Assembly (NCBI GenBank): GCA_009772935.1
Contig: WOUR01000016.1
Coordinates: 62,001 to 126,000, forward strand
From: Rhodospirillaceae bacterium
GTDB taxonomy: Bacteria; Pseudomonadota; Alphaproteobacteria; Reyranellales; Reyranellaceae
Direction: 5' to 3'
DNA: 64,000 bases
The notes beneath the pieces are model-generated. The model was not told where the DNA came from and did not search any database. It saw nothing but the letters and a program-made list of their open reading frames with translations. Positions within the stretch are counted from its first letter, which is position 1, and every line of letters begins with the position of its first letter. The translations under genes and the position numbers were made by a program. Positions 1 through 64,000 of this stretch are shown piece after piece.

Positions 1-765
1 GGCCACGTCGCCGACCAGCCGGCTCTTGCCCTCCTGCGTCGGGATGCGGTTGATGCCGACGTCGATCACCGCCGCGCCCGGCTTGATCCAGTCGCCCTTC
101 ACGAACTCGGTCCGGCCGATCGCCACGACGAGGATATCGGCCTGGCGGCAGAGGCCCGGCAGGTCGCGCGTGCGCGAATGGGTGATGGTGACCGTGCAAT
201 CGGCACGCAGCAGAAGTTGCGCCACCGGCCGGCCGACGAGGTTGGACCGGCCGACGATCACCGCATTGAGGCCCGACAGCGAGCCCAGCGCGTCCTGCAG
301 CAGCATCGAGACGCCGAGCGGCGTGCAGGGCACCGGGAAGTCGAGCGGAGCGCCCGGCGCGATCGAGCCGAGGCGTCCGACATTCACCGGGTGGAAGCCA
401 TCGACGTCCTTGGCGGGATCGATGGCGATCAGGACCTGGGCCGTGTCGAGATGCTTCGGCAGCGGCAGCTGGACCAGGATGCCGTTGACCGCGGGATCGG
501 TATTGAGACGCCCGATCAGTTCCAGCAGCTCGGCCTGCGTCGTGTCCTCGGGCAGCTGGTGGTCGAAGCTCGCCATGCCCAGTTCGACGGCGAGCTTGCC
601 CTTGCTGCGGACATAGACCTGGCTCGCCGGATCGTCGCCGACCAGCACCGTGGCCAGGCCGGGCTTCGACCCACCCTTGGCCACGAAGCCGGCAACCTCG
701 GCGCCCACGCGCTGGCGCAGCCCGCCCGCGAAGGCCTTTCCATCGATCAGTTTCGCATCAGCCAT
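1..765 (-). CDS. folD: Bifunctional methylenetetrahydrofolate dehydrogenase/cyclohydrolase, 3' end cut by window
   Basis: The frame opens with ATG at 763-765 and stays open to base 1, giving 255 residues of a protein that is usually 285-300 long, so only the C-terminal end lies outside. FolD interconverts 5,10-methylene-, methenyl- and 10-formyl-tetrahydrofolate with NADP in the cytosol. The N-terminal catalytic half has the [12 protein letters not shown] stretch (catalytic Tyr and Lys) and the QLPLPKH substrate loop. The NADP-binding half has [14 protein letters not shown]. The final visible residues (VIDVGINR..., VGDV) precede the usual C-terminal PGGVGPMT signature. The start overlaps the upstream yggU stop by 8 nt, which suggests translational coupling. 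Confidence 0.95.
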
Positions 766-1081
766 TCTTGCGCATCCATTCGGCAATCCGGTCGGCGAGC
801 ACGGCAGGGTCGCCCGCGACCATGAGGGTCTTCTCTCGCGCCGTCCCGCCGCGCACGATCTCGAAGGTCGATTTCGGAAGGCGCCAGGCCTGCGACAGCA
901 GCGCGACGACGGCGTCGTTGGCTTTGCCATCCTCGGGCGCCGCCGTCACTGCGGCCTTGAGCGCCCCTTCGGGCGTGCGCTCGAGCGCCGTACGGCGCGC
1001 CCGCGGCTGGACGCGCAGCTGGATGGTGACGCCGCCGGGGTTCCGGCGCAGGAAGACGGGATCGGCCGGCGGCGGGCTCAG
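758..1081 (-). CDS. yggU: YggU/DUF167 family protein
   Basis: This is a small soluble protein of the DUF167 (UPF0235) family, role not established. The core [13 protein letters not shown], then [18 protein letters not shown] and [21 protein letters not shown], is typical. It lies between yggT and folD, an order common in alphaproteobacteria. The start is uncertain: the coordinates use a CTG at 1081 just inside the yggT stop, giving 107 residues, close to the family length. The only canonical in-frame start nearby is a GTG at 1111, which would overlap yggT by about 34 nt. The stop overlaps the folD start. Confidence 0.8.
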
Positions 1082-1371
1082 TGCACGAAGGCCGGCCAGA
1101 CATACTCCCACAGCAGGCTGCGGATGAAGAACAGGCCGAGCAGGAGGATGACGGGCGAGATGTCGACGCCGCCGAGGTTCGGCAGCACGCGACGGATCGG
1201 GCGCAGGACCGGCTCGGTCAACTTGTAGAGCATGTCGACCACGACATTGATGAAGCGGTTGCGGACATTCACCACGCCGAACGCCACCAGCCAGCTCATG
1301 ATCGCGCTCGCGATCACGATCCAGGTGTAGATGTCGATCACCTTGTCGATCAGCACCGCCAGCGACAGCAT
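1078..1371 (-). CDS. yggT: YggT family integral membrane protein
   Basis: A 97-residue inner-membrane protein with two hydrophobic segments (about residues 1-25 and 65-95) and the conserved cytoplasmic-loop motif LTEPVLRPIRRVLPNLGG-DISP that marks the YggT family (CcmB/SepF-associated in other phyla; role in proteobacteria unclear). The start is the internal ATG at 1371 (MLSLAVLIDKV); an ATG nine codons upstream gives an unlikely polar extension. It is followed with overlap by yggU and folD, so the three are probably one transcript. Confidence 0.88.
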   Translation of the reverse strand: MLSLAVLIDKVIDIYTWIVIASAIMSWLVAFGVVNVRNRFINVVVDMLYKLTEPVLRPIRRVLPNLGGVDISPVILLLGLFFIRSLLWEYVWPAFVH

Positions 1372-1449
1372 CGAATCCCCGCCTCTTGAGACCGGCACCG
1401 CGCCGGCCGCGGCACCCTACTCGGCGGGCATTGCCGATCACAAGCCCAT

Positions 1450-2103
1450 TCAGGCCCGCGAAAGCACGAGTTCCACGCTGCCGAGGCGGATCGAGCGCAC
1501 CGCGCTGATGTCGCGCGGTCCATGCTCGGGCAGAAGCCGGGCGCCGTCGATGAAGGTCCCGCCCGGGCTGCCGAGATCCTCGAGGCCCAGACGCTGGCCC
1601 GAGAGCATCAGCCGGGCATGGGGCCGGCCGACCGAGGGATCGGGAACGCTGAGATCCGTCGGCGCGCCGCCCGGGGCGCCGGTCAGCGCATAGGTGCCCG
1701 AGGTGCCGGAGACCGCGAGCGAGACCGTGCCGCCAGTGCCGAGCGTGCCGGAGAGCCGCCAGCCGCGCCCATCGGGCAGGGCCATGGAGGGGCCACCCAG
1801 AGCGACCGGCCCGGTCGCCGGCGCGGGCCCCGGCGGAGGCGCAAAGCCGTAGCCCGCCCCGCCCCCGGCCACGGGTTCGTCGCGCGGCCAGCGCATGAAG
1901 GCGAATATCCAGAGCAGGATCAGGGGCACGATCGTGCCCACGCCGGTCAGCGTGAGCAGGATGGCGCCGAGGCCGGTCCATCCCGGCAGGCCGGCCTTCT
2001 CCACGATGCGCCAGGCCATCCACGCCGCCAGCACGGTGCCGACCAGCGCGAAGGCGCCGGTCAGGCCGAAGAAGCTCGTGAGAGCCGCGATTTCCACACC
2101 CAT
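1450..2103 (-). CDS. Membrane-anchored FHA-domain protein
   Basis: 217 residues. The N-terminal third is hydrophobic, with two or three membrane segments (about residues 5-30, 42-70). A Gly/Ala/Pro linker follows, then an FHA-like beta domain (about residues 115-215). The FHA core shows DPSVGRPHARL (the Ser and His that contact phosphothreonine peptides) and DLGSPGGTFIDGARL, matching the family's S-x-x-H and N/G-G-T-F-V-N/D-G signatures. FHA domains read phosphothreonine marks, so the protein is probably a membrane-located phospho-signal reader. No Ser/Thr kinase lies nearby. The small membrane protein upstream (2107-2346) resembles its N-terminus in style, so the two may be partners. Confidence 0.8.
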   Translation of the reverse strand: MGVEIAALTSFFGLTGAFALVGTVLAAWMAWRIVEKAGLPGWTGLGAILLTLTGVGTIVPLILLWIFAFMRWPRDEPVAGGGAGYGFAPPPGPAPATGPVALGGPSMALPDGRGWRLSGTLGTGGTVSLAVSGTSGTYALTGAPGGAPTDLSVPDPSVGRPHARLMLSGQRLGLEDLGSPGGTFIDGARLLPEHGPRDISAVRSIRLGSVELVLSRA

Positions 2104-2106
2104 CGG

Positions 2107-2346
2107 TTAACGCCTCGGTGACGCTTCGCCGGCGGGCCAGGTGCTGAAGGCCAGCATGCCCATGACGATGAAGGAGCCGATGAACGGCACCAGATGGAAC
2201 AGCGACAGCGCGCCTGAGAAGCCGGCCCGCGTGCAGATGCGCCAAGTCGGGATGATGAGGATGAGGGACATCAGCACGTAGCTGACCAGCAGGAGGGCCA
2301 CCGTGAGGGAGCCCAGGGCCAGCATCCATGTCACCAGGCTGGCCAT
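2107..2346 (-). CDS. Small integral membrane protein, function unknown
   Basis: 79 residues from ATG 2346 (MASLVTWMLALGS). An ATG at 2367 is possible but would overlap the ridA stop. The chain is almost all hydrophobic, with two predicted membrane segments separated by a short basic loop (PTWRICTRAGFSG) and a polar C-terminal tail (EASPRR). The loop-and-helix pattern (TWRICTRAGFSGALSLFHLVPFIG) is typical of small DUF-type membrane proteins found beside FHA or regulatory genes. It sits 3 nt from the FHA-domain gene stop-to-start junction and just after ridA, in the same direction, so co-transcription is likely. Confidence 0.6.
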   Translation of the reverse strand: MASLVTWMLALGSLTVALLLVSYVLMSLILIIPTWRICTRAGFSGALSLFHLVPFIGSFIVMGMLAFSTWPAGEASPRR

Positions 2347-2350
2347 GATG

Positions 2351-2743
2351 TCAGGCGAGGGCAACAACTTCGATCTCGACCATCACGTCGCGCGGCAGCC
2401 GGGCGACTTCCACGGTCGAGCGCGCAGGAGTCGAGCTGCCGAAATACTCGGGCAGCCCGTAGACCTGGTTCATGGCGGCGAAGCTGTCCATGCTCTTCAG
2501 GAACACGGTGGTCTTGACCGCGTGCCCGAGGTCGCTGCCCGCCGCCTTCAGCACCGCACGCAGGTTCTTCAGCACCTGGTGCGTCTGCTCGGTGATGCCG
2601 CCCGCGACGATCTCGCCGGTCGCGGGGTCGAGCGGGATCTGGCCGGCGCAGAAGACCAGCCCGTTGGCCACGACCGCCTGCGAATAGGGGCCGAGCGCCT
2701 TGGGGGCGGCGTCGGTCTGAACGACCTTCTTGGCGTGGGCCAT
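2351..2743 (-). CDS. ridA: RidA family enamine/imine deaminase
   Basis: 130 residues, the usual length for the YjgF/YER057c/UK114 family. RidA hydrolyses reactive enamine/imine intermediates released by PLP enzymes such as threonine dehydratase, in the cytosol, as a trimer. Key residues are visible: Tyr20 in LGPYSQA, Arg108 in TPARSTVEVARLP, and the acidic residue near the end (EIE). The start is the ATG at 2743, 8 nt after a plausible ribosome-binding GGAG. A threonine dehydratase-like gene, a possible source of substrates, lies elsewhere in the window at 24.4 kb. Confidence 0.93.
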   Translation of the reverse strand: MAHAKKVVQTDAAPKALGPYSQAVVANGLVFCAGQIPLDPATGEIVAGGITEQTHQVLKNLRAVLKAAGSDLGHAVKTTVFLKSMDSFAAMNQVYGLPEYFGSSTPARSTVEVARLPRDVMVEIEVVALA

Positions 2744-2807
2744 CGTCTACTCTCCTTCGAAAATGCGGATCGAATTGCCGGCCGGACGCTATCACAGGCC
2801 GGTTTGC

Positions 2808-2836
2808 TTGACAGGTGCCCCGGCAACCATTATCCG
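2808..2836 (+). promoter_or_regulatory. Sigma-70 type promoter of tRNA-Ala
   Basis: A perfect -35 hexamer TTGACA (2808-2813) is followed after 17 nt by a -10-like TATCCG (2831-2836). The predicted transcript start is near 2843, about 16 nt before the mature 5' end of the tRNA. This is a textbook arrangement for a stable RNA gene. Confidence 0.7.
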
Positions 2837-2858
2837 CGCGGTTCTCCAAGGGTCGGAG

Positions 2859-2934
2859 GGGGCTGTAGCTCAGCTGGGAGAGCGCCTCGTTCGCAATGAG
2901 GAGGTCAGGGGTTCGATCCCCCTCAGCTCCACCA
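2859..2934 (+). tRNA. tRNA-Ala (anticodon CGC)
   Basis: A 76-nt cloverleaf with an encoded 3' CCA. The acceptor arm GGGGCTG pairs with CAGCTCC (one G-U). The D arm contains AGCTCAGCTGGGAGAGC, the anticodon arm CCTCG-TTCGCAA-TGAGG gives anticodon CGC (reads GCG, alanine), and the T arm has GGTTCGATCCC. The anticodon is read from loop positions 34-36. It is preceded by a consensus promoter. Confidence 0.97.
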
Positions 2935-3012
2935 ACCACCCCGACCCCCGGCCGTTGCCACCCGGCCTCATTCACTGGCCTGTTGCGGCGCATCACGGCA
3001 CAATTGCACTCG

Positions 3013-3678
3013 ATGCGCAGACGCAAACGCCCCACCCCGGCAGAACTCGGCCTCACCGCCGCCGAAGGACGCATCCTCACGTCGCTCCGCACGCCACAGC
3101 GCGTGCAGGAATTCCTCACGGCCCTGCCGGCCAATTTCGAGCCGGACGGGGATTGCCTGCGCTCGGTGCGCGGCGTGCTGCGCCATCGCGAGGCCCATTG
3201 CCTCGAGGCGGCCTTCGTCGCGGCCTGCGCGCTGTGGCTGCAGGGCGAGCCGCCCCTGGTCATGGACCTGACGGCCACGCGCGAGGATGCCGATCACGTC
3301 GTCACCCTGTTCCGCCGCGACGGCTGCTGGGGCGCGATCTCGAAGAGCAACCATGTCTGGCTGCGCTGGCGCGACCCGGTCTATCGCAGCCTGCGCGAGC
3401 TCGCGATGTCGTACTTCCACGAGTACTTCAACAAGGGCCGCAAGACGCTGCGGACCTATTCGGTCTCGATCGACCTGCGCCGCTTCGCGCCCGACACCTG
3501 GATCACCCGCGAAGAGGATTGCTGGGAGGTCGGCGCCGCGCTCGACGATGCGCGCCACTACCCGCTGATCAGGCCGGCGCAGAAGCGCTGGCTGATGCCG
3601 CCCGACGCCACCGTGCTGCGGGCCGACGACCTCGTCCAATACGAAAGCCGTGACCGCACGACGGCGCGCAAATACTGA
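3013..3678 (+). CDS. Hypothetical protein, possibly transglutaminase-like
   Basis: 221 residues starting at ATG 3013 (MRRRKRPTPAELGL). I do not recognise a named family with certainty. The middle region has a Cys in HCLEAAFVAACAL (about residue 64) and a His in SKSNHVWLRWRDPVY about 50 residues later. This spacing and context are reminiscent of the transglutaminase/cysteine-peptidase fold, where Cys, His and an acidic residue form the active site. There is no signal peptide, so it should be cytosolic. A weakly spaced ribosome-binding site precedes it. It is followed 12 nt later by a secreted hypothetical on the same strand, so the two may be co-transcribed. Confidence 0.65.
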   Translation: MRRRKRPTPAELGLTAAEGRILTSLRTPQRVQEFLTALPANFEPDGDCLRSVRGVLRHREAHCLEAAFVAACALWLQGEPPLVMDLTATREDADHVVTLFRRDGCWGAISKSNHVWLRWRDPVYRSLRELAMSYFHEYFNKGRKTLRTYSVSIDLRRFAPDTWITREEDCWEVGAALDDARHYPLIRPAQKRWLMPPDATVLRADDLVQYESRDRTTARKY

Positions 3679-3690
3679 AGGGAGCCTGCC

Positions 3691-4350
3691 ATGAGACGAC
3701 TCCTCTCGATCCTGCTGCTGATGCTGCTGGGCACCTTCACGCCGGCCGCCGCCCAGATCCCTCCCGAATGGCAGGCCGCCGCCCAGGCCGTGATCGGCGA
3801 GCTGGAGCGCGACACGCCGCAGGCCGCCAAACCGTGGACGGGCGCGGAACTCACGCAGGGGTGGAACCTCGCGCGCGCCTGGCGGCGGCACAACAACGGC
3901 AACATCGAGATCATCCTCGCCGAATATCTGACCTTCGTGGCGCTGTGCCGGATCGGCTGTGCCGGCAGTACGATCGAAGGCCAGGGCTATATCGGCGTGG
4001 CCGGCGAGGTGAAGGCGCTGATCGCCCGGAATGGCGGGTCCTATGCGCTGGCCTCCAACGCCCATGCCTGGCTGGCCGGCCTCGCCGATCCGTCAGGCGC
4101 GGCGCAGAAGAACATGGCCCTCTGGGCGAAGGATCCCGACGTCCCGTCGGCCGACTTCGCGACCGGCAACCTCTATGCGCTCACCTGGCTGCTGGCGCGC
4201 AAGCGACCGACGCCCGAGGCACAGGCCGACACCTTCGCCCGCTTCGCGATCCTGGTGCAGACCAAGGCCTGGATCGGCCCGCGCTGCCTCGACATCTCGA
4301 AGGTCGCCACGGTGCTCGGCGCGGCCCCGCGCATCGAGGCGTGCGGCTGA
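3691..4350 (+). CDS. Secreted hypothetical protein
   Basis: 219 residues with a clear Sec signal peptide (MRRLLSILLLMLLGTFTPAAAQ, cleavage likely after AAA near residue 21). The mature part is helical and polar with a single C-x4-C pair (LCRIGCAGS), so it is probably periplasmic. No recognised catalytic motif was seen. A strong Shine-Dalgarno (GAAGGGAG) sits just before the ATG. It lies directly after the transglutaminase-like gene and is followed by an intergenic palindromic repeat, which marks the likely end of the transcription unit. Confidence 0.75.
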   Translation: MRRLLSILLLMLLGTFTPAAAQIPPEWQAAAQAVIGELERDTPQAAKPWTGAELTQGWNLARAWRRHNNGNIEIILAEYLTFVALCRIGCAGSTIEGQGYIGVAGEVKALIARNGGSYALASNAHAWLAGLADPSGAAQKNMALWAKDPDVPSADFATGNLYALTWLLARKRPTPEAQADTFARFAILVQTKAWIGPRCLDISKVATVLGAAPRIEACG

Positions 4351-4355
4351 CACTA

Positions 4356-4463
4356 CCTCATCCCGAGGAGCGGCCGCAGGCCGCGTCTCGAAGGATGGGC
4401 AACAGACGTGGTGCGCGTTCCCATGCTTCGAGACGGCCGCTTCGCGGCCTCCTCAGCAGGAGG
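4356..4463 (+). repeat. Intergenic palindromic repeat, family A copy 1
   Basis: An imperfect inverted repeat. The left side CCTCATCCCGAGGAGC and inner CGTCTCGAAGG are mirrored on the right by CTTCGAGACG and GGCCTCCTCAG near the 3' end, with an internal GGCCGCTTCGCGGCC hairpin. The same sequence family recurs at 57872-57978. It lies between two genes and contains no supported ORF. It resembles the mobile palindromic units (RIME-like) scattered in alphaproteobacterial genomes. Confidence 0.75.
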
Positions 4464-4477
4464 TTGTTGTTGTTACT

Positions 4478-4514
4478 CCGTGAAAGAAAAAGGGGGCCGC
4501 GAGGCCCCCTTTCC
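4478..4514 (-). terminator. Rho-independent terminator of the first diiron gene
   Basis: A perfect 10-bp stem, AAAGGGGGCC (4489-4498) with GGCCCCCTTT (4503-4512), closes a GCGA tetraloop. On the minus strand the stem is followed by TTTTTCTTTC, so it terminates transcription leaving the diiron gene that stops at 4535. The A-rich other side could also let it act on the plus strand. Confidence 0.88.
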
Positions 4515-4534
4515 GATTCCAGATGCGATCACCG

Positions 4535-5602
4535 CTACTCGGCGGCGATCTGGTCGTGCACGAACTTCTTGGCGTCGAAGTCCTCGGCGACCTTGAGGTC
4601 GTTGCCGATCAGCTTCTCGACGTCGATCTCGGCGTAGCCCAGCACGCCCATCTCGCCCAGCGCCTTCTGCACCTTCGGCCCGAACAGGCCGATCTCCTTG
4701 AGGATCGGCACGATGCGGGTGAAGAGGCGGGTGCGGAACTGCTGCATGGCGCCCGAGTGATAGGCGTGCTCCAGCATTTCCTTCACCGGCAGGCCCGACC
4801 GCATCCAGACTTCGCCCTGGTTGAAGCGGTCGCGCATGAAGTAGAGCGCCTCGACGACGAACTCCTCGCGCTCGGCGCGCTCGTGGTCGGAGATGTGCGG
4901 ATAGTACTCGCGCAGCGCCATGCGTCCGAAGGTGACGTGGCGCGCCTCGTCCTGCATGACATAGGCGTTCACGGCGCCGGCCAGGTTGTTCTTGGCGGTG
5001 TCGCGGATGCGCTGGAAGGCGGCGAGCGCCAGGCCCTCGATCAGCACCTGCATGCCGAGATAGGTCATGTCCCAGCGGCGGTCGGTCAGCGTCTGCTCGA
5101 GCAGGTTCTTGAGCGAATCCGTGATCGGATAGGCCGCCTTGAACTTCTCGTGGATCAGACGCTTGTAGCTCTCGACGTGGCGGGCCTCGTCCATCACCTG
5201 CGTGGCGGCGTAGAACTTCGCGTTCATGTCCGGCACGGTGTTGACGATCTTGGCGGTGGCGATCAGTGCGCCCTGCTCGCCGTGCATGAACTGGCAGATG
5301 GAATGGCACTGCAGGTTGAAGCGCAGCCAGTCCTTCTCCTTGTCGGTCATCTTGTCCCAGAAGGGCGAGCCGTAGATCGGGATCGTCTCGTCGGCCATGC
5401 CCATCGGGTTGCCTTCGAACAGCTCCTGGGACCAGTCGATACGGGTGCTGGTGTCCCACTGCTGCTGCTTGCCCTTCTCGTAAAGGTTCAGCAGGTCGGC
5501 GGAGCCGTCCTCGTATTCCCAGTTGAAGGCGATCTCGGTCGCGCCATCGAACTTCCAGTTCGTGATTTCGACCGGCAGCTGATAAATTTTTTGCGTTGTC
5601 AT
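4535..5602 (-). CDS. Ferritin-like diiron protein, paralogue 1
   Basis: 355 residues from ATG 5602, with AGGAGG upstream. The helical-bundle ligands are visible and perfectly spaced: Glu109 (HGEQGAL), then 29 residues to Glu139-x-x-His142 (DEARHVE), and Glu189 (LIEGLAL), then 29 residues to Glu219-x-x-His222 (DEARHVTF). This double E-x29-ExxH pattern defines ferritin-like/RNR-R2-like diiron carboxylate oxidases and oxygenases. The substrate is unknown. The second copy at 7394-8461 has the same length and about 70 percent apparent identity. The divergent neighbour is a PaaE-type reductase that could supply electrons. It does not look like ferritin (too long) or a classical R2 (no radical-transfer tail evident). 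Confidence 0.85.
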   Translation of the reverse strand: MTTQKIYQLPVEITNWKFDGATEIAFNWEYEDGSADLLNLYEKGKQQQWDTSTRIDWSQELFEGNPMGMADETIPIYGSPFWDKMTDKEKDWLRFNLQCHSICQFMHGEQGALIATAKIVNTVPDMNAKFYAATQVMDEARHVESYKRLIHEKFKAAYPITDSLKNLLEQTLTDRRWDMTYLGMQVLIEGLALAAFQRIRDTAKNNLAGAVNAYVMQDEARHVTFGRMALREYYPHISDHERAEREEFVVEALYFMRDRFNQGEVWMRSGLPVKEMLEHAYHSGAMQQFRTRLFTRIVPILKEIGLFGPKVQKALGEMGVLGYAEIDVEKLIGNDLKVAEDFDAKKFVHDQIAAE

Positions 5603-5643
5603 CGGCTCTTGCCTCCTGGCCCTGAACCTTGTCCCATCCCTTA

Positions 5644-5667
5644 GGAGCGTCGGAACAATGACGCTCC
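5644..5667. promoter_or_regulatory. Inverted repeat in the divergent diiron/reductase promoter region
   Basis: GGAGCGTC (5644-5651) and its exact complement GACGCTCC (5660-5667) are separated by 8 nt. The site lies between the divergent starts of the diiron gene (5602) and the reductase gene (5748). Such a position fits an operator controlling both. It could equally be a hairpin in the diiron gene's leader. Confidence 0.45.
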
Positions 5668-5747
5668 GCTCATTTTTCTCGGCGGACGCTAGCACAGTCT
5701 GCTAGGAGAGTCCGCCCGGAAATCGGGCATCTGAAGACGAGTTTTTG

Positions 5748-6770
5748 ATGTCCTATAATCAGCTGCGCATCGCCAAGATCATCCAGGAAACGCCGGACGC
5801 CCGCTCCTTCGTCCTCGAGATTCCCCCCGGCCTGGCCGAAAAGTACCGCTACCGGGCGGGCCAGTTCCTGACCTTCCGCGTCCCGCACGCCGACGGCGCC
5901 TTCAACCGCTGCTACTCCCTCTCCAGCGCCCCCGAGACCGACGGGTTGCCCAAGGTCACGATCAAGCGGGTTGCCGGCGGCAAGGGCTCCAACTGGTTCC
6001 ACGACTCGCTGACGGAGGGCGGCACGCTCGACGTCCTGCCGCCGGCCGGCCGATTCGTGCTGGGCGAGGGCGATGCCCCGCTCCTGCTGTTCGGCGGCGG
6101 CAGCGGCATCACGCCCATGATGTCGCTGATCAAGAGCGCCCTGAAGCAGGGCAAGCGGCAGATCAGGCTGTTCTATGCCAACCGCGACAAGCCATCCGTC
6201 ATCTTCGACGCCGAGTTCGAGGCGCTCCTGAAGGCGCATCCCGGCCGGCTGGAAATCGTCCACCACCTCGATTCGACGCAGGGCATCATCAAGCCCGAGG
6301 AAATCGTGGCGGCGATGAAGGGCTTCGAGACGGGCGACGTCTATCTCTGCGGTCCCGGCCCGTTCATGAAGCTGGTCGAGGAGACGCTGTTCGAACACGG
6401 CATGCCGCACGACAAGGTGCGCATCGAGCGGTTCGAGGCCTCGGGCAACGACGCGATCCCGATCCAGCCCAGCGAGGAAGGCGACGTGATCCCGAGCGAG
6501 ATCACGATTCATTTCGAGGGCAAGGTGCACAAGGTGGCCTATGCCAAGGGCCAGACGATCCTCGAGGCGGCGCGCGCCGGCGGGCTCAACCCGCTCTCTT
6601 CCTGCGAGGAAGGCTTCTGCGCCTCCTGCGCGGCCAAGCGCATCAAGGGCAAGGTCATCCTGGCCAAGAACGACATCTATACGCCCGAGGATCTCGCCAA
6701 CAACTGGATCCTGACCTGCCAGGGCCACTGCTTCGGGGCCGAGGTCGAGATCACCTACGACGTGGTGTAG
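5748..6770 (+). CDS. PaaE/CntB-type flavin and 2Fe-2S oxidoreductase
   Basis: 340 residues from ATG 5748 (a TTG codon directly before it is also open). The order is FAD domain (RYRAGQFLTFRV, CYSLSS), NAD(P) domain (LLFGGGSGITPMMSL, LCGPGPFM), then a C-terminal plant-type ferredoxin domain with the cluster ligands C-x4-C-x2-C...C in SSCEEGFCASC and ILTCQG. This architecture carries electrons from NAD(P)H through FAD and 2Fe-2S to an oxygenase, as PaaE does for the PaaABC diiron epoxidase. It is divergent from one diiron gene, and another lies 0.6 kb downstream, so it is the obvious electron donor candidate for both. That partnership is inferred. Confidence 0.93.
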   Translation: MSYNQLRIAKIIQETPDARSFVLEIPPGLAEKYRYRAGQFLTFRVPHADGAFNRCYSLSSAPETDGLPKVTIKRVAGGKGSNWFHDSLTEGGTLDVLPPAGRFVLGEGDAPLLLFGGGSGITPMMSLIKSALKQGKRQIRLFYANRDKPSVIFDAEFEALLKAHPGRLEIVHHLDSTQGIIKPEEIVAAMKGFETGDVYLCGPGPFMKLVEETLFEHGMPHDKVRIERFEASGNDAIPIQPSEEGDVIPSEITIHFEGKVHKVAYAKGQTILEAARAGGLNPLSSCEEGFCASCAAKRIKGKVILAKNDIYTPEDLANNWILTCQGHCFGAEVEITYDVV

Positions 6771-6835
6771 CGATCAGCGCCCGTCCCCTCGCCCAGGCGA
6801 CCATCCTGACCCTGGTCGCCGGCATCGCCGACGCC

Positions 6836-7387
6836 GTGGGCTACGTCACCATGGGAGGCGTGTTCGCCGCCAACATGACCGGCAATACGGTGCTGGCTGG
6901 CATCGACCTCGCCAAGGGCAGCCATCTCGGCGCGTGGAACCATCTCACGCCGCTGGTCGCGTTCTTCCCGGGCGCCATGCTCGCCCGCGCGATGGTGCGC
7001 CTGTTCAAGGGCCCGGTGGCCGGCATCCTGCTCGAAGCGGCACTGCTCGCGGTCGTGGGCTTCCTGCCCGTGGGCGAGGAGACTGCGGTGATGATCGTCG
7101 CCTTCGCGATGGGACTGCAGGCCTCGACGATCACCAGCTTCGCCGGCCATTCGGTCAGCACCGTCGTCGTCACCAGCACCCTGGCCCGCACCGCCGACGC
7201 CGCCGTCGACCGGCTGTGGCGCGGCGCCGCGATCTCTCCGCCCTCGGCCCTCAACACCGGGCTGCTGGCCCTGACCTGGACGGGCTACCTGGTGGGCGCC
7301 GTGATCGGCGGGCTGCTGTTGCCGGTCCTGGCCTGGCCGTTGCTCGTGCCGGCAGCGTTGCTGGTCCTGATGCTGCCGCTGCTCTGA
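6836..7387 (+). CDS. DUF1275 (YoaK-like) membrane protein, start codon unclear
   Basis: The protein matches the DUF1275 family: AGIADAVGYVTMGGVFAANMTGNTVL, then about six membrane helices and HSVSTVVVTSTL. Function is unknown. The only canonical start in frame is GTG 6836, which begins at MGYVTMGG and cuts off the first conserved segment TLVAGIADA. The reading frame is open upstream (residues matching ISARPLAQATILTLVAG from about 6773), but that stretch contains no ATG, GTG or TTG. A CTG at 6806 or a sequence error could explain this. It follows the reductase by a few bases and so is probably co-transcribed with it. Confidence 0.75.
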   Translation: MGYVTMGGVFAANMTGNTVLAGIDLAKGSHLGAWNHLTPLVAFFPGAMLARAMVRLFKGPVAGILLEAALLAVVGFLPVGEETAVMIVAFAMGLQASTITSFAGHSVSTVVVTSTLARTADAAVDRLWRGAAISPPSALNTGLLALTWTGYLVGAVIGGLLLPVLAWPLLVPAALLVLMLPLL

Positions 7388-7393
7388 GCGCGT

Positions 7394-8461
7394 CTAAGCC
7401 GTCGCGATCGCCTTCTCGACGAACATCTTCCTGTCGAACTCCTCGGCCACCTTGCCGTCGTTGGCGAGAACCTCGGCGACATCGATCTTGGCGTAGTCCA
7501 TCACGCCCATCTCGGTGAAGGCCTTCTGCACCCTGGGCCCCCACAGGCCGATATCCTTCACGGTCGGCACGATGCGGCTGAACAGGCGGCCGCGGAAGGA
7601 CTGCATCTGCTTGGAATTGTAGTGGATGTCGTCGAGCACCTTGGTCGGCAGGCCGAGCCGCTCCCAGACCTCGGACTGGTTGAAACGGTCGCGCATGAAG
7701 TAGAGCGCCTCGACCAGGAATTCCTCGCGCTCGTCGCGCTCGGCATCCGACAGGTGCGGGTAGTACTCACGCAGCGCCAGCCGCCCGAAGGAGACGTGGC
7801 GCGCCTCGTCCTGCATGACATAGGCGTTCACGGCCCCGGCCAGCGTATTGCCGGCCTTGTCGCGGATCGACTGGAAGGCGGCGAGCGCCAGACCCTCGAT
7901 CAGCACCTGCATGCCGAGATAGGTCATGTCCCAGCGGCGGTCGGTCAGCGTCTGCTCGAGCAGGGTTTGCAACGCCTTGTTGATCGGATAGGCGACCTTG
8001 AACTTGTCGTGCAGCAGCCGCTTGTAGGCCTCGACGTGACGCGCCTCGTCCATCACCTGCGTGGCGCCGTAGAACTTGGCGTTCATGTCGGGAACGGTGC
8101 TGACGATCTTGGCGCTGGCGATCAGGGCGCCCTGCTCGCCATGCATGAACTGCGAGATCGAGTTGGCCTGGAGATGGAGCCTGAGCCAGCTCCGCTCCTT
8201 CTCCGTCATCTTGTTCCAGTGATCGGTGCCGTAGATCGAGATCGCCTCGTCCTTCAGCTCCATCGGATTGTCGGGATTGAGCTCCAGCGACCAGTCCAGC
8301 CGCGTGCTGGCATCCCACTGCTGCTGCTTGCCCTTCTCATAGAGCTCAAGCAGCGGCGCCGAGCCGTCGTCGTATTCCCAGTTGAACAGGAGCTCGGTCG
8401 CGCCGTCGAACGTCCATTGCGTCACGTCGACGGGCAGGGCGTAAATCCGTTGCGTGGTCAT
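7394..8461 (-). CDS. Ferritin-like diiron protein, paralogue 2
   Basis: 355 residues, the same length as paralogue 1 and colinear along its whole length (MTTQRIYALP against MTTQKIYQLP). All diiron ligands are kept: Glu109, Glu139/His142, Glu189, Glu219/His222. The start is ATG 8461 with GGGAGGG upstream. Its 3' end converges on the DUF1275 gene with only 6 nt between them and no terminator seen. The two copies probably arose by duplication around the reductase gene. They may form a heteromer or act on different substrates; the sequence does not tell which. Confidence 0.85.
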   Translation of the reverse strand: MTTQRIYALPVDVTQWTFDGATELLFNWEYDDGSAPLLELYEKGKQQQWDASTRLDWSLELNPDNPMELKDEAISIYGTDHWNKMTEKERSWLRLHLQANSISQFMHGEQGALIASAKIVSTVPDMNAKFYGATQVMDEARHVEAYKRLLHDKFKVAYPINKALQTLLEQTLTDRRWDMTYLGMQVLIEGLALAAFQSIRDKAGNTLAGAVNAYVMQDEARHVSFGRLALREYYPHLSDAERDEREEFLVEALYFMRDRFNQSEVWERLGLPTKVLDDIHYNSKQMQSFRGRLFSRIVPTVKDIGLWGPRVQKAFTEMGVMDYAKIDVAEVLANDGKVAEEFDRKMFVEKAIATA

Positions 8462-8544
8462 GGCATCACCCTCCCAGGGTGGTTCTGGCTATTTCTTGCG
8501 CAAAAGATGACGCCTCGTTCACGAATTGGCAAGACCCCGGTTTG

Positions 8545-9243
8545 TCAGGGCTGGAGCCGGTAGCCCCCGCGGTCGGTGACCAGGATGGCGGCGCTGGCCG
8601 GGTCCTTCTCGATCTTCTGGCGCAGGCGGTAGATGTGGGTTTCCAGGGTGTGGGTCGTCACGCCGGCATTGTAGCCCCAGACCTCGTTCAGCAGGATGTC
8701 GCGGGCCACCGGCCGGTCGCCGGCGCGGAACAGATACTTCAGGATCGAGGCTTCCTTGTCGGTCAGGCGGACCTTCTTCTTCCCGCCCTTCTCCATCAGC
8801 AACTTGCCCGCAGGGTGGAATTCGTAGGGGCCGATCGACATGACGGCATCCTCGCTGCGCTCATGCTGGCGCAGATGCGCGCGCAGCCGGGCGAGCAGGA
8901 CGTTGATGCGGAAGGGCTTGGTCACATAGTCGTTGGCGCCCGATTCCAGGCCCAGGATCGTGTCGGCGTCGCTGTCGGCCGCGGTCAGCATGATGATCGG
9001 CGCGCGCACGCCCTCGCGGCGCATCAGCTTGCACAGCTCGCGGCCGTCCATGTCGGGCAGGCCGATGTCGAGCAGGATGGCGTCGTAATGGGCCAGCTTG
9101 GCCTTCTCCAGCCCTTCGGCCGCGGTGCTGACCTGGATGGTGGTGAAGCCATCATAGAGATCGAGCTGCTCGGCGAGCACCGTGCGCAACGCCTGGTCGT
9201 CATCGACCAACAGGATCTTCTTGCCACGATTGTTCACGGACAT
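8545..9243 (-). CDS. OmpR/PhoB family response regulator
   Basis: 232 residues. The receiver domain (about 1-125) has the acidic pocket VDDDQ, the phospho-acceptor Asp59 (ILLDIGLPDMDG), Thr in MLTAAD and Lys109 (YVTKPF). The C-terminal winged-helix DNA-binding domain (about 135-230) contains LTDKEASILKYLFRAGDRPVAR and THTLETHIYRLRQKIE. No histidine kinase gene is adjacent, so it is an orphan in this window. It is divergent from ribA. Confidence 0.93.
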   Translation of the reverse strand: MSVNNRGKKILLVDDDQALRTVLAEQLDLYDGFTTIQVSTAAEGLEKAKLAHYDAILLDIGLPDMDGRELCKLMRREGVRAPIIMLTAADSDADTILGLESGANDYVTKPFRINVLLARLRAHLRQHERSEDAVMSIGPYEFHPAGKLLMEKGGKKKVRLTDKEASILKYLFRAGDRPVARDILLNEVWGYNAGVTTHTLETHIYRLRQKIEKDPASAAILVTDRGGYRLQP

Positions 9244-9349
9244 GCGTTTGTTACCTGTCAGCCATCTCGAAATTTACTCTATCCGGTACGATCTGGGCAC
9301 AAAAGTGGTTCACTTCGGCGAAATCCCGTGGCGTGATACCGTGAGTGTC

Positions 9350-10513
9350 ATGAATTCCAATCCCGCCCACTCCCGCAGCGCGGCTGCAGTCGCCGCCGTC
9401 GAACGCGCCATGGCGGAGCTGCGCCGCGGTGGAATCGTGGTGCTGCGCGGCGAGGACGGCGCCGGCGGCCTCGTGATCGCCGCCGAATCCTGCGGCCCGC
9501 GCGCCCTGCAGCGCCTGCAGGGCCTGGCCCAGAATCCGCCGGTGCTGGTCACGACGCGCCGCCGCGCCGAGGCGATCGGCATGGACATCCCGCCGCACAT
9601 CGCGGGCGGCATGGGCGAGACCAACAAGCCGATCACCATCGACCTGCCCGAGGGCGTCCCGGTCGACGTCATCCTGCGACCGCACGAGAGCGACCGGACC
9701 GGCCGGCACGTCGCCCTGCGCCACCTGTCCCGGCCGGTGGCCAGCCATGCGCCCGGCATCGCGCAGGCGGCGATCGAGCTCGCCAAGCTGTCGCGTCTCC
9801 TGCCGGCCGTCGTCCTCGGACCGCTGACCCGCGATCCGGGCAACAAGCGGCGCGACTGGGCACGCGAGCAGGATCTCGTCTATGTCGACGCCGCCGACGT
9901 GTCGACCTACGAGGAAACCGCGTCGCGGACGCTGCAGCAGGTCGCGCAGGCGCACGTGCCGCTCGAAGGGGCCGAGAATACCCGCATCCTCGCCTGGCGA
10001 CCCAGCGACGGCGGCAAGGAGCATCTGGCCATCGTCGTCGGCGAGATCGACCCGACCGAGCCCGTCCTGATCCGCCTCCATTCGGAGTGCTTCACCGGCG
10101 ACCTGCTGGGCTCGCTGCGCTGCGATTGCGGCGTGCAGCTGCGCAGCGCCATCGCCGAGATCGCCCGGCAGGGATCGGGCGTCCTGCTCTACCTGGCGCA
10201 GGAAGGTCGCGGCATCGGCCTGGTCAACAAGCTGCGCGCCTACGAGCTGCAGGACGACGGGTTCGATACGATCGACGCCAACGAGCAGCTCGGCTTCGAC
10301 GCCGACGAGCGGATCTACGCGCCGGCCGCCACCATGCTGTCGCGCATGGGCATCCAGCGGGTGCGGCTGATGACCAACAATCCGGAGAAGATCGCGCAGC
10401 TCGAGCGCTACGGCATCGAGGTCGCTGCGCGCGTCCCGCACTCCTTCCCGTCCAACGGGCACAACGAGAACTATCTTCGCACCAAGGCGGAGCGAGCAGG
10501 CCACCTGCTCTAA
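9350..10513 (+). CDS. ribA: GTP cyclohydrolase II with a degenerate RibB-like N-terminal domain
   Basis: 387 residues from ATG 9350 (a GTG at 9341 is also possible). RibA opens GTP to the pyrimidine precursor of riboflavin and needs zinc. The C-terminal domain (about 205-385) has the zinc ligands Cys247, Cys258 and Cys260 (LHSECF...LRCDCGVQL), the EGRGIGL motif and MTNNPEKI. The N-terminal half (about 10-190) has the length and sequence flavour of DHBP synthase but lacks an obvious RibB active-site motif. This is seen in several alphaproteobacterial RibA proteins, where that half is thought inactive. It is followed 22 nt later by a binding-protein gene. Confidence 0.92.
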   Translation: MNSNPAHSRSAAAVAAVERAMAELRRGGIVVLRGEDGAGGLVIAAESCGPRALQRLQGLAQNPPVLVTTRRRAEAIGMDIPPHIAGGMGETNKPITIDLPEGVPVDVILRPHESDRTGRHVALRHLSRPVASHAPGIAQAAIELAKLSRLLPAVVLGPLTRDPGNKRRDWAREQDLVYVDAADVSTYEETASRTLQQVAQAHVPLEGAENTRILAWRPSDGGKEHLAIVVGEIDPTEPVLIRLHSECFTGDLLGSLRCDCGVQLRSAIAEIARQGSGVLLYLAQEGRGIGLVNKLRAYELQDDGFDTIDANEQLGFDADERIYAPAATMLSRMGIQRVRLMTNNPEKIAQLERYGIEVAARVPHSFPSNGHNENYLRTKAERAGHLL

Positions 10514-10535
10514 TAACGACGACTGGAGAGGAAAA

Positions 10536-11768
10536 ATGACCAAGATGCGTCGCCGCGTTTTCGCGGCCGGTAGTGCTGCGTTCGCGTTCGCTCCCTACAT
10601 CGCGCATGCCCAGAAGAAGTACGATCCGGGCGTCACCGACAAGGAGATCAAGCTCGGTCACACCAACCCCTATAGCGGGCCGCTCTCGGCCTACGGCACC
10701 ATCGGCAAGGCGATCGAGGCCTATTGGAGGATGGTGAACGACAACGGCGGCATCAACGGCCGCAAGATCAACTTCATCACCTACGACGACGGCTTCTCCC
10801 CACCCAAGACCGTCGAGATGGTCCGCAAGCTGGTCGAGGACGACAAGGTCTACGCGATCTTCCAGCTGCTCGGCACGCCGACCAACACGGTCGTGCAGAA
10901 GTACCTGAACCAGAAGAAGGTGCCGCAGCTCTTCGTGGCGACCGGCGCCTCGAAGTGGGGCATGCCCAAGGAGTTCCCGTGGACCATGGGCTGGCAGCCC
11001 GACTATCACACCGAGGCCGCGATCTACGCCAAGCACGTCCTGGCCAGGCACAAGGACAAGCTGAAGGACCTGCGCATCGGCATGCTCTACCAGAACGACG
11101 ATTCGGGTAAGGACTATGTCGGCGGCTTCCTCGCCGGCCTCGGCAAGGAGAACGAGAAGTACGTCACCGCCAAGGTGAGCTACGAGGTCACCGATCCCAC
11201 GGTCGACAGCCAGATCATCCAGATCAAGAACTCCGGCGCCAACGTCTTCTTCAACGACGCCGCGCCCAAGGCGGCGGCGCAGGCCATCCGCAAGGTCGCC
11301 GACCTCGGCTGGAAGCCCGACCACTATCTCGCCAACGTCTCGGCCTCCGTGGCCGCCGTGCTGAAGCCCGCCGGGTTCGAGAACAGCAAGGGCATCATCA
11401 CGGCCGCCTACCTCAAGGACGCCACAGACAAGCAATGGGCCAACGACGCGGACTACAAGGAATGGGACGCGTGGATGAAGAAGTACCTGCCCGACGCCAA
11501 TCCCGCCGATTCGGGCAACACCTACGCCTATGCCGTCTCCGCCACCATGAAGCACTGTCTCGAAGCCTGCGGCGACAACCTCACGCGCGAGAACCTCATG
11601 AAGCAGGCCGCCAGCATGAAGAAACTGGTCGTGCCGATGCTGCTGCCCGGCATCACCATCAACACCAGCCCGACGGATTTCTATCCCATCCAGTCGGTCC
11701 GCCTCTCCGCCTTCGACGGCGAGACGTGGAAGCTGTTCGGCGACGTGCTGAGTAACGAAGGGTCCTAG
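10536..11768 (+). CDS. LivK-like ABC transporter substrate-binding protein
   Basis: 410 residues. The signal peptide is MRRRVFAAGSAAFAFAPYIAHAQ with a basic n-region and a cleavage site after AHA. The mature protein starts KYDPGVTDKEIKLGHTNPYSGPLSAYGTIG, typical of the type I periplasmic-binding fold that binds branched-chain amino acids, amides or aromatic acids. It carries the usual WGMPKEFPWTMGWQPDY and LRIGMLYQNDDSGKDY stretches. A good Shine-Dalgarno (GGAGAGGA) precedes the ATG. No LivHMGF permease or ATPase genes are nearby, so it is an orphan binding protein. Substrate unknown. Confidence 0.9.
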   Translation: MTKMRRRVFAAGSAAFAFAPYIAHAQKKYDPGVTDKEIKLGHTNPYSGPLSAYGTIGKAIEAYWRMVNDNGGINGRKINFITYDDGFSPPKTVEMVRKLVEDDKVYAIFQLLGTPTNTVVQKYLNQKKVPQLFVATGASKWGMPKEFPWTMGWQPDYHTEAAIYAKHVLARHKDKLKDLRIGMLYQNDDSGKDYVGGFLAGLGKENEKYVTAKVSYEVTDPTVDSQIIQIKNSGANVFFNDAAPKAAAQAIRKVADLGWKPDHYLANVSASVAAVLKPAGFENSKGIITAAYLKDATDKQWANDADYKEWDAWMKKYLPDANPADSGNTYAYAVSATMKHCLEACGDNLTRENLMKQAASMKKLVVPMLLPGITINTSPTDFYPIQSVRLSAFDGETWKLFGDVLSNEGS

Positions 11769-11857
11769 CCCCGGCGGCCTCACCGCCCGCACTTCGCGGT
11801 GGACTGGCACACTGGATGCTTCGTACGGTTTGTGACCGACCGGAGCCGCGCCAGCCG

Positions 11858-13324
11858 ATGCCATTCAAACTGACCCGCCGCCGCACTCTTCTCGTCGCGG
11901 CGGGCGCCTCCGCCCTGGCGGCGGGGGCCTACGGATCGGCCCACACGGCTTCCCGAAACGCCCAGAGCCCGCGCCGGCTGGCCGCGGGCTTTCCCGACGG
12001 CTTTCGTTGGGGCACCGCGACCTCGGCCTACCAGGTCGAGGGCGCCGCCCGCGAGGAAGGCCGCGGCCCCTCGATCTGGGACACGTTCACACAGGCGCCG
12101 GGCCGGATCCGCGACGGCTCGACCGGCGATGTCAGCGTCGACCACTACAATCGCTACAGGGAAGACGTGGCGCTGATGAAGTCGATGGGCGCCCGGGCCT
12201 ACCGCTTCTCGATCGCCTGGCCGCGCGTGTTCCCCGAGGGAAGAGGCACCGCCAATCCAAAGGGTCTCGATTTCTACGACCGGCTGGTCGACGAGCTGCT
12301 CGCCGCCGGCATCGAGCCCTACGCAACGCTCTACCACTGGGACCTGCCGCAGGCGCTGCAGGACCGCGGCGGCTGGGAATCGCGCGACACCGCCCAGGCG
12401 TTCGGCGACTACGCGGCGTACGTCGCCGGCCGGCTCACCGACCGCGTCCGCCAGGTGTTCACCCTCAACGAGATGCAGACCTTCGTGGAGCAGGGCCACG
12501 AGACCGGGAACTTCGCCCCGGGCCTCAAGCTGCCCCCCGCCCGCCTCAACCAGGTCCGCCACCATGCGGTGCTGGCGCACGGCCTCGCGGTGCAGGCCGT
12601 GCGGGCCAGCGGACGCCGCGGCACCAAGGTGGGGCCCGCGGAAAACATCGCCACGGCGCTGCCGGCCATCGAGACGGTCGAGAACGTCCGGGCCGCCGAA
12701 CTGGCGACGCGCGAGCTGAACGCGCCCTACCTCACGGTGATGATGGAGGGCCGCTACACCGACGCCTGGCTCGCGAAAACGGGCCGCGACGCGCCGCGCT
12801 TCACCGACGAAGAGCTGAAGATCATCTCGAGCAAGGTCGATTTCGTCGGCCTGAACGTCTATGCGCCGAGCCAGTATGTGCTGGCGAGCGAGGCGGCGCC
12901 GGGCTTCACAGCGGTGCCCTTCCCGTCGTCGCATCCGCACATGGCCTCGTCCTGGCTCCTGCTGGGACCGGAGGCGCTGTACTGGGCGCCGCGCCACGCC
13001 GCGCGGCTCTGGCAGGTGAAGGACATCTTCATCACCGAGAACGGCGCATCGGCGGCGGACGAGCCATCGGCGGACGGCACGGTCCACGACGTCGACCGCG
13101 TCATGTACCTGCGCAACTGTCTGATGCACCTGCAGCGGGCGACCGCGGAAGGCGTTCCGGTCCGCGGCTACTTCCTGTGGAGCCTGCTCGACAATTTCGA
13201 ATGGGCCGACGGTTACGCGACGCGGTTCGGTCTCGTGCATGTCGACTACGCGACGCAGAAGCGAACCCCCAAGCTCAGCGCGGCCTTCTATCGTGAGGTC
13301 ATTTCGCGCAACGGTTTGGCATGA
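11858..13324 (+). CDS. GH1 family beta-glycosidase with Tat-like signal
   Basis: 488 residues from ATG 11858. The N-terminus has a twin-arginine-style signal (LTRRRTLLVAAGASALAAG), so the enzyme should act in the periplasm. The glycoside hydrolase family 1 core follows: FRWGTATSAYQVEG, then HWDLP, the acid/base Glu205 in TLNEMQ (the usual motif is T-x-N-E-P) and the nucleophile Glu394 in ITENGAS, ending with LWSLLDNFEWADGY and RFGLVHVDY. It probably cleaves beta-glucosides or related sugars. The NEM in place of NEP is a mild departure. No sugar transporter or regulator lies next to it. Confidence 0.93.
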   Translation: MPFKLTRRRTLLVAAGASALAAGAYGSAHTASRNAQSPRRLAAGFPDGFRWGTATSAYQVEGAAREEGRGPSIWDTFTQAPGRIRDGSTGDVSVDHYNRYREDVALMKSMGARAYRFSIAWPRVFPEGRGTANPKGLDFYDRLVDELLAAGIEPYATLYHWDLPQALQDRGGWESRDTAQAFGDYAAYVAGRLTDRVRQVFTLNEMQTFVEQGHETGNFAPGLKLPPARLNQVRHHAVLAHGLAVQAVRASGRRGTKVGPAENIATALPAIETVENVRAAELATRELNAPYLTVMMEGRYTDAWLAKTGRDAPRFTDEELKIISSKVDFVGLNVYAPSQYVLASEAAPGFTAVPFPSSHPHMASSWLLLGPEALYWAPRHAARLWQVKDIFITENGASAADEPSADGTVHDVDRVMYLRNCLMHLQRATAEGVPVRGYFLWSLLDNFEWADGYATRFGLVHVDYATQKRTPKLSAAFYREVISRNGLA

Positions 13325-13517
13325 GCTTAGCGGCAAATCGCAGGCCACAATACGATGCTCGCCCACGCGGCCCGGAAATAGGATTTCCTTTCCATCCCGC
13401 CTGCGAAACTTGGAAACGGTTTTCGCTCATGAATGCTTCGCTCGCTAATATAAGAAATCCTGACGTGCCCGCTGTGCCAAGATGGGCGACGCTGTGAACG
13501 GCGAGAGGGGGAATGAA
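13325..13517. other. Intergenic region without recognised gene
   Basis: 193 nt between the glycosidase and the VOC gene. It is less G+C-rich than its surroundings in the part from 13410 to 13450 and carries a TAATAT element near 13448 that could be a -10 box. A strong Shine-Dalgarno run (GAGAGGGGGA) lies just before the next ATG. No repeat or RNA structure was identified. Confidence 0.4.
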
Positions 13518-14360
13518 ATGAAGCTGCCCGTAGCAACGCTCGATCACGTGGTCATCAATGCCCGCGACGACATGGACCACGCGGCCGATGTCTATACGCG
13601 TCTCGGCTTTTCGCTCACCGAACGCGGCTATCATTCGCTCGGTTCGATGAACCACCTCGCCATGTTCGGCACGGACTATCTCGAGCTGATCGCCATTCCG
13701 AAGGACGCCGCGTCCGGGCGCCTCGACCTGCTGACCTTTCCCTTCGGCCTGAACGGTCTCGTCTTCGGTGCGGAAGATTCCGCCGTCACCTACGAAGCGC
13801 TCAGCAAGGCCAGCGTGCCGGTCGACCCGCCCGTCGAGTTCACGCGGCCCGTGAAGGTCGGCGACGAGATGCGCGATGCGCGTTTCCGCACGGTCCGCAT
13901 GAAGGCCGGCGTCGTACCGTACGGACGCGTCTATTATTGTCACCACTTCACCCGCGACGTCGTATGGCGCGACGAGTGGCGCCACCACGCCAACGGCACG
14001 GTCGCCATCGTGCGCTTCCTGATCGTCGAGCCGGATCCCGCCGCAGCCTCGAAGCTCTATGCCGACATGTTCGGACCGGAGGCAGTGCGCGACATCAAGG
14101 GCGGCAAGTCGGTCGTGGTCGGCAATTCGCGAGTCGACATCGTGACCGAGGACGAGCTGAAGGCGCAATTCGGCGATGCCGCGCCGGATGCCGAGGGCCG
14201 CAAGGCCTATATGGCGGGCCTCACGTTCCGCACGCTGTCCGCCGCCAAGGCGGCACGTGCCTTGCAGGCTGGCGGCATCAGCGGGGTGACCGAGAGCGCG
14301 GGCCGGGTCGTCGTGCCGGCCAAACAGGCGTTGAACGCGGTGTTGGAGTTCATCGAATAG
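13518..14360 (+). CDS. VOC family protein (glyoxalase-like domain)
   Basis: 280 residues from ATG 13518, which has a strong ribosome-binding site. It begins LPVATLDHVVINARDDMDHAADVYTRLGFSLTERGYHSLGSMNHLAMFG. This is the first beta-alpha-beta module of the vicinal-oxygen-chelate fold, with a candidate metal ligand in LDHVV and a second in NHLAMFG. A second module starts about residue 150 (VWRDEWRHHANGTVAIVRFLIVEPDP). The pattern fits the Glyoxalase_3-like group. The reaction is unknown. It heads a same-strand run of catabolic-looking genes. Confidence 0.82.
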   Translation: MKLPVATLDHVVINARDDMDHAADVYTRLGFSLTERGYHSLGSMNHLAMFGTDYLELIAIPKDAASGRLDLLTFPFGLNGLVFGAEDSAVTYEALSKASVPVDPPVEFTRPVKVGDEMRDARFRTVRMKAGVVPYGRVYYCHHFTRDVVWRDEWRHHANGTVAIVRFLIVEPDPAAASKLYADMFGPEAVRDIKGGKSVVVGNSRVDIVTEDELKAQFGDAAPDAEGRKAYMAGLTFRTLSAAKAARALQAGGISGVTESAGRVVVPAKQALNAVLEFIE

Positions 14361-14410
14361 TCTGAAGAGCAATCGTCGGGGCTGCTGGGGAGCGGCCTGG
14401 AAGGGAAGCC

Positions 14411-15502
14411 ATGGAATATTACGATTGCTTCGCCGCAAGCTATGCCAACGCGCGTGCGAAGTTCCTGAAGGCGGCGACGGCGGCGCAGGGCGAGGTGCGC
14501 TCGTTCCTCCACCCCGCGAAGAAGGCGCCCGACGGCGGCCCGCTGGCGATCGACGTCGCCTGCTTCGGCGACCGAAAGGCGGCGCGGCAGGCGCTGTTCC
14601 TGAGCGGCACGCACGGCCAGGAAGGCTTCTCCGGATCGGCCGTGCAGATCGGCTGGCTGAACTCAGGCGGCGCGGCGCGGTTGCCCGCCGGTCTCGGGGT
14701 GGTGCTGGTGCATGGCCTCAATCCCTACGGCTTCGCGCACTCCACGCGCACGACCGAAAACAACGTCGACCTCAACCGCAACTTCATCGACCGCGATGCC
14801 GGCGCGGCCCCGGCCAACCCGCACTATGAAGAGCTTCATGCCGACCTGCTGATCCGCGAATGGACCGACGCGGAGAATGAACGGATTGCCGGCGTGCTCG
14901 ACCGCTTCGCCGACAGCAAGGGTCGCGACGTGCTGTTCGATACGCTGGCGCGCGGCCAGTACCAGCACCAGGACGGCCTGATGTTCGGCGGCAAGGACCG
15001 CGAATGGTCCAACCGGACCCTCGAAACCATCGTCGCCGAAACCCTGGCCGACGCCGAGCGCGTGGCCTTCATCGACTGGCACACCGGCATCGGCGAGTAC
15101 GGCAAGCCGTTCTTCCTCTGCTTCAACGATCCCGCGGGCCCGCTGTTCGCACGCGCCTGCGCCTGGTGGGGCAAGGACAATGTCGATGGCGTGCGTCCGC
15201 ACGGCATGGAACGGCCGAACTATACCGGCCTGGTCTTCCACGGCGTGCAGCGCTTCCTCGGCAATCGCGACATGTGCGGCGCGGTGATCGAGTTCGGCAC
15301 GCGCGGCGTCAACATGCGCCGCGTGCTGCGGCTGGACCAGTGGCTGCGCCGTCAGCACGGGCTCGATCCCGATGTGCGCGCCACCCTGCAGGCCGACATG
15401 ATGGACGCCTTCTGTCCGTTCGACGGTCAATGGCGCAAGGACACGCTGGCCTACGGGCTGAAGCTCACCGACCAGGCACTTTCGGGACTCGCAGCATGGT
15501 GA
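14411..15502 (+). CDS. DUF2817 family M14-like zinc peptidase/amidohydrolase
   Basis: 363 residues. The fold resembles zinc carboxypeptidases: His68-x-x-Glu71 in [11 protein letters not shown] and His224 in [12 protein letters not shown] are probable zinc ligands. The NNVDLNRNF stretch (118-125) is the substrate-carboxylate-binding region, and Glu in AVIEFGTRG is a candidate catalytic base. It has no signal peptide. The stop overlaps the ATG of the next gene (acyl-CoA synthetase) by 7 nt, so the two are translationally coupled. The family's natural substrates are not established. Confidence 0.85.
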
Positions 15503-16995
15503 CGATCAAGTACGACAACCAGGGAGACGCGATATCGCGCGACGTGCCGGCCGACAGCGTGGCGCTGATCGACGCGGGCGGCGATGGCAGCGAACGCACC
15601 TATACCTATGGTGACATCCTGCGGCTGAGCGGCGCGGTCGCGCGCGGCCTGCTGAAGCGCGGCCTGCAGCGTGGCGACCGTGTCGCGATCCTCTCGGCCA
15701 ACCGCGCCGAATTCCTGCTGACCTTCCTCGGCACGATGCAGGCCGGCCTGGTCTCCGTGCCGGTGAACTACAAGCTGCCGGCCGAGACGGTCGCCTATGT
15801 CGTGGGCGACTGCGACGCGAAGCTGGTGATCGGCGACGATGCGAGGCTGCCGCTGGCGCCGGACGACGTGCCGAAACTCTCCTTCGACAGGGACTTCGAA
15901 AACCTGCTCGACGAGGGTCCGTTCACGCCGTTTCCCATGAAGCCCGAGGAACCGGCGATGTTCCTCTACACGTCGGGCTCGACGGGCCGGCCCAAGGGCG
16001 TGGTGCTGTCGCATTACTCCCACCTCTGGGCGATCAGCCAGCGCGTGCGCCGGCCGGCGCCGATCGGCCAGCGCGCGCTCGTGGCCGCGCCGCTCTACCA
16101 CATGAACGGGCTGGCCATGTGCCAGACCACCTTCTCGCACGGCGACACCGTGGTGCTGCTGCCGCAGTTCACGACCCGGGGCTATGTCGAGGCCGCCGCG
16201 AAGCATCGCGTGGCCTTCCTGACCTCGGTGCCGACCATGATCGCGATGATGTTGCGCGAGCGCGAGCTGCTGGCGAACAACGATCTCTCCGCCGTCGAGG
16301 CCGTGCGCATGGGTTCCGCGCCGATCACCCAGTCGCTGATCGACCAGGTGCGCGACGTGTTTCCCAGGGCGGCCATCAGCAACGGCTACGGTACGACCGA
16401 GGCCGGCCCCGTCGTGTTCGGGCCGCATCCCCAGGGACTGCCCCAGCCCGAACTCTCGACCGGCTACCCGCATCCCGAGGTCCAGCTGCGCCTCGTGCGC
16501 GACGGCCGGGAGGTGCAGGACGAGGGGGCGCTCGAGATGAAGTGCGGCGCACTGATGACTCACTATCACAAGCTGCCCGCGAAGACCGCCGAGGTCATGA
16601 CCCCGGACGGCTATTACCGCACCAGCGACGTCTTCCGGCGCGACGAGAACGGCTTCTTCTACTTCGTCGGCCGGGTCGACGACATGTTCGTGTGTGGCGG
16701 CGAGAACATCTATCCCGGCGAGGTCGAGAAGATGCTGGAGCGGCATCCCGGCATCCACCAGGCCGCGGTGATTCCCGTGCCCGACGAACTCAAGGGCCAC
16801 AAGCCGATCGCCTTCGTCGTCAGGGCGGCCGGCGCCGATCTCGACGAGCAGGCGGTGAAGGCCTACGCGCTGGCCAATGCGCCGGCCTACCAGCATCCGC
16901 GACGCGTGCTGTTCGTCGACGAGATGCCGCTCGCCGGGACCAACAAGATCGACAAGCGCGCCCTCGCAAAGCAAATCCCAACCGGAGAAGTATAA
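15496..16995 (+). CDS. AMP-dependent acyl-CoA synthetase/ligase
   Basis: 499 residues from ATG 15496, inside the end of the preceding gene. The ANL-superfamily motifs are in order: the phosphate-binding loop [16 protein letters not shown] (about residue 155), [11 protein letters not shown], the hinge region [24 protein letters not shown], and the C-terminal catalytic Lys region [13 protein letters not shown]. It activates a carboxylic acid to its acyl-AMP and then acyl-CoA. The specific acid cannot be read from the sequence. It shares an operon with an MDR oxidoreductase and a thioesterase. Confidence 0.93.
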
Positions 16996-16997
16996 GA

Positions 16998-18011
16998 ATG
17001 AAAGCTGCTGTCGTCCGTGAACATGGCGGACCGGACCGCCTCGTCTTCGAAACCAGCTTCCCCGACCCGACGCCCGGCGAGGGCGACGTGATCGTGGCCG
17101 TGAAGGCCTCGTCGCTGAACTATCACGACGTCTTCACCCGCCGCGGCATGCCCGGCATCAAGGTGCCGATGCCGGCGATCATGGGTCTCGACGTCGCCGG
17201 CGAGATCGCCGAGGTCGGCCCCGGCGTCACCGGCTGGAAGAAGGGCGACCGCGTCCTGGTCGATCCGATCAACCGGGTCGAGGGCGGCCTGATGGGCGAG
17301 ACGGTGCATGGCGGCCTGGCCGAGCTGTGCAAGGCGCGCGCCCACCAGCTGATCAGGATTCCCGATGGCGTGAGCTACGCCGATGCCGCGGCGCTGCCCG
17401 TGGCCTACGGCACGGCGCTGCGCATGATGGTCACCAACGGCCATGTCGCGAAGGGCGAGAAGGTCCTGATCCTGGGCGCCTCGGGCGGCGTCGGCGTCTG
17501 CTGCCTGCAGCTCGCCAAGCTCGCAGGCTGCGAAGTCATCGCCTGCGCCGGCACCGACGCCAAGGCCAAGCGCCTCGCCGAACTCGGCGCCGACAAGACG
17601 ATCAACTACATCGAGAAGGATTTCATGAAGGAAATCTTCGCGATGTACGGCAAGCCGACGCGTCGCGGCAACGGCACCGACCAGGGCGTCGACGTCGTCG
17701 TCAACTACACCGGCGGCGACACCTGGGTGAACTCGCTGAAGACGCTCAAGGTCGGCGGCCGCCTGCTGACCTGCGGCGCCACCGCCGGCTACGCGCCGAC
17801 CGAGGACATCCGCTTCATCTGGACCTTCGAGCTCAAGATCCTGGGATCCAACGGCTGGATGCGCACCGACATAGAGAAGCTGCTGGAGCTGGTGCAGAGC
17901 GGCAAGCTGAAGGTGCTGGTCGACAAGGTCTACCCGCTCGCCGAGGCGCGCGAGGCGTTGCGCGTGATCGAGGATCGCGAAGTGTTCGGCAAGATCGTGG
18001 TGGCGCCATGA
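16998..18011 (+). CDS. Zinc-type alcohol dehydrogenase-like (MDR) oxidoreductase
   Basis: 337 residues, starting 2 nt after the ligase stop. The medium-chain dehydrogenase/reductase pattern is clear: an N-terminal GroES-like half (MGLDVAGEIAEVGPGVTGWKKGDRVLV) and the Rossmann nucleotide site LILGASGGVGVCCLQLAKLAG. The catalytic zinc Cys-x-His set of true alcohol dehydrogenases is not evident, so a quinone/enoyl reductase-like role is more likely. It overlaps the thioesterase gene by the ATGA motif. Confidence 0.9.
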   Translation: MKAAVVREHGGPDRLVFETSFPDPTPGEGDVIVAVKASSLNYHDVFTRRGMPGIKVPMPAIMGLDVAGEIAEVGPGVTGWKKGDRVLVDPINRVEGGLMGETVHGGLAELCKARAHQLIRIPDGVSYADAAALPVAYGTALRMMVTNGHVAKGEKVLILGASGGVGVCCLQLAKLAGCEVIACAGTDAKAKRLAELGADKTINYIEKDFMKEIFAMYGKPTRRGNGTDQGVDVVVNYTGGDTWVNSLKTLKVGGRLLTCGATAGYAPTEDIRFIWTFELKILGSNGWMRTDIEKLLELVQSGKLKVLVDKVYPLAEAREALRVIEDREVFGKIVVAP

Positions 18012-18436
18012 ACGACAAGCTCCAGCCGCTGACGTCCGAGGAGATGCAGGCGCAGCTCGACCGCTCGCCGTTCATCGCCTTTCTCGGCCTGAAGGTCATC
18101 GCGAGCGATCCGGCGAAGGAAGAGGTCACCATGACCTGCGCCATGCGGCCGGAGTTCGAGCGCGGCGCCGGCACCGGCCAGTGGCACGGCGGGCCGCTTG
18201 CGGCGATCATCGACACGGTCGGCGACTATGCGCTGATCATGGCGCTGCGCCGCCCGCTGCCGACCATCAACTTCCGCGTCGACTATCTCCGGCCCGCGAT
18301 CAAGACATCGCTCATCACGACGGCGCGCGTGCGACGCGCCGGCAAGAGCGTCGGCGTCGTCGATGTCGACGTGTTCAACGAACAGAAGGCTCTCCTCGCC
18401 GTGGGCCGTGCGACCTATTCGACGCTGCAGACCTAG
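18008..18436 (+). CDS. PaaI-type hotdog thioesterase
   Basis: 142 residues with the hotdog-fold signature GQWHGGPLAAIIDTVGDYAL (residues about 57-76), where the HGG turn and the acidic residue after it activate water on the acyl-CoA thioester. The second half (PTINFRVDYLRPA) is the typical edge strand. The start ATG overlaps the MDR stop (ATGA), a sign of tight operon structure. It probably releases CoA from an intermediate or side product of the preceding enzymes. Confidence 0.88.
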   Translation: MNDKLQPLTSEEMQAQLDRSPFIAFLGLKVIASDPAKEEVTMTCAMRPEFERGAGTGQWHGGPLAAIIDTVGDYALIMALRRPLPTINFRVDYLRPAIKTSLITTARVRRAGKSVGVVDVDVFNEQKALLAVGRATYSTLQT

Positions 18437-18493
18437 ACCACACGGTATGAAGTTTGCTTCGCCCGGCTTGGGAATTGGGGAACGGAGGGTGTC

Positions 18494-20098
18494 ATGACGA
18501 TCAAGGTTTCACGCCGCGTTTTTAGCGCGGGTATCCTGGCCACCGGTGTGGTCGGCACATCGCGGGGATCGTTCGCGCAGGGCACGCCCAAGCGGGGCGG
18601 CACCCTGGTGGCGACCTGGGGCGGCGGCGAGCCGCAGGCCTGCTACGTGCCGGCCGGCGGCGGCTCGAGCCCGACCTTCTCCTCCTCCAAGCTGTTCGAG
18701 CGGCTGGCCCGGCGCAAGATGGACGGCGCGTTCGAAGGCGTGCTGGCCGAATCGTGGAAGCCGTCGGCCGACTTCAAGACCTACACGGTGAAGATCCGCA
18801 AGGGCGTGAAGTTCCATGACGGCAAGGACATGACGGTCGATGACGTCGTCTATTCCGTCAGCGAGATCTGGAAGAAGTATGCCGTCGCATCGGCGCTGAC
18901 CGACTTCGCGGGCATCGACTCGCCCGACGCCGACACGGTGGTCTTCAAGTACAGCAATCCGACGCCGGAGTTCTTCTTCGCGTCGACCCTGTGCTCGCCG
19001 GTCGCCTACATCTTGCCGAAGCACATCTATGCCGGCAGCGATCCGGTCACCAATCCCGCGAACAACGCGCCAATCGCCACCGGTCCGTGGAAGTTCAAGG
19101 AATGGGTGCGCGGCAGCCACTTCGAATATGTGAAGAACGAGAACTACTGGAAGAAGGACGAACCCTATCTCGACCGCCTGATCATCCGCTACGTGCGCGA
19201 CCCCGCCGGCCGCGCCGCGGCGATGGAGGCGGGCGACATCCATATCGGCGTGTTCAACCCGGTCGCCCCTCCGGACATCAAGCGCCTGACCGGCACCGGC
19301 AAGTTCGTCGCCACGCCCAAGGGCTACGAGGAAGCGGTCTGGTCGACGACGCTCGAATGCAACATGCGCAATCCGGTGTTCGCCAAGCGCGAGGTCCGGC
19401 AGGCCATGTTCCACGCCGTCAATCGCGAGTTCATCGCCAAGACGGTCTACTACGGCTATGCGCGGCCGGGCACGAGCCCGATCTACTCGCCCAACAAGGA
19501 GTTCTTCACCGCCGACACGTTCAAGACCGGCTTCGATCCGAAGAAGGCGGCCGCCCTGCTCGACGCGGCCGGCTTCCCGAAGAAGGCCGACGGCAAACGC
19601 TTCACCCTGAACCTGCTCTCGGCGGGCTGGTTCCAGGAGAACGGCAAGGTCGGCGCCTATGTGAAGCAGGCCCTCGAGGACGTCGGGGTCGGCATCAATC
19701 TCACGGTCCCGGACCGTCCGAGTTCCATCAAGCGCATCTATACCGACTACGATTTCGACCTGGCGATCTCCAACCAGGCCAACCCTTCGGAGCCGGTGCC
19801 GTCGACCACGCAATACTTCACGACCGACGGCATCCTGAAGGGCGTGCCGTTCCGCAATGCCTCGGGCTATTCCAATCCCGACGTCGACAAGCTGGTCGCC
19901 AGCATCAAGGTCGAGACCGACCCGGCCAAGCGCAAGGCACTGGTCTTCGAGTTCCAGAAGATCATCACCCAGGAAGCCCCGCTCCTGCCGCTGGTCGAGC
20001 TGGAGTCGATCACCCTGGCCAGCACCAAGGTGCAGAACCACTCCAACGACCCGAACTTCCTCGCGGCAAGCTGGGGAGACCTATGGCTGGCGAGCTAG
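18494..20098 (+). CDS. Family 5 peptide/nickel-type ABC substrate-binding protein
   Basis: 534 residues. The export signal is SRRVFSAGILATGVVGTSRGSFAQ with a cleavage site after FAQ. The mature protein shows family 5 features: GGTLVATWGGGEPQACYVP, then VKFHDGKDMTVDDVVYSV and PIATGPWKFKEWVRG. It captures peptides or similar small cationic solutes for the permease genes that follow. The next gene starts 16 nt before this one ends, so binding protein and permease are coupled. Confidence 0.93.
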   Translation: MTIKVSRRVFSAGILATGVVGTSRGSFAQGTPKRGGTLVATWGGGEPQACYVPAGGGSSPTFSSSKLFERLARRKMDGAFEGVLAESWKPSADFKTYTVKIRKGVKFHDGKDMTVDDVVYSVSEIWKKYAVASALTDFAGIDSPDADTVVFKYSNPTPEFFFASTLCSPVAYILPKHIYAGSDPVTNPANNAPIATGPWKFKEWVRGSHFEYVKNENYWKKDEPYLDRLIIRYVRDPAGRAAAMEAGDIHIGVFNPVAPPDIKRLTGTGKFVATPKGYEEAVWSTTLECNMRNPVFAKREVRQAMFHAVNREFIAKTVYYGYARPGTSPIYSPNKEFFTADTFKTGFDPKKAAALLDAAGFPKKADGKRFTLNLLSAGWFQENGKVGAYVKQALEDVGVGINLTVPDRPSSIKRIYTDYDFDLAISNQANPSEPVPSTTQYFTTDGILKGVPFRNASGYSNPDVDKLVASIKVETDPAKRKALVFEFQKIITQEAPLLPLVELESITLASTKVQNHSNDPNFLAASWGDLWLAS

Positions 20099-21099
20099 CC
20101 TCGCCGACGCCCGCCCTTCGCGGCTCCGCCCGTCGCACGGCGGCGCTGCGGCTCCTGCGGCGACGGCTGATTCAGGCCGTCCCGCTGATGCTGGGCGTGG
20201 TGATCATCAATTTCTGCCTGATCCAGATGGCACCAGGCAGCTTCCTCGAACTGATGACGGCCGAGAACCAGGTGAGCGACCCGGCGACGGTCGCCCTGCT
20301 GCGCAAGACCTACGGGCTGGACGATCCGGTGTGGATGCAGCTGCTGAAGTACATCTGGGCGCTGCTGCATTTCGACTTCGGCTTCTCCTATCGCCAGAAC
20401 ATGCCGGTCATCCAGGCGATCTGGATCCACCTGCCGGCGACGATCCTGCTGATGGTCTCGAGCATCGCGCTGGCGATCTCGATCGGCGTGGCGGCGGGAG
20501 TCGTCGCCTCGATGAAGGTCCGGACCTTCTGGGACAGCCTCGTCTCGATCGCCGCCATGTTCTTCTACGCCGCGCCCAGCTTCTGGCTCGGAATCATGAT
20601 GATCGTGCTGTTCTCGGTGAAGCTCGGCTGGCTGCCGGTCGGCGGCATGATGAAGATCGGCGGCAATGGCGGGGTGCTGGACATCCTGCACCACCTGATC
20701 CTGCCGACGCTGGCCCTGGGCCTGTTCTATGCCGCGATCTATACGCGCGTCATGCGCTCCTCGATGCTCGAGGTCGCGCAACTCGACTTCGTGCGCACGG
20801 CCCGCGCCAAGGGGCTGAGCCGCAACAAGGTGACGATCCACCACGTGCTGCGCAACGCGCTGCTGCCGGTGGTCACGATCCTCGGCGTGCAGATGGGCAC
20901 CGTGCTGGCCGGAAGCGTCGTGATCGAGAGCGTGTTCAGCTGGCCGGGCGTCGGCTCGCTGCTGTTCGACAGCGTGAGCTCGCGCAACTATCCGGTCGTG
21001 CTCGGCATCATGGTGCTGGGCTCGCTGGTCGTCATCGCCGCCAACATCGCGGTCGACCTCATCTACATGTGGCTCGATCCGCGCATCGAGATCCGCTGA
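20083..21099 (+). CDS. ABC transporter permease, DppB type
   Basis: 338 residues with six predicted membrane helices. The N-terminal LIQAVPLMLGVVIINFCLIQMAPG is the classical DppB/OppB start. The EAA loop is seen as RTARAKGLSRNKVTIHHVLRNALLP. The start ATG at 20083 lies inside the binding-protein gene; its stop overlaps the next ATG. It forms the membrane channel together with the gene at 21099. Confidence 0.94.
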   Translation: MAGELASPTPALRGSARRTAALRLLRRRLIQAVPLMLGVVIINFCLIQMAPGSFLELMTAENQVSDPATVALLRKTYGLDDPVWMQLLKYIWALLHFDFGFSYRQNMPVIQAIWIHLPATILLMVSSIALAISIGVAAGVVASMKVRTFWDSLVSIAAMFFYAAPSFWLGIMMIVLFSVKLGWLPVGGMMKIGGNGGVLDILHHLILPTLALGLFYAAIYTRVMRSSMLEVAQLDFVRTARAKGLSRNKVTIHHVLRNALLPVVTILGVQMGTVLAGSVVIESVFSWPGVGSLLFDSVSSRNYPVVLGIMVLGSLVVIAANIAVDLIYMWLDPRIEIR

Positions 21100-21938
21100 T
21101 GCAACGCTTCGAGTTTCTCGGCCGCTTTGCCCGCAATCGCGGCGCCCTGGTCGGTGCCTGCCTGATCCTGCTCGTCGCGCTCATGGCGGCCTTCGCCTCC
21201 GTCTTCTTCCCGACCGACCCGCTGCGCATCGTCGGCCTGCCCGAACTGTGGCCGGGCGAGGACCCCGAGTTCCCCCTGGGCACCGATTCGCTGGGCCGCG
21301 ACATCCTCTCGATGATCGTGCACGGCGCGCGGGCGACCCTGCTGATCGGCCTGTTCGCCTCGGCGGTCGCCACGATCATCGGCGTGGGCGTCGGCGCCAT
21401 CGCCGGCTATTTCGGCGGCTGGGTCGACGAGATCGCCATGCGTGCGGCCGAGCTGTTCCAGACCATCCCGAACCTGATCTTCGTGCTCACCATCGTGGTG
21501 ATCCTGGGCTCGACCCTGACGAACATCGTGATCGCCATCGGCATCGTGAGCTGGACGCCGATCGCGCGCATGACGCGGGCGGAGTTCCTGTCGCTCAGGG
21601 ACCGCGAGTTCGTGCAGGCCTGCCGCTCGATGGGCATGAGCGACTTCCGGATCATCGTCTCGGAGATCCTGCCCAACGCCCTGCCACCGGTGATCGTGCT
21701 CTCCTCGCTGGTCGTGGCCGGCGCCATCCTGTTCGAATCTGCCGTCTCCTTCCTCGGCCTGGGCGATCCCAACGTCGCAAGCTGGGGCCGGCTGGTCGGC
21801 GACGGGCGCCAGCTCATCCGCAGCTCCTGGTACATCTGCGCCATCCCGGGCATCGCCATCATGATCACCGTGCTCTGCCTCAACCTGGTGGGCGACGGGC
21901 TGAACGACGCGCTCAATCCCAAGCTGAGGGACCGGTGA
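21099..21938 (+). CDS. ABC transporter permease, DppC type
   Basis: 279 residues. The N-terminus has FARNRGALVGACLILLVALMAAFASVF, followed by the conserved periplasmic segment FPLGTDSLGRDILSMIVHGAR, and the EAA loop REFVQACRSMGMSDFRIIVSEILPNALPP. Its ATG overlaps the upstream stop (TGATG) and its stop overlaps the next ATG, so permeases and ATPase are translationally linked. Confidence 0.94.
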   Translation: MQRFEFLGRFARNRGALVGACLILLVALMAAFASVFFPTDPLRIVGLPELWPGEDPEFPLGTDSLGRDILSMIVHGARATLLIGLFASAVATIIGVGVGAIAGYFGGWVDEIAMRAAELFQTIPNLIFVLTIVVILGSTLTNIVIAIGIVSWTPIARMTRAEFLSLRDREFVQACRSMGMSDFRIIVSEILPNALPPVIVLSSLVVAGAILFESAVSFLGLGDPNVASWGRLVGDGRQLIRSSWYICAIPGIAIMITVLCLNLVGDGLNDALNPKLRDR

Positions 21939-22921
21939 TGAGCGGCCAGGCCCTTCCCCTCGAGATCACCGACCTCCGCACCACGCTGTTCACCCGTCGC
22001 GGCGAGATGAAGGCGGTGGATGGGCTCAGCCTCACCGTCGGCGCCGGCGAGACCGTGGCCCTGGTCGGCGAATCCGGGTGCGGCAAGTCACTGTCGGCGC
22101 TCTCGGTCATGCGGCTGCTGCCCGATCCGCCGGCCCGCATCGTCGGCGGCCAGGTCAGGCTCAACGGGCGGGACATCGTGCCCCTGCCCGAGGAGACCAT
22201 GCTCGGTATCCGCGGCAAGGAGATCGGCATGATCTTCCAGGACCCAATCAGCTCGCTGAACCCGGTCGCCACGGTCGAGAAGCAGATCGTCGAAGTGCTG
22301 ATGACCCATACGGAGCTCGGCCGCGGCCAGGCGCGCGTGCGCGCCCACGAGCTGCTGGAGCTGGTCGGCATGCCGGATGCGGCGCGCCGGCTCGACGCCT
22401 ACCCGCACCAGCTCTCCGGCGGCATGTGCCAGCGGGTCGTGATCGCCATGGCGATCGCCTGCAGCCCGTCGGTGCTGATCGCCGACGAGCCGACCACGGC
22501 GCTCGACGTCACGGTGCAGGCCCAGGTGCTGGCGCTGCTCAAGAAGCTGCAGGCCGATGCCGGCATGGCGATGATCTTCATCACCCACGATCTCGGCGTC
22601 GTCGCCGAGACGGCCGACCGGGTCGTGGTCATGTATGCCGGCCGCAAGGTCGAGGAAGCCTCGGTCGACGAGCTGTTCGAGAACCCGCTGCACCCCTACA
22701 CGGTGGGCCTGATTGGCGCGACGCCGACGCCGGGCGCCGAGCGCGCTGAACGGCTGGCCGACATTCCCGGCATGGTGCCGCCGCTCAACGCGCTGCCGCA
22801 GGGCTGCGCCTTCGCGCCGCGCTGCAAGCGGGTGATGGACCGCTGCCTCACCGAGAAGCCGGCTCTCACGGTTCCCGGGCCGGGCCGCCTCGTCGCCTGC
22901 TTCGCGGCACAGGGAGGCTGA
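21938..22921 (+). CDS. Dipeptide-type ABC ATPase, DppD/OppD-like
   Basis: 327 residues. Walker A is GESGCGKS, the signature LSGGMCQRV, Walker [13 protein letters not shown], switch His in FITHDLG. A C-terminal Cys-rich stretch ([15 protein letters not shown]...CFAAQGG) matches the oligopeptide-transporter ATPase extension, which often binds an iron-sulphur cluster. The signature's usual Q is Met-Cys-Gln here. It powers the 18.5-21.9 kb transporter. Confidence 0.94.
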
Positions 22922-22923
22922 GC

Positions 22924-23865
22924 ATGTCGTTGCTGTCCCTGCGCGATGTGCGCGTCCAGTTCAACACCGCGGGCGGCGTCGTGCGCGCCGTCAACGGCGT
23001 CAGCCTCGACCTCGCCGTCGGCGAGACCCTGGGCCTCGTCGGCGAATCCGGGTGCGGCAAGTCCACGCTCGGCAAGGCGATCATGAAGCTGGTGCCGGTT
23101 AGCGGCGGTGAGATCGTGGTCGAGGGCGTCGACATCGCGCCGCTCAGCGGCGAGCAGCTCACCGGCATGCGCCGCAAGGTGCAGATGATCTTCCAGGACC
23201 CCTACGGGTCGCTGAACCCGCGCTCGACCGTGGGCCGCTCGGTGGCGCAGCCGCTGGTTCTCGCCGGCTGGAAGGCCGGCGCGACGGCCGAGCGCGTGGA
23301 GACCCTGCTGCGCTGGGTCGGCCTGCCGAGCGACGCCAAGCAGCGCTACCCGCACGAGTTCTCCGGCGGCCAACGCCAGCGCATCGGCATCGCCCGCGCC
23401 CTGGCGCTCAGCCCCAAGCTGATCATCTGCGACGAGCCGGTCTCGGCACTCGACGTCTCGGTGCGCGCCCAGGTGATCAACCTGCTGGAGGACCTGAAGA
23501 GCGAGTTCGGCGTCTCCTACCTGTTCATCAGCCACGACCTCAGCGTGGTCGAGCACATCGCCGACCGGGTGGCGGTGATGTATCTCGGCATGCTGTTCGA
23601 GGTCGGTGGCCGCGACCAGATCTGGAAGAGCCCGCAGCATCCCTACACAAGGGCGCTGCTGGCGGCGGCGCCGATCGCCAATCCGAAGCTCGCCCGCGCC
23701 CGCCAGCGCACGGTGCTGCAGGGCGAGCTGCCCAGCCCGCTGAACCCGCCGCCCGGCTGTCCCTTCAATTCACGCTGCCCGATGGCCCAGGATCGCTGCC
23801 GGGTCGAGAAGCCGGTGCTGCGTCCGGTCGCCAACGGCGCGCAGGCGGCGTGCCATTTCGTCTGA
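22924..23865 (+). CDS. Dipeptide-type ABC ATPase, DppF/OppF-like
   Basis: 313 residues. Walker [10 protein letters not shown], signature FSGGQRQRIGIARALAL, Walker B LIICDEPVSALDVS, switch His in FISHDLS. The C-terminal Cys-containing extension PPGCPFNSRCPMAQDRC...ACHF is the family's typical ending. It starts 2 nt after the first ATPase. Together with the previous four genes it makes a complete importer. Confidence 0.94.
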   Translation: MSLLSLRDVRVQFNTAGGVVRAVNGVSLDLAVGETLGLVGESGCGKSTLGKAIMKLVPVSGGEIVVEGVDIAPLSGEQLTGMRRKVQMIFQDPYGSLNPRSTVGRSVAQPLVLAGWKAGATAERVETLLRWVGLPSDAKQRYPHEFSGGQRQRIGIARALALSPKLIICDEPVSALDVSVRAQVINLLEDLKSEFGVSYLFISHDLSVVEHIADRVAVMYLGMLFEVGGRDQIWKSPQHPYTRALLAAAPIANPKLARARQRTVLQGELPSPLNPPPGCPFNSRCPMAQDRCRVEKPVLRPVANGAQAACHFV

Positions 23866-23884
23866 TTTGGCTATGATCCGGGCC

Positions 23885-24442
23885 ATGAGACTGCCCGTCC
23901 TCGTCGCCGCCCTGCTTGCCGCCGGAACCTTCTCCGGCGCCGCCTCCGCCCAGACCATGGAGTTCGCCTGCCCCGATCCGGGCACGACCTTCACCTACGA
24001 CAGCGGCGTCAAGGTCGTGGCGCGTGGCCGCGAGGGCATGGACTGCACCATGGATCGCGTCGGCGGAAAGCCCTTCAAGCTGCGCGCCCTGCTGTTCGAC
24101 AATCCTTCGGCCGACGGCGCCGACCTCACCGCCTTCCTCGCGGCGCTGCGGCCCGAACGCCTGTGGCCGCTCGAGGTCGGCAAGAAGATCGAGGCGAGCT
24201 ACCGGCTCGGCGGCGGCACCTGGAGCTACACGCTCGCCGTCGCCCGCTACGAGCGGCGCACCGGGCCGGGCGACAGGATGATCGACGCCTTCCTGATCGA
24301 GATGAACGAGACCGGCGACAAGGGGCAGCGCACCATCTCCCGCTGGTGGATCTCGCCCGCCGACAAGTTCGCCATCCGCTACGATTTCAGCGACGGCGCC
24401 GGCAAGGCCAACCGCGCGGTCGTGACCGAGGTCACGCGGTAG
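23885..24442 (+). CDS. Secreted hypothetical protein
   Basis: 185 residues from ATG 23885 (an ATG four codons upstream is possible). The signal peptide is MRLPVLVAALLAAGTFSGAASAQ with cleavage after ASA. The mature part begins TMEFACPDPGTTFTYDSGVKVVARGREGMDC and contains a Cys pair (FACPD, MDCTMD) that could form a disulphide. No known family was recognised. It follows the ABC operon by 19 nt and may be read through from it, but it looks unrelated in function. Confidence 0.7.
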   Translation: MRLPVLVAALLAAGTFSGAASAQTMEFACPDPGTTFTYDSGVKVVARGREGMDCTMDRVGGKPFKLRALLFDNPSADGADLTAFLAALRPERLWPLEVGKKIEASYRLGGGTWSYTLAVARYERRTGPGDRMIDAFLIEMNETGDKGQRTISRWWISPADKFAIRYDFSDGAGKANRAVVTEVTR

Positions 24443-24446
24443 CCGG

Positions 24447-25370
24447 TCAAGCCACCGATCCGGGATCGGTGTTGGCGCCGCAGATCAGGGTCGCGACGCG
24501 CTCGCCCGGGGCGGGGCGATAGGCGCCGGCGCGCAAGGCAGCGAGGCCGGTCGCACCGGCCGGTTCGGCGACGATGCGCAACTCGTCCCACAGCGCGCGC
24601 TGGGCCTCGCGCACAGCCTCGTCCGTGACCAGCACGGAGTCGCGGACCAGCGCCCGCGCGACCTCGAAGTTGGGGGTGCCGATGCGGCTGGCGCCCAGCG
24701 CATCGGCGGCAATGCCGGAGATTGCCACGTCGACCGGCTTCCCGGCCTTCAGCGCCTCGTGCAGAGTCGGCGTGCCTTCGGTCTCGACGGCAACGATCTT
24801 CTTCCCCGCGCCGATCGCGGTGGCGCAGCCGGCGATCAGGCCGCCGCCGCCGACGGCGATCAGCAGCGTGTCGAACCCGGCCTGCTCGGCGAATTCCAGC
24901 GCGACGCTCCCCGCGCCGGCGAACACGACCTCGTCCTCATAGGCCGGCACCATCAGGGCACCGGTTTCGGCGGCGCGCGCCTCGGATGCGGCACGGGCCT
25001 CGGCATAGACGGAACCGACCTGATTCACGACCGCGCCATAGCTGCGCAGCCGCGCCACCTTTGCGGGCGCGGCGATGGTCGGCACGAAGATCTCGGCCTT
25101 GTGGCCCAGGGCGCGCGCGGCATAGGCCGCGGCGGCACCGTGATTGCCACCCGAGGCGGCGACGATTCCCGCTGCCGGGACCTTCGAGGCGAGCAGCTTG
25201 TGGAACGCGCCGCGCCCCTTGAACGAGCCGCTGACCTGCAGCGATTCGACCTTCAGCGCCAGCGGTGCCGTCACAGCCAGCGAGCCGGCGGAGAGTTCGA
25301 TGACCGGCGTACGACGCACATGCGGCCGGATCAGGCCCCAGGCGGCCTCGACGTCGGAACGGGAGATCAT
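24447..25370 (-). CDS. Threonine dehydratase-like PLP enzyme
   Basis: 307 residues, fold type II PLP family. Lys51 in SGSFKGRGA is the Schiff-base lysine, SGGNHG (73-78) binds the cofactor phosphate, and AVGGGGLIAG (about 175-185) is the Gly-rich loop. It lacks the C-terminal ACT regulatory domain of biosynthetic IlvA, so it is a short catabolic-type dehydratase or racemase of serine, threonine or a hydroxylated amino acid. It is the last gene of an operon, starting 6 nt after the HD-domain gene. The hydroxy-amino acid it uses might come from that oxygenase; this is only an inference. Confidence 0.9.
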   Translation of the reverse strand: MISRSDVEAAWGLIRPHVRRTPVIELSAGSLAVTAPLALKVESLQVSGSFKGRGAFHKLLASKVPAAGIVAASGGNHGAAAAYAARALGHKAEIFVPTIAAPAKVARLRSYGAVVNQVGSVYAEARAASEARAAETGALMVPAYEDEVVFAGAGSVALEFAEQAGFDTLLIAVGGGGLIAGCATAIGAGKKIVAVETEGTPTLHEALKAGKPVDVAISGIAADALGASRIGTPNFEVARALVRDSVLVTDEAVREAQRALWDELRIVAEPAGATGLAALRAGAYRPAPGERVATLICGANTDPGSVA

Positions 25371-25376
25371 GCGGAC

Positions 25377-25928
25377 TCAGGCGCGACGGCAGGCCGGGAC
25401 GTGGCGCAGGTAGTAGTCGAAGTCGGGGGTGCTGGCGCGCGGGTTCTTGGCTTCCTCGTCATAGCGCCTGAGCCGCACCGCTTCGGCGTGATAGGGATTG
25501 GCGCGGAAGGCTTCGACCTCATCGGGCGACATCAGGCCGCCCTGCAGTTCGAGACTGCGAACCGAATCGGGCGCCAGCTTGCCGAAATAGTCGGACTCGA
25601 CGGTGCAGAGATAGCGCTTGGCCGACACATGCAGGCGGACGGGCTCGCTGACCGCGGGTCCGAAACGCTCGGCCAGCCATTGCGCGCCCAGCTCCTCATG
25701 AACGTCGTCGACGCCCTGCGAGGCCGGGTCTTCGCCCAGCCCGTGGATCATGTGTCCGACATCGTGCAGCAGCGAGGCCAGCACGGTTGCCGGCGGTGCA
25801 CCGTCGGCCTCGGCCAGAGCCGCGGCCTGCAGCGCATGCTGCAGCTGGTTGATGTCGGAGAGGCCGTAGCGCCGCGTGGCGCGGCCGGCGAAGATTTCCA
25901 GGAGTTCCTGGCGAAGGGGATCGCTCAT
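25377..25928 (-). CDS. PhnZ-like HD-domain oxygenase
   Basis: 183 residues. The HD-type metal ligands fall where PhnZ-like diiron oxygenases place them: His31 (NQLQHALQ), His55-Asp56 (SLLHDVGHM), His77 (DDVHEELGA), His100 (VRLHVSA) and Asp157 (RRYDEEAK). The MSPDEVEAFRANPY segment is typical of the family. PhnZ cleaves a hydroxylated aminophosphonate. In PhnZ a Tyr and a Glu precede the first ligand; here Tyr21 is kept but the Glu position appears to be Ser24, so substrate or iron binding may differ. No PhnY-like hydroxylase is nearby. The gene overlaps the upstream hydrolase gene by ATGA. Confidence 0.78.
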   Translation of the reverse strand: MSDPLRQELLEIFAGRATRRYGLSDINQLQHALQAAALAEADGAPPATVLASLLHDVGHMIHGLGEDPASQGVDDVHEELGAQWLAERFGPAVSEPVRLHVSAKRYLCTVESDYFGKLAPDSVRSLELQGGLMSPDEVEAFRANPYHAEAVRLRRYDEEAKNPRASTPDFDYYLRHVPACRRA

Positions 25929-26989
25929 GCGCTCTTTTTACCATGAAGCGGGGCAAAGCCGGGAATCATGGAAAGCGCCTGCTTCAAAGGGTCCGACTGC
26001 CACGCGCGTGTAACAAAATCGCCATGCATGTCGAGCCCGCCGGTGGGTCCCACGAAGCAGGCGGTGCCCGGCGTCAGCGCTTTCGGAACACTGCGAGCGA
26101 ACGGAATGCGGCGCTTGGTCAACAGCCCCTGAAGGGTGGCGTTCTCGTCTTTGGTCGACTCGGTGAAGGCACTCAGCAGGAAGGCCTGCCGGCGGCGGGC
26201 GGCGAACCAGGCGGCGAACTTGGGCTCCTCGCCATAGAGCGCATCCAGCAGGATCAGCCCGTTCACGCGATGGTTGGCGCCGCCGCGCTCCAACGCATAG
26301 GCGGCCGACAGATAGCCGCCGCTGTAGGCGGCGATCGTCACCGGCGCGAGGTTGAAGCTGCGGCCGGCGCTGCGGTTGCCGTAAAGGCGCATCAGCCGTT
26401 CCGCCGCCTCGTCGAGATACCTAGCGAAATGTCCGCCGCGCCAGAAATTGCCGGCGCTCGAATCGAGGGCGTCGACGGCGAGCTGCGGCGCCACCAGGGC
26501 GATGTTCTTGCCCGACTCGTCGACCTGCCGCGACACGGCCTGGCGCAGCACGACGTCGCGCTCCAGGGTGGCGCCCTGACCGTGGAGGAACAGCAGGATC
26601 ATCACCGGCCGCGACGGGTCGAAACCCTGCGGCAGGTAGAGCAGAGAGCGGCGATCGCTGTAGGTCGTCTCCTCCCAATAGACGTCGCCGCGGCCCGTCG
26701 TGTGGCCGCGCCGCTTGCCGTCGCGCGCGTCGAGGAAGGGCCTGGTCGTATCGGGGATGAAGCCGCGATAGGGAAAGGGCGAGGCGTCGAACGCCACGAG
26801 CTGCGTCTTCGCCTCCTTCAGCCCAGGCGGCGGCGCGGGCGGGGCTGGCTTTGCGGCATGCACCGGCGCGGGCTTCGCGGCAGGCTTGGGCGCCTGCCGC
26901 TTGCTGGGTTTCCTGGGCTTCTTCGGCTGGGCGTGCGCAGCGGTCGGCATCAGGAGAGCCCCCAGCAGCAGCAGCGCCCGCCGCTTCAC
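25925..26989 (-). CDS. Secreted alpha/beta hydrolase-like protein
   Basis: 354 residues starting with GTG 26989 in a GTGA overlap with the upstream stop. A signal peptide (VKRRALLLLGALLMPTAAHAQ) is followed by a Lys/Pro/Ala-rich linker (about 22-56) that may cross the periplasm or bind the cell envelope. The hydrolase part (about 90-350) has ILLFLHGQGATLERD (oxyanion-hole HG), a nucleophile-elbow-like AYSGGY (Ser near residue 220) and a late His in LDMHGDF. The elbow departs from G-x-S-x-G, so the assignment to the superfamily is fairly safe but the activity is unknown. Confidence 0.75.
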   Translation of the reverse strand: MKRRALLLLGALLMPTAAHAQPKKPRKPSKRQAPKPAAKPAPVHAAKPAPPAPPPGLKEAKTQLVAFDASPFPYRGFIPDTTRPFLDARDGKRRGHTTGRGDVYWEETTYSDRRSLLYLPQGFDPSRPVMILLFLHGQGATLERDVVLRQAVSRQVDESGKNIALVAPQLAVDALDSSAGNFWRGGHFARYLDEAAERLMRLYGNRSAGRSFNLAPVTIAAYSGGYLSAAYALERGGANHRVNGLILLDALYGEEPKFAAWFAARRRQAFLLSAFTESTKDENATLQGLLTKRRIPFARSVPKALTPGTACFVGPTGGLDMHGDFVTRAWQSDPLKQALSMIPGFAPLHGKKSA

Positions 26990-29661
26990 GCGACGGCGGA
27001 CCGCGCTCCCCCCGTCGCCTGGGGCTGGAGCGGCATGATGACCGAGAAGAAGGCGGGCAGCGCGATCAGATAGGCGAAGGCGCCGACCAGCACCACGGCC
27101 GGCAGGCCGAAGCTGGTGGCCACGATCGGCACCAGCGCGGCGCCGATCACCGAGAAGCAGCCGTTGATGCCCCAGGCCCACAGGAACATGTGATCCTTGC
27201 CCAGGCGTCCGAGCAGCGTCATCGCGGTCGGCATGGGGAAGCCCATGAGAAAGGCCGGCGGGAAGACGATCAGCAGGCAGAGCAGGATGCGCAGCGCGTA
27301 GGGCAGCGTGCCGATCCAGTCGAGCGCGTAGTCGATGGTGAAGGCATAGGTCGCCAGGATCGCGAAGATCGCGAGGAAGACCTTGGGCATGAACGAGCGC
27401 GCCCGGTCGAGATAGCGCTCGGAGAAGAAGCTGCCGATGCCGGAGAAGACCAGCATGCCGGTGATCAGCACCGAGGCCGAGACCGTGGCGTTGGAGAGCG
27501 CCAGGATGAAGTGGGAGATCATGCCCACCTCGACGATGATGTAGCCCAGGCCGAGGCACAGGAAGTACAGCATCGTGCCGGCCTTGCCGGGGTAGCGGCT
27601 GAAGATGGTGCGCCAGCCGAACACGACCGGGAACAAGACCAGGGTCAATGCGAAGACCGTGGCGATACCGAGCGTCGCCCACAGGAGCAGATAGCCCCAT
27701 TCATCCTGCACCAGCTCGAGCCGGTCGGTGAACTTCAGCAGGTCCGGCACCTTGATGTAGGCGGCGAAGTACGGCTGGTGGTTGGTCAGGATGCGGGTGT
27801 CGAAGACATACTGGTCCGCGACCTGCTGCCAGCCACCGTTGATCAGATAGTGCCAGGCGAGGCGGCCGAGCACGGTCGCCGGCACGACCGGCGCCGGCGG
27901 CGGGCCGTCGGCCTTGGCCTCGGTCGCGCCGGGAGCGCCCTCTGTCGTCGCTCCGGGCGGCGGCTTGTCGTTGGGCTCCGTCTCGGCCGGCGCGGTCGGA
28001 TCGTGGGCATGACCGGCGAAGAAGAACTGGTCGCGATAGTCCTGCAGGATCTGCTTCAGGTCGGCGGTGTCGACCTTGAAGCCTGGATAGTAGATCTCGT
28101 CGAACGACATCGCCTTGGTGTGGGCGTTGAGCAGCTCGATCTCGGCCGACGTGAAACCGTCGCGCTTGTAGAGCACGGTGGCGGTCGAGAGGTAGGACGA
28201 GACGACGTAGAATTTCTGGGCGATGTCCTTGCCGCCGTCCACGTCGCGCGCCGCGGCGGCCATCGTGGCGTAGAGCTTCAGCACCGACTTGGGCGGCTCT
28301 TCCTTGTTCCACAAGGTCACCGACAGGACGCCGCCCGGCGTCAGGGCGCGCATGTAGGCGCTCATCGCCTCGCGGCTGTAGGAATACTTCTCGACGATCG
28401 AGAAGCCGCCGGGGCTCGACAGGCCGGCCGAATCGGCCAGCGACAGGTCGATCACGTCGTAGCGGTTCTTGGTATGGGCGACGTAGAGGCGGCCGTCATA
28501 GTCGATGACGTTGACCTTCGGGTTGTTCAGGATGTCGCCGGTGAAGTCGCGCAGGAACCTGTCTTCGCGGAAGGCGGTCAACAGTGCGGGATTGCCCTCG
28601 GCCACCGTCACCTGGCTGGAGCCCGACTTCAGTGCCACCGCCGTCGAGATGCCGCCGCCGAACTGGACCACGAAGGTCTTCGGATCCTTCTTCAGCAGGT
28701 ACGGATAGTACATCGGAAGGTACTTGAAATACGCCGTCTCGTCGGCCGGCAGATCCTTGATGATACCGGCGGGGCCTTCGGAATCGATGTAGAGGCCGAG
28801 ATAGGCGTTGGACGGCATCTTCTTCAGGTTGAAGGCCGCGTTGTCGGACTGGCCCGGGGCGAAATGCAGGTACGAGCTGGAATAGACCTCAATGTAGCCG
28901 AACGGCGAGGCGCGCTCGTAGACGCGCTTGGCGTCGGGGAACTTGCGGGCGTAGGAGACGCCCTTGTAGTCCGACACGGCGAGCTTGGGCACGCTCAGGA
29001 CCTGCGGCGCCAGATGGTGCACGGCCGCCGACAGGATGGCGACGACGACGATGGCCACCGTGCCGCGGCGATCGCCGAGCGCCACGAACCACAGGATGCC
29101 ACCGGCCAGCCACAGCAGCAGCGGCGCCATGATCAGGTCGTCGGGCCGCCAGGCATACATCGCCAGCAGCACGGTGAGGCCGCACAAGCCCGAGCCGACG
29201 AGATCGGCGAAGTAGACGCGGTTGAAGGTCTTCTGCGCCTTCAGGAAGATGACGCCGAGATACAGTGCACCCGCGAGGAACGGCAGGAAGTAGAGCACGA
29301 AGTTGGCGAACAGGCGCCACTTCTGCATCGGGTCGGAGATCAGGAAGATCGCGTTGAACGGCACCTGCTGGGCAGCGAGGTTGCACACCACCATCAGCGG
29401 CCCGAAGGCCAGCAGCGCGCCTTTCACGGACCCGATCCAGTGGCGCTCGAACCAGCTCTTGCCGACGCACATCACCGCGCTGGTGAGGCCGAAGCCGAAC
29501 ATGGCGAGGCTCACCACCAGCGAGCCGAAATGGGCCCAGCTGCCGACGGAGAACACGCGCATGATGCCGATCTGCAGCGCGATGATGCTGCCGGCGACCA
29601 GGCCTACGGAAAGATAGAAGGAGAGCGGCGGGCGGTGATCGAGATCGACCGTGACGGACAA
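26986..29661 (-). CDS. Polytopic membrane protein with spermidine-synthase-like domain
   Basis: 891 residues in three parts. Residues 1-215 hold about six membrane helices. Residues 320-540 form a soluble Rossmann-like domain with VVQFGGGISTAVAL (331-343) and AEGNPALL, resembling the nucleotide-binding strand of spermidine synthase and methyltransferases. A Pro/Ala-rich linker follows (about 545-600), then residues 680-885 with about seven membrane helices including MGFPMPTAMTLLGR. Fused membrane/spermidine-synthase-like proteins are known but uncharacterised. The GGG in place of GxGxG makes SAM binding uncertain. It is translationally coupled to the hydrolase downstream. Confidence 0.82.
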   Translation of the reverse strand: MSVTVDLDHRPPLSFYLSVGLVAGSIIALQIGIMRVFSVGSWAHFGSLVVSLAMFGFGLTSAVMCVGKSWFERHWIGSVKGALLAFGPLMVVCNLAAQQVPFNAIFLISDPMQKWRLFANFVLYFLPFLAGALYLGVIFLKAQKTFNRVYFADLVGSGLCGLTVLLAMYAWRPDDLIMAPLLLWLAGGILWFVALGDRRGTVAIVVVAILSAAVHHLAPQVLSVPKLAVSDYKGVSYARKFPDAKRVYERASPFGYIEVYSSSYLHFAPGQSDNAAFNLKKMPSNAYLGLYIDSEGPAGIIKDLPADETAYFKYLPMYYPYLLKKDPKTFVVQFGGGISTAVALKSGSSQVTVAEGNPALLTAFREDRFLRDFTGDILNNPKVNVIDYDGRLYVAHTKNRYDVIDLSLADSAGLSSPGGFSIVEKYSYSREAMSAYMRALTPGGVLSVTLWNKEEPPKSVLKLYATMAAAARDVDGGKDIAQKFYVVSSYLSTATVLYKRDGFTSAEIELLNAHTKAMSFDEIYYPGFKVDTADLKQILQDYRDQFFFAGHAHDPTAPAETEPNDKPPPGATTEGAPGATEAKADGPPPAPVVPATVLGRLAWHYLINGGWQQVADQYVFDTRILTNHQPYFAAYIKVPDLLKFTDRLELVQDEWGYLLLWATLGIATVFALTLVLFPVVFGWRTIFSRYPGKAGTMLYFLCLGLGYIIVEVGMISHFILALSNATVSASVLITGMLVFSGIGSFFSERYLDRARSFMPKVFLAIFAILATYAFTIDYALDWIGTLPYALRILLCLLIVFPPAFLMGFPMPTAMTLLGRLGKDHMFLWAWGINGCFSVIGAALVPIVATSFGLPAVVLVGAFAYLIALPAFFSVIMPLQPQATGGARSAVA

Positions 29662-29742
29662 GGGGGATCTCCGTTGTTCTTGTTGGACCGCTTTGTGCGG
29701 TCTCTAGAGGGGGTAGCGGATCGCAGATCCCGAAAACTTGTG

Positions 29743-29810
29743 TCGTCCCGAGCGCAGCGAGGGATCCTTCGCCGCGCCCGATCAAGGATCCCTCGCTACG
29801 CTCGGGATGA
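29743..29810. repeat. Near-perfect long inverted repeat (family B)
   Basis: Two 24-nt arms (29746-29769 and 29784-29807) are almost perfectly complementary, and the outer GTCGTCCC/GGGATGAC extends the stem with one mismatch. The spacer is 14 nt. The arm reads as a CCCGAGCG...GAGGGATCCTT motif, a repeat type that recurs in many proteobacterial genomes. It sits between the membrane-protein gene and the PCMT-like gene and could also end transcription of the latter. Confidence 0.8.
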
Positions 29811-29840
29811 CACCACTTTCGTAGTGTCCCCGCACAACCG

Positions 29841-30752
29841 TTAGCGGTTGTGCGTGCCGACGATCTTGTCGCCGTCGAGCTTGGTGAAGGGGACGAACGG
29901 CACGATCTTGCCGCCGTAGATGTCCTCGCGGCTCGTGGTGATGGAACCGTCGGCGCCCTGCGTCTTGGTCACCTTGAGCACGCGCTGCGCGCCCGGCGGA
30001 CCGACCGGAATCACCATCAGGCCACCGGACTTGAGCTGCTGCAGCAGCGGCGGCGGCACATGGTCGATGCCGCAGGTCACGATGATCTTGTCGAACGGCG
30101 CCGCCTCTTCCCAGCCGTAGAAGCCGTCGGCGGCCTTGGTCTTGATGTGCTTGTACTCGGTGTAGCCCTTGTCGATCAGCTTGTCGTACAGGCCCCGCGT
30201 GCGCTGGGCGAGCGGCGCGATGATCTCGATCGTGTAGGCATTCTCGGTGAGGTTGGCGATGTAGGCCGACTGCACGCCCGAACCGGTGCCGATCTCGAGC
30301 ACCTTCTCGCCGCGCTTCACGTCGATGACATTGGTCATGCGGCCCTGGACGTGCGGGCCGGACATGGTCACGCCGTAGCCGATGTCGAGGAAGGCATGCT
30401 CATAGCCGCGCTTGGCAATCGCCGGGCTGATCGCGGCGAACTCTTCGCGCGGGGTGAGCAGGAAGGCGCGCATCGTCGCCTGACCCCAGATGTCCTTGTT
30501 CCGGATCAGGGCCTGGAAGCGGTCCCAGCGCTGGCCGAGGTAGACGGGATCCTCACCGCGGGCCTTGCCCCAGGCGATGAAGTTCTCGCGCGAGTCCATC
30601 GGCGGGTTGAGATCCCAGCTGTAGGGCTTGACCGTGGCGGCGATGGCCGGAGCGGCCAGGGTACCGGCGGCGAGCGCGACCGAACCGGAGACGAAAGTGC
30701 GCCTCTTCAAGATATTCCTCCTTGGCGCGGACCCGTTGAAAGAGAGGGACAA
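29841..30752 (-). CDS. Protein-L-isoaspartate methyltransferase-like, with Tat-type signal
   Basis: 303 residues. The N-terminus has a twin-arginine-like motif and hydrophobic core (KRRTFVSGSVALAAGTLAAPAIA, residues 16-38). The rest is a PCMT-type SAM methyltransferase: MSGPHVQGRMTNVIDVKRGEKVLEIGTGSGVQSAYIANL (motif I, about 150-165), then FDKIIVTCGIDHVPPPLLQQLKSGGLMVIPVG. The family repairs isoaspartate in proteins in the cytosol. Export would be strange because SAM is cytosolic; the signal may instead be a membrane anchor, or the periplasm may be supplied by some other route. It is divergent from the Bug protein gene. Confidence 0.82.
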   Translation of the reverse strand: MSLSFNGSAPRRNILKRRTFVSGSVALAAGTLAAPAIAATVKPYSWDLNPPMDSRENFIAWGKARGEDPVYLGQRWDRFQALIRNKDIWGQATMRAFLLTPREEFAAISPAIAKRGYEHAFLDIGYGVTMSGPHVQGRMTNVIDVKRGEKVLEIGTGSGVQSAYIANLTENAYTIEIIAPLAQRTRGLYDKLIDKGYTEYKHIKTKAADGFYGWEEAAPFDKIIVTCGIDHVPPPLLQQLKSGGLMVIPVGPPGAQRVLKVTKTQGADGSITTSREDIYGGKIVPFVPFTKLDGDKIVGTHNR

Positions 30753-30875
30753 ACCGCCGGAAAAGCCCGGCGGTTCGGGGGCGACCGCGCGTCGAATAGA
30801 TACGGGAATTGTGGCGGATTTGCCAGCGCGGCCATGCTAGGGGATCGGTAACAATCACGAATCGAGGGAGGAATC

Positions 30876-31880
30876 ATGAGCCGTAATCTGTCCCGCCGCG
30901 CTGCCTTGGGCGCCGCGGCCGCCTTGCCCGCGGCCGCCCTGCTGCCCCGTGGCCTGCAGGCCCAGGCCGCCTGGAAGCCGACCCAGAACGTCCGCATCGT
31001 CGTCCCGGCCGCGCCCGGCGGCACCACCGACATCGCCGCCCGCCTGCTGGCGTCCTTCCTGTCCGAAGCCTGGGGCCAGTCCTGCGTCGTAGATAACAAG
31101 TCCGGCGCCGGCGGCGTCATCGGCTCGACCGAGGTGGTCAAATCAGCGCCGGACGGCAACACGATCCTGATGGGCAACATCGGACCGCAGTCGATCGCCT
31201 ACTCGCTCTACCGCAACATGCCCTACACGCCGGCCAGCCTGATCCCGGTGTCCAATGCCATCACCGCCCCCAACGTGCTGGTCGTCCACCCGTCGGTGCC
31301 GGCCAAGACGGTGCCGGAGTTCGTGGCCTGGCTGAAGGCGCAGAATGGCAAGGCCTCCTATGCTTCGTCCGGCACCGGCCAGTCGCCCCACCTGTGCGGC
31401 GCCTGGTTCCTGCAGCTTACCGGCACGAAGGCCGAGCATATCCCCTATCGCGGCGCGGCGCCGGCGCTCGTCGACCTGACGGCGGGCGTCACCCAGTTCT
31501 TCTTCGACAATCTGACGACGGCCATCGAGTTCGTGCGCGCGGGCAAGCTCAGGGCGCTCGGCCTTACCTCGGCGCAGCGCAACCCGCTGACCCCCGACCT
31601 GGTCCCGATCAGCGAGACCATGCCGGAGCTGAAGCCGTTCGACGTCTCGACCTGGTTCGGCGTCTTTCTGCCGGCCAACACGCCCAAGCCCATCGTCGAT
31701 TCGCTCAACGCCCAGATGAAGGCGTGGCTTGCCGACCCGAAGACCCTGGAGCGCATCAAGACCATGGCGGGCTTTCCCGCCTACGGCACGCCAGACCAGT
31801 TCAACGCCTTCGTCAACGCCCAGATCGCCCAATGGAAGGGCGTCATCGACAAGGAAGGCCTGAAGCTCGACGTGAACTGA
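30876..31880 (+). CDS. Bug family (TctC-like) tripartite tricarboxylate transporter binding protein
   Basis: 334 residues. The signal is SRRAALGAAAALPAAALLPRGLQAQ. The mature protein has the Bug hallmarks: VRIVVPAAPGGTTDIAARLLA (N-terminal ligand-capturing beta-strand), NKSGAGGVIG, YASSGTGQSPHL and HIPYRGAAPALVDL. A very good ribosome-binding site (GAGGGAGG) precedes the ATG. TctA and TctB membrane genes are not nearby, as is normal for Bug paralogues. The ligand cannot be told from sequence. Confidence 0.94.
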   Translation: MSRNLSRRAALGAAAALPAAALLPRGLQAQAAWKPTQNVRIVVPAAPGGTTDIAARLLASFLSEAWGQSCVVDNKSGAGGVIGSTEVVKSAPDGNTILMGNIGPQSIAYSLYRNMPYTPASLIPVSNAITAPNVLVVHPSVPAKTVPEFVAWLKAQNGKASYASSGTGQSPHLCGAWFLQLTGTKAEHIPYRGAAPALVDLTAGVTQFFFDNLTTAIEFVRAGKLRALGLTSAQRNPLTPDLVPISETMPELKPFDVSTWFGVFLPANTPKPIVDSLNAQMKAWLADPKTLERIKTMAGFPAYGTPDQFNAFVNAQIAQWKGVIDKEGLKLDVN

Positions 31881-31883
31881 GCC

Positions 31884-32678
31884 TCACATGATCTGGTTCA
31901 CGACGCCGCCATCGACACGCATGGCGGCGCCCGACGTGCCGGATGCGGCTTCGCTGCAGAGATAGACGCCGAGCGCCGCCACCTCCTCCGGGGAGGTGAA
32001 GCGGCGGATCAGCGTGGTCGGCCGGAAGTCGCGCAGGAAGCCCGCCTCGATCTCCGCGACGCTCACGCCTGTGGCCCGCGCCCGCTCGGCGCGCATCCGG
32101 TCGGTGTTCTCGGTGTGGGTCGGGCCGGGCAGCAAGGCGTTCACCGTGACGCCGGTGCCCGCCAGTTCCATGGCGAAGCCGCGCGACAGGGAAAGCTGCG
32201 CGGTCTTGGTCATGCCGTAGTGGATCATTTCCTTGGGAATGTTCAGCGCCGATTCGCTCGAGACGAAGACGATACGGCCCCAGCCCCGCCCGGCCATCCC
32301 GGGTGCGTAATGGCGTGTGAAGCGCACACCGCTCATGACGTTGACCTCGAAGAAGCGCTGCCATTCGCCGTCGTCGATCTCGAAGGCCGGCTTGCGGCCA
32401 TAGATTCCGAGATTGTTCACCAGGATGTCGATCTGCGGCACCTTGGCGAACACGGACTTCGCGCCCTCCGCCGTGGCGCAATCCGCCGCGATGCCCGTGG
32501 CTTTGGCCTCCGGCACGGCTTCCTTCAACCGCCTCAACGCGTCGTCGACGCCCTGTTGGCTGCGGCCCGTGATCACCACGCTCGCGCCTTCGGCGGCGAG
32601 GCCCTTGGCGATGGCGTAGCCGATGCCCGCGGTCGAGCCGGTGATCAGCGCATGCTTGTTGGCCAGTCCCAGATCCAT
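31884..32678 (-). CDS. Short-chain dehydrogenase/reductase
   Basis: 264 residues. The cofactor motif TGSTAGIGYAIA (13-24), the strand NNLGIYG, and the catalytic Ser (VSSESAL) with Tyr-x-x-x-Lys in HYGMTKTA are all present, followed by PGPTHTENT. This is a classical SDR that oxidises or reduces an alcohol/ketone with NAD(P). It converges with the Bug gene (3 nt between stops) and lies 13 nt downstream of the GNAT gene on the same strand. Confidence 0.93.
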   Translation of the reverse strand: MDLGLANKHALITGSTAGIGYAIAKGLAAEGASVVITGRSQQGVDDALRRLKEAVPEAKATGIAADCATAEGAKSVFAKVPQIDILVNNLGIYGRKPAFEIDDGEWQRFFEVNVMSGVRFTRHYAPGMAGRGWGRIVFVSSESALNIPKEMIHYGMTKTAQLSLSRGFAMELAGTGVTVNALLPGPTHTENTDRMRAERARATGVSVAEIEAGFLRDFRPTTLIRRFTSPEEVAALGVYLCSEAASGTSGAAMRVDGGVVNQIM

Positions 32679-32691
32679 GGCATTCCCTCCT

Positions 32692-33114
32692 TCAGGGCCG
32701 TCCCATGAGGTGCGATGTGCCCTTCAGGCGATAGCCCAGACGCTCGTAGAAAGCCCGCGACCTGCCGCGATCGATGCGCGTGTAAAGCGCGGTCGACGTC
32801 AGATTAAGGCTGGCAGCCCATCGTTCCGCCTCGCGCATCAGCGCCTCGCCGACACCGGCACTGCGCCGATCGACTTCGACGACGAGTGCCTGCACGACGA
32901 TGTCGCAGGACTTCTCCAAGGCCGGCCGCACGAACGCATGGAGCACACCGACGACGCGGCCGTCTTCTTCGGCGACGAAAATCCGGTGATCCGGCGTGGC
33001 TAGGACCCGCTCGAAGCGCGCCTGGAATTCCAGCGGATCGACGAGGTAGCCCAACTGCCCGATCAGGCGATGGGCGGCCGCAAGGTCGTCCTTGCCGGCG
33101 TCACGAACGATCAT
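32692..33114 (-). CDS. GNAT family N-acetyltransferase
   Basis: 140 residues from ATG 33114 (a longer frame from 33195 is unlikely because the extra residues are unconserved in style). The acetyl-CoA-binding part is VVQALVVEVDRRSAGVGEALMREAERWA (motif A with R-x-x-G-x-G/A) and the C-terminal FYERLGYRLKGTSHLM is motif B. The acceptor substrate is unknown. It is divergent from the AhpD-like gene. Confidence 0.9.
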   Translation of the reverse strand: MIVRDAGKDDLAAAHRLIGQLGYLVDPLEFQARFERVLATPDHRIFVAEEDGRVVGVLHAFVRPALEKSCDIVVQALVVEVDRRSAGVGEALMREAERWAASLNLTSTALYTRIDRGRSRAFYERLGYRLKGTSHLMGRP

Positions 33115-33196
33115 GGTCGCGGCCTCACGTGTAGGTGCGGGTATCGACGCACGGTAGGCGGCGCTGCGGACCTTGCCAAGCGCCGCCCCGCGCATA

Positions 33197-33214
33197 ATAT
33201 CAGCACTCTGATAT
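33197..33214. promoter_or_regulatory. Perfect palindromic operator-like site
   Basis: ATATCAG (33197-33203) and CTGATAT (33208-33214) are exact inverted repeats with a 4-nt spacer (CACT). The site lies 13 nt upstream of the AhpD-like start and between that gene and the divergent GNAT gene. Its size and symmetry fit a dimeric repressor such as a TetR or MarR-type protein. The regulator is not in this window. Confidence 0.6.
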
Positions 33215-33226
33215 ATGGAGCTGCCG

Positions 33227-33703
33227 ATGTCCCCGCCCCGCCTGACCTACGACGCCTTCGCCCGCATCGCACCAGCGACCCCGCAGGCCCTGATTGCCAT
33301 GGGCCGGCAGGCCGACGAATCGGGGATCGACAAGCAGATCGTCGAGTTGGTGAAGCTGCGCGTGTCGCAGCTCAACAACTGCGCCTTCTGCCTGCAGATC
33401 CATCTCAACGTCTCGCGCAAGCTCGACCTGCCGCAGGAGAAACTGGACCTGGTCGCCACCTGGGAAGAGGCGGGCATCTTCTCCGAGCGCGAATGCGCGG
33501 CCCTCGCTTGGGCCGAAACGCTGACGCGGCTCGTGGGCCACAGCGTGCCGGACGCCGCCTACGAAGCCGTGCGCCGGCACTTCAGCGAGGAGGAAGTCAC
33601 CTTCCTGTCGGTCTCGATCGCCACGATCAATGCCTGGAACCGGTTGGGCGCGGCCTTCCGCTTCGCACCGCCGATCGTCAAGGCCATCCGACCAGCGACT
33701 TGA
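33227..33703 (+). CDS. Carboxymuconolactone decarboxylase/AhpD-like protein
   Basis: 158 residues from ATG 33227, which has GGAG 6 nt upstream; an ATG at 33215 would overlap the palindrome. The redox motif Cys52-x-x-Cys55-x3-His59 (NCAFCLQIH) matches AhpD-like alkylhydroperoxidases, which reduce peroxides using a thiol cycle. The helical repeat VELVKLRVSQLN before it is typical. The palindrome just upstream suggests that it is controlled by a repressor, perhaps sensing oxidants. Confidence 0.92.
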   Translation: MSPPRLTYDAFARIAPATPQALIAMGRQADESGIDKQIVELVKLRVSQLNNCAFCLQIHLNVSRKLDLPQEKLDLVATWEEAGIFSERECAALAWAETLTRLVGHSVPDAAYEAVRRHFSEEEVTFLSVSIATINAWNRLGAAFRFAPPIVKAIRPAT

Positions 33704-33705
33704 TT

Positions 33706-33726
33706 TGCAACTGACAATCGTTTGCA
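33706..33726 (+). promoter_or_regulatory. Fur-box-like palindrome
   Basis: TGCAAcTGAcAATCgTTTGCA is a 21-nt imperfect palindrome with seven of ten symmetric pairs kept. Its ends (TGCAA/TTTGCA) and core (TGA...ATC) resemble the Fur-type sites found in front of iron genes in alphaproteobacteria. It is followed by a TATAGA -10-like element at 33732 and the nitroreductase start at 33747. Confidence 0.5.
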
Positions 33727-33746
33727 TTTGCTATAGAAACGACGTC

Positions 33747-34340
33747 ATGCCTGACATCACCCACGCGCGCGAGCCTCGCCTGCTTGCCCTCGACCAGCTG
33801 CTGTCCCGCCGCTCGGTGGGCCTCCTGCAGGAGCCGGCGCCCGCCGGTGCCGACCTCGACCTGATCCTCGACGCCGGCTTGCGCGCACCCGATCACGGGC
33901 GGCTGAAGCCCTGGCGCTTCGTGGTCATCCGCGGCGAGGCCCGCCTCGCCTACGCCGAGAAGCTCGCCGAGGCCGCCATGGTGCGCGACCCGGCCAATGC
34001 CGCGACGCTCGCCGAGCGCTATCGCGCCTGGGTCCGGCGCACACCGATGCTGATCGCGGTCGGCGCCGTCGTGAAGCCGGGCAACATCCCCGAGATCGAA
34101 CAGCTGCTGGCCGCCGGATCGGCCGCGATGAACATGCTGAACGCGCTGCACATGCTGGGCTATGGCGGCATGTGGGTTACGGGTCCGAACGTCTACGACT
34201 CGAACGTGAACCGGCTGCTGGGCTTCGAGGCGCCGTCACGCCTCGTCGGTCACCTCGCCGTCGGCACGCCGGCCCCCTCGACCGCCCCGGTTCCGGCGCG
34301 GCCTGACCGGGCCGCGCATGTGAGCGAGTGGACGCCCTGA
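33747..34340 (+). CDS. YdjA-like nitroreductase family protein
   Basis: 197 residues from ATG 33747. The small nitroreductase fold shows LLSRRSVGLLQEPAPAGADLDLILDAGLRAPDHGRLKPWRFVVIRG at the N-terminus (FMN phosphate-binding Arg, Ser; His in PDHG) and LNALHMLGYGGMWVTG near the C-terminus. It uses FMN and NAD(P)H; the natural substrate is unknown. A Fur-box-like site lies in its promoter, so expression may respond to iron. Confidence 0.92.
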   Translation: MPDITHAREPRLLALDQLLSRRSVGLLQEPAPAGADLDLILDAGLRAPDHGRLKPWRFVVIRGEARLAYAEKLAEAAMVRDPANAATLAERYRAWVRRTPMLIAVGAVVKPGNIPEIEQLLAAGSAAMNMLNALHMLGYGGMWVTGPNVYDSNVNRLLGFEAPSRLVGHLAVGTPAPSTAPVPARPDRAAHVSEWTP

Positions 34341-34346
34341 TTCTTC

Positions 34347-34485
34347 CGCCCCCCTGTCTGACGGGGAAGGCCGGAAGGGGAGAAGGCAACGCGAAGATCA
34401 TCTGCAGGGAAGAGTTCAGACTCATGGCCTTTCCCCTCTCCGGCCCTTCGGGCCACCTCCCCCGTATGACGGGGGAGGCAGATCA
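34347..34485. repeat. Intergenic palindromic repeat (family C)
   Basis: A G+C-rich block between the nitroreductase and metY. It contains CCTCCCCCGTATGACGGGGGAGG (near-perfect hairpin at 34459-34481) and GGCCCTTCGGGCC, while the left end CTGTCTGACGGGGAAGG mirrors the right end in part. A short open frame through it (34328-34585) has no support. It looks like a decayed MITE-like palindromic unit. Confidence 0.65.
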
Positions 34486-34500
34486 ACGCCAAGCCGCGCC

Positions 34501-35796
34501 CTACTTGCCCGCGGCGTCGAGCGCCTGCGCCAGATCGGCGAGGATGTCGTCGATGTGCTCGAGGCCGATCGACAGCCGCACATAGCCGTCCGAGACACCG
34601 GTCGCGAGCTGCTCCTCGGCCGAGAGCTGCGAATGCGTGGTCGAGGCCGGATGGATCGCCAGGCTGCGCGCGTCGCCGATATTGGCGACGTGATAGAGGA
34701 GCTTCAGCGAATCGATGAAGCGCCGTCCCGCTTCGCGCCCCGCCGCCAGCTCGAAGCCGACCAGCCCGCCATAACCGCCCTTGAGATAGGCGTCGGCCCG
34801 CCGCCGGCTCTCGCCCGTCTGCTGCGAGGGGTGGATGACCTTCGCGACCTCGGGTCGCTTGGCGAGGAAATCGGCAACGGCCTGCGCGTTCTTCACATGG
34901 CGTTCCATGCGCAGGGTCACCGTCTCGATTCCCTGCAGGATCAGGAAGGCGTTGAACGGCGACAGCGCTGATCCAAGATCGCGCAGCAGCGTCGTGCGGG
35001 CCTTGATGATGTAGGCCACCGGGCCGATCGGCTTCACCGCCTCGACCCAGACGGCGCCGTGATAGCTGGGGTCCGGCGTGTTCAGCGCGGGCTGACGCTT
35101 CGGATGCGCGGCCCAGTCGAAGGTGCCGCCATCGACGATCAGGCCGGCGATCGAGGTGCCATGGCCGCCGAGATACTTCGTGCCCGAATACACGACCACC
35201 GCCGCACCGTGATCGAGCGGCCGCGCCAGGAGCGGCGCCGCCGTGTTGTCGACGATCAGAGGAATGCCGAGCGGGCGGCCGATGTCAGCCACCTCCTTGA
35301 TCGGGAAGACCGCGAGCTTCGGATTGGGCAGTGTCTCGGCATAGTAGGCGCGGGTGCGGTCGTCGGTGGCGCGCGCGAAGGCCTGCGGATCGGCCGGGTC
35401 GACGAAGCGGACCTCGATACCCTGATCCTTCAGCGTGTGGGCGAACAGGTTCCACGTGCCGCCATAGAGGTCGGTCGAACTCACGACATTGTCGCCCGCC
35501 TTGGCCAGATTCTGGATCGCGAAGGCCGAGGCCGCCTGCCCCGAGCTCACGGCCAGCGCTGCAACACCGCCCTCGAGGGCCGCGACGCGCTGCTCCAGCA
35601 CGTCGAGCGTCGGATTGCCGATACGCGTGTAGATGTTGCCGAGCTCCTTCAGCGCGAACAGGTTCGACGCATGCTCGGTGTCGCGGAACTGATAGGAGGT
35701 GGTCTGGTGGATCGGCACGGCGACCGAGCCGGTCGTGGCGTCGGCGCGCCAGCCGGCATGCAGCGACAGGGTCTCGGGATGGCGGGAATTGGTCAT
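34501..35796 (-). CDS. metY: O-acetylhomoserine aminocarboxypropyltransferase/sulfhydrylase
   Basis: 431 residues of the Cys/Met-metabolism PLP family. Substrate- and cofactor-site motifs: IYTRIGNPTLDVLEQRVAALEGG, SSTDLYGGTWNLF, DNTAAP and the Schiff-base Lys in VVYSGTKYLGGHGTSIAG. The length and the LSLHAGW start fit MetY (homocysteine from O-acetylhomoserine and sulphide) rather than MetB/MetC, which are about 50 residues shorter. No other methionine gene is nearby. Confidence 0.92.
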   Translation of the reverse strand: MTNSRHPETLSLHAGWRADATTGSVAVPIHQTTSYQFRDTEHASNLFALKELGNIYTRIGNPTLDVLEQRVAALEGGVAALAVSSGQAASAFAIQNLAKAGDNVVSSTDLYGGTWNLFAHTLKDQGIEVRFVDPADPQAFARATDDRTRAYYAETLPNPKLAVFPIKEVADIGRPLGIPLIVDNTAAPLLARPLDHGAAVVVYSGTKYLGGHGTSIAGLIVDGGTFDWAAHPKRQPALNTPDPSYHGAVWVEAVKPIGPVAYIIKARTTLLRDLGSALSPFNAFLILQGIETVTLRMERHVKNAQAVADFLAKRPEVAKVIHPSQQTGESRRRADAYLKGGYGGLVGFELAAGREAGRRFIDSLKLLYHVANIGDARSLAIHPASTTHSQLSAEEQLATGVSDGYVRLSIGLEHIDDILADLAQALDAAGK

Positions 35797-35932
35797 GTTC
35801 GGCCTGCTGGGTTGCGGTGACCGGCCAACCTCATCGCTGCCGGGGCCACAGTCAAAGGGAATGGCTGCCGACGTCCGACGGGCGGACGACGGGATCAGCC
35901 TTCCTTCCGCGACCGCCGCAGCAAAATTTTCT

Positions 35933-37480
35933 CTATCGGCCGGGCGAAGACACCGTCTGCGCTGTGGGCGGCGGGAACGCGGGGGGCGCCGGGTTGGCCT
36001 GCTTCAGGCCGCCGATCGGCACCGGCGGCGGCAGATCCTCCTGTCGCCATCCGCCGCCCAGCGCCTTCACGAGGTTGGCGCTGGCGACCAGCCGGTTGAG
36101 GCGGATGGTGAGCAGCGCCTGCTCGGCGGTGAGTGCCGCGGCCTGCGTCTGCACCACGGTCGTGTAGGGAACAGTGCCCACGCGATACTGGTTGAGGGAG
36201 AGGCGCTCGGCTTCGCGGGCGGCGGCAACGGCGGCGCGCTGCACCCGTTCCTGCAGCACGAGGATCCGCTGCTGGGCGAGCGCATCCTCGACCTGCTGGA
36301 AGGCCGTCAGGATGGTCTGGCGATAGGTCGCGACCGTGGCGTCGTAGCTCGCGCGCGCGCCCTGGACCTGCGCGGCGATGCCACCGCCGTCGACCATGGT
36401 GCCGGCGATCTGCGGACCCACCGACCAGGCGGCCGTGCCGAGCTGCAGCAGCGACCCCAGGCCGCCGCTCAGGAAGCCGATCGTCGCGCCGAGCGAGATC
36501 TGCGGATAGTAGGCGCCCTTGGCCACGCCGACCTGCGCATTGGCCGCCGCCATCTGGCGCTCGGCCGAGGCGATGTCGGGCCGCCGCTCGAGCAGGCTCG
36601 ACGGGACGCCGGACTCGACCGTGGGCACGGTGAGCCGCGTCGGCGCCGGCTCGATGGTCACTTCCGACGGCGCCTTGCCGACCAGGAGGGCGATCGCATG
36701 CTCGAGCAGCGCGCGGTTGATGCTTTCGTTCACGAGCTGGGCGCGGGTCTGTTCGTACTGGGTCTGCGCCTGCACGAGGTCGACCCGCGAGACGATGCCG
36801 GCGTCGACCTGGTTCTGCGCGATCTGCATCGAGCGCAGATAGGCTGCCACGGTCGCCTCGTAGAGCCGCTTGCGATCGTCGGAGATGCGCAGCGAGGCGT
36901 AGTTCGTCACCAGATCGGTCTGCGCCGACAGGCGCGCGTTGGCGAGATCGGCATCGCTGGCCTGCGCCGCCGCCGAATCGCTCTCGACCTGGCGGCGGAG
37001 CGTGCCCCAGAGGTCGAGCTCCCAGTTGAGGGTGAAGCCGGTCGAGAACTGGCCCACCGTGGAATCGAAGCGGGTCACCGTCGAGCTGCTGCTCCCGCCG
37101 GCGCCGCGCTGGGCGCCCGTACCGGTCTGCTGGGCCGCGCCGGTGCCGGAGATGTTGGGATAGAGGGCCGACTGGTCCTGGCGGATCAGCGCCCGTGCCC
37201 GCCGATAGTTGGCCTCGAAGATCTTCAGGTTCTGGTTCGAGACGTCGACCTGGGCGGCGAGGCTGTCGAGCGTCGGATCGTCGTAGACCCGCCACCATTG
37301 CCCGCGGTCCGCACCGTCGCTCGGCTGGGCCGGACGGAACAGCGACGCCGCCCCGGGCGGCAGCTCCGCCTCCTTGTACTGCGGCGCCACCGGACTGGCC
37401 GGCGGCGCGCGCTCGTAGTTCGGACCGACGAGACAGCCCGAGACCAGCAGCAGGGGAAGCAGCGCCACGGAGCGCCTCAT
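35933..37480 (-). CDS. RND efflux outer-membrane lipoprotein (OprM/NodT type)
   Basis: 515 residues with a lipobox LLLVSGC (Cys16 lipidated), then LVGPNYERAPPASP, and the TolC-like repeats (two halves of coiled-coil helices about residues 65-300 and 300-480). It forms the trimeric outer-membrane channel for the pump encoded upstream. Its start overlaps the stop of the inner-membrane gene by 4 nt, and it is the last gene of the four-gene operon, which is complete. Confidence 0.94.
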   Translation of the reverse strand: MRRSVALLPLLLVSGCLVGPNYERAPPASPVAPQYKEAELPPGAASLFRPAQPSDGADRGQWWRVYDDPTLDSLAAQVDVSNQNLKIFEANYRRARALIRQDQSALYPNISGTGAAQQTGTGAQRGAGGSSSSTVTRFDSTVGQFSTGFTLNWELDLWGTLRRQVESDSAAAQASDADLANARLSAQTDLVTNYASLRISDDRKRLYEATVAAYLRSMQIAQNQVDAGIVSRVDLVQAQTQYEQTRAQLVNESINRALLEHAIALLVGKAPSEVTIEPAPTRLTVPTVESGVPSSLLERRPDIASAERQMAAANAQVGVAKGAYYPQISLGATIGFLSGGLGSLLQLGTAAWSVGPQIAGTMVDGGGIAAQVQGARASYDATVATYRQTILTAFQQVEDALAQQRILVLQERVQRAAVAAAREAERLSLNQYRVGTVPYTTVVQTQAAALTAEQALLTIRLNRLVASANLVKALGGGWRQEDLPPPVPIGGLKQANPAPPAFPPPTAQTVSSPGR

Positions 37481-40400
37481 GCCGGCACTCCGCCGCCACC
37501 CATGACACGCGCGACGCGGCTCGGCTGGTCGCGGTCGCGGCGACGGAAGCGGTCGAGATAAAGGTAGATCACGGGAGTGGTGTACAGGGTCAGGATCTGA
37601 CTCACGATGAGGCCGCCGATAATCGAGATGCCGAGAGGCCGGCGCAACTCCGCGCCGTCGCCGTAGCCGACGGCCAGCGGCAGCGCGCCGAGGATCGCCG
37701 CCATGGTTGTCATGAGGATGGGCCGGAACCGCAGCACCGCCGCCTGATGGATTGCGGCGGAAGGTTCGAGCCCCTCGCTGCGTTCGCGGTCGAGCGCGAC
37801 GTCGATCATCATGATCGCGTTCTTCTTCACGATTCCGATCAGCAGCAGCACGCCGATCATGGCGATGATGCTGAATTCGACGCCCGAGAACTGCAGCGCC
37901 AGCAACGCACCGACGCCGGCCGACGGCAGGGTCGACAGGATGGTGATGGGATGGATGTAGCTCTCGTAGAGAATGCCCAGCACGATATAGACGGCCGCCA
38001 GCGCCGCGAGCACCAGCAGGAGCTGGTTATTGAGCGACTGCTGGAAGGCCCGCGCCGTCCCCTGGAAGGCCCCGTGCAGGGTCGTGGGCACGCCGATCTC
38101 GCGCATCGTGTCGTTCACGTACTGCACGGCATCGCTCAACGTCTTGCCGGGCGCCAGGTTGAAGGAGACGGTGCTGGCCACGAACATGCTCTGATGGTTC
38201 ACGGCCAACGGCGTCGTGCCGTAGTCCCAGCGCGTCACCGAAGACAGCGGCACCAGGGTTTCGGGCGTCGTGCTCACCGCCGCTCCCGTCGAGGCCGAGC
38301 CGCGACCGCTGACGGCGATCTGGTTGGTGCGCAGGTTGCGCACCGCCTGGGCCGGATCGATGGTCTGCGCGCCGGCACCGGCCGCCCCGGTCGACGTGGA
38401 ACTGGAAGTCGAGGAGGCGATGCTGCCGGTCGTCTGCGTGCCGCTCAGGGCGCCACCGGACTTGCTGACATAGATGTCCTTCAGCGATTCGGGGTTCTCC
38501 CACCACTGCGGCGCCACTTCCATGACCACGTGATACTGGTTGAGGGCATTGTAGATCGTCGAGACCTGGCGCTGGCCGAAGGCGTCGTAGAGCGTCGCGG
38601 AGATGTTGCGCGTCGATATGCCGAGGCGGCTCGCCGCGTCGCGGTCGATGGTGAGGTTGAGCTGCAGCCCGCGCTGCTGCTGGTCGGAATCGACGTCGGT
38701 GATCACCGAGCTGTCGGCCTGCAGCGCCTGCGTGAGCCGCGGTCCCCAGGTATAGAGGTCGGACAGCGAATCGGCCTGCAGGGTGAACTGATACTGCGCA
38801 TTGCCCTGCCGTCCGCCGACACGGATGTCCTGCACCGCCTGGAGGAACAGCATGGCGCCCGGGACCTGGCCGAGCTTTGGCCTGAGCCGCGCGATCACCT
38901 GGTCGGCCGTGACGTCGCGCTCGCTGAGCGGCTTCAGGGTCGCGAAGATGAACCCCGAATTCGTCGTCCCGCCGCCCGTGAAGCCGGCGACGCTCTCGAT
39001 CGCCGGATCCGACCGCACGATCTCGACGAACTGGCGGAACTTCCGGCGCATGGCCTGGAAGGAGATGCTCTGGTCGGCGCGGATGCCGCCCATGATGCGG
39101 CCGGTATCCTGCTGCGGAAAGAAGCCCTTGGGGATCGTGACGTAGAGATGGATGTTGAGCAGCACCGTCGCCAGGAACACGAACATGGTGAGCAGCGGAT
39201 GGCGCAGCACCAGCCCGAGGCTGCGTCCATACAGGCGCTGCAGGCCGCCCAGGCCGCGTTCGCTCAGGCGGGCCAGGAAGCCCGGCGCGCGATGGGCCCC
39301 CGGCGACCGCAGCACGTACGCGCACATCATCGGCGTCGTGGTGAGCGAAACCACCATCGAGATCAGGATCGCCATCGACAGCGTCACCGCGAACTCGCGG
39401 AACAGGCGGCCGACGATGCCGCTCATGAGCAGGATCGGAATGAAGACGGCGATCAGCGAGACGCTCATCGACACGACGGTGAAGCCGACCTCGCGGGCCC
39501 CCTTGAGGGCAGCCTCCATCCGCGACATGCCGGCCTCGAGATGGCGGGTCACGTTCTCCAGCACGATGATCGCGTCGTCGACCACGAAGCCCGCGGCGAT
39601 GGTGAGCGCCATCAGCGAGAGGTTGTTCAGGCTGTAGCCCAGCAGGTACATGCAGCCAAAGGTGGCGACGAGCGACACCGGCACGGTCACGGCGGCGACG
39701 AAGCCGGCGCGGGCCGAGCGCAGGAAGGCGAAGGTCACCAGCACCACCAGCACCACGCTGATCACCAGCGCCTGCTCGACCTCCCTGAGGGCTGCGCGGA
39801 TCGTCGTCGTGCGGTCGCTCACCACCTGCAGCTCGACGTCGTTCGGCATCGAGGCCTGCAGCTCGGGCAGCAGCGCCTTGATCTCGTCCACCGTCTCGAT
39901 GATGTTGGCATTGGGCTGCTTGTAGATGATCACCAGCACCGAGCGCTTGCCGTTGGCCTGGCCCTCGTTGCGGATGTTCTCCGTCGAATCCAGCACCTCG
40001 GCCACGTCCGACAGCCGGACCGGGGCGCCGTTGCGCCAGGCGATGATCAGCGAGCGGTATTCGTCGGCGACGGTCGCCTGATCGTTGGAATAGATCTGGA
40101 AGCGCCGGTCGCCGACCTCGATGGCGCCCTTGGGCGAGTTGGCGTTGGCGGCAGCGAGCGCCGCGCGCACGCTTTCCAGGCCGATCCCGTACTTGTTGAG
40201 CGCCGTCGGATTGAGCTCGACCCTCACCGCCGGCAACGAACTGCCGCCCAGCTGCACCTGGCCGACCCCGCTTACCTGGCTCAGCTTCTGCTGCAGGATG
40301 TTGGAGCCGGCGTCGAACAGCCGGCCCTGCCCCAGCGTGTTCGAGGTGAGCGCGATCACCATGACCGGCGCGTCGGCGGGATTGAGCTTGCGGTACTGCG

Positions 40401-40779
40401 GATTGCTGCGCAGGTCGGCGGGCATGTCGGCGCGGGCGGCGCTGATCGCCGCCTGGACGTCGCGGGCGGCGCCGTCGATGTCGCGCGACAGGTCGAACTG
40501 GAGCGTGATGCGCGAATTGCCGACCGTGCTCGACGAGGTGATCTCGGTGACGCCCGCGATCGCGCCCAGCCGCCGTTCGAGAGGGGTCGTCACACTGGTC
40601 GCCACCGTCTCCGGCGAGGCGCCGGGCAGGCTCGCCGTCACCTGGATCGTCGGGAAGTCGATCTTGGGCAGCGGCGAAACCGGCAGGCCGAAGAAGGCCA
40701 CCAGGCCAGCGAGCGCCAGGCCGATCGTCAGCAGGGTCGTGGCGACGGGGCGCGCGATGAAGGGCGCCGACAGGTTCAC
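37477..40779 (-). CDS. RND efflux inner-membrane pump, MdtC-like
   Basis: 1100 residues, about 75 more than usual. The N-terminus [41 protein letters not shown], the proton-pathway motif [17 protein letters not shown] (about residue 405) and late [12 protein letters not shown] are RND hallmarks. The extra length comes from a Ser/Thr/Ala/Gly-rich insertion at about residues 772-845 (including [10 protein letters not shown]) in the second periplasmic loop, an unusual low-complexity segment. In MdtABC-type pumps two different RND subunits form a heterotrimer. The other is the next gene upstream, with a 4-nt overlap. Confidence 0.93.
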
Positions 40780-43700
40780 GGGGCGCCCTCTCCGGCCCCG
40801 GCACGCAGCGGATGGAGCGGCGTATCGGCCGGCAGACCGCGCAGTCGGCGACCCAGCCGGTCGAAGGCGAGATAGATCACCGGCGTGGTGAAGAGCGTCA
40901 GGAGCTGGCTCACGATCAGGCCGCCAACGATCGTCAGGCCGAGCGGCTGGCGCAGCTCCGAGCCCGTGCCGGTACCCAGCATCAGCGGCAGCGCCCCGAC
41001 CAGGGCCGCGACCGTGGTCATCAGGATCGGCCGGAAGCGCAGCAGGCAGGCCTGGTGGATCGCCTCCTTCGGCGCCTTGCCCTCGTTGCGCTCGGCGTCG
41101 AGCGCGAAGTCGATCATCATGATCGCGTTCTTCTTCACGATGCCGATCAGCAGCACGATGCCGATGATGGCCACGATGCTGAGGTCGGTCCCGGCCAGCA
41201 TCAGGGCGAGCAGGGCGCCGATGCCGGCCGACGGCAGGGTCGACAAGATCGTGATCGGATGGATGTAGCTCTCGTAGAGCACGCCCAGCACGATGTAGAC
41301 GGTGACGATGGCGGCCAGGATCAGCAGGAGCTGGCTGTCGAGCGACTTCTGGAAGGCCAGCGCCGCGCCCTGGAAGTGGGTCGTGATCGAACGCGGCATG
41401 CCGATCTCGCGCTGGGCGGCGACGATGGCGTCGACCGCCTGCCCCAGCGCGAAGCCCGGCGCGAGATTGAAGGAAATGGTGGTGGCCGGGAACTGACCGA
41501 ACCGGTCGAGCCGCAGCGGTGCGGTTCGCTCCTCGAACGTCGCGATGGCCGACAGCGGCACCTGCTTGCCGGCCGTCGAGCTCGGCAGATACAGGTCGTT
41601 GAGCGAGGCGAGCGAGCGCATCATCTCGGGTTCGACCTCGTAGATCACCCGGTACTGGTTGGACTGGGTGTAGACGGTCGAGACGATGCGCTGGCCGAAC
41701 ACGTCGTAGAGCACGTTGTCGATCGTGGCGGCGGTGATGCCGAACCGCGCCGCGGCATCGCGGTCGATCCGGATGAACATCGACAGGCCCTTGTTCTGCA
41801 GGTCGCTGGTCACGTCGATGAGTTCCGGCTGCTTCGCCAGCCGGTCCATCAGGCGCGGTACCCAGGCGTCGAACTCAGCGGCATTGGCCGACTCCAGGAC
41901 GAACTGGTACTGCGTGCGGCTCACGGCCGAATCGATGGTGAGATCCTGGGCCGGCTGCATGAAGAGCGAGATGCCCGCGACGCCCGAAGTCTCTTGCTGG
42001 AGCCGGCGGATCACCTGCGTCGCCGTCAGCGTTCGTTCGCTGCGGGGCTTGAGGTTGATCAGCATGCGGCCCGAATTGAGCGTCGGGTTGGTGCCGTCGA
42101 CGCCGACGAACGACGTCAGGCTCTCGACGTCGGGATCCTTGAGGATCGCTTCGGCGAGGGCTCGCTGACGCTGGCTCATCGCGGCGAAGGAGATGCTCTG
42201 CGGCCCCTCGGTCACGGCCTGGATCAGGCCGGTGTCCTGCACCGGGAAGAAGCCCTTGGGAATGACGACATAGAGTGCCACCGTCAGCACCACCGTGCCG
42301 ACCGCGACCAGCAGGGTCAGCGCCTGGTGCCGGAACACGATGACCAGGCAGCGGTCGTAGAAGCGGATGACGCCGGAGAACCAGCCCGTGCCCATCGTCT
42401 CCGACTCGACGCTGGCCGTGGCCTCCGCCTGTGACGCGCCGGCGCCGTGGGGCCGCCGGCGCAGGAACTGGGCGCACAGCATCGGCACGAGGGTCAGCGA
42501 CACCACGCCGGAGATCAGGATGGTGACGGACAGGGTGACGGCGAATTCGCTGAACAGGCGGCCGACCACGTCGCTCATGAACAGCAGCGGGATCAGCACC
42601 GCGATCAGCGAGACGGTGAGCGACACGACGGTGAAGGCGATCTGCTTCGAGCCCTTGAGCGCCGCCGTCTTCGGATCGTCGCCGCGCTCGATGTAGCGCG
42701 CGATGTTCTCGATCATGACGATGGCGTCGTCGACCACGAAGCCGGTGGCGATGGTGAGCGCCATGATCGACAGGTTGTTGAGGCTGAAGTCGGCGAGATA
42801 CATCACCGCCAGCGTGCCGACCAGCGACAGCGGCACCGAGAGGCTCGGGATGACCGTCGCCCGCGCATCGCCCAGGAAGGCGAAGATCACCGCCACGACC
42901 AGGACGACGGCGAAGCCCAGTTCGATCTGCACGTCGCGGACGGAGGCGCGGATGGTCACCGTCCGGTCGGTGAGCACGGTGATGTCCAGTGAGTTGGGCA
43001 GCGTCTCGCGCAGGGTCGGCAGCAGGGTCTTGATGCGGTCCACGACCTCGATGACGTTGGCGCCGGGCTGGCGCTGGACGTTCACGATCACGGCCTGGGT
43101 GTTGTTCGCCCAGGCGGCGATGCGGGTGTTCTCCTGCCCCTCCTCGACCGTGGCGACGTCGCGGATACGCACCGGGGCGCCGTTGCGATAGGCCACGATG
43201 ATGTCGCGGAAGGTATCGGGATCGGTGATCTGGTCGTTGGCGTTGATGGTCAGCGCGCGCGCCGGGCCGTCGAAATTGCCCTTGGGCGTGTTGACGTTGG
43301 CGTTGGAAATGGTGGTGCGCAGATCGTCGATGTTGAGGCCGTAGGCGGCGAGCGACGTCGGATTGGCGCGGATGCGGACGCCAGGCTTCTGGCCGCCTTC
43401 GAGGTTCACCAGGCCGACCCCGGGAAGCTGCGAGATCTTCTGCGCCAGCCGCGTGTCGACCAGGTCGTGGACCCTGGTGAGCGGCTCGGTCTTGGAGGTG
43501 ACGGCCAGTGTCAGCACCGGCGCGTCGGCCGGATTGAACTTGGCGTAGATCGGCGGCGACGGCAGGTCGCCCGGCAGGAGGTTGCCGGCGGCATTGATGG
43601 CGGCCTGGACCTGCTGCTCGGCGATGTCGAGTCCCAGCTTCAGGTCGAACTGCAGGGTGATCGACGAGGCGCCGGCCGAGCTGGTCGACGTCATCTGGTT

Positions 43701-43931
43701 GAGGCCCGGCATCTGGCCGAACTGGCGCTCCAGGGGCGCCGTGACCGACGTCGTCATCACCTCCGGGCTGGCGCCGGGATAGATCGTGAGGACCCGGATC
43801 GTCGGGTAGTCGACCTGCGGCAGCGCGGACAGCGGCAGGAAGCGGTACGCGATGATGCCGACCAGCATGATCGCGACCATGAAGAGCGAGGTCGCGACCG
43901 GCCGCTCGATGAAGATCCGCGACGGATTCAT
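40776..43931 (-). CDS. RND efflux inner-membrane pump, MdtB-like
   Basis: 1051 residues. [39 protein letters not shown], then [22 protein letters not shown] and [16 protein letters not shown] are the conserved RND features; proton-relay Asp pair DD is present. It is the partner of the MdtC-like gene that follows. Its ATG overlaps the end of the (frame-shifted) adaptor gene. Such pumps export bile salts, novobiocin and other small molecules in the enterobacterial model; the substrates here are unknown. Confidence 0.93.
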
Positions 43932-45277
43932 GTCGCGGGCGCGCTATTGGTTGGTCTGCGTGGCAGGGCGTCCGACGCCGCTTGCGGGATTCGCTCCGGT
44001 GCCACCGTTGACCTGCTGACGCCGGCGCTGCCCTTCCGCCGGGGCCTGGGCATCCGGCGGCGCGTTGGCGACCGGCGGCCCCGCCGAGGCGCGCGGGGCC
44101 GGCATCGGCTTGCGGATCCTGGCGCCGTCGCGCAGCCGGTCTTGCGGATCCTGGCGCCGTCGCGCAGCCGGTCGACGCCGTCGATCACGACCTGGTCGCC
44201 GACCTTCAGGCCCTTGAGGATCGCCACCTTCTCACCGTCGGTCGCGCCGAGCTCGACGACGCGGATCTCCACCGTATCGTCGGCCTTGGCGAGGTAGACG
44301 AAGGTGCCGGGCTGGCCGCGCTGGATGGCGGCGACCGGCACCACGACGGCATCCTTCACCGTGTCGGCCAGCAGGCGGACGTTCACGAACTGGTTGGGGA
44401 ACAGAGACTCGTCGGCATTGTCGAAGATCGCGCGCAGCTTCACGGTACCGGTCGTCAGGTCGATCACGTTGTCGGTCGTGTCGAGACGACCCACGGCGAG
44501 TTCGGTCTTCTGCGAACGATCGAGCACGCGCACTTCGAGATTCTCGCCGCTCTTCAGCCGCTGCCGCACCAGCGGGAGGGAATCCTCGGGGATCGTGAAC
44601 AGAACCGAGATCGGCTGCACCTGGATGATGACGCAGATGCTGCTCGCATCGCCCATGGTGACGTAGTTGCCCTTGTCGACCATGCGAAGGCCGATCTTGC
44701 CGGTGAGCGGCGCCACGATCTTCGTGTAGGTGACGTTCAGCCTGGCGGCGTCGACCTGCGCCTGGTCGATGACCAGCGCGGCCTCGTACTGGCGCACCAG
44801 GGAGATCTGCGTGTCGTATTGCTGCCGCGCGATCGAGTCCTGCTGTACCAGCTTGCGGTAGCGTTCGAGGTCCGTCTGCGCGTTCTTGAGCAGCGCCTCG
44901 TCGCGCTGCTGCTGGCCGATCGCCTGCTGCAGGGCGACGTCGTAGGGCCGTGGGTCGACCTGGGCCAGCAGGTCGCCCTGCTTCACCATCTGGCCTTCCT
45001 TGAAATGGACCTCGGTGAGCTGGCCGGTGATCTGGGTCTTCACGTTGACGGTCTGGAGCGGCGTCACCGTGCCCAGGGCGCGCAGAACGATGGGAATGTC
45101 GCCCTTGCTGGCGGTGGCCACCCCCACCGGGACGGCCGCGCCGGCGGCGAACCGCCCGGCGCCCGGACGCGCAGGCGGCGCCGTGCCCGACTGCGAAATG
45201 TACCAGCCCGCGCCAGCCACAACGGCCAGCCCGAAACCGATCCCGAGGAGGGTTCGCAGCCGCTTCATTCGTCCCAT
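43928..45277 (-). CDS. RND periplasmic adaptor (MdtA-like), C-terminus frame-shifted by a tandem duplication
   Basis: 449 residues as sequenced. The adaptor parts are intact to about residue 378: a membrane anchor (residues 5-25), a lipoyl/HlyD domain ([32 protein letters not shown]), a helical hairpin and the beta-barrel domain. A 32-bp exact direct duplication (44110-44141/44142-44173) shifts the frame by two. The last 71 residues are an Arg/Pro-rich out-of-frame tail ending at 43928 in an ATGA overlap with the next gene. Without one copy, the frame continues into a Pro/Ala-rich tail ending in TAG at 43944-43946. The core should still work. Confidence 0.88.
44110..44173. repeat. Exact 32-bp tandem direct duplication
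   Basis: Positions 44110-44141 and 44142-44173 are identical (a 32-nt block beginning TTGCGGATCCTGG and ending CGCAGCCGGTC). 32 is not a multiple of three, so the duplication shifts the reading frame of the adaptor gene. The product repeats the residues [10 protein letters not shown]-like stretch in another frame. It looks recent, since the copies have no differences; an assembly artefact is possible. Confidence 0.95.
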
Positions 45278-45382
45278 TCACTCCAGAAAACTCAGCCCAA
45301 TTCACATACGAGCCGACGCGGCGGAGTCTCCCCCACGTAAATGGCGGACGCAAGGCGACAGCCTCCCGACGGGCCATTCAAC

Positions 45383-45411
45383 GTCCGAGAGGCCGAAAAG
45401 ACCCCTCGGAC
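45383..45411 (-). terminator. Hairpin after thiC, probable terminator
   Basis: GTCCGAGAGG and CCCCTCGGAC form a 10-bp stem with one mismatch around a 9-nt loop, 16 nt past the thiC stop on the minus strand. No run of T follows the stem, so it is not a classical intrinsic terminator. It separates thiC from the efflux operon promoter region. Confidence 0.45.
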
Positions 45412-45426
45412 ACCGAACAAATGCCC

Positions 45427-47413
<1,987 letters not shown>

Positions 47414-47541
47414 TGGACAGGGCGACCCTAGAGCGCCGGACCTTCGATCTCAAGCGCGCGTTCGCGAACTGTCGCGTGTGTTCCGCATTTCCGTAACCAC
47501 CCCTCTCTAAGCCTTGACCAACAAGAGTGGGGGAGTAGCCG

Positions 47542-48894
47542 ATGGTGCGCGCGCCACTGTCCGCCAGAATGACCGGCTGGCTTGCCTTTGCCTTGCTGGC
47601 CGTTGCGCCGCCCGAGCCGAGCCACGCCCAGGACCTTCCGGTTCCGGCGGAATCGCCCGACACCGGGCTCAAGGGCGAACTGCAGCGTTTCCTGTACGAC
47701 GAGGCGACGGCCGTCCTGCACCTTCGGAGCTATCTGTTCGACCGGCAGAACCAGAGGCCGCCCAACCTGGCGGCCATCGTCACCGGCGGCTGGGTCGGCC
47801 TGCAGACCGGATGGCTCTACGATACGCTGCAGCTCGGCGCGGTCGGCTACACGACACAACCGGTCTGGGCGCCTCAGGGCCGCGACACCACCTCCGACGG
47901 CACATCGCTGCTCAAGCCCGGCGGATACGGCTACTTCACCCTCGGCCAGGCCTACGCCTCGGCCCGCTGGAAGAAGCAGACCGCCACCGTGTTCCGGCAA
48001 TACGTCGACGAACTCGAGGTCAATCCGCGCGACGACCGCGAGCTTCCGCAGACGTTCGAAGCCTATGCGCTGCGCGGCGCGCTCGGGCCGGTCAACTATT
48101 TCGCGGGCTACGTCGCCGCTATGAAGCCGCGCGACTATTCGGCCTTCATCAACATGGGCGAGGCGGCCGGCGCGCCGAACGTGAACAAGGGCATGGCCCT
48201 GTTCAGCGCGAAGTACGGCAGCATGAGCGACCTGCAGGTCCGCGCCTCGACCTACTATGTCCCGGACATCCTGTGGTCGAGCTACGGCGATGTCGGCGGC
48301 ACGATCAAGGTGAACGAAGACCTCCGCGTCGCCCTCGCCGCGCAGTTCGCGGTACAGGGCAGCAACGGCATGAACCTTCTCACCGGCACGCCCTTCAGCA
48401 CCTTCTGGGGCGGCTTCCGCGCGGATGCCTTCTGGGGGCCGATGGCCTTCCGCGTGTCATACACGCAGATCGGCTCGGCGGCGGCCTGGCGCAATCCCTA
48501 CGGCATCTTCATCGGCTACAACAAGATGCAGTCGCTCGACTTCAACCGGGCCGGCGAGATGGCCGTGACCGCAGGCGCCAGCTACGACTTCAAGGGCGCG
48601 GGCCTTCCCGGCATGATCTTCCTCGCGACGGCAACCTACGGCGGCAACTCGGTCAATCCCCAGACGCACACGTCCCTCTCCAACAACTGGGAATACGATC
48701 TCGAGCTCGCGATCAGAGGCGATGCCATGCCGGACGCGCCCGACTGGCTGAAACCGTTCAACCTGCGCAACCGCGTCGCCTTCGTCGACCAGTACCTCGA
48801 CAGGACGGTCACCTCCTATACAGAGTACCGCTTGCAGCTGAACTATGAGCTGACCTGGAAGGGCCCGCGCCTGCGCCAGGCGTCGGCCCACTGA
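47542..48894 (+). CDS. OprD family outer-membrane porin
   Basis: 450 residues. A signal peptide (cleavage after SHA, near residue 30) is followed by a beta-barrel protein. Features of the OprD group: LHLRSYLFDRQNQ (first strand), GGWVGLQTGWLYDTLQLGAVGYTTQPVWAP, TSLLKPGGYGYFTLGQAYASA and QTFEAYALRGALGPVNYFAGYVAAMKPRDYSAF. It ends with an aromatic/aliphatic final strand region (YRLQLNYELTW). It probably admits small carboxylates or amino acids. It is divergent from thiC and its 3' end meets the CoA-transferase gene with 7 nt between. Confidence 0.85.
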   Translation: MVRAPLSARMTGWLAFALLAVAPPEPSHAQDLPVPAESPDTGLKGELQRFLYDEATAVLHLRSYLFDRQNQRPPNLAAIVTGGWVGLQTGWLYDTLQLGAVGYTTQPVWAPQGRDTTSDGTSLLKPGGYGYFTLGQAYASARWKKQTATVFRQYVDELEVNPRDDRELPQTFEAYALRGALGPVNYFAGYVAAMKPRDYSAFINMGEAAGAPNVNKGMALFSAKYGSMSDLQVRASTYYVPDILWSSYGDVGGTIKVNEDLRVALAAQFAVQGSNGMNLLTGTPFSTFWGGFRADAFWGPMAFRVSYTQIGSAAAWRNPYGIFIGYNKMQSLDFNRAGEMAVTAGASYDFKGAGLPGMIFLATATYGGNSVNPQTHTSLSNNWEYDLELAIRGDAMPDAPDWLKPFNLRNRVAFVDQYLDRTVTSYTEYRLQLNYELTWKGPRLRQASAH

Positions 48895-48901
48895 GGCGCA
48901 T

Positions 48902-50095
48902 TCAGACCACGGCCGCCTGGCGCATCTCCGCGATCTCGGCGTCGGAATAGCCGGCTTCCTTCAGCACCTCGTCGGTGTGCTGGCCCAGCGTCGCCGGCGG
49001 TCGGTCGATCGAGCCGCCGCCATGTTCGAGGCGGAAACCGGAGCCCACGACCTTGATGGGCCCATGCTCGGTCTCGACGGTCTGCAGCACGGTGCGATGC
49101 TTGAAAAGGTCGAGCTGCGCGGTCTCGGGGATGCTGTGGACGCGACCGGCCGGCACGTCGGCCTTGGCGAAGCGCTCGATCCAGGTACCTGAATCCTCGG
49201 TCTTCATCGCCCCTTCCACGATCTCGTGGAGCGCGGTGTTGTTGGCGATGCGCGTGCCCCAGTCGACGAAGCGCGAATCTTCCAGCGCCTCCTCGCGGCC
49301 CAGCACCTTCATCAGACGCTTGAACTGCGGGTCGGTCATGACGGCCAGCACGATCCAGCCGTCGCGGGTCTTGAAGAGATTGCCCGTGGGCTTGCGCGTC
49401 ACCGACAGGTTCGCGGCCTGGCCGTGGACCCGGCCGGTCATCATGTGCTCGGTGAACTGCTGTGCGAGATAGCCCATTACGGCGTCGATCATGGCGACGT
49501 CGACGAGTTGGCCCTTGCCGGTGTGGGTACGCTGGTACAGCGCCGAGGCGATGCCCAGAGCGGCGGTGGCGCCCGACATCACGTCGGCGCCGGCGAAGCC
49601 CACGCGCGTCGGGCCGTTGTTCTCGAAGCCGGTGATCGACATCAGGCCCGACATCGCCTGGATCATGCCGTCGAACGCCGCCGTCTTGGACTCAGGCCCG
49701 ACCTGGCCGAAACCCGACACGGCGCAATAGATCAGCCGGGGATTGATCTGCTTCAGCGTCTCGTAGCCGATGCCGAGCTTGTCCATCACGCCGGGGCGGA
49801 AATTCTCGACGACCACGTCGGCCGTCTCGACCAGTCGCTTCACGACCTCGATCGCCTTGGGCTGCTTCAGGTCGAGCGTGATCGACCGCTTGTTGCCGTT
49901 CACCGCGACCCAGGGCGCCGCGAGGCCCCGCTTCTCCCAGTCGTTGGACCGGGTGCCGAAGCGCATGTCGTCGCCTTCGCGCGACTCGATCTTGACCACG
50001 TCCGCCCCGAGCAGGGCGAGCTGGTAGGAGCTGTAGGGCCCCGCCAGCACGCGGGTGAAATCGACGACCTTTACGCCCGTGAACGGCTTGCTCAT
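48902..50095 (-). CDS. Class III (CaiB/BaiF) CoA-transferase
   Basis: 397 residues. Family motifs: VVDFTRVLAGPYSSYQLALLGADVVKIESREGDDMR at the N-terminus, FRPGVMDKLGIGYE, and the catalytic Asp region FAGADVMSGATAALGIASALYQR (nucleophile Asp about residue 170). It moves CoA between acids via an enzyme-bound anhydride. It starts only 7 nt after the stop of the GrdB-like selenoprotein gene and is probably co-transcribed with it, so it may act on that reaction's product or substrate (inference). Confidence 0.93.
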   Translation of the reverse strand: MSKPFTGVKVVDFTRVLAGPYSSYQLALLGADVVKIESREGDDMRFGTRSNDWEKRGLAAPWVAVNGNKRSITLDLKQPKAIEVVKRLVETADVVVENFRPGVMDKLGIGYETLKQINPRLIYCAVSGFGQVGPESKTAAFDGMIQAMSGLMSITGFENNGPTRVGFAGADVMSGATAALGIASALYQRTHTGKGQLVDVAMIDAVMGYLAQQFTEHMMTGRVHGQAANLSVTRKPTGNLFKTRDGWIVLAVMTDPQFKRLMKVLGREEALEDSRFVDWGTRIANNTALHEIVEGAMKTEDSGTWIERFAKADVPAGRVHSIPETAQLDLFKHRTVLQTVETEHGPIKVVGSGFRLEHGGGSIDRPPATLGQHTDEVLKEAGYSDAEIAEMRQAAVV

Positions 50096-50102
50096 GTCAC
50101 TC

Positions 50103-51029
50103 CTACGCCACGCCCGCCTGCTTGCGCTGGCTGAGCGCCACCTGCTTCACCTTGTCGAATTCGGCCCGCCGCTTGGCGACCTCTTCGGGCGGCATGCGCT
50201 CGATATTGTTGTAGTCGTTCTTCCAGTCCCCGTCCTCGGTCCAGCGCAGCGGCGACTGAACCGTCGTGCGCGGGCCGATGGCGCTCTCCAGCACCTTCAA
50301 CGCCAGATCGAGCGTGAAGCGCTGGGTGTCGGGCTCGTGCGGCTTGCCGCAGGAATTGCCCAGCGGGAAATCGCTGAACAGGAAGCGGGGCACGCCCACC
50401 CATTCGACGATGTCCTTTGCCGCCCCCATCACCACGGTGGGGATGCCGTTCCGTTCGAGGTATCGTGCGACCAGACTCACGGTCTGGTGACAGACGGGTC
50501 ATGTAGGGACGAGCAGCGCGGCATCGACCTGGTCCTGACGGCAGCGAGCCAGGATCTCCGGCGCATCGGTCTCCAGCGTCACGCGCTGGCTGCGGTTGGT
50601 CGGCGCCCCATGGAACCGGGTCGCAAGCTTGAATCGGCCCTGGCTGGCGAACTCGCGCATCAGCGGCAGCGGGAACCAGGTGTTGCTGTCCTTCGCCGTC
50701 GTGTGCTTGCGGTCGTAGCCGATATGGGAGATGCGGGTATCGTGATCCTGGGCGGTGTCGCCCGAATAGACCGAATAGAATTTGGCGGCGGCGTTATAGA
50801 GCGCGCCGGGCCCCTGATCGCCCTTGTCCGGCTGGTACGGCGCCGCGGTCGAGATCAGCGCGACCGTGCTGTCCTTCAGCGGCTTCTTCAGCGGCGTGAA
50901 CGGCGCGTCGGTGTAATGTGCCCAGCGATAGGGATTGTCATAGCCCAGCGCGAGATAGTACTCGCGCGTGCGGCGCATGTATTCGAGCGGCGCGTCGAAT
51001 TCCGGCGCGAAATCTGTCGTGTCGACCAT
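50103..51029 (-). CDS. GrdB-like reductase, probable selenoprotein (in-frame UGA = Sec177)
   Basis: 308 residues when the TGA at 50499-50501 is read as selenocysteine. The two halves are in the same frame: LDAALLVPT, then U177-PVC180-HQTVSLVARYLERNGIPTVVMG. UxxC is the redox motif of selenoprotein B of glycine/sarcosine/betaine/D-proline reductases, and the flanks (DQVDAALLVPT, GIPTVV) match that family's style. Directly after the UGA on the minus strand lies ACCAGAC-CGTGA-GTCTGGT, a 7-bp perfect stem with a G in the second loop position, 10 nt downstream, as expected of a bacterial SECIS. The start is ATG 51029. Homologues with Cys instead of Sec exist in this family. Translation needs SelA, B, C and D elsewhere in the genome. 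Confidence 0.85.
50470..50501 (-). promoter_or_regulatory. Candidate bacterial SECIS element with its UGA
   Basis: The UGA codon (50499-50501) is followed, after 10 nt, by a perfect 7-bp stem (ACCAGAC, 50482-50488, with GTCTGGT, 50470-50476) and a 5-nt loop CGTGA. The apical loop begins 17 nt after the UGA and holds G in its second position, within the usual bSECIS limits. It lies inside the coding sequence, as in other bacterial selenoprotein genes. Confidence 0.7.
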
Positions 51030-51209
51030 AGTTGAAAACTGAACCCGCCTTTGCCCCAAGTCAAATTCGCAGGGCGGCTGCCTCCTCCCGAGGTTCTCGT
51101 GCCAGAGCAAGGGCGAACCTGACCCCGTTGTAACCCGCCGGCCATAGTGCCGCCCAACTCCCTCGCGCTATATATGAAGCGAGTTCGGACAGGCTGGGGA
51201 GCGCATCGC

Positions 51210-53063
51210 ATGGCGATCAGACGGCGCAGCGTTTTGGCGGGCGGCGCGGCCCTTTGGGTCGGCGCGCCCGCGATTCTGCGGGCCCAGACTCCGGCGCCGG
51301 CCGGCAAGGTCAACGTCAGTCACGGTTTCGCCATGCATGGCGAGCCCAAGTACAAGGCCGATGCCGGTCCACCGGATTACCTCAATCCCGACGCCCCCAA
51401 GGGCGGCAGCGTGCGGCTCGGTGCCCGCGGCACCTTCGATTCGCTGCATCCCTTCATCGTGAAGAGCGTGCCGGCCGCCGGCATCACCCAGATCTGGGAC
51501 ACGCTCTGCTGGAACTCGCGCGACGAGGCCTCGACCGAATATGGGCTGATCGCCGAGACGATCGAATGGCCGGACGACCGGTCGTGGGTCGCCTTCAACC
51601 TGAGGCCGCAGGCGCGCTGGCACGACGGCAGCCCGATCACCGTCGAGGACGTGATCTTCTCCCTCGACATCCTGAAGGCCAAGGGCGCGCCCAACTATGC
51701 CTTCTATTATCACGACGTCCTGAAGGCGGAGAAAGTCGGCGACCGCAAGGTGCTCTTCACCTTCCGCGACAGCACCAACAAGGAGCTGCCGCTGATCGTC
51801 GGCCAGCTTCCCATCCTGCCCTCCAAATGGTGGGCCAGCCGCGACTTCGAGAAGGTGTCGCTCGAGATCCCGCTCGGCAGCGGCCCCTACAAGGTGGACG
51901 CCTTCGACGTCGGCCGCTCGATCTCCTATCGCCGCGTTCCCGACTGGTGGGCGAAGGACCTCTGGATGAATCGCGGGCGGAATAATTTCGATGTGCTCCG
52001 CTACGAATACTATCGCGACGTGACCGTCCAGTTCGAGGCCTTCAAGGCCGGCGATCTCGACGTTCGCCAGGAGAACATCGCGCGCAACTGGGCGACGGCC
52101 TACGACATTCCGGCGGTGCGCGACGGCCGCATCCAGCGCGCCGAGATCCTGCACGAGCTGCCGACCGGCATGCAGTGCTTCGCCTTCAACACGCGCCGCG
52201 ACTACTTCAAGGACAAGCGCGTGCGCGAAGCGATCGCCACCATGTTCGACTTCGCCTGGGCCAACAAGAACCTGTTCTACGGGATGTACAAGCGGAACGT
52301 CTCGTTCTTCGGCAATTCCGAGCTCGCCTCGTCGGGCCTGCCGACGGCGGCGGAGCTGAAGTACCTCGAGCCGTTGCGCGGCAAGATTCCCGAGGAGGTC
52401 TTCACCAAGGAGTTCAAGCTCCCCGAATCCGATGGTACCGGCAACGTCCGCGACCTGGCCCGCCGCGCGCTCGCGCTGCTCAAGGAGGCCGGCTGGGAAA
52501 TCAAGGACGGCAAGATGACGGAGACGAAGACGGGCAAGAAGCTCGCCTTCGAGATGCTCCTGAACGACGCCAGCTTCGAGAGGGTCGTGCTGCCCTACAA
52601 GCAGAACCTCGAGCGCATCGGCGTCGACATGAACGTGCGCACGGTCGACACCGCGCAGTTCAAGAGGCGCGAGGACGAGTTCGACTACGACATGATGGTC
52701 GAGGGTTTCGGTCAGTCCCTGTCGCCGGGCAACGAGCAGCGCGACTTCTGGGGCTCGAAGGCGGCCGACACGCCGGGCAGCCGCAATTCGCTGGGCGTCA
52801 AGGACGCCGCCATCGATTCGCTGATCGACACGCTGATCGCGGCGCCGGATCGCGAGAGCCTGATTGCCGTCACACGGGCGCTGGACCGCGTGCTGCTCTG
52901 GAGCAACTTCGTGGTGCCCAACTGGCACAACAACAAGGTGTTCGTCGCCTACTGGAACCGTTTCGCCCGGCCGGAGAAGAGCGCCCGCTATGCGCCCTTC
53001 GCCTTCGACACCTGGTGGATCGACGAAGCCAAGGACCGCGCCCTTCAGCGCGAGAGGAAGTAG
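51210..53063 (+). CDS. yejA: YejA-like oligopeptide-binding protein
   Basis: 617 residues from ATG 51210, 8 nt after GGGGAG (an ATG at 51174 gives an implausible extension). Tat/Sec-like signal MAIRRRSVLAGGAALWVGAPAILRAQ. Its long family 5 binding-protein fold (HGFAMHGEPKYKADAGPPDYLNPDAPKGGSVRLGARGTFDSLHPF, ELPTGMQCFAFNTRRDYFKDKRVREAI, QSLSPGNEQRDFWGSKAA) matches YejA, which delivers peptides such as microcin C to YejBEF. It starts the four-gene yej operon. Confidence 0.94.
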   Translation: MAIRRRSVLAGGAALWVGAPAILRAQTPAPAGKVNVSHGFAMHGEPKYKADAGPPDYLNPDAPKGGSVRLGARGTFDSLHPFIVKSVPAAGITQIWDTLCWNSRDEASTEYGLIAETIEWPDDRSWVAFNLRPQARWHDGSPITVEDVIFSLDILKAKGAPNYAFYYHDVLKAEKVGDRKVLFTFRDSTNKELPLIVGQLPILPSKWWASRDFEKVSLEIPLGSGPYKVDAFDVGRSISYRRVPDWWAKDLWMNRGRNNFDVLRYEYYRDVTVQFEAFKAGDLDVRQENIARNWATAYDIPAVRDGRIQRAEILHELPTGMQCFAFNTRRDYFKDKRVREAIATMFDFAWANKNLFYGMYKRNVSFFGNSELASSGLPTAAELKYLEPLRGKIPEEVFTKEFKLPESDGTGNVRDLARRALALLKEAGWEIKDGKMTETKTGKKLAFEMLLNDASFERVVLPYKQNLERIGVDMNVRTVDTAQFKRREDEFDYDMMVEGFGQSLSPGNEQRDFWGSKAADTPGSRNSLGVKDAAIDSLIDTLIAAPDRESLIAVTRALDRVLLWSNFVVPNWHNNKVFVAYWNRFARPEKSARYAPFAFDTWWIDEAKDRALQRERK

Positions 53064-53078
53064 GCGTCCGGCCGCTCC

Positions 53079-54182
53079 ATGATCGCCTACATCCTGCGAC
53101 GCCTGATGCTGGTGGTGCCGACCCTGTTCGGCATCATGGTGGTCAACTTCTTCATCATCCAGGCCGCGCCCGGCGGGCCGGTCGAACAGATGCTGTCCCA
53201 GATCCAGGGCACGGCAGTCGACGCGACGGAGCGCTTCTCCGGCAGTTCCAGCGGCGGCGAGACGCTACGCAAGTCGGCGTCGGATTCGTCGGGCGGTTCC
53301 GGCACCTATCGCGGCGCCCGTGGCCTGCCGCGCGAGCTGATCGAGCGCATCGAGAAGATGTACGGCTTCGACAAGCCGATCGGCGAACGCTTCCTGCTGA
53401 TGATGAAGAACTATCTCGTCTTCGATTTCGGCGAGAGCTTCTTCCGCAACAAGCGGGTGGTCGACCTCATCATCGAGAAGATGCCCGTGTCGATCTCGCT
53501 CGGCCTGTGGACCACGCTGCTGATCTACATGGTGTCGATTCCCCTGGGCATCGCCAAGGCGGTGCGCGACGGCTCTCGCTTCGATGTGTCGACTTCGACC
53601 ACCCTCATCGTGCTGAACGCCATCCCGGGATTCCTGTTCGCGCTCCTGCTCGTCGTGCTGTTCGCCGGCGGCGGCTACTTCAAGTGGTTCCCCCTGCGCG
53701 GCCTCGTCTCCGACGACTGGAGTTCGCTCGGGCCAATCGACAAGGTGCTCGACTATTTCTGGCACATGGCGCTGCCGATCGGCGCCATGGTGATCGGCGG
53801 CTTCGCCACGCTCACCTTCCTCACCAAGAATTCGTTCCTGGAGGAGATCCACAAGCAGTATGTCCTGACCGCCCGCGCCAAGGGGCTGGTCGAGCGCCGC
53901 GTGCTCTACGGCCACGTCTTCCGCAACGCCATGCTGATCGTGATCGCGGGCTTTCCCGCCGCCTTCGTCGGTGTGCTGTTCACCGGCTCGCTGCTGATCG
54001 AGGTGATCTTCTCGCTCGACGGGATCGGCCTGCTGGGCTTCGAGGCGGCGCTCAATCGCGACTATCCGATCATGTTCGGCACACTCTACTTCTTCGGCCT
54101 GATCGGCCTCGTGATGGGGATCCTGGGCGACATCATGTACACGGTGGTCGATCCCCGGATCGATTTCGAGGCGCGCGGCTGA
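53079..54182 (+). CDS. yejB: Peptide ABC permease YejB
   Basis: 367 residues. [39 protein letters not shown] is the YejB start; a Ser/Gly-rich periplasmic stretch ([22 protein letters not shown], about residues 50-75) then leads to the transmembrane core. The EAA loop is [26 protein letters not shown]. It starts 15 nt after yejA; its stop overlaps the yejE start. Confidence 0.95.
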
Positions 54183-55197
54183 TGAACCCGATGAATCGCC
54201 GCCGGCTGGCGGCCTTCCGCTCCAGCAAGCGCGGCATGATCTCGCTCGCGATCTTCGGCTTGCTGTTCTTCCTCTCCTTGTTCGCCGAGCTGCTGGCCAA
54301 CGACAAGCCGATCCTCATCCGCTACGATGGCGCCTTCTATTCGCCGCTGGTGAAGGACTATCCGGAGACGACCTTCGGCGGCGACTTCCCGACCAACACC
54401 GTCTACTCCGACCCGGAAGTGCGGAAGCTGATCGAGGAAAAGGGCTGGATCCTCTGGCCGCCGATCCCCTACAGCTACGACACGGTGCTGAAGGGCGAGG
54501 GCCGCACGACCCTGCAGCCGCCCTCCCCGCAGCACTGGCTCGGCACCGACGACAGCGGCCGCGACGTGATGGCCCGCCTCATCTACGGGTTCCGCATCTC
54601 CGTCCTGTTCGGGCTGGCCCTCACCGTGGCCAGCACGGTGATCGGCATCGCCGCCGGCGCCGTGCAGGGCTATTTCGGCGGCGTGGTCGACCTCCTGATG
54701 CAGCGCTTCCTCGAGATCTGGTCGAGCCTCCCGACCCTCTATCTGCTGATCATCCTGGCGAGCTTCATCCAGCCGGGTTTCTGGGTCCTGCTGGGCATCA
54801 TGCTGCTGTTCAGCTGGATGGCGCTGGTCGGGCTGGTACGTGCCGAATTCCTGCGCGGTCGCAACTTCGACTATGTCCGGGCCGCCCGCGCCCTGGGTAT
54901 GATGGATGCGCGCATCATGTACCGGCACATCCTTCCCAATGCGATGACGGCCAGCCTTACCTTCCTGCCCTTCATCCTGGCGGGGTCGGTGACGACGCTG
55001 ACCTCGCTCGACTTCCTGGGCTTCGGCCTGCCGGTTGGCTCGCCCTCGCTCGGCGAGCTGCTGCTGCAGGGCAAGAACAACCTCACCGCCCCGTGGCTGG
55101 CCTTCACCGGCTTCTTCGTGATCGCGCTGATGCTGTCGCTGCTGGTGTTCATCGGCGAGGCGGTGCGCGACGCCTTCAACCCGCGCAAGGTGCTGGC

Positions 55198-55201
<4 letters not shown>
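54182..55201 (+). CDS. yejE: Peptide ABC permease YejE
   Basis: 339 residues. The N-terminal hydrophobic segment is followed by the long YejE-specific periplasmic insertion (YDGAFYSPLVKDYPETTFGGDFPT...) and QHWLGTDDSGRDVMARLIYGFR, then the EAA loop NFDYVRAARALGMMDARIMYRHILPNAM. It overlaps yejB by one base (TGATG) and its stop TGA overlaps the yejF GTG start. Confidence 0.95.
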
Positions 55202-56832
<1,631 letters not shown>

Positions 56833-56889
56833 TCGACAAGAATGAGGGATGGGGCTCGACCCGGCGACGCTGCCTAAGTAGAAAAGGGA

Positions 56890-57825
56890 ATGGCCGACGC
56901 TATTGCCTATCTCAGCCGCGATACCGACGGCGTTCTCTGGAAAAAAGTACTCGAAGCGGGCCTCGGTCCGCTCGATTTCCGCACCCGCGACAATCTCGGC
57001 AACAAGGACGACATCGAAGTGGTGCTCGCCTGGAAGCCCGATCGCGGCCTGATCGCCTCCTTCCCCAACGTGAAGCTGATCGTGTCGCTCGGCATGGGCG
57101 TCGACCATCTGCTGGCCGACGACCAGCTGCCGGCCGGCGTGCCGATCACGCGCATCATGGACGACGGGCTGGTCGGGCAGATGAGCGAATACGCCATCTA
57201 CTTCGCGCTGCGTCACCACCGCGACATCGACAAGTATGCCGAGAGCCAGCGGGCGAGGCTGTGGAAGCCAGAGGATTTCGTCGACACCATCCATCGCCGC
57301 ATCGGCATCACCGGCCTCGGCACGATCGGCCAGGACACGGCGAAAAAGTTTGCGGCGCTCGGCTTCCCGACAGCCGGCTGGAGCCGCACGCAAAAGAGCC
57401 TGTCCGGCGTCGAGACGTTCCACGGCCCCGACGGGCTGGCGGCCTTCCTCGCCCGCACCGACATCCTGGTGAACGTGCTGCCGCTCACGCGCGACACCAG
57501 GGGCCTGCTCGACGCCAGGCTGTTCGCCGCCCTGCCGAAGGGCGCCTACCTGATCAACATGGGTCGCGGCGGGCATGTGGTCGACGACGACCTGCTGGCC
57601 GCGATCGACTCCGGTCACCTCGCCGGCGCGGCGCTCGACGTGTTCAACACCGAGCCGCTGCCCGAGAGCCATCCCTACTGGACGCATCCCAAGGTCAAGG
57701 TGACGCCGCACATCGCCGGCGCCACCAACCCGCGCACCGCCTCACCCGGCGTGATCGAGAACATCAAGCGCCTGCGGGCAGGCCAACCGCTGATCAACAC
57801 GGTCGACCCGGTCACGGGGTATTAG
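56890..57825 (+). CDS. Glyoxylate/hydroxypyruvate reductase A-type D-2-hydroxyacid dehydrogenase
   Basis: 311 residues of the D-isomer 2-hydroxyacid dehydrogenase family. Cofactor motif GITGLGTIGQDTAKKFAALGF (about residues 137-157), then NVLPLTRDTRGLLDARLFAALPKGAYLINMGRGGHVVDDDLL and the catalytic His in HIAGATN. The short N-terminus and GxVPxxx region match GhrA-like enzymes, which reduce glyoxylate or hydroxypyruvate with NADPH. It stands alone after the yej operon. Confidence 0.9.
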   Translation: MADAIAYLSRDTDGVLWKKVLEAGLGPLDFRTRDNLGNKDDIEVVLAWKPDRGLIASFPNVKLIVSLGMGVDHLLADDQLPAGVPITRIMDDGLVGQMSEYAIYFALRHHRDIDKYAESQRARLWKPEDFVDTIHRRIGITGLGTIGQDTAKKFAALGFPTAGWSRTQKSLSGVETFHGPDGLAAFLARTDILVNVLPLTRDTRGLLDARLFAALPKGAYLINMGRGGHVVDDDLLAAIDSGHLAGAALDVFNTEPLPESHPYWTHPKVKVTPHIAGATNPRTASPGVIENIKRLRAGQPLINTVDPVTGY

Positions 57826-57871
57826 AGTCTTTCCGATCGAGATCGAATCACGCCAGACACTCAACAAGCAT

Positions 57872-57978
57872 CTCATCCCGAGGAGCGAACGCAGTGAGCG
57901 TCTCGAAGGGTGGGCACGAGCACCGCGTCTGTTGCCGATCCTTCGAGACGGCCACTTCGTGGCCTCCTCAGGATGAGG
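57872..57978 (+). repeat. Intergenic palindromic repeat, family A copy 2
   Basis: The same unit as at 4356-4463: CTCATCCCGAGGAGC at the left, GCGTCTCGAAGG inside, then CCTTCGAGACGGCC, GGCCTCCTCAGGATGAG at the right, forming long imperfect inverted arms. Part of the 57826-58149 intergenic region, which holds no gene. Confidence 0.8.
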
Positions 57979-58017
57979 TCGGTGGGGCGATTCGAGGCGG
58001 AAAGACTCCAAGACTAG

Positions 58018-58139
58018 CCGTCGTCTCGACCAGAGCGCGCAGCGCGGAGTGGAGAGGCCTTTTCTCCACCAAAGGCCGGCAATTCGCGGAGAGAAGAACT
58101 CTCCGCTCCGCACCTGCGGTGCTCCGGTCGAGATGACGG
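58018..58139. repeat. Intergenic palindromic repeat (family D)
   Basis: The end arms CCGTCGTCTCGACC (58018-58031) and GGTCGAGATGACGG (58126-58139) are inverted with one mismatch. The interior carries GGAGAGGCCTTTTCTCC and CGGAGAGAAGAACTCTCCG, so the whole block folds into several hairpins. No gene is inside; the arm sequence differs from family A, so it is a separate repeat inserted next to it. Confidence 0.7.
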
Positions 58140-58149
58140 GCTTTGTTTT

Positions 58150-59535
58150 CTACTTCCCGAACCTGTCGGCGATCGTGCGGTAGATCGCGCGGGCGACCTG
58201 GGCTTCGCCGCCTTCGGGGCGGCCCGGACGGCTGGTGTTGTTCCAGGCCATCATGTCGAAATGCGCCCACGGCACGTCGTCGGGCACGAACTCCTTGAGA
58301 TAGAGCGCGGCGGTGATCGCGCCGCCGAAGGCCCCGGGCGAGACGTTGTTTATGTCGGCCACCTTGCTGTCGAGCATGCGGCGATAGGCCGGGAAGAGCG
58401 GCATCCGCCACATCGGGTCCGTCACGGCATCGCCGGCGGCGACGAGCGCATGCGCGAGCTTGTCGTCGTTGCAGAACAGCGCCGGCAGGTCGGGACCCAG
58501 CGCCACCCGCGCCGCGCCGGTGAGGGTCGCGCAGTCGACCATCATCGCGGGCTTCTCCGACGCACCCTCGTGCAGCGCGTCGCACAGGATCAGCCGGCCT
58601 TCGGCATCGGTATTGCCGATCTCGACGGTGATGCCCTTGCGCGTCCTGATCACGTCCATCGGCCGGAAGGCGTTGCCCGACACGGAGTTCTCGACCGCCG
58701 GAATGAGCACGCGCAGCCGCACCGGCAGCCCCGTCGCCATGATCATCGACGCCACCGCGAGCACCGTCGCCGCGCCGCCCATGTCCTTCTTCATCATCAG
58801 CATGCCGGTCGCGGGCTTGAGGTCGAGGCCGCCGGTGTCGAAGCACACACCCTTGCCGACCAGCGTCACCTTGGGATGACCAGCCTTGCCCCAGGTGAGG
58901 TCGATCAGCCGCGGCGCGCGCGTAGAGGCGCGGCCGACCGCATGGATCGTCGGATAGTTCTGCTTCAGGAGATCGTCTCCCACGATCACCTTCACCCTGG
59001 CCTTGTGCGCCTTGGCGAGGCCCTGCGCTGCCGCCGCCAGTTCGGCCGGACCCATGTCGGAAGACGGTGTGGTGATCAGGGTGCGCGCCATCGAAATCGC
59101 CTCGATGGTCGCCGTTGCGCGCTTCTTGTCGGCATCGGCAGGCCACACGAAGCGCGGTCCCGCCTTGCTCTTGGTGGCGCGGTAGCGCTCGAATTTCCAG
59201 ACACCGAGCCCGATCGCCACGGCGACGTCGGTCATCGGGACCGGTGCGGTCTCGCCCTCCAGGCGCCACGTCGCGACCGGCAATTTCGACCCGAGCGCGC
59301 CGAAATCCCACAAGGTCGGCGCATTCGGAATCACAAGCACTGCACCTGAAGCCTTGCCGTCATCTCCCGGCAACACGGCGACCTCTCCCGGCGATCCGGA
59401 GATGCCCAGCGATTCGATCCAGGCACGTCGCGTCGCGGACTGTGCCTTCAGCCAGGCACCCCACTGCGATTGACCCACAAACTGCAGGGGCAAGGAGGAA
59501 GAAGAACGGTCGACGAACGGCAGCGACATGGCCAT
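58150..59535 (-). CDS. M17 leucyl aminopeptidase family protein
   Basis: 461 residues from ATG 59535 (M-A-M-S-L-P-F; further in-frame ATG codons at 59529 and 59550 leave the exact start open). The zinc and catalytic motifs of family M17 are all present: VGKGVCFDTGGLDLKPATGMLMMKKDMGGAA (Lys and Asp ligands) and the signature NTDAEGRLILCDALHE. It removes N-terminal residues from peptides in the cytosol, probably as a hexamer. It is divergent from the GST gene. Confidence 0.93.
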   Translation of the reverse strand: MAMSLPFVDRSSSSLPLQFVGQSQWGAWLKAQSATRRAWIESLGISGSPGEVAVLPGDDGKASGAVLVIPNAPTLWDFGALGSKLPVATWRLEGETAPVPMTDVAVAIGLGVWKFERYRATKSKAGPRFVWPADADKKRATATIEAISMARTLITTPSSDMGPAELAAAAQGLAKAHKARVKVIVGDDLLKQNYPTIHAVGRASTRAPRLIDLTWGKAGHPKVTLVGKGVCFDTGGLDLKPATGMLMMKKDMGGAATVLAVASMIMATGLPVRLRVLIPAVENSVSGNAFRPMDVIRTRKGITVEIGNTDAEGRLILCDALHEGASEKPAMMVDCATLTGAARVALGPDLPALFCNDDKLAHALVAAGDAVTDPMWRMPLFPAYRRMLDSKVADINNVSPGAFGGAITAALYLKEFVPDDVPWAHFDMMAWNNTSRPGRPEGGEAQVARAIYRTIADRFGK

Positions 59536-59603
59536 GCTCACAATATTCAAGGAGAACGGTTAACATTGCCGGCCAAACTCCATGGCTGGCAAGGAGGGCG
59601 TAC

Positions 59604-60272
59604 ATGGCCGAATTCACCGTCGTGATCGGCAACAAGAACTATTCGTCGTGGTCGCTGCGCGGCTGGCTGATGGCGAAGATTGCCGGCATCGAGTTCGACG
59701 AGATCGTCGTGCCGCTCGACAGGCCCGAGACGCAGGCGGCGATCCGCAAGCACTCGCCGTCGGGCCGCGTGCCGGTGCTGCTGCACCGCGGGCTGGCGGT
59801 CTGGGATTCGCTGGCCATCGCCGAATACCTGAACGACCTCAAGCCCGAGGCCGGCCTGTGGCCGCCGTCGGCCGCCGCGCGGGCGCACGCCCGCTCGATC
59901 TCGGCCGAGATGCACTCGAGCTTCGTCGACCTGCGCGACAACATGCCGATGAACATCCGCGCTTCATTCTCCGGCAAGGGCGTCACGCCGGGCGTGCGCG
60001 CCGACATCGAGCGCATCACCTTCCTGTGGCGCGACTGCCGCAAGCGCTTCTCCGGCGCCTTCCAGAAGGACGAGGGATTCCTGTTCGGCACCTTCGGTGC
60101 CGCCGATGCGATGTTTGCGCCCGTGGCGACCCGCTTCAAGACCTACAACGTCACGCTCGACAGTGACGCCGACGCCTATTGCAAGGCTGTGCTGGCCCAT
60201 CCCGCGATGAAGGAATGGATCGATGCCGCCGAGCACGAGCCCTGGCTGATCGACAAGTACGAGTTCAAGTAG
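59604..60272 (+). CDS. Glutathione S-transferase family protein
   Basis: 222 residues from ATG 59604. The thioredoxin-like N-terminal domain has TVVIGNKNYSSWSLRGWLMAKIAGIEFDEIVVPL and KHSPSGRVPVLLHRGLAVWDSLAIAEYL (Ser/cis-Pro/Asp residues binding glutathione); the C-terminal helical domain follows from about residue 85. The 3' end overlaps that of opgH by 8 nt in convergent orientation, without room for a terminator. Confidence 0.92.
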   Translation: MAEFTVVIGNKNYSSWSLRGWLMAKIAGIEFDEIVVPLDRPETQAAIRKHSPSGRVPVLLHRGLAVWDSLAIAEYLNDLKPEAGLWPPSAAARAHARSISAEMHSSFVDLRDNMPMNIRASFSGKGVTPGVRADIERITFLWRDCRKRFSGAFQKDEGFLFGTFGAADAMFAPVATRFKTYNVTLDSDADAYCKAVLAHPAMKEWIDAAEHEPWLIDKYEFK

Positions 60273-62055
60273 CAGGCAGGCTCGGCGTCTTGTCCTGGCG
60301 TTCCTCCGGCGTCATGAAGATGCGCCAGCGGCGGGCGCCGACGCCGAGGTTGCGGCGACTGGAGTAGACCGCGAGCAGCGGGGCCAGCAGGAGTCCCGCG
60401 ACCACTGGCAGCAACCAGTAGAGGAACGACGGCGCCCAGTAGCCCATCACCGCGACCGCGGCGATACCCAGCAGGATCTGGCCGAGATGACGGCCCAGTG
60501 CGAGATCCCACGACATGCCGCGATCGCCGCGCTCCTGCGGCGGCCAGCCGACGGCGCGACCCGCCAGGATGTTCAAGACGAACACCGAGTGGAACAGCAT
60601 CATCACCGGCGCCAGCAGCATCGAGAACAGCGTCTCGAGCAGCACGCTGCCGATCAGCGCCAGCCGGCCGCCATAGGCACGCGCCGGCGAGAACAGGCCC
60701 AGCACCATCGCCAGCAGCTTGGGCAGGAACAGCATCAGCGCCGTCACCATCAGCAGCCCGTGGACATGGCCGGTATTGTATTGCGGCCAGTTGGGAAACA
60801 GCGACGGCAGGTTGCCGAAGTAGACCGGCCCCACGATCTCGTGCTCCAGCACGATGGCGGCGCTCAACAGCAGCGAGCCCAGCCAGAGCGGCGAGGCGAG
60901 ATAGCCCATGATGCCCATCATCAGGTGCAACCGGCTCATCCAGTGAAGTCCGCGCGCGGGCACGAGCCGTGCATGCTGCAGGTTGCCCTGCATCCATCGG
61001 CGGTCGCGCACCGCATAGTCGATCACGTTGGTCGGCAGTTCCTCGTAGCTACCGCCGAGGGTCGGCAGGTTCCAGACGAAGTAGCCGGCACGGCGGATGA
61101 AGGCCGCCTCCACGAAATCGTGGCTCAGGATTTCCCCGCCGAATGGCGCGCGGCCCTTGAAGACCGGCAGGCGGCAATGCTCGGAAAAGGCCGCGACGCG
61201 GATGATGGCGTTGTGGCCGTAGTAATTGGCCTCGCCCATCTGCCAGAAGGCGTGCCCCGTCGCCAGCATGCTGCCGTAGAGGCGTGACGAGAATTGCAGC
61301 GCGCGGGCGAACAGCGTCTCGCGTCCCATCGCCACGGCATGCGTCTGGATGATGCCGGTGCGCGGGCTCGCCTCCATCAGCGCGGCGAGCCGCACCATCG
61401 TGTCCCCCGACATCACGCTGTCGGCATCGAACACGATCATGTGGTCGAAGCGGGCGCCATGGGTATCGACCCATTCCATGATGTTGCCTGCCTTGCGACC
61501 GATGTTGTTCGTGCGGCGCCGCCAGTGCAGGCGTTCCCCGATCCCCAGCTGCTGGCGCAGCCCCTCGATCCCCGCCGCCTCCTCCGTGGCGATCGCGTCG
61601 TTCGTCGTGTCGCTCAGCACGAACAGGTCGAACGCATCGGACTGGCCGGTGGCCACCAGCGAGCGCCAGGTCGTCGCGAGCCGGGCGAAGACTTCCTCAG
61701 GCGCCTCGTTGTAGACGGGCACGAGGATCGCTGTGCGGCCGCGCAGCGCCGGCACTTCCCCGTCCCCGGCACCCCGCCGCCGCAGCGACAGTGGATGCAG
61801 GCCGAACAGCTTGAGTATGAAGCCGATCAGGCCTGCCCAGAAAGAAAGAGTGATCCAGCCGAACCCCAGGGCAAACACCGCGAGCAAGGCGATGGCCAGC
61901 CCGTAAGGCACCTGCGGCCCGAGCGCCATCGCCAGCAGATGGACCCCGCCGGCGGTGGTCGCGGCGGCCAGGGCGAACAGGAGAAAGCGTCGCCAGCCCG
62001 TGCGGCTGGCATGACGGTCAAGGTTCCAGAGCGTGCGGTCTTCCGTTTCTTCCAT
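60265..62055 (-). CDS. opgH: Glucans biosynthesis glucosyltransferase
   Basis: 596 residues, inner membrane GT2 enzyme that polymerises UDP-glucose into periplasmic glucans. Motifs: AILVPVYNEAPEE (first Asp-region neighbour), FDADSVMSGDTMVRL (DxD), HDFVEAAFIRRAGYF and RDRRWMQGNLQH (Q/R-x-x-R-W). Four or five membrane segments flank the catalytic part (residues 20-90; 370-570). It is slightly shorter than enterobacterial MdoH. It lies downstream of opgG with 28 nt between, as in the usual opgGH operon. Confidence 0.94.
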   Translation of the reverse strand: MEETEDRTLWNLDRHASRTGWRRFLLFALAAATTAGGVHLLAMALGPQVPYGLAIALLAVFALGFGWITLSFWAGLIGFILKLFGLHPLSLRRRGAGDGEVPALRGRTAILVPVYNEAPEEVFARLATTWRSLVATGQSDAFDLFVLSDTTNDAIATEEAAGIEGLRQQLGIGERLHWRRRTNNIGRKAGNIMEWVDTHGARFDHMIVFDADSVMSGDTMVRLAALMEASPRTGIIQTHAVAMGRETLFARALQFSSRLYGSMLATGHAFWQMGEANYYGHNAIIRVAAFSEHCRLPVFKGRAPFGGEILSHDFVEAAFIRRAGYFVWNLPTLGGSYEELPTNVIDYAVRDRRWMQGNLQHARLVPARGLHWMSRLHLMMGIMGYLASPLWLGSLLLSAAIVLEHEIVGPVYFGNLPSLFPNWPQYNTGHVHGLLMVTALMLFLPKLLAMVLGLFSPARAYGGRLALIGSVLLETLFSMLLAPVMMLFHSVFVLNILAGRAVGWPPQERGDRGMSWDLALGRHLGQILLGIAAVAVMGYWAPSFLYWLLPVVAGLLLAPLLAVYSSRRNLGVGARRWRIFMTPEERQDKTPSLPAT

Positions 62056-62083
62056 CGGACGCGCCTCCGTACGCGAACATCGA

Positions 62084-63568
62084 TCAGGGCCGAAGCTGGA
62101 TGCTGAAGGTCTCGCTCACTCGTTTGCCGTCCACGGTCAGGTAGGCGCGGATTTCGGCGGCGCGACGGCTCTCCGGCTCGACGTCGATGAACAGGCGCCG
62201 GTTCGTCGAACCGGGAACCCGATCGATCTTGGCCCGCACCAGCTTGCCGCCGTTCACCTCTACGTTGGACTCGACCAGCCGTTGCTCGGGCAGCTCGGTC
62301 AAAGTGTCGCCCTCGAACTCAATGACGAGGCGGCGCGCCTTGGTGTTGCCGTCGACCGGCGCCTGACGCGTCGCCACGACGCGCGCCTCGGGTGAAAGGG
62401 CTGCTTCGTCGCTCAACGCCGAGAGCCGATAGCGGTATTCCAGAGGCTTGCCCTTCTCGACCGGCCACTTCGAGACCCAGAAGGCTACGATATTGTCGTG
62501 GTACTCCGACGGCGTGGGGATTTCGACGAGACGCACCTCGCCCTCGCCCCAGTCGCCTTTGGGCTCGACCCACAGGCTGGGGCGGGTCTCGTACTTCGCC
62601 ACGCCGTCCTGGTAGTGGTCGAAGCGGCGCTCGCGCTGCTGCAGGCCGAAGCCGCGCGGATTGTTGTCGACGAAGGACGAAACCTGCAGCGCGCCGGGAT
62701 TGCCCAGCGGTCGCCAGATCCGCTCGCCCTCGCCGGTCCACAGCGCCAGCCCGTCGGAGTCATGGACCTCGGGCCTGAAGTCGTCGCGCCACGGGCCGGA
62801 CTTGCCGGACAGGAACATGCTGGTGAGCGGTGCGATGCCCAGCATCGAAACGCCGTGGCGCATGAACAGACGCGCATCGACGTCGACCGTGGTGCGTGCC
62901 CCCGGCGTCACGGTGAAGGCGTAGGCGCCGCTGGCGCCCGGCGATTCGAGCAAGGCGTAGAGGGTCATGGACGTGTCGCCGGGCGCCGGCTCGACCAGCC
63001 AGAATTCGCGAAACTCGGGGAACTCCTCCGAACGCGGCTGGGCGGTGTCGACCGCCAGCCCGCGCGCCGAGGCGCCATAGGCTTGCCCCTTGCCGATCGG
63101 CCGGTAGTAGCTTGCACCCAGGAACGAAAGGATCTCGTCGAACGCCTGCCCGTTCAACGGATGCGTGACCTTGAACCCTGCGAAACCGACCTTCGCCGGT
63201 GGCTTGGCGGTGCCGAAGTCGAACATCTCCGGCGAGGGCGAGAGGGCAACCGCCCCGTCCGGCGTTCCCGAAGGACCCCGGCGGATCACGTACATCTTCA
63301 CCGGCGTCTGATAGAGGAAGCCCGTCGGAAAGAACTCGACGTGGAAGCTGCCGCTATCGCGCCACAGGATCGAGTCCGGCCGGAAGCGGATGCCGCGATA
63401 GGCGTCGTATCCCAGCTTGGCCGTGTCGGGGACCGGTGCTTCCTTCGCGTAGGCCTGCATCGCCGAGTGCCGCGCCCGATCGATCAGCTTGTCGAAGAAT
63501 TCGTTCGCCTGCGCCGTGGAGACGCTGCTCCCGAGGATCACGACGAACAGGACGAGCAAACGGATCAC
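62084..63568 (-). CDS. opgG: Periplasmic glucan biosynthesis protein OpgG
   Basis: 494 residues with a Sec signal (MIRLLVLFVVILGSSVSTAQA). The OpgG fold is recognised by AYRGIRFRPDSILWRDSGSFHVEFFPTGFLYQTPV, GASYYRPIGKGQAYGASARGLAVDT, FREFWLVEPAPGDTSMTLYALLESPGASGAYAFTV, and RRFDHYQDGVAKYETRPSLWVEPKGDWGEGEVRLVEIPT. It acts in the periplasm on the beta-glucan chains made by OpgH. First gene of the opgGH operon. Confidence 0.94.
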   Translation of the reverse strand: MIRLLVLFVVILGSSVSTAQANEFFDKLIDRARHSAMQAYAKEAPVPDTAKLGYDAYRGIRFRPDSILWRDSGSFHVEFFPTGFLYQTPVKMYVIRRGPSGTPDGAVALSPSPEMFDFGTAKPPAKVGFAGFKVTHPLNGQAFDEILSFLGASYYRPIGKGQAYGASARGLAVDTAQPRSEEFPEFREFWLVEPAPGDTSMTLYALLESPGASGAYAFTVTPGARTTVDVDARLFMRHGVSMLGIAPLTSMFLSGKSGPWRDDFRPEVHDSDGLALWTGEGERIWRPLGNPGALQVSSFVDNNPRGFGLQQRERRFDHYQDGVAKYETRPSLWVEPKGDWGEGEVRLVEIPTPSEYHDNIVAFWVSKWPVEKGKPLEYRYRLSALSDEAALSPEARVVATRQAPVDGNTKARRLVIEFEGDTLTELPEQRLVESNVEVNGGKLVRAKIDRVPGSTNRRLFIDVEPESRRAAEIRAYLTVDGKRVSETFSIQLRP

Positions 63569-63685
63569 GGCAATCCCTCATGCGACGGCGACGTGCCGCA
63601 ACGCAGTAGGGATCGACGCGGTTGCCCGCCGCACGTGACCGGCAAAGCGCAACTCCGTTCGCCACGGTACATGAGCGGCGGCTCT

Positions 63686-63721
63686 CGATATCGGCGGAAC
63701 GATATCGGGCAAGTGCACGTT
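63686..63721 (+). promoter_or_regulatory. EcfG-type general-stress promoter and flanking palindromes
   Basis: GGAAC (63696-63700) and CGTT (63718-63721) are separated by 17 nt, the consensus of sigma-EcfG promoters of alphaproteobacteria. The -35 element sits between two copies of the palindrome CGATATCG (63686-63693 and 63700-63707). The expected transcript start is near 63728, about 55 nt before the ATG of the Ala-rich protein. Confidence 0.65.
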
Positions 63722-63781
63722 GGCAGGCCGCGATCACCACGGCGCTCCGCCGGGACGACATCGCCCAGGGAGAACCACACG

Positions 63782-64000
63782 ATGCCCGACACCAACCAGC
63801 ACACCACCACAAGACCCGACGACGCCAGGAACGCCAAGCCGGACCTCGGCGCGGCGGTTTCCGAAATCAAGACGGCGCTCTCCGGCAAGGCCGAGGAACT
63901 GGCCGGCCGGTCGGCCGAGAGCGGCGCTGCCGCCGTCTCGGCTCTCGGCAAGACCGCCGCCACGCTTGCCGGATCCCTGGAGGACCAGTCGCCCGCCGTC
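63782..64000 (+). CDS. Small Ala-rich, helical protein, 3' end cut by window
   Basis: The frame opens at ATG 63782 after AGGGAGAA and runs open for 73 codons to the window end. The sequence is rich in Ala, Ser, Gly and Lys with a repeating pattern (LGAAVSEIKTALSGKAEELAGRSAESGAAAVSALGK), suggesting an amphipathic helix without fixed fold, like small stress-induced or nutrient-deprivation proteins of rhizobia. No signal peptide. The EcfG-type promoter upstream supports a stress role. Its C-terminal part is unseen. Confidence 0.75.
   Translation, partial: MPDTNQHTTTRPDDARNAKPDLGAAVSEIKTALSGKAEELAGRSAESGAAAVSALGKTAATLAGSLEDQSPAV

Follow-up and report, generated by a model that had tools for sequence, protein, structure and literature searches.

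A probable PrdB/GrdB-related selenoprotein gene next to a class III CoA-transferase gene in an alphaproteobacterium

The stretch of DNA analysed here (the window, 64,000 nt) comes from a draft genome of 6.01 Mb (G000; 124 contigs, 98.45% complete). On its minus strand, two open reading frames at 50103-50480 and 50499-51110 lie in a common frame and are separated only by the TGA at 50501-50499. The upstream frame opens with TTG and has an internal ATG at 51029, and translation from this ATG through the TGA to the TAG at 50105-50103 yields a protein of 308 residues containing the segment LVPT-U-PVCHQ. We assign the gene to 50103-51029, with the UGA codon for residue 177, a predicted selenocysteine (Sec), at 50499-50501 and the codon for Cys180, its putative partner in the U-P-V-C motif, at 50490-50492. 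The initial annotation had described two adjacent frames broken only by a UGA within this motif; its coordinates, single frame and motif all hold on read-through translation, and the strand, which it had left unstated, is the minus strand. Seven nucleotides past the stop of this gene begins a class III CoA-transferase gene on the same strand (48902-50095; PF02515, 391 bits against 23.3). A promoter and terminator scan gave no promoter and three terminator-like sites, against 1.6 expected.

We scanned genomes for homologs, confirmed 176 relatives and retained the best 80 GTDB loci for all counts at this level. The nearest named loci among these 80 belong to Reyranella, the top one with 98% protein identity, and all 25 genomes of the genus that were searched, G000 included, have at least one family member. 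Sec forms occur in the cultured R. massiliensis 521 (L042), R. soli (L038) and R. aquatilis (L022). The codon at the Sec position is TGA in 59 of the 80 loci and TGC or TGT in the remaining 21. In the alignment, the UGA column coincides with the UGA of PrdB from both Peptoclostridium acidaminophilum and Ligilactobacillus salivarius, and Cys180 is invariant across a 39-row protein alignment. Selection on the two sides of the codon appears similar, with median dN/dS of 0.096 before the UGA and 0.100 after it in comparisons with 20 Sec homologs picked from the 59.

In a quick tree, which has many long branches, a Cys clade (L060, L062, L064 and L071-L073) is nested within the Sec clade, and ten Sec/Cys changes are needed, five of them forced by starred branches. 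Two of these Cys forms (L062 and L064) are 86-87% identical to the window protein and adjoin a CoA-transferase 97% identical to that of the window, suggesting from sequence that a Sec allele and a Cys allele may have swapped places at a single locus. Retention of the same operon partner extends to L071, L072 and L073, which also lie inside the Sec clade. In three genomes (G001, G012 and G024) the copy closest to the window gene has no stop and other copies contain TGA. Cys homologs also occur on plasmids of Roseomonas and Haematobacter, at 63% and 61% identity. A candidate for TAG-coded Sec in G095 was ruled out, as the TAG aligns with Tyr and the Sec position there is occupied by Cys.

A stem-loop directly 3′ of the UGA, with a G in its apical loop, is a feature of bacterial selenoprotein genes (PMC1088965). 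The initial annotation had pointed to a perfect 7-bp hairpin 10 nt past the UGA with G at the second loop position, and such a hairpin is indeed present at 50488-50470 on the minus strand (ACCAGAC-CGUGA-GUCUGGU), with its 5′ arm at 50488-50482, a 5-nt loop at 50481-50477 and its 3′ arm at 50476-50470. Its folding energy is ordinary (z = −0.74, −0.68 and −0.47 at three lengths, where 50, 55 and 57 of 200 shuffled sequences folded as well or better), and we dropped free energy as support for the element. Rfam likewise returned no SECIS match at the hairpin, the only hit there being a chance ALIL match of 10.7 bits.

Conservation of the hairpin was examined in distinct 63-nt regions from loci of more than 60% identity, comprising 44 Sec and 23 Cys regions (21 of the latter from the scan and two from plasmids). 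All seven pairs form in 38 of the 44 Sec regions and six of seven in the other six, whereas no Cys region forms seven pairs and only one of the 23 forms six. At the third-codon positions 17, 20, 23, 26 and 29 nt past the first base of the UGA, the 44 Sec regions show no variation, and at positions 20, 23, 26 and 29 the commonest letter in the Cys regions reaches at most 70%. When four paralogs were added to give 48 Sec rows, changes on both sides were found in four of the seven pairs, and for four of five measures no shuffle out of 500 scored as high, whereas for the fifth nine did. One varying pair (C-G to U-A or G-C) changes in six rows, and the remaining three are supported by one or two rows each, from paralogs. 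The Cys set resembled its own shuffles, of which 103 to 157 of 500 scored as high. It is the conservation among Sec regions, and not the folding energy, that argues against a chance hairpin.

The initial annotation had suggested looking for the genes of Sec synthesis and insertion. Profile searches of G000 found selA (565 bits), selB (355 bits) and selD (288 bits), tRNA-Sec (selC) was detected at 71.5 bits and also called by ARAGORN, and a split formate dehydrogenase alpha gene (fdn) has an in-frame UGA of its own. The expectation was borne out for selA, selC and selD but only partly for selB, which is frameshifted as assembled: compared with a relative (L115), the gene (contig C61, L011:12491-14338) is 50 nt short just past the P-loop and runs out of frame. 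The same part of selB is intact in all 19 relatives' loci inspected, and a search of G000 for a second SelB found none. The gap may be an assembly error or a true loss of recent date, such that decoding of the UGA in the source strain itself is not certain. Nevertheless, the case for Sec in the lineage is independent of the state of selB in that strain.

Among 385 genomes of the class, selA exceeded the cut-off in 35 of the 38 with a TGA-bearing copy of the family, in none of the 13 with only TGA-free copies and in 21 of the 334 without a family match, with TGA in distant copies scored by the search tool's count instead of column by column. The three genomes with a TGA-bearing copy by this count and no selA match are G036 (77% complete), G338 (95%; in-frame TGA in the member on C107) and G288 (100%; in-frame TGA in the member on C98). 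Two members of 30-31% identity (G311 C12:70405-71004 and G218 C147:41558-42160) each have one TGA and lie about 220 nt from a divergently oriented selA, and one family match (G322 C3:825545-826264) holds two in-frame TGA codons.

The initial annotation had also assigned the protein to the GrdB/PrdB family, and profile alignment upholds this kinship at a distance. PF07355 matches residues 43-176 at 25.5 bits (gathering cut-off 22). The PrdB model TIGR04483 scores 84.3 bits over residues 42-249 against an equivalog cut-off of 300, and GrdB-type models score 38-44 bits (TIGR01918, 41.3 against 65.45); the PrdB model is therefore the nearest, although every NCBIfam cut-off is missed. With PrdB of D-proline reductase the window protein shares its best NCBIfam match, the UGA column and the Sec-x-x-Cys motif, but it is only 28% identical to the two aligned PrdB proteins, has a CoA-transferase as neighbor and comes from a genome in which no PrdA-type family was found. 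With GrdB of glycine/betaine/sarcosine reductase it shares the PF07355 match up to the residue before Sec, but its 308 residues match only the last part of the 431-435-position GrdB models. PrdB and GrdB act with pyruvoyl proteins, and GrdB also with GrdA. In G000, the best score for PF09338 (the PrdA/GrdE family) was 12.4 bits against a cut-off of 22.2, and the best for PF04723 (the GrdA family) was 12.0 bits, again below cut-off, although PF09338 matched prdA in both control records and PF04723 matched its control in the clostridial record. Because both families fall below cut-off, we do not regard the protein as a member of PrdB or GrdB complexes, though the same Sec-Cys chemistry may apply.

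The PF07355 profile itself (GRDB, 347 positions) ends at residue 176 of the window protein, and within one position of Sec in Peptoclostridium PrdB, a sign that the proteins behind the profile stop at the Sec position. In the predicted structure (mean pLDDT 77.7, pTM 0.79), Sec177 is flanked by a strand and a helix. A PDB sequence search gave no hits at E 1, and none of 1211 Foldseek matches reached E ≤ 0.001. The chains recovered by VIA-align were LacI/periplasmic-binding-like and Rossmann-like; the best had Z 9.1 at an rmsd of 10.8 over 165 residues, and many others scored close to it, so that the model points only to a general alpha/beta fold.

That a class III CoA-transferase gene follows, and not the rest of a clostridial grd operon, had been noted in the initial annotation, and this neighbor recurs widely. 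A CoA-transferase of 49-97% identity lies on the same strand within 300 nt in 69 of the best 80 loci (54 of 59 Sec loci and 15 of 21 Cys loci), and two of the 11 loci without it are at a contig end. Class-wide, with flanks of up to 1.5 kb, a CoA-transferase is present in 13 of 29 loci, 12 times downstream on the same strand. The listed neighbors of the two plasmid-borne Cys forms include no CoA-transferase. The CoA-transferase in the window reaches no NCBIfam cut-off, its best match being succinate--glutarate CoA-transferase at 284 of 750 bits. Other neighbors in 24 regions are acyl-CoA dehydrogenase (five), luciferase-like monooxygenase (four) and DUF2817 (three), but we set these aside as partners, since most of their occurrences come from three genomes belonging to one family.

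G000 carries five family members with one TGA each: the window gene, a tandem pair on C62 and single copies on C14 and C48. Together with formate dehydrogenase they make six genes with an in-frame UGA. A covariance model built on the hairpin and its surroundings found exactly these five places in G000 at E ≤ 1, but it had been trained on all five, and the search shows only that no further close copy turned up among 150 scored candidates. The divergence of the five suggests that they act on different substrates. Of the tandem members (L097:9749-11393), the second (C62b) reads U-P-L-D and has Asp in place of the resolving Cys; a TctC receptor gene is nearby. Some 3.3 kb downstream of the C14 paralog lies a gene for a class III CoA-transferase, and the interval contains those for a TcuA-like FAD enzyme and a TctC receptor. 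The C48 paralog (L016:1870-1932) is the most divergent, with the motif U-P-A-C and altered stem letters (CGCGCGC/GCGCGCT region) whose pairing is largely kept.

If the UGA were a true stop throughout the lineage, the downstream part would be a pseudogene or a separate gene. All that speaks for this is that table 11 has TGA as a stop; the UGA in 59 of the best 80 loci, the low dN/dS past it, the confinement of the hairpin to Sec forms and the association with selA all run counter to such a reading, which we consider extremely improbable. That the protein is instead the Sec-bearing component of D-proline reductase or of glycine/betaine/sarcosine reductase would agree with its PF07355 score and with the column shared with PrdB. 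It is nonetheless very unlikely given that no NCBIfam cut-off is reached and that both partner families stay below cut-off where the controls are positive. A further alternative accepts Sec in the lineage but supposes that the source strain has lost decoding, through a real deletion in selB, and now makes a 176-residue fragment. The 50-nt gap and frameshift, set against 19 intact relatives and no second SelB, are what such a loss would leave, but selA, selC, selD and six in-frame-UGA genes remain in the genome, and a draft of 124 contigs may contain an assembly error; we view loss in this strain as a possibility to be taken seriously, if not the one we favor.

The protein might also serve in thiol or peroxide redox reactions in general, with a thioredoxin- or peroxiredoxin-like role, the CoA-transferase being a mere neighbor. 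A U-x-x-C motif between strand and helix would suit this role, as would a weak Thioredoxin_3 match (E 0.14, below cut-off) and the loci among the best 80 that have no CoA-transferase. However, the linkage is held where CoA-transferase identity has fallen to about 50%, in Sec and Cys lineages alike, and one genome has five divergent paralogs, so that a general redox role seems to us rather unlikely. The reading we prefer, and judge probable as a whole, is that of a Sec enzyme related to PrdB and GrdB that shares a pathway with the CoA-transferase. The two split frames are best seen as one selenoprotein gene because homologs, hairpin, selection and machinery agree, and the initial proposal that the in-frame UGA marks a selenoprotein gene is thereby sustained by the sel genes, the conserved UGA and hairpin, and Cys homologs that mostly track selA.

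Under the preferred reading, ribosomes would decode the UGA at 50501-50499 as Sec by means of SelB, tRNA-Sec and the downstream hairpin, in the source strain only if its selB is intact. The product would be a stand-alone relative of PrdB and GrdB with a U-P-V-C site, at which, by analogy with those proteins, the selenolate of residue 177 may attack the substrate and Cys180 may resolve the intermediate. Unlike D-proline and glycine reductase, it would work with no recognizable pyruvoyl partner and no GrdA. The conserved linkage suggests that it serves in one pathway with the downstream CoA-transferase, probably carrying out a reductive step in carboxylic-acid degradation, in which the acid is either carried as a CoA ester or turned into one. 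Lineages lacking selA would retain a Cys enzyme, and many also the CoA-transferase. The suggestion in the initial annotation that a different reduction may be catalyzed is likely to hold, given the CoA-transferase context and the missing grd/prd partner families. More tentatively, and with some doubt on our part, the two genes might form a selenium-dependent catabolic module of a chemistry not yet described, in which a PrdB-like enzyme lacks the pyruvoyl subunit and its substrate is handled by the partner CoA-transferase; genomes of the lineage have as many as five Sec copies of the family.

The protein is of a known kind, but differs in its conserved CoA-transferase neighbor, which appears new, and in lacking the classical subunits. 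GrdB and D-proline reductase are among the UxxC families named in a 2026 review, which describes selenoproteins as rarely retained by aerobic bacteria (PMC13188914). Marine metagenomes contain a large 'PrdB' group with UxxC, numbering 42 Sec forms in the Sargasso Sea data (PMC1088965) and 235 Sec and 110 Cys forms in the GOS data (PMC2398784). It resembles the window protein in motif, pfam07355 kinship and the occurrence of both Sec and Cys forms, and differs in that the available portions of these two papers give it no operon partner. This group may include the subfamily of the window gene, in which case the conserved CoA-transferase offers a handle on a group abundant in the sea. The Cys proteins of Roseomonas and Haematobacter are already annotated as 'glycine/sarcosine/betaine reductase selenoprotein B family protein', but they have TGC for Sec, lack the full hairpin and have other neighbors.

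Among the Alphaproteobacteria, Betaproteobacteria and Pseudomonadales known at that time to decode Sec, a 2006 survey found no selenoprotein other than formate dehydrogenase (fdhA; PMC1794560), and a 2025 paper reports three known selenoprotein genes in the alphaproteobacterium Afipia carboxidovorans (PMC12013277). With six in-frame-UGA genes, five of them from one family, G000 would count as 'selenoprotein-rich', a label that calls for six genes or more (PMC5029168). In the literature searched, mostly open-access, we found no account of the CoA-transferase link, the five-copy expansion or Reyranella selenoproteins, and the pairing with a CoA-transferase hints at an undescribed selenium-dependent metabolic step in the relatives of this bacterium. 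Elsewhere in the window, at 45427-47423 on the minus strand, a TPP riboswitch (69.7 bits, 47294-47423) lies just 5′ of a 623-residue open reading frame that, by eye only, is a candidate thiC.
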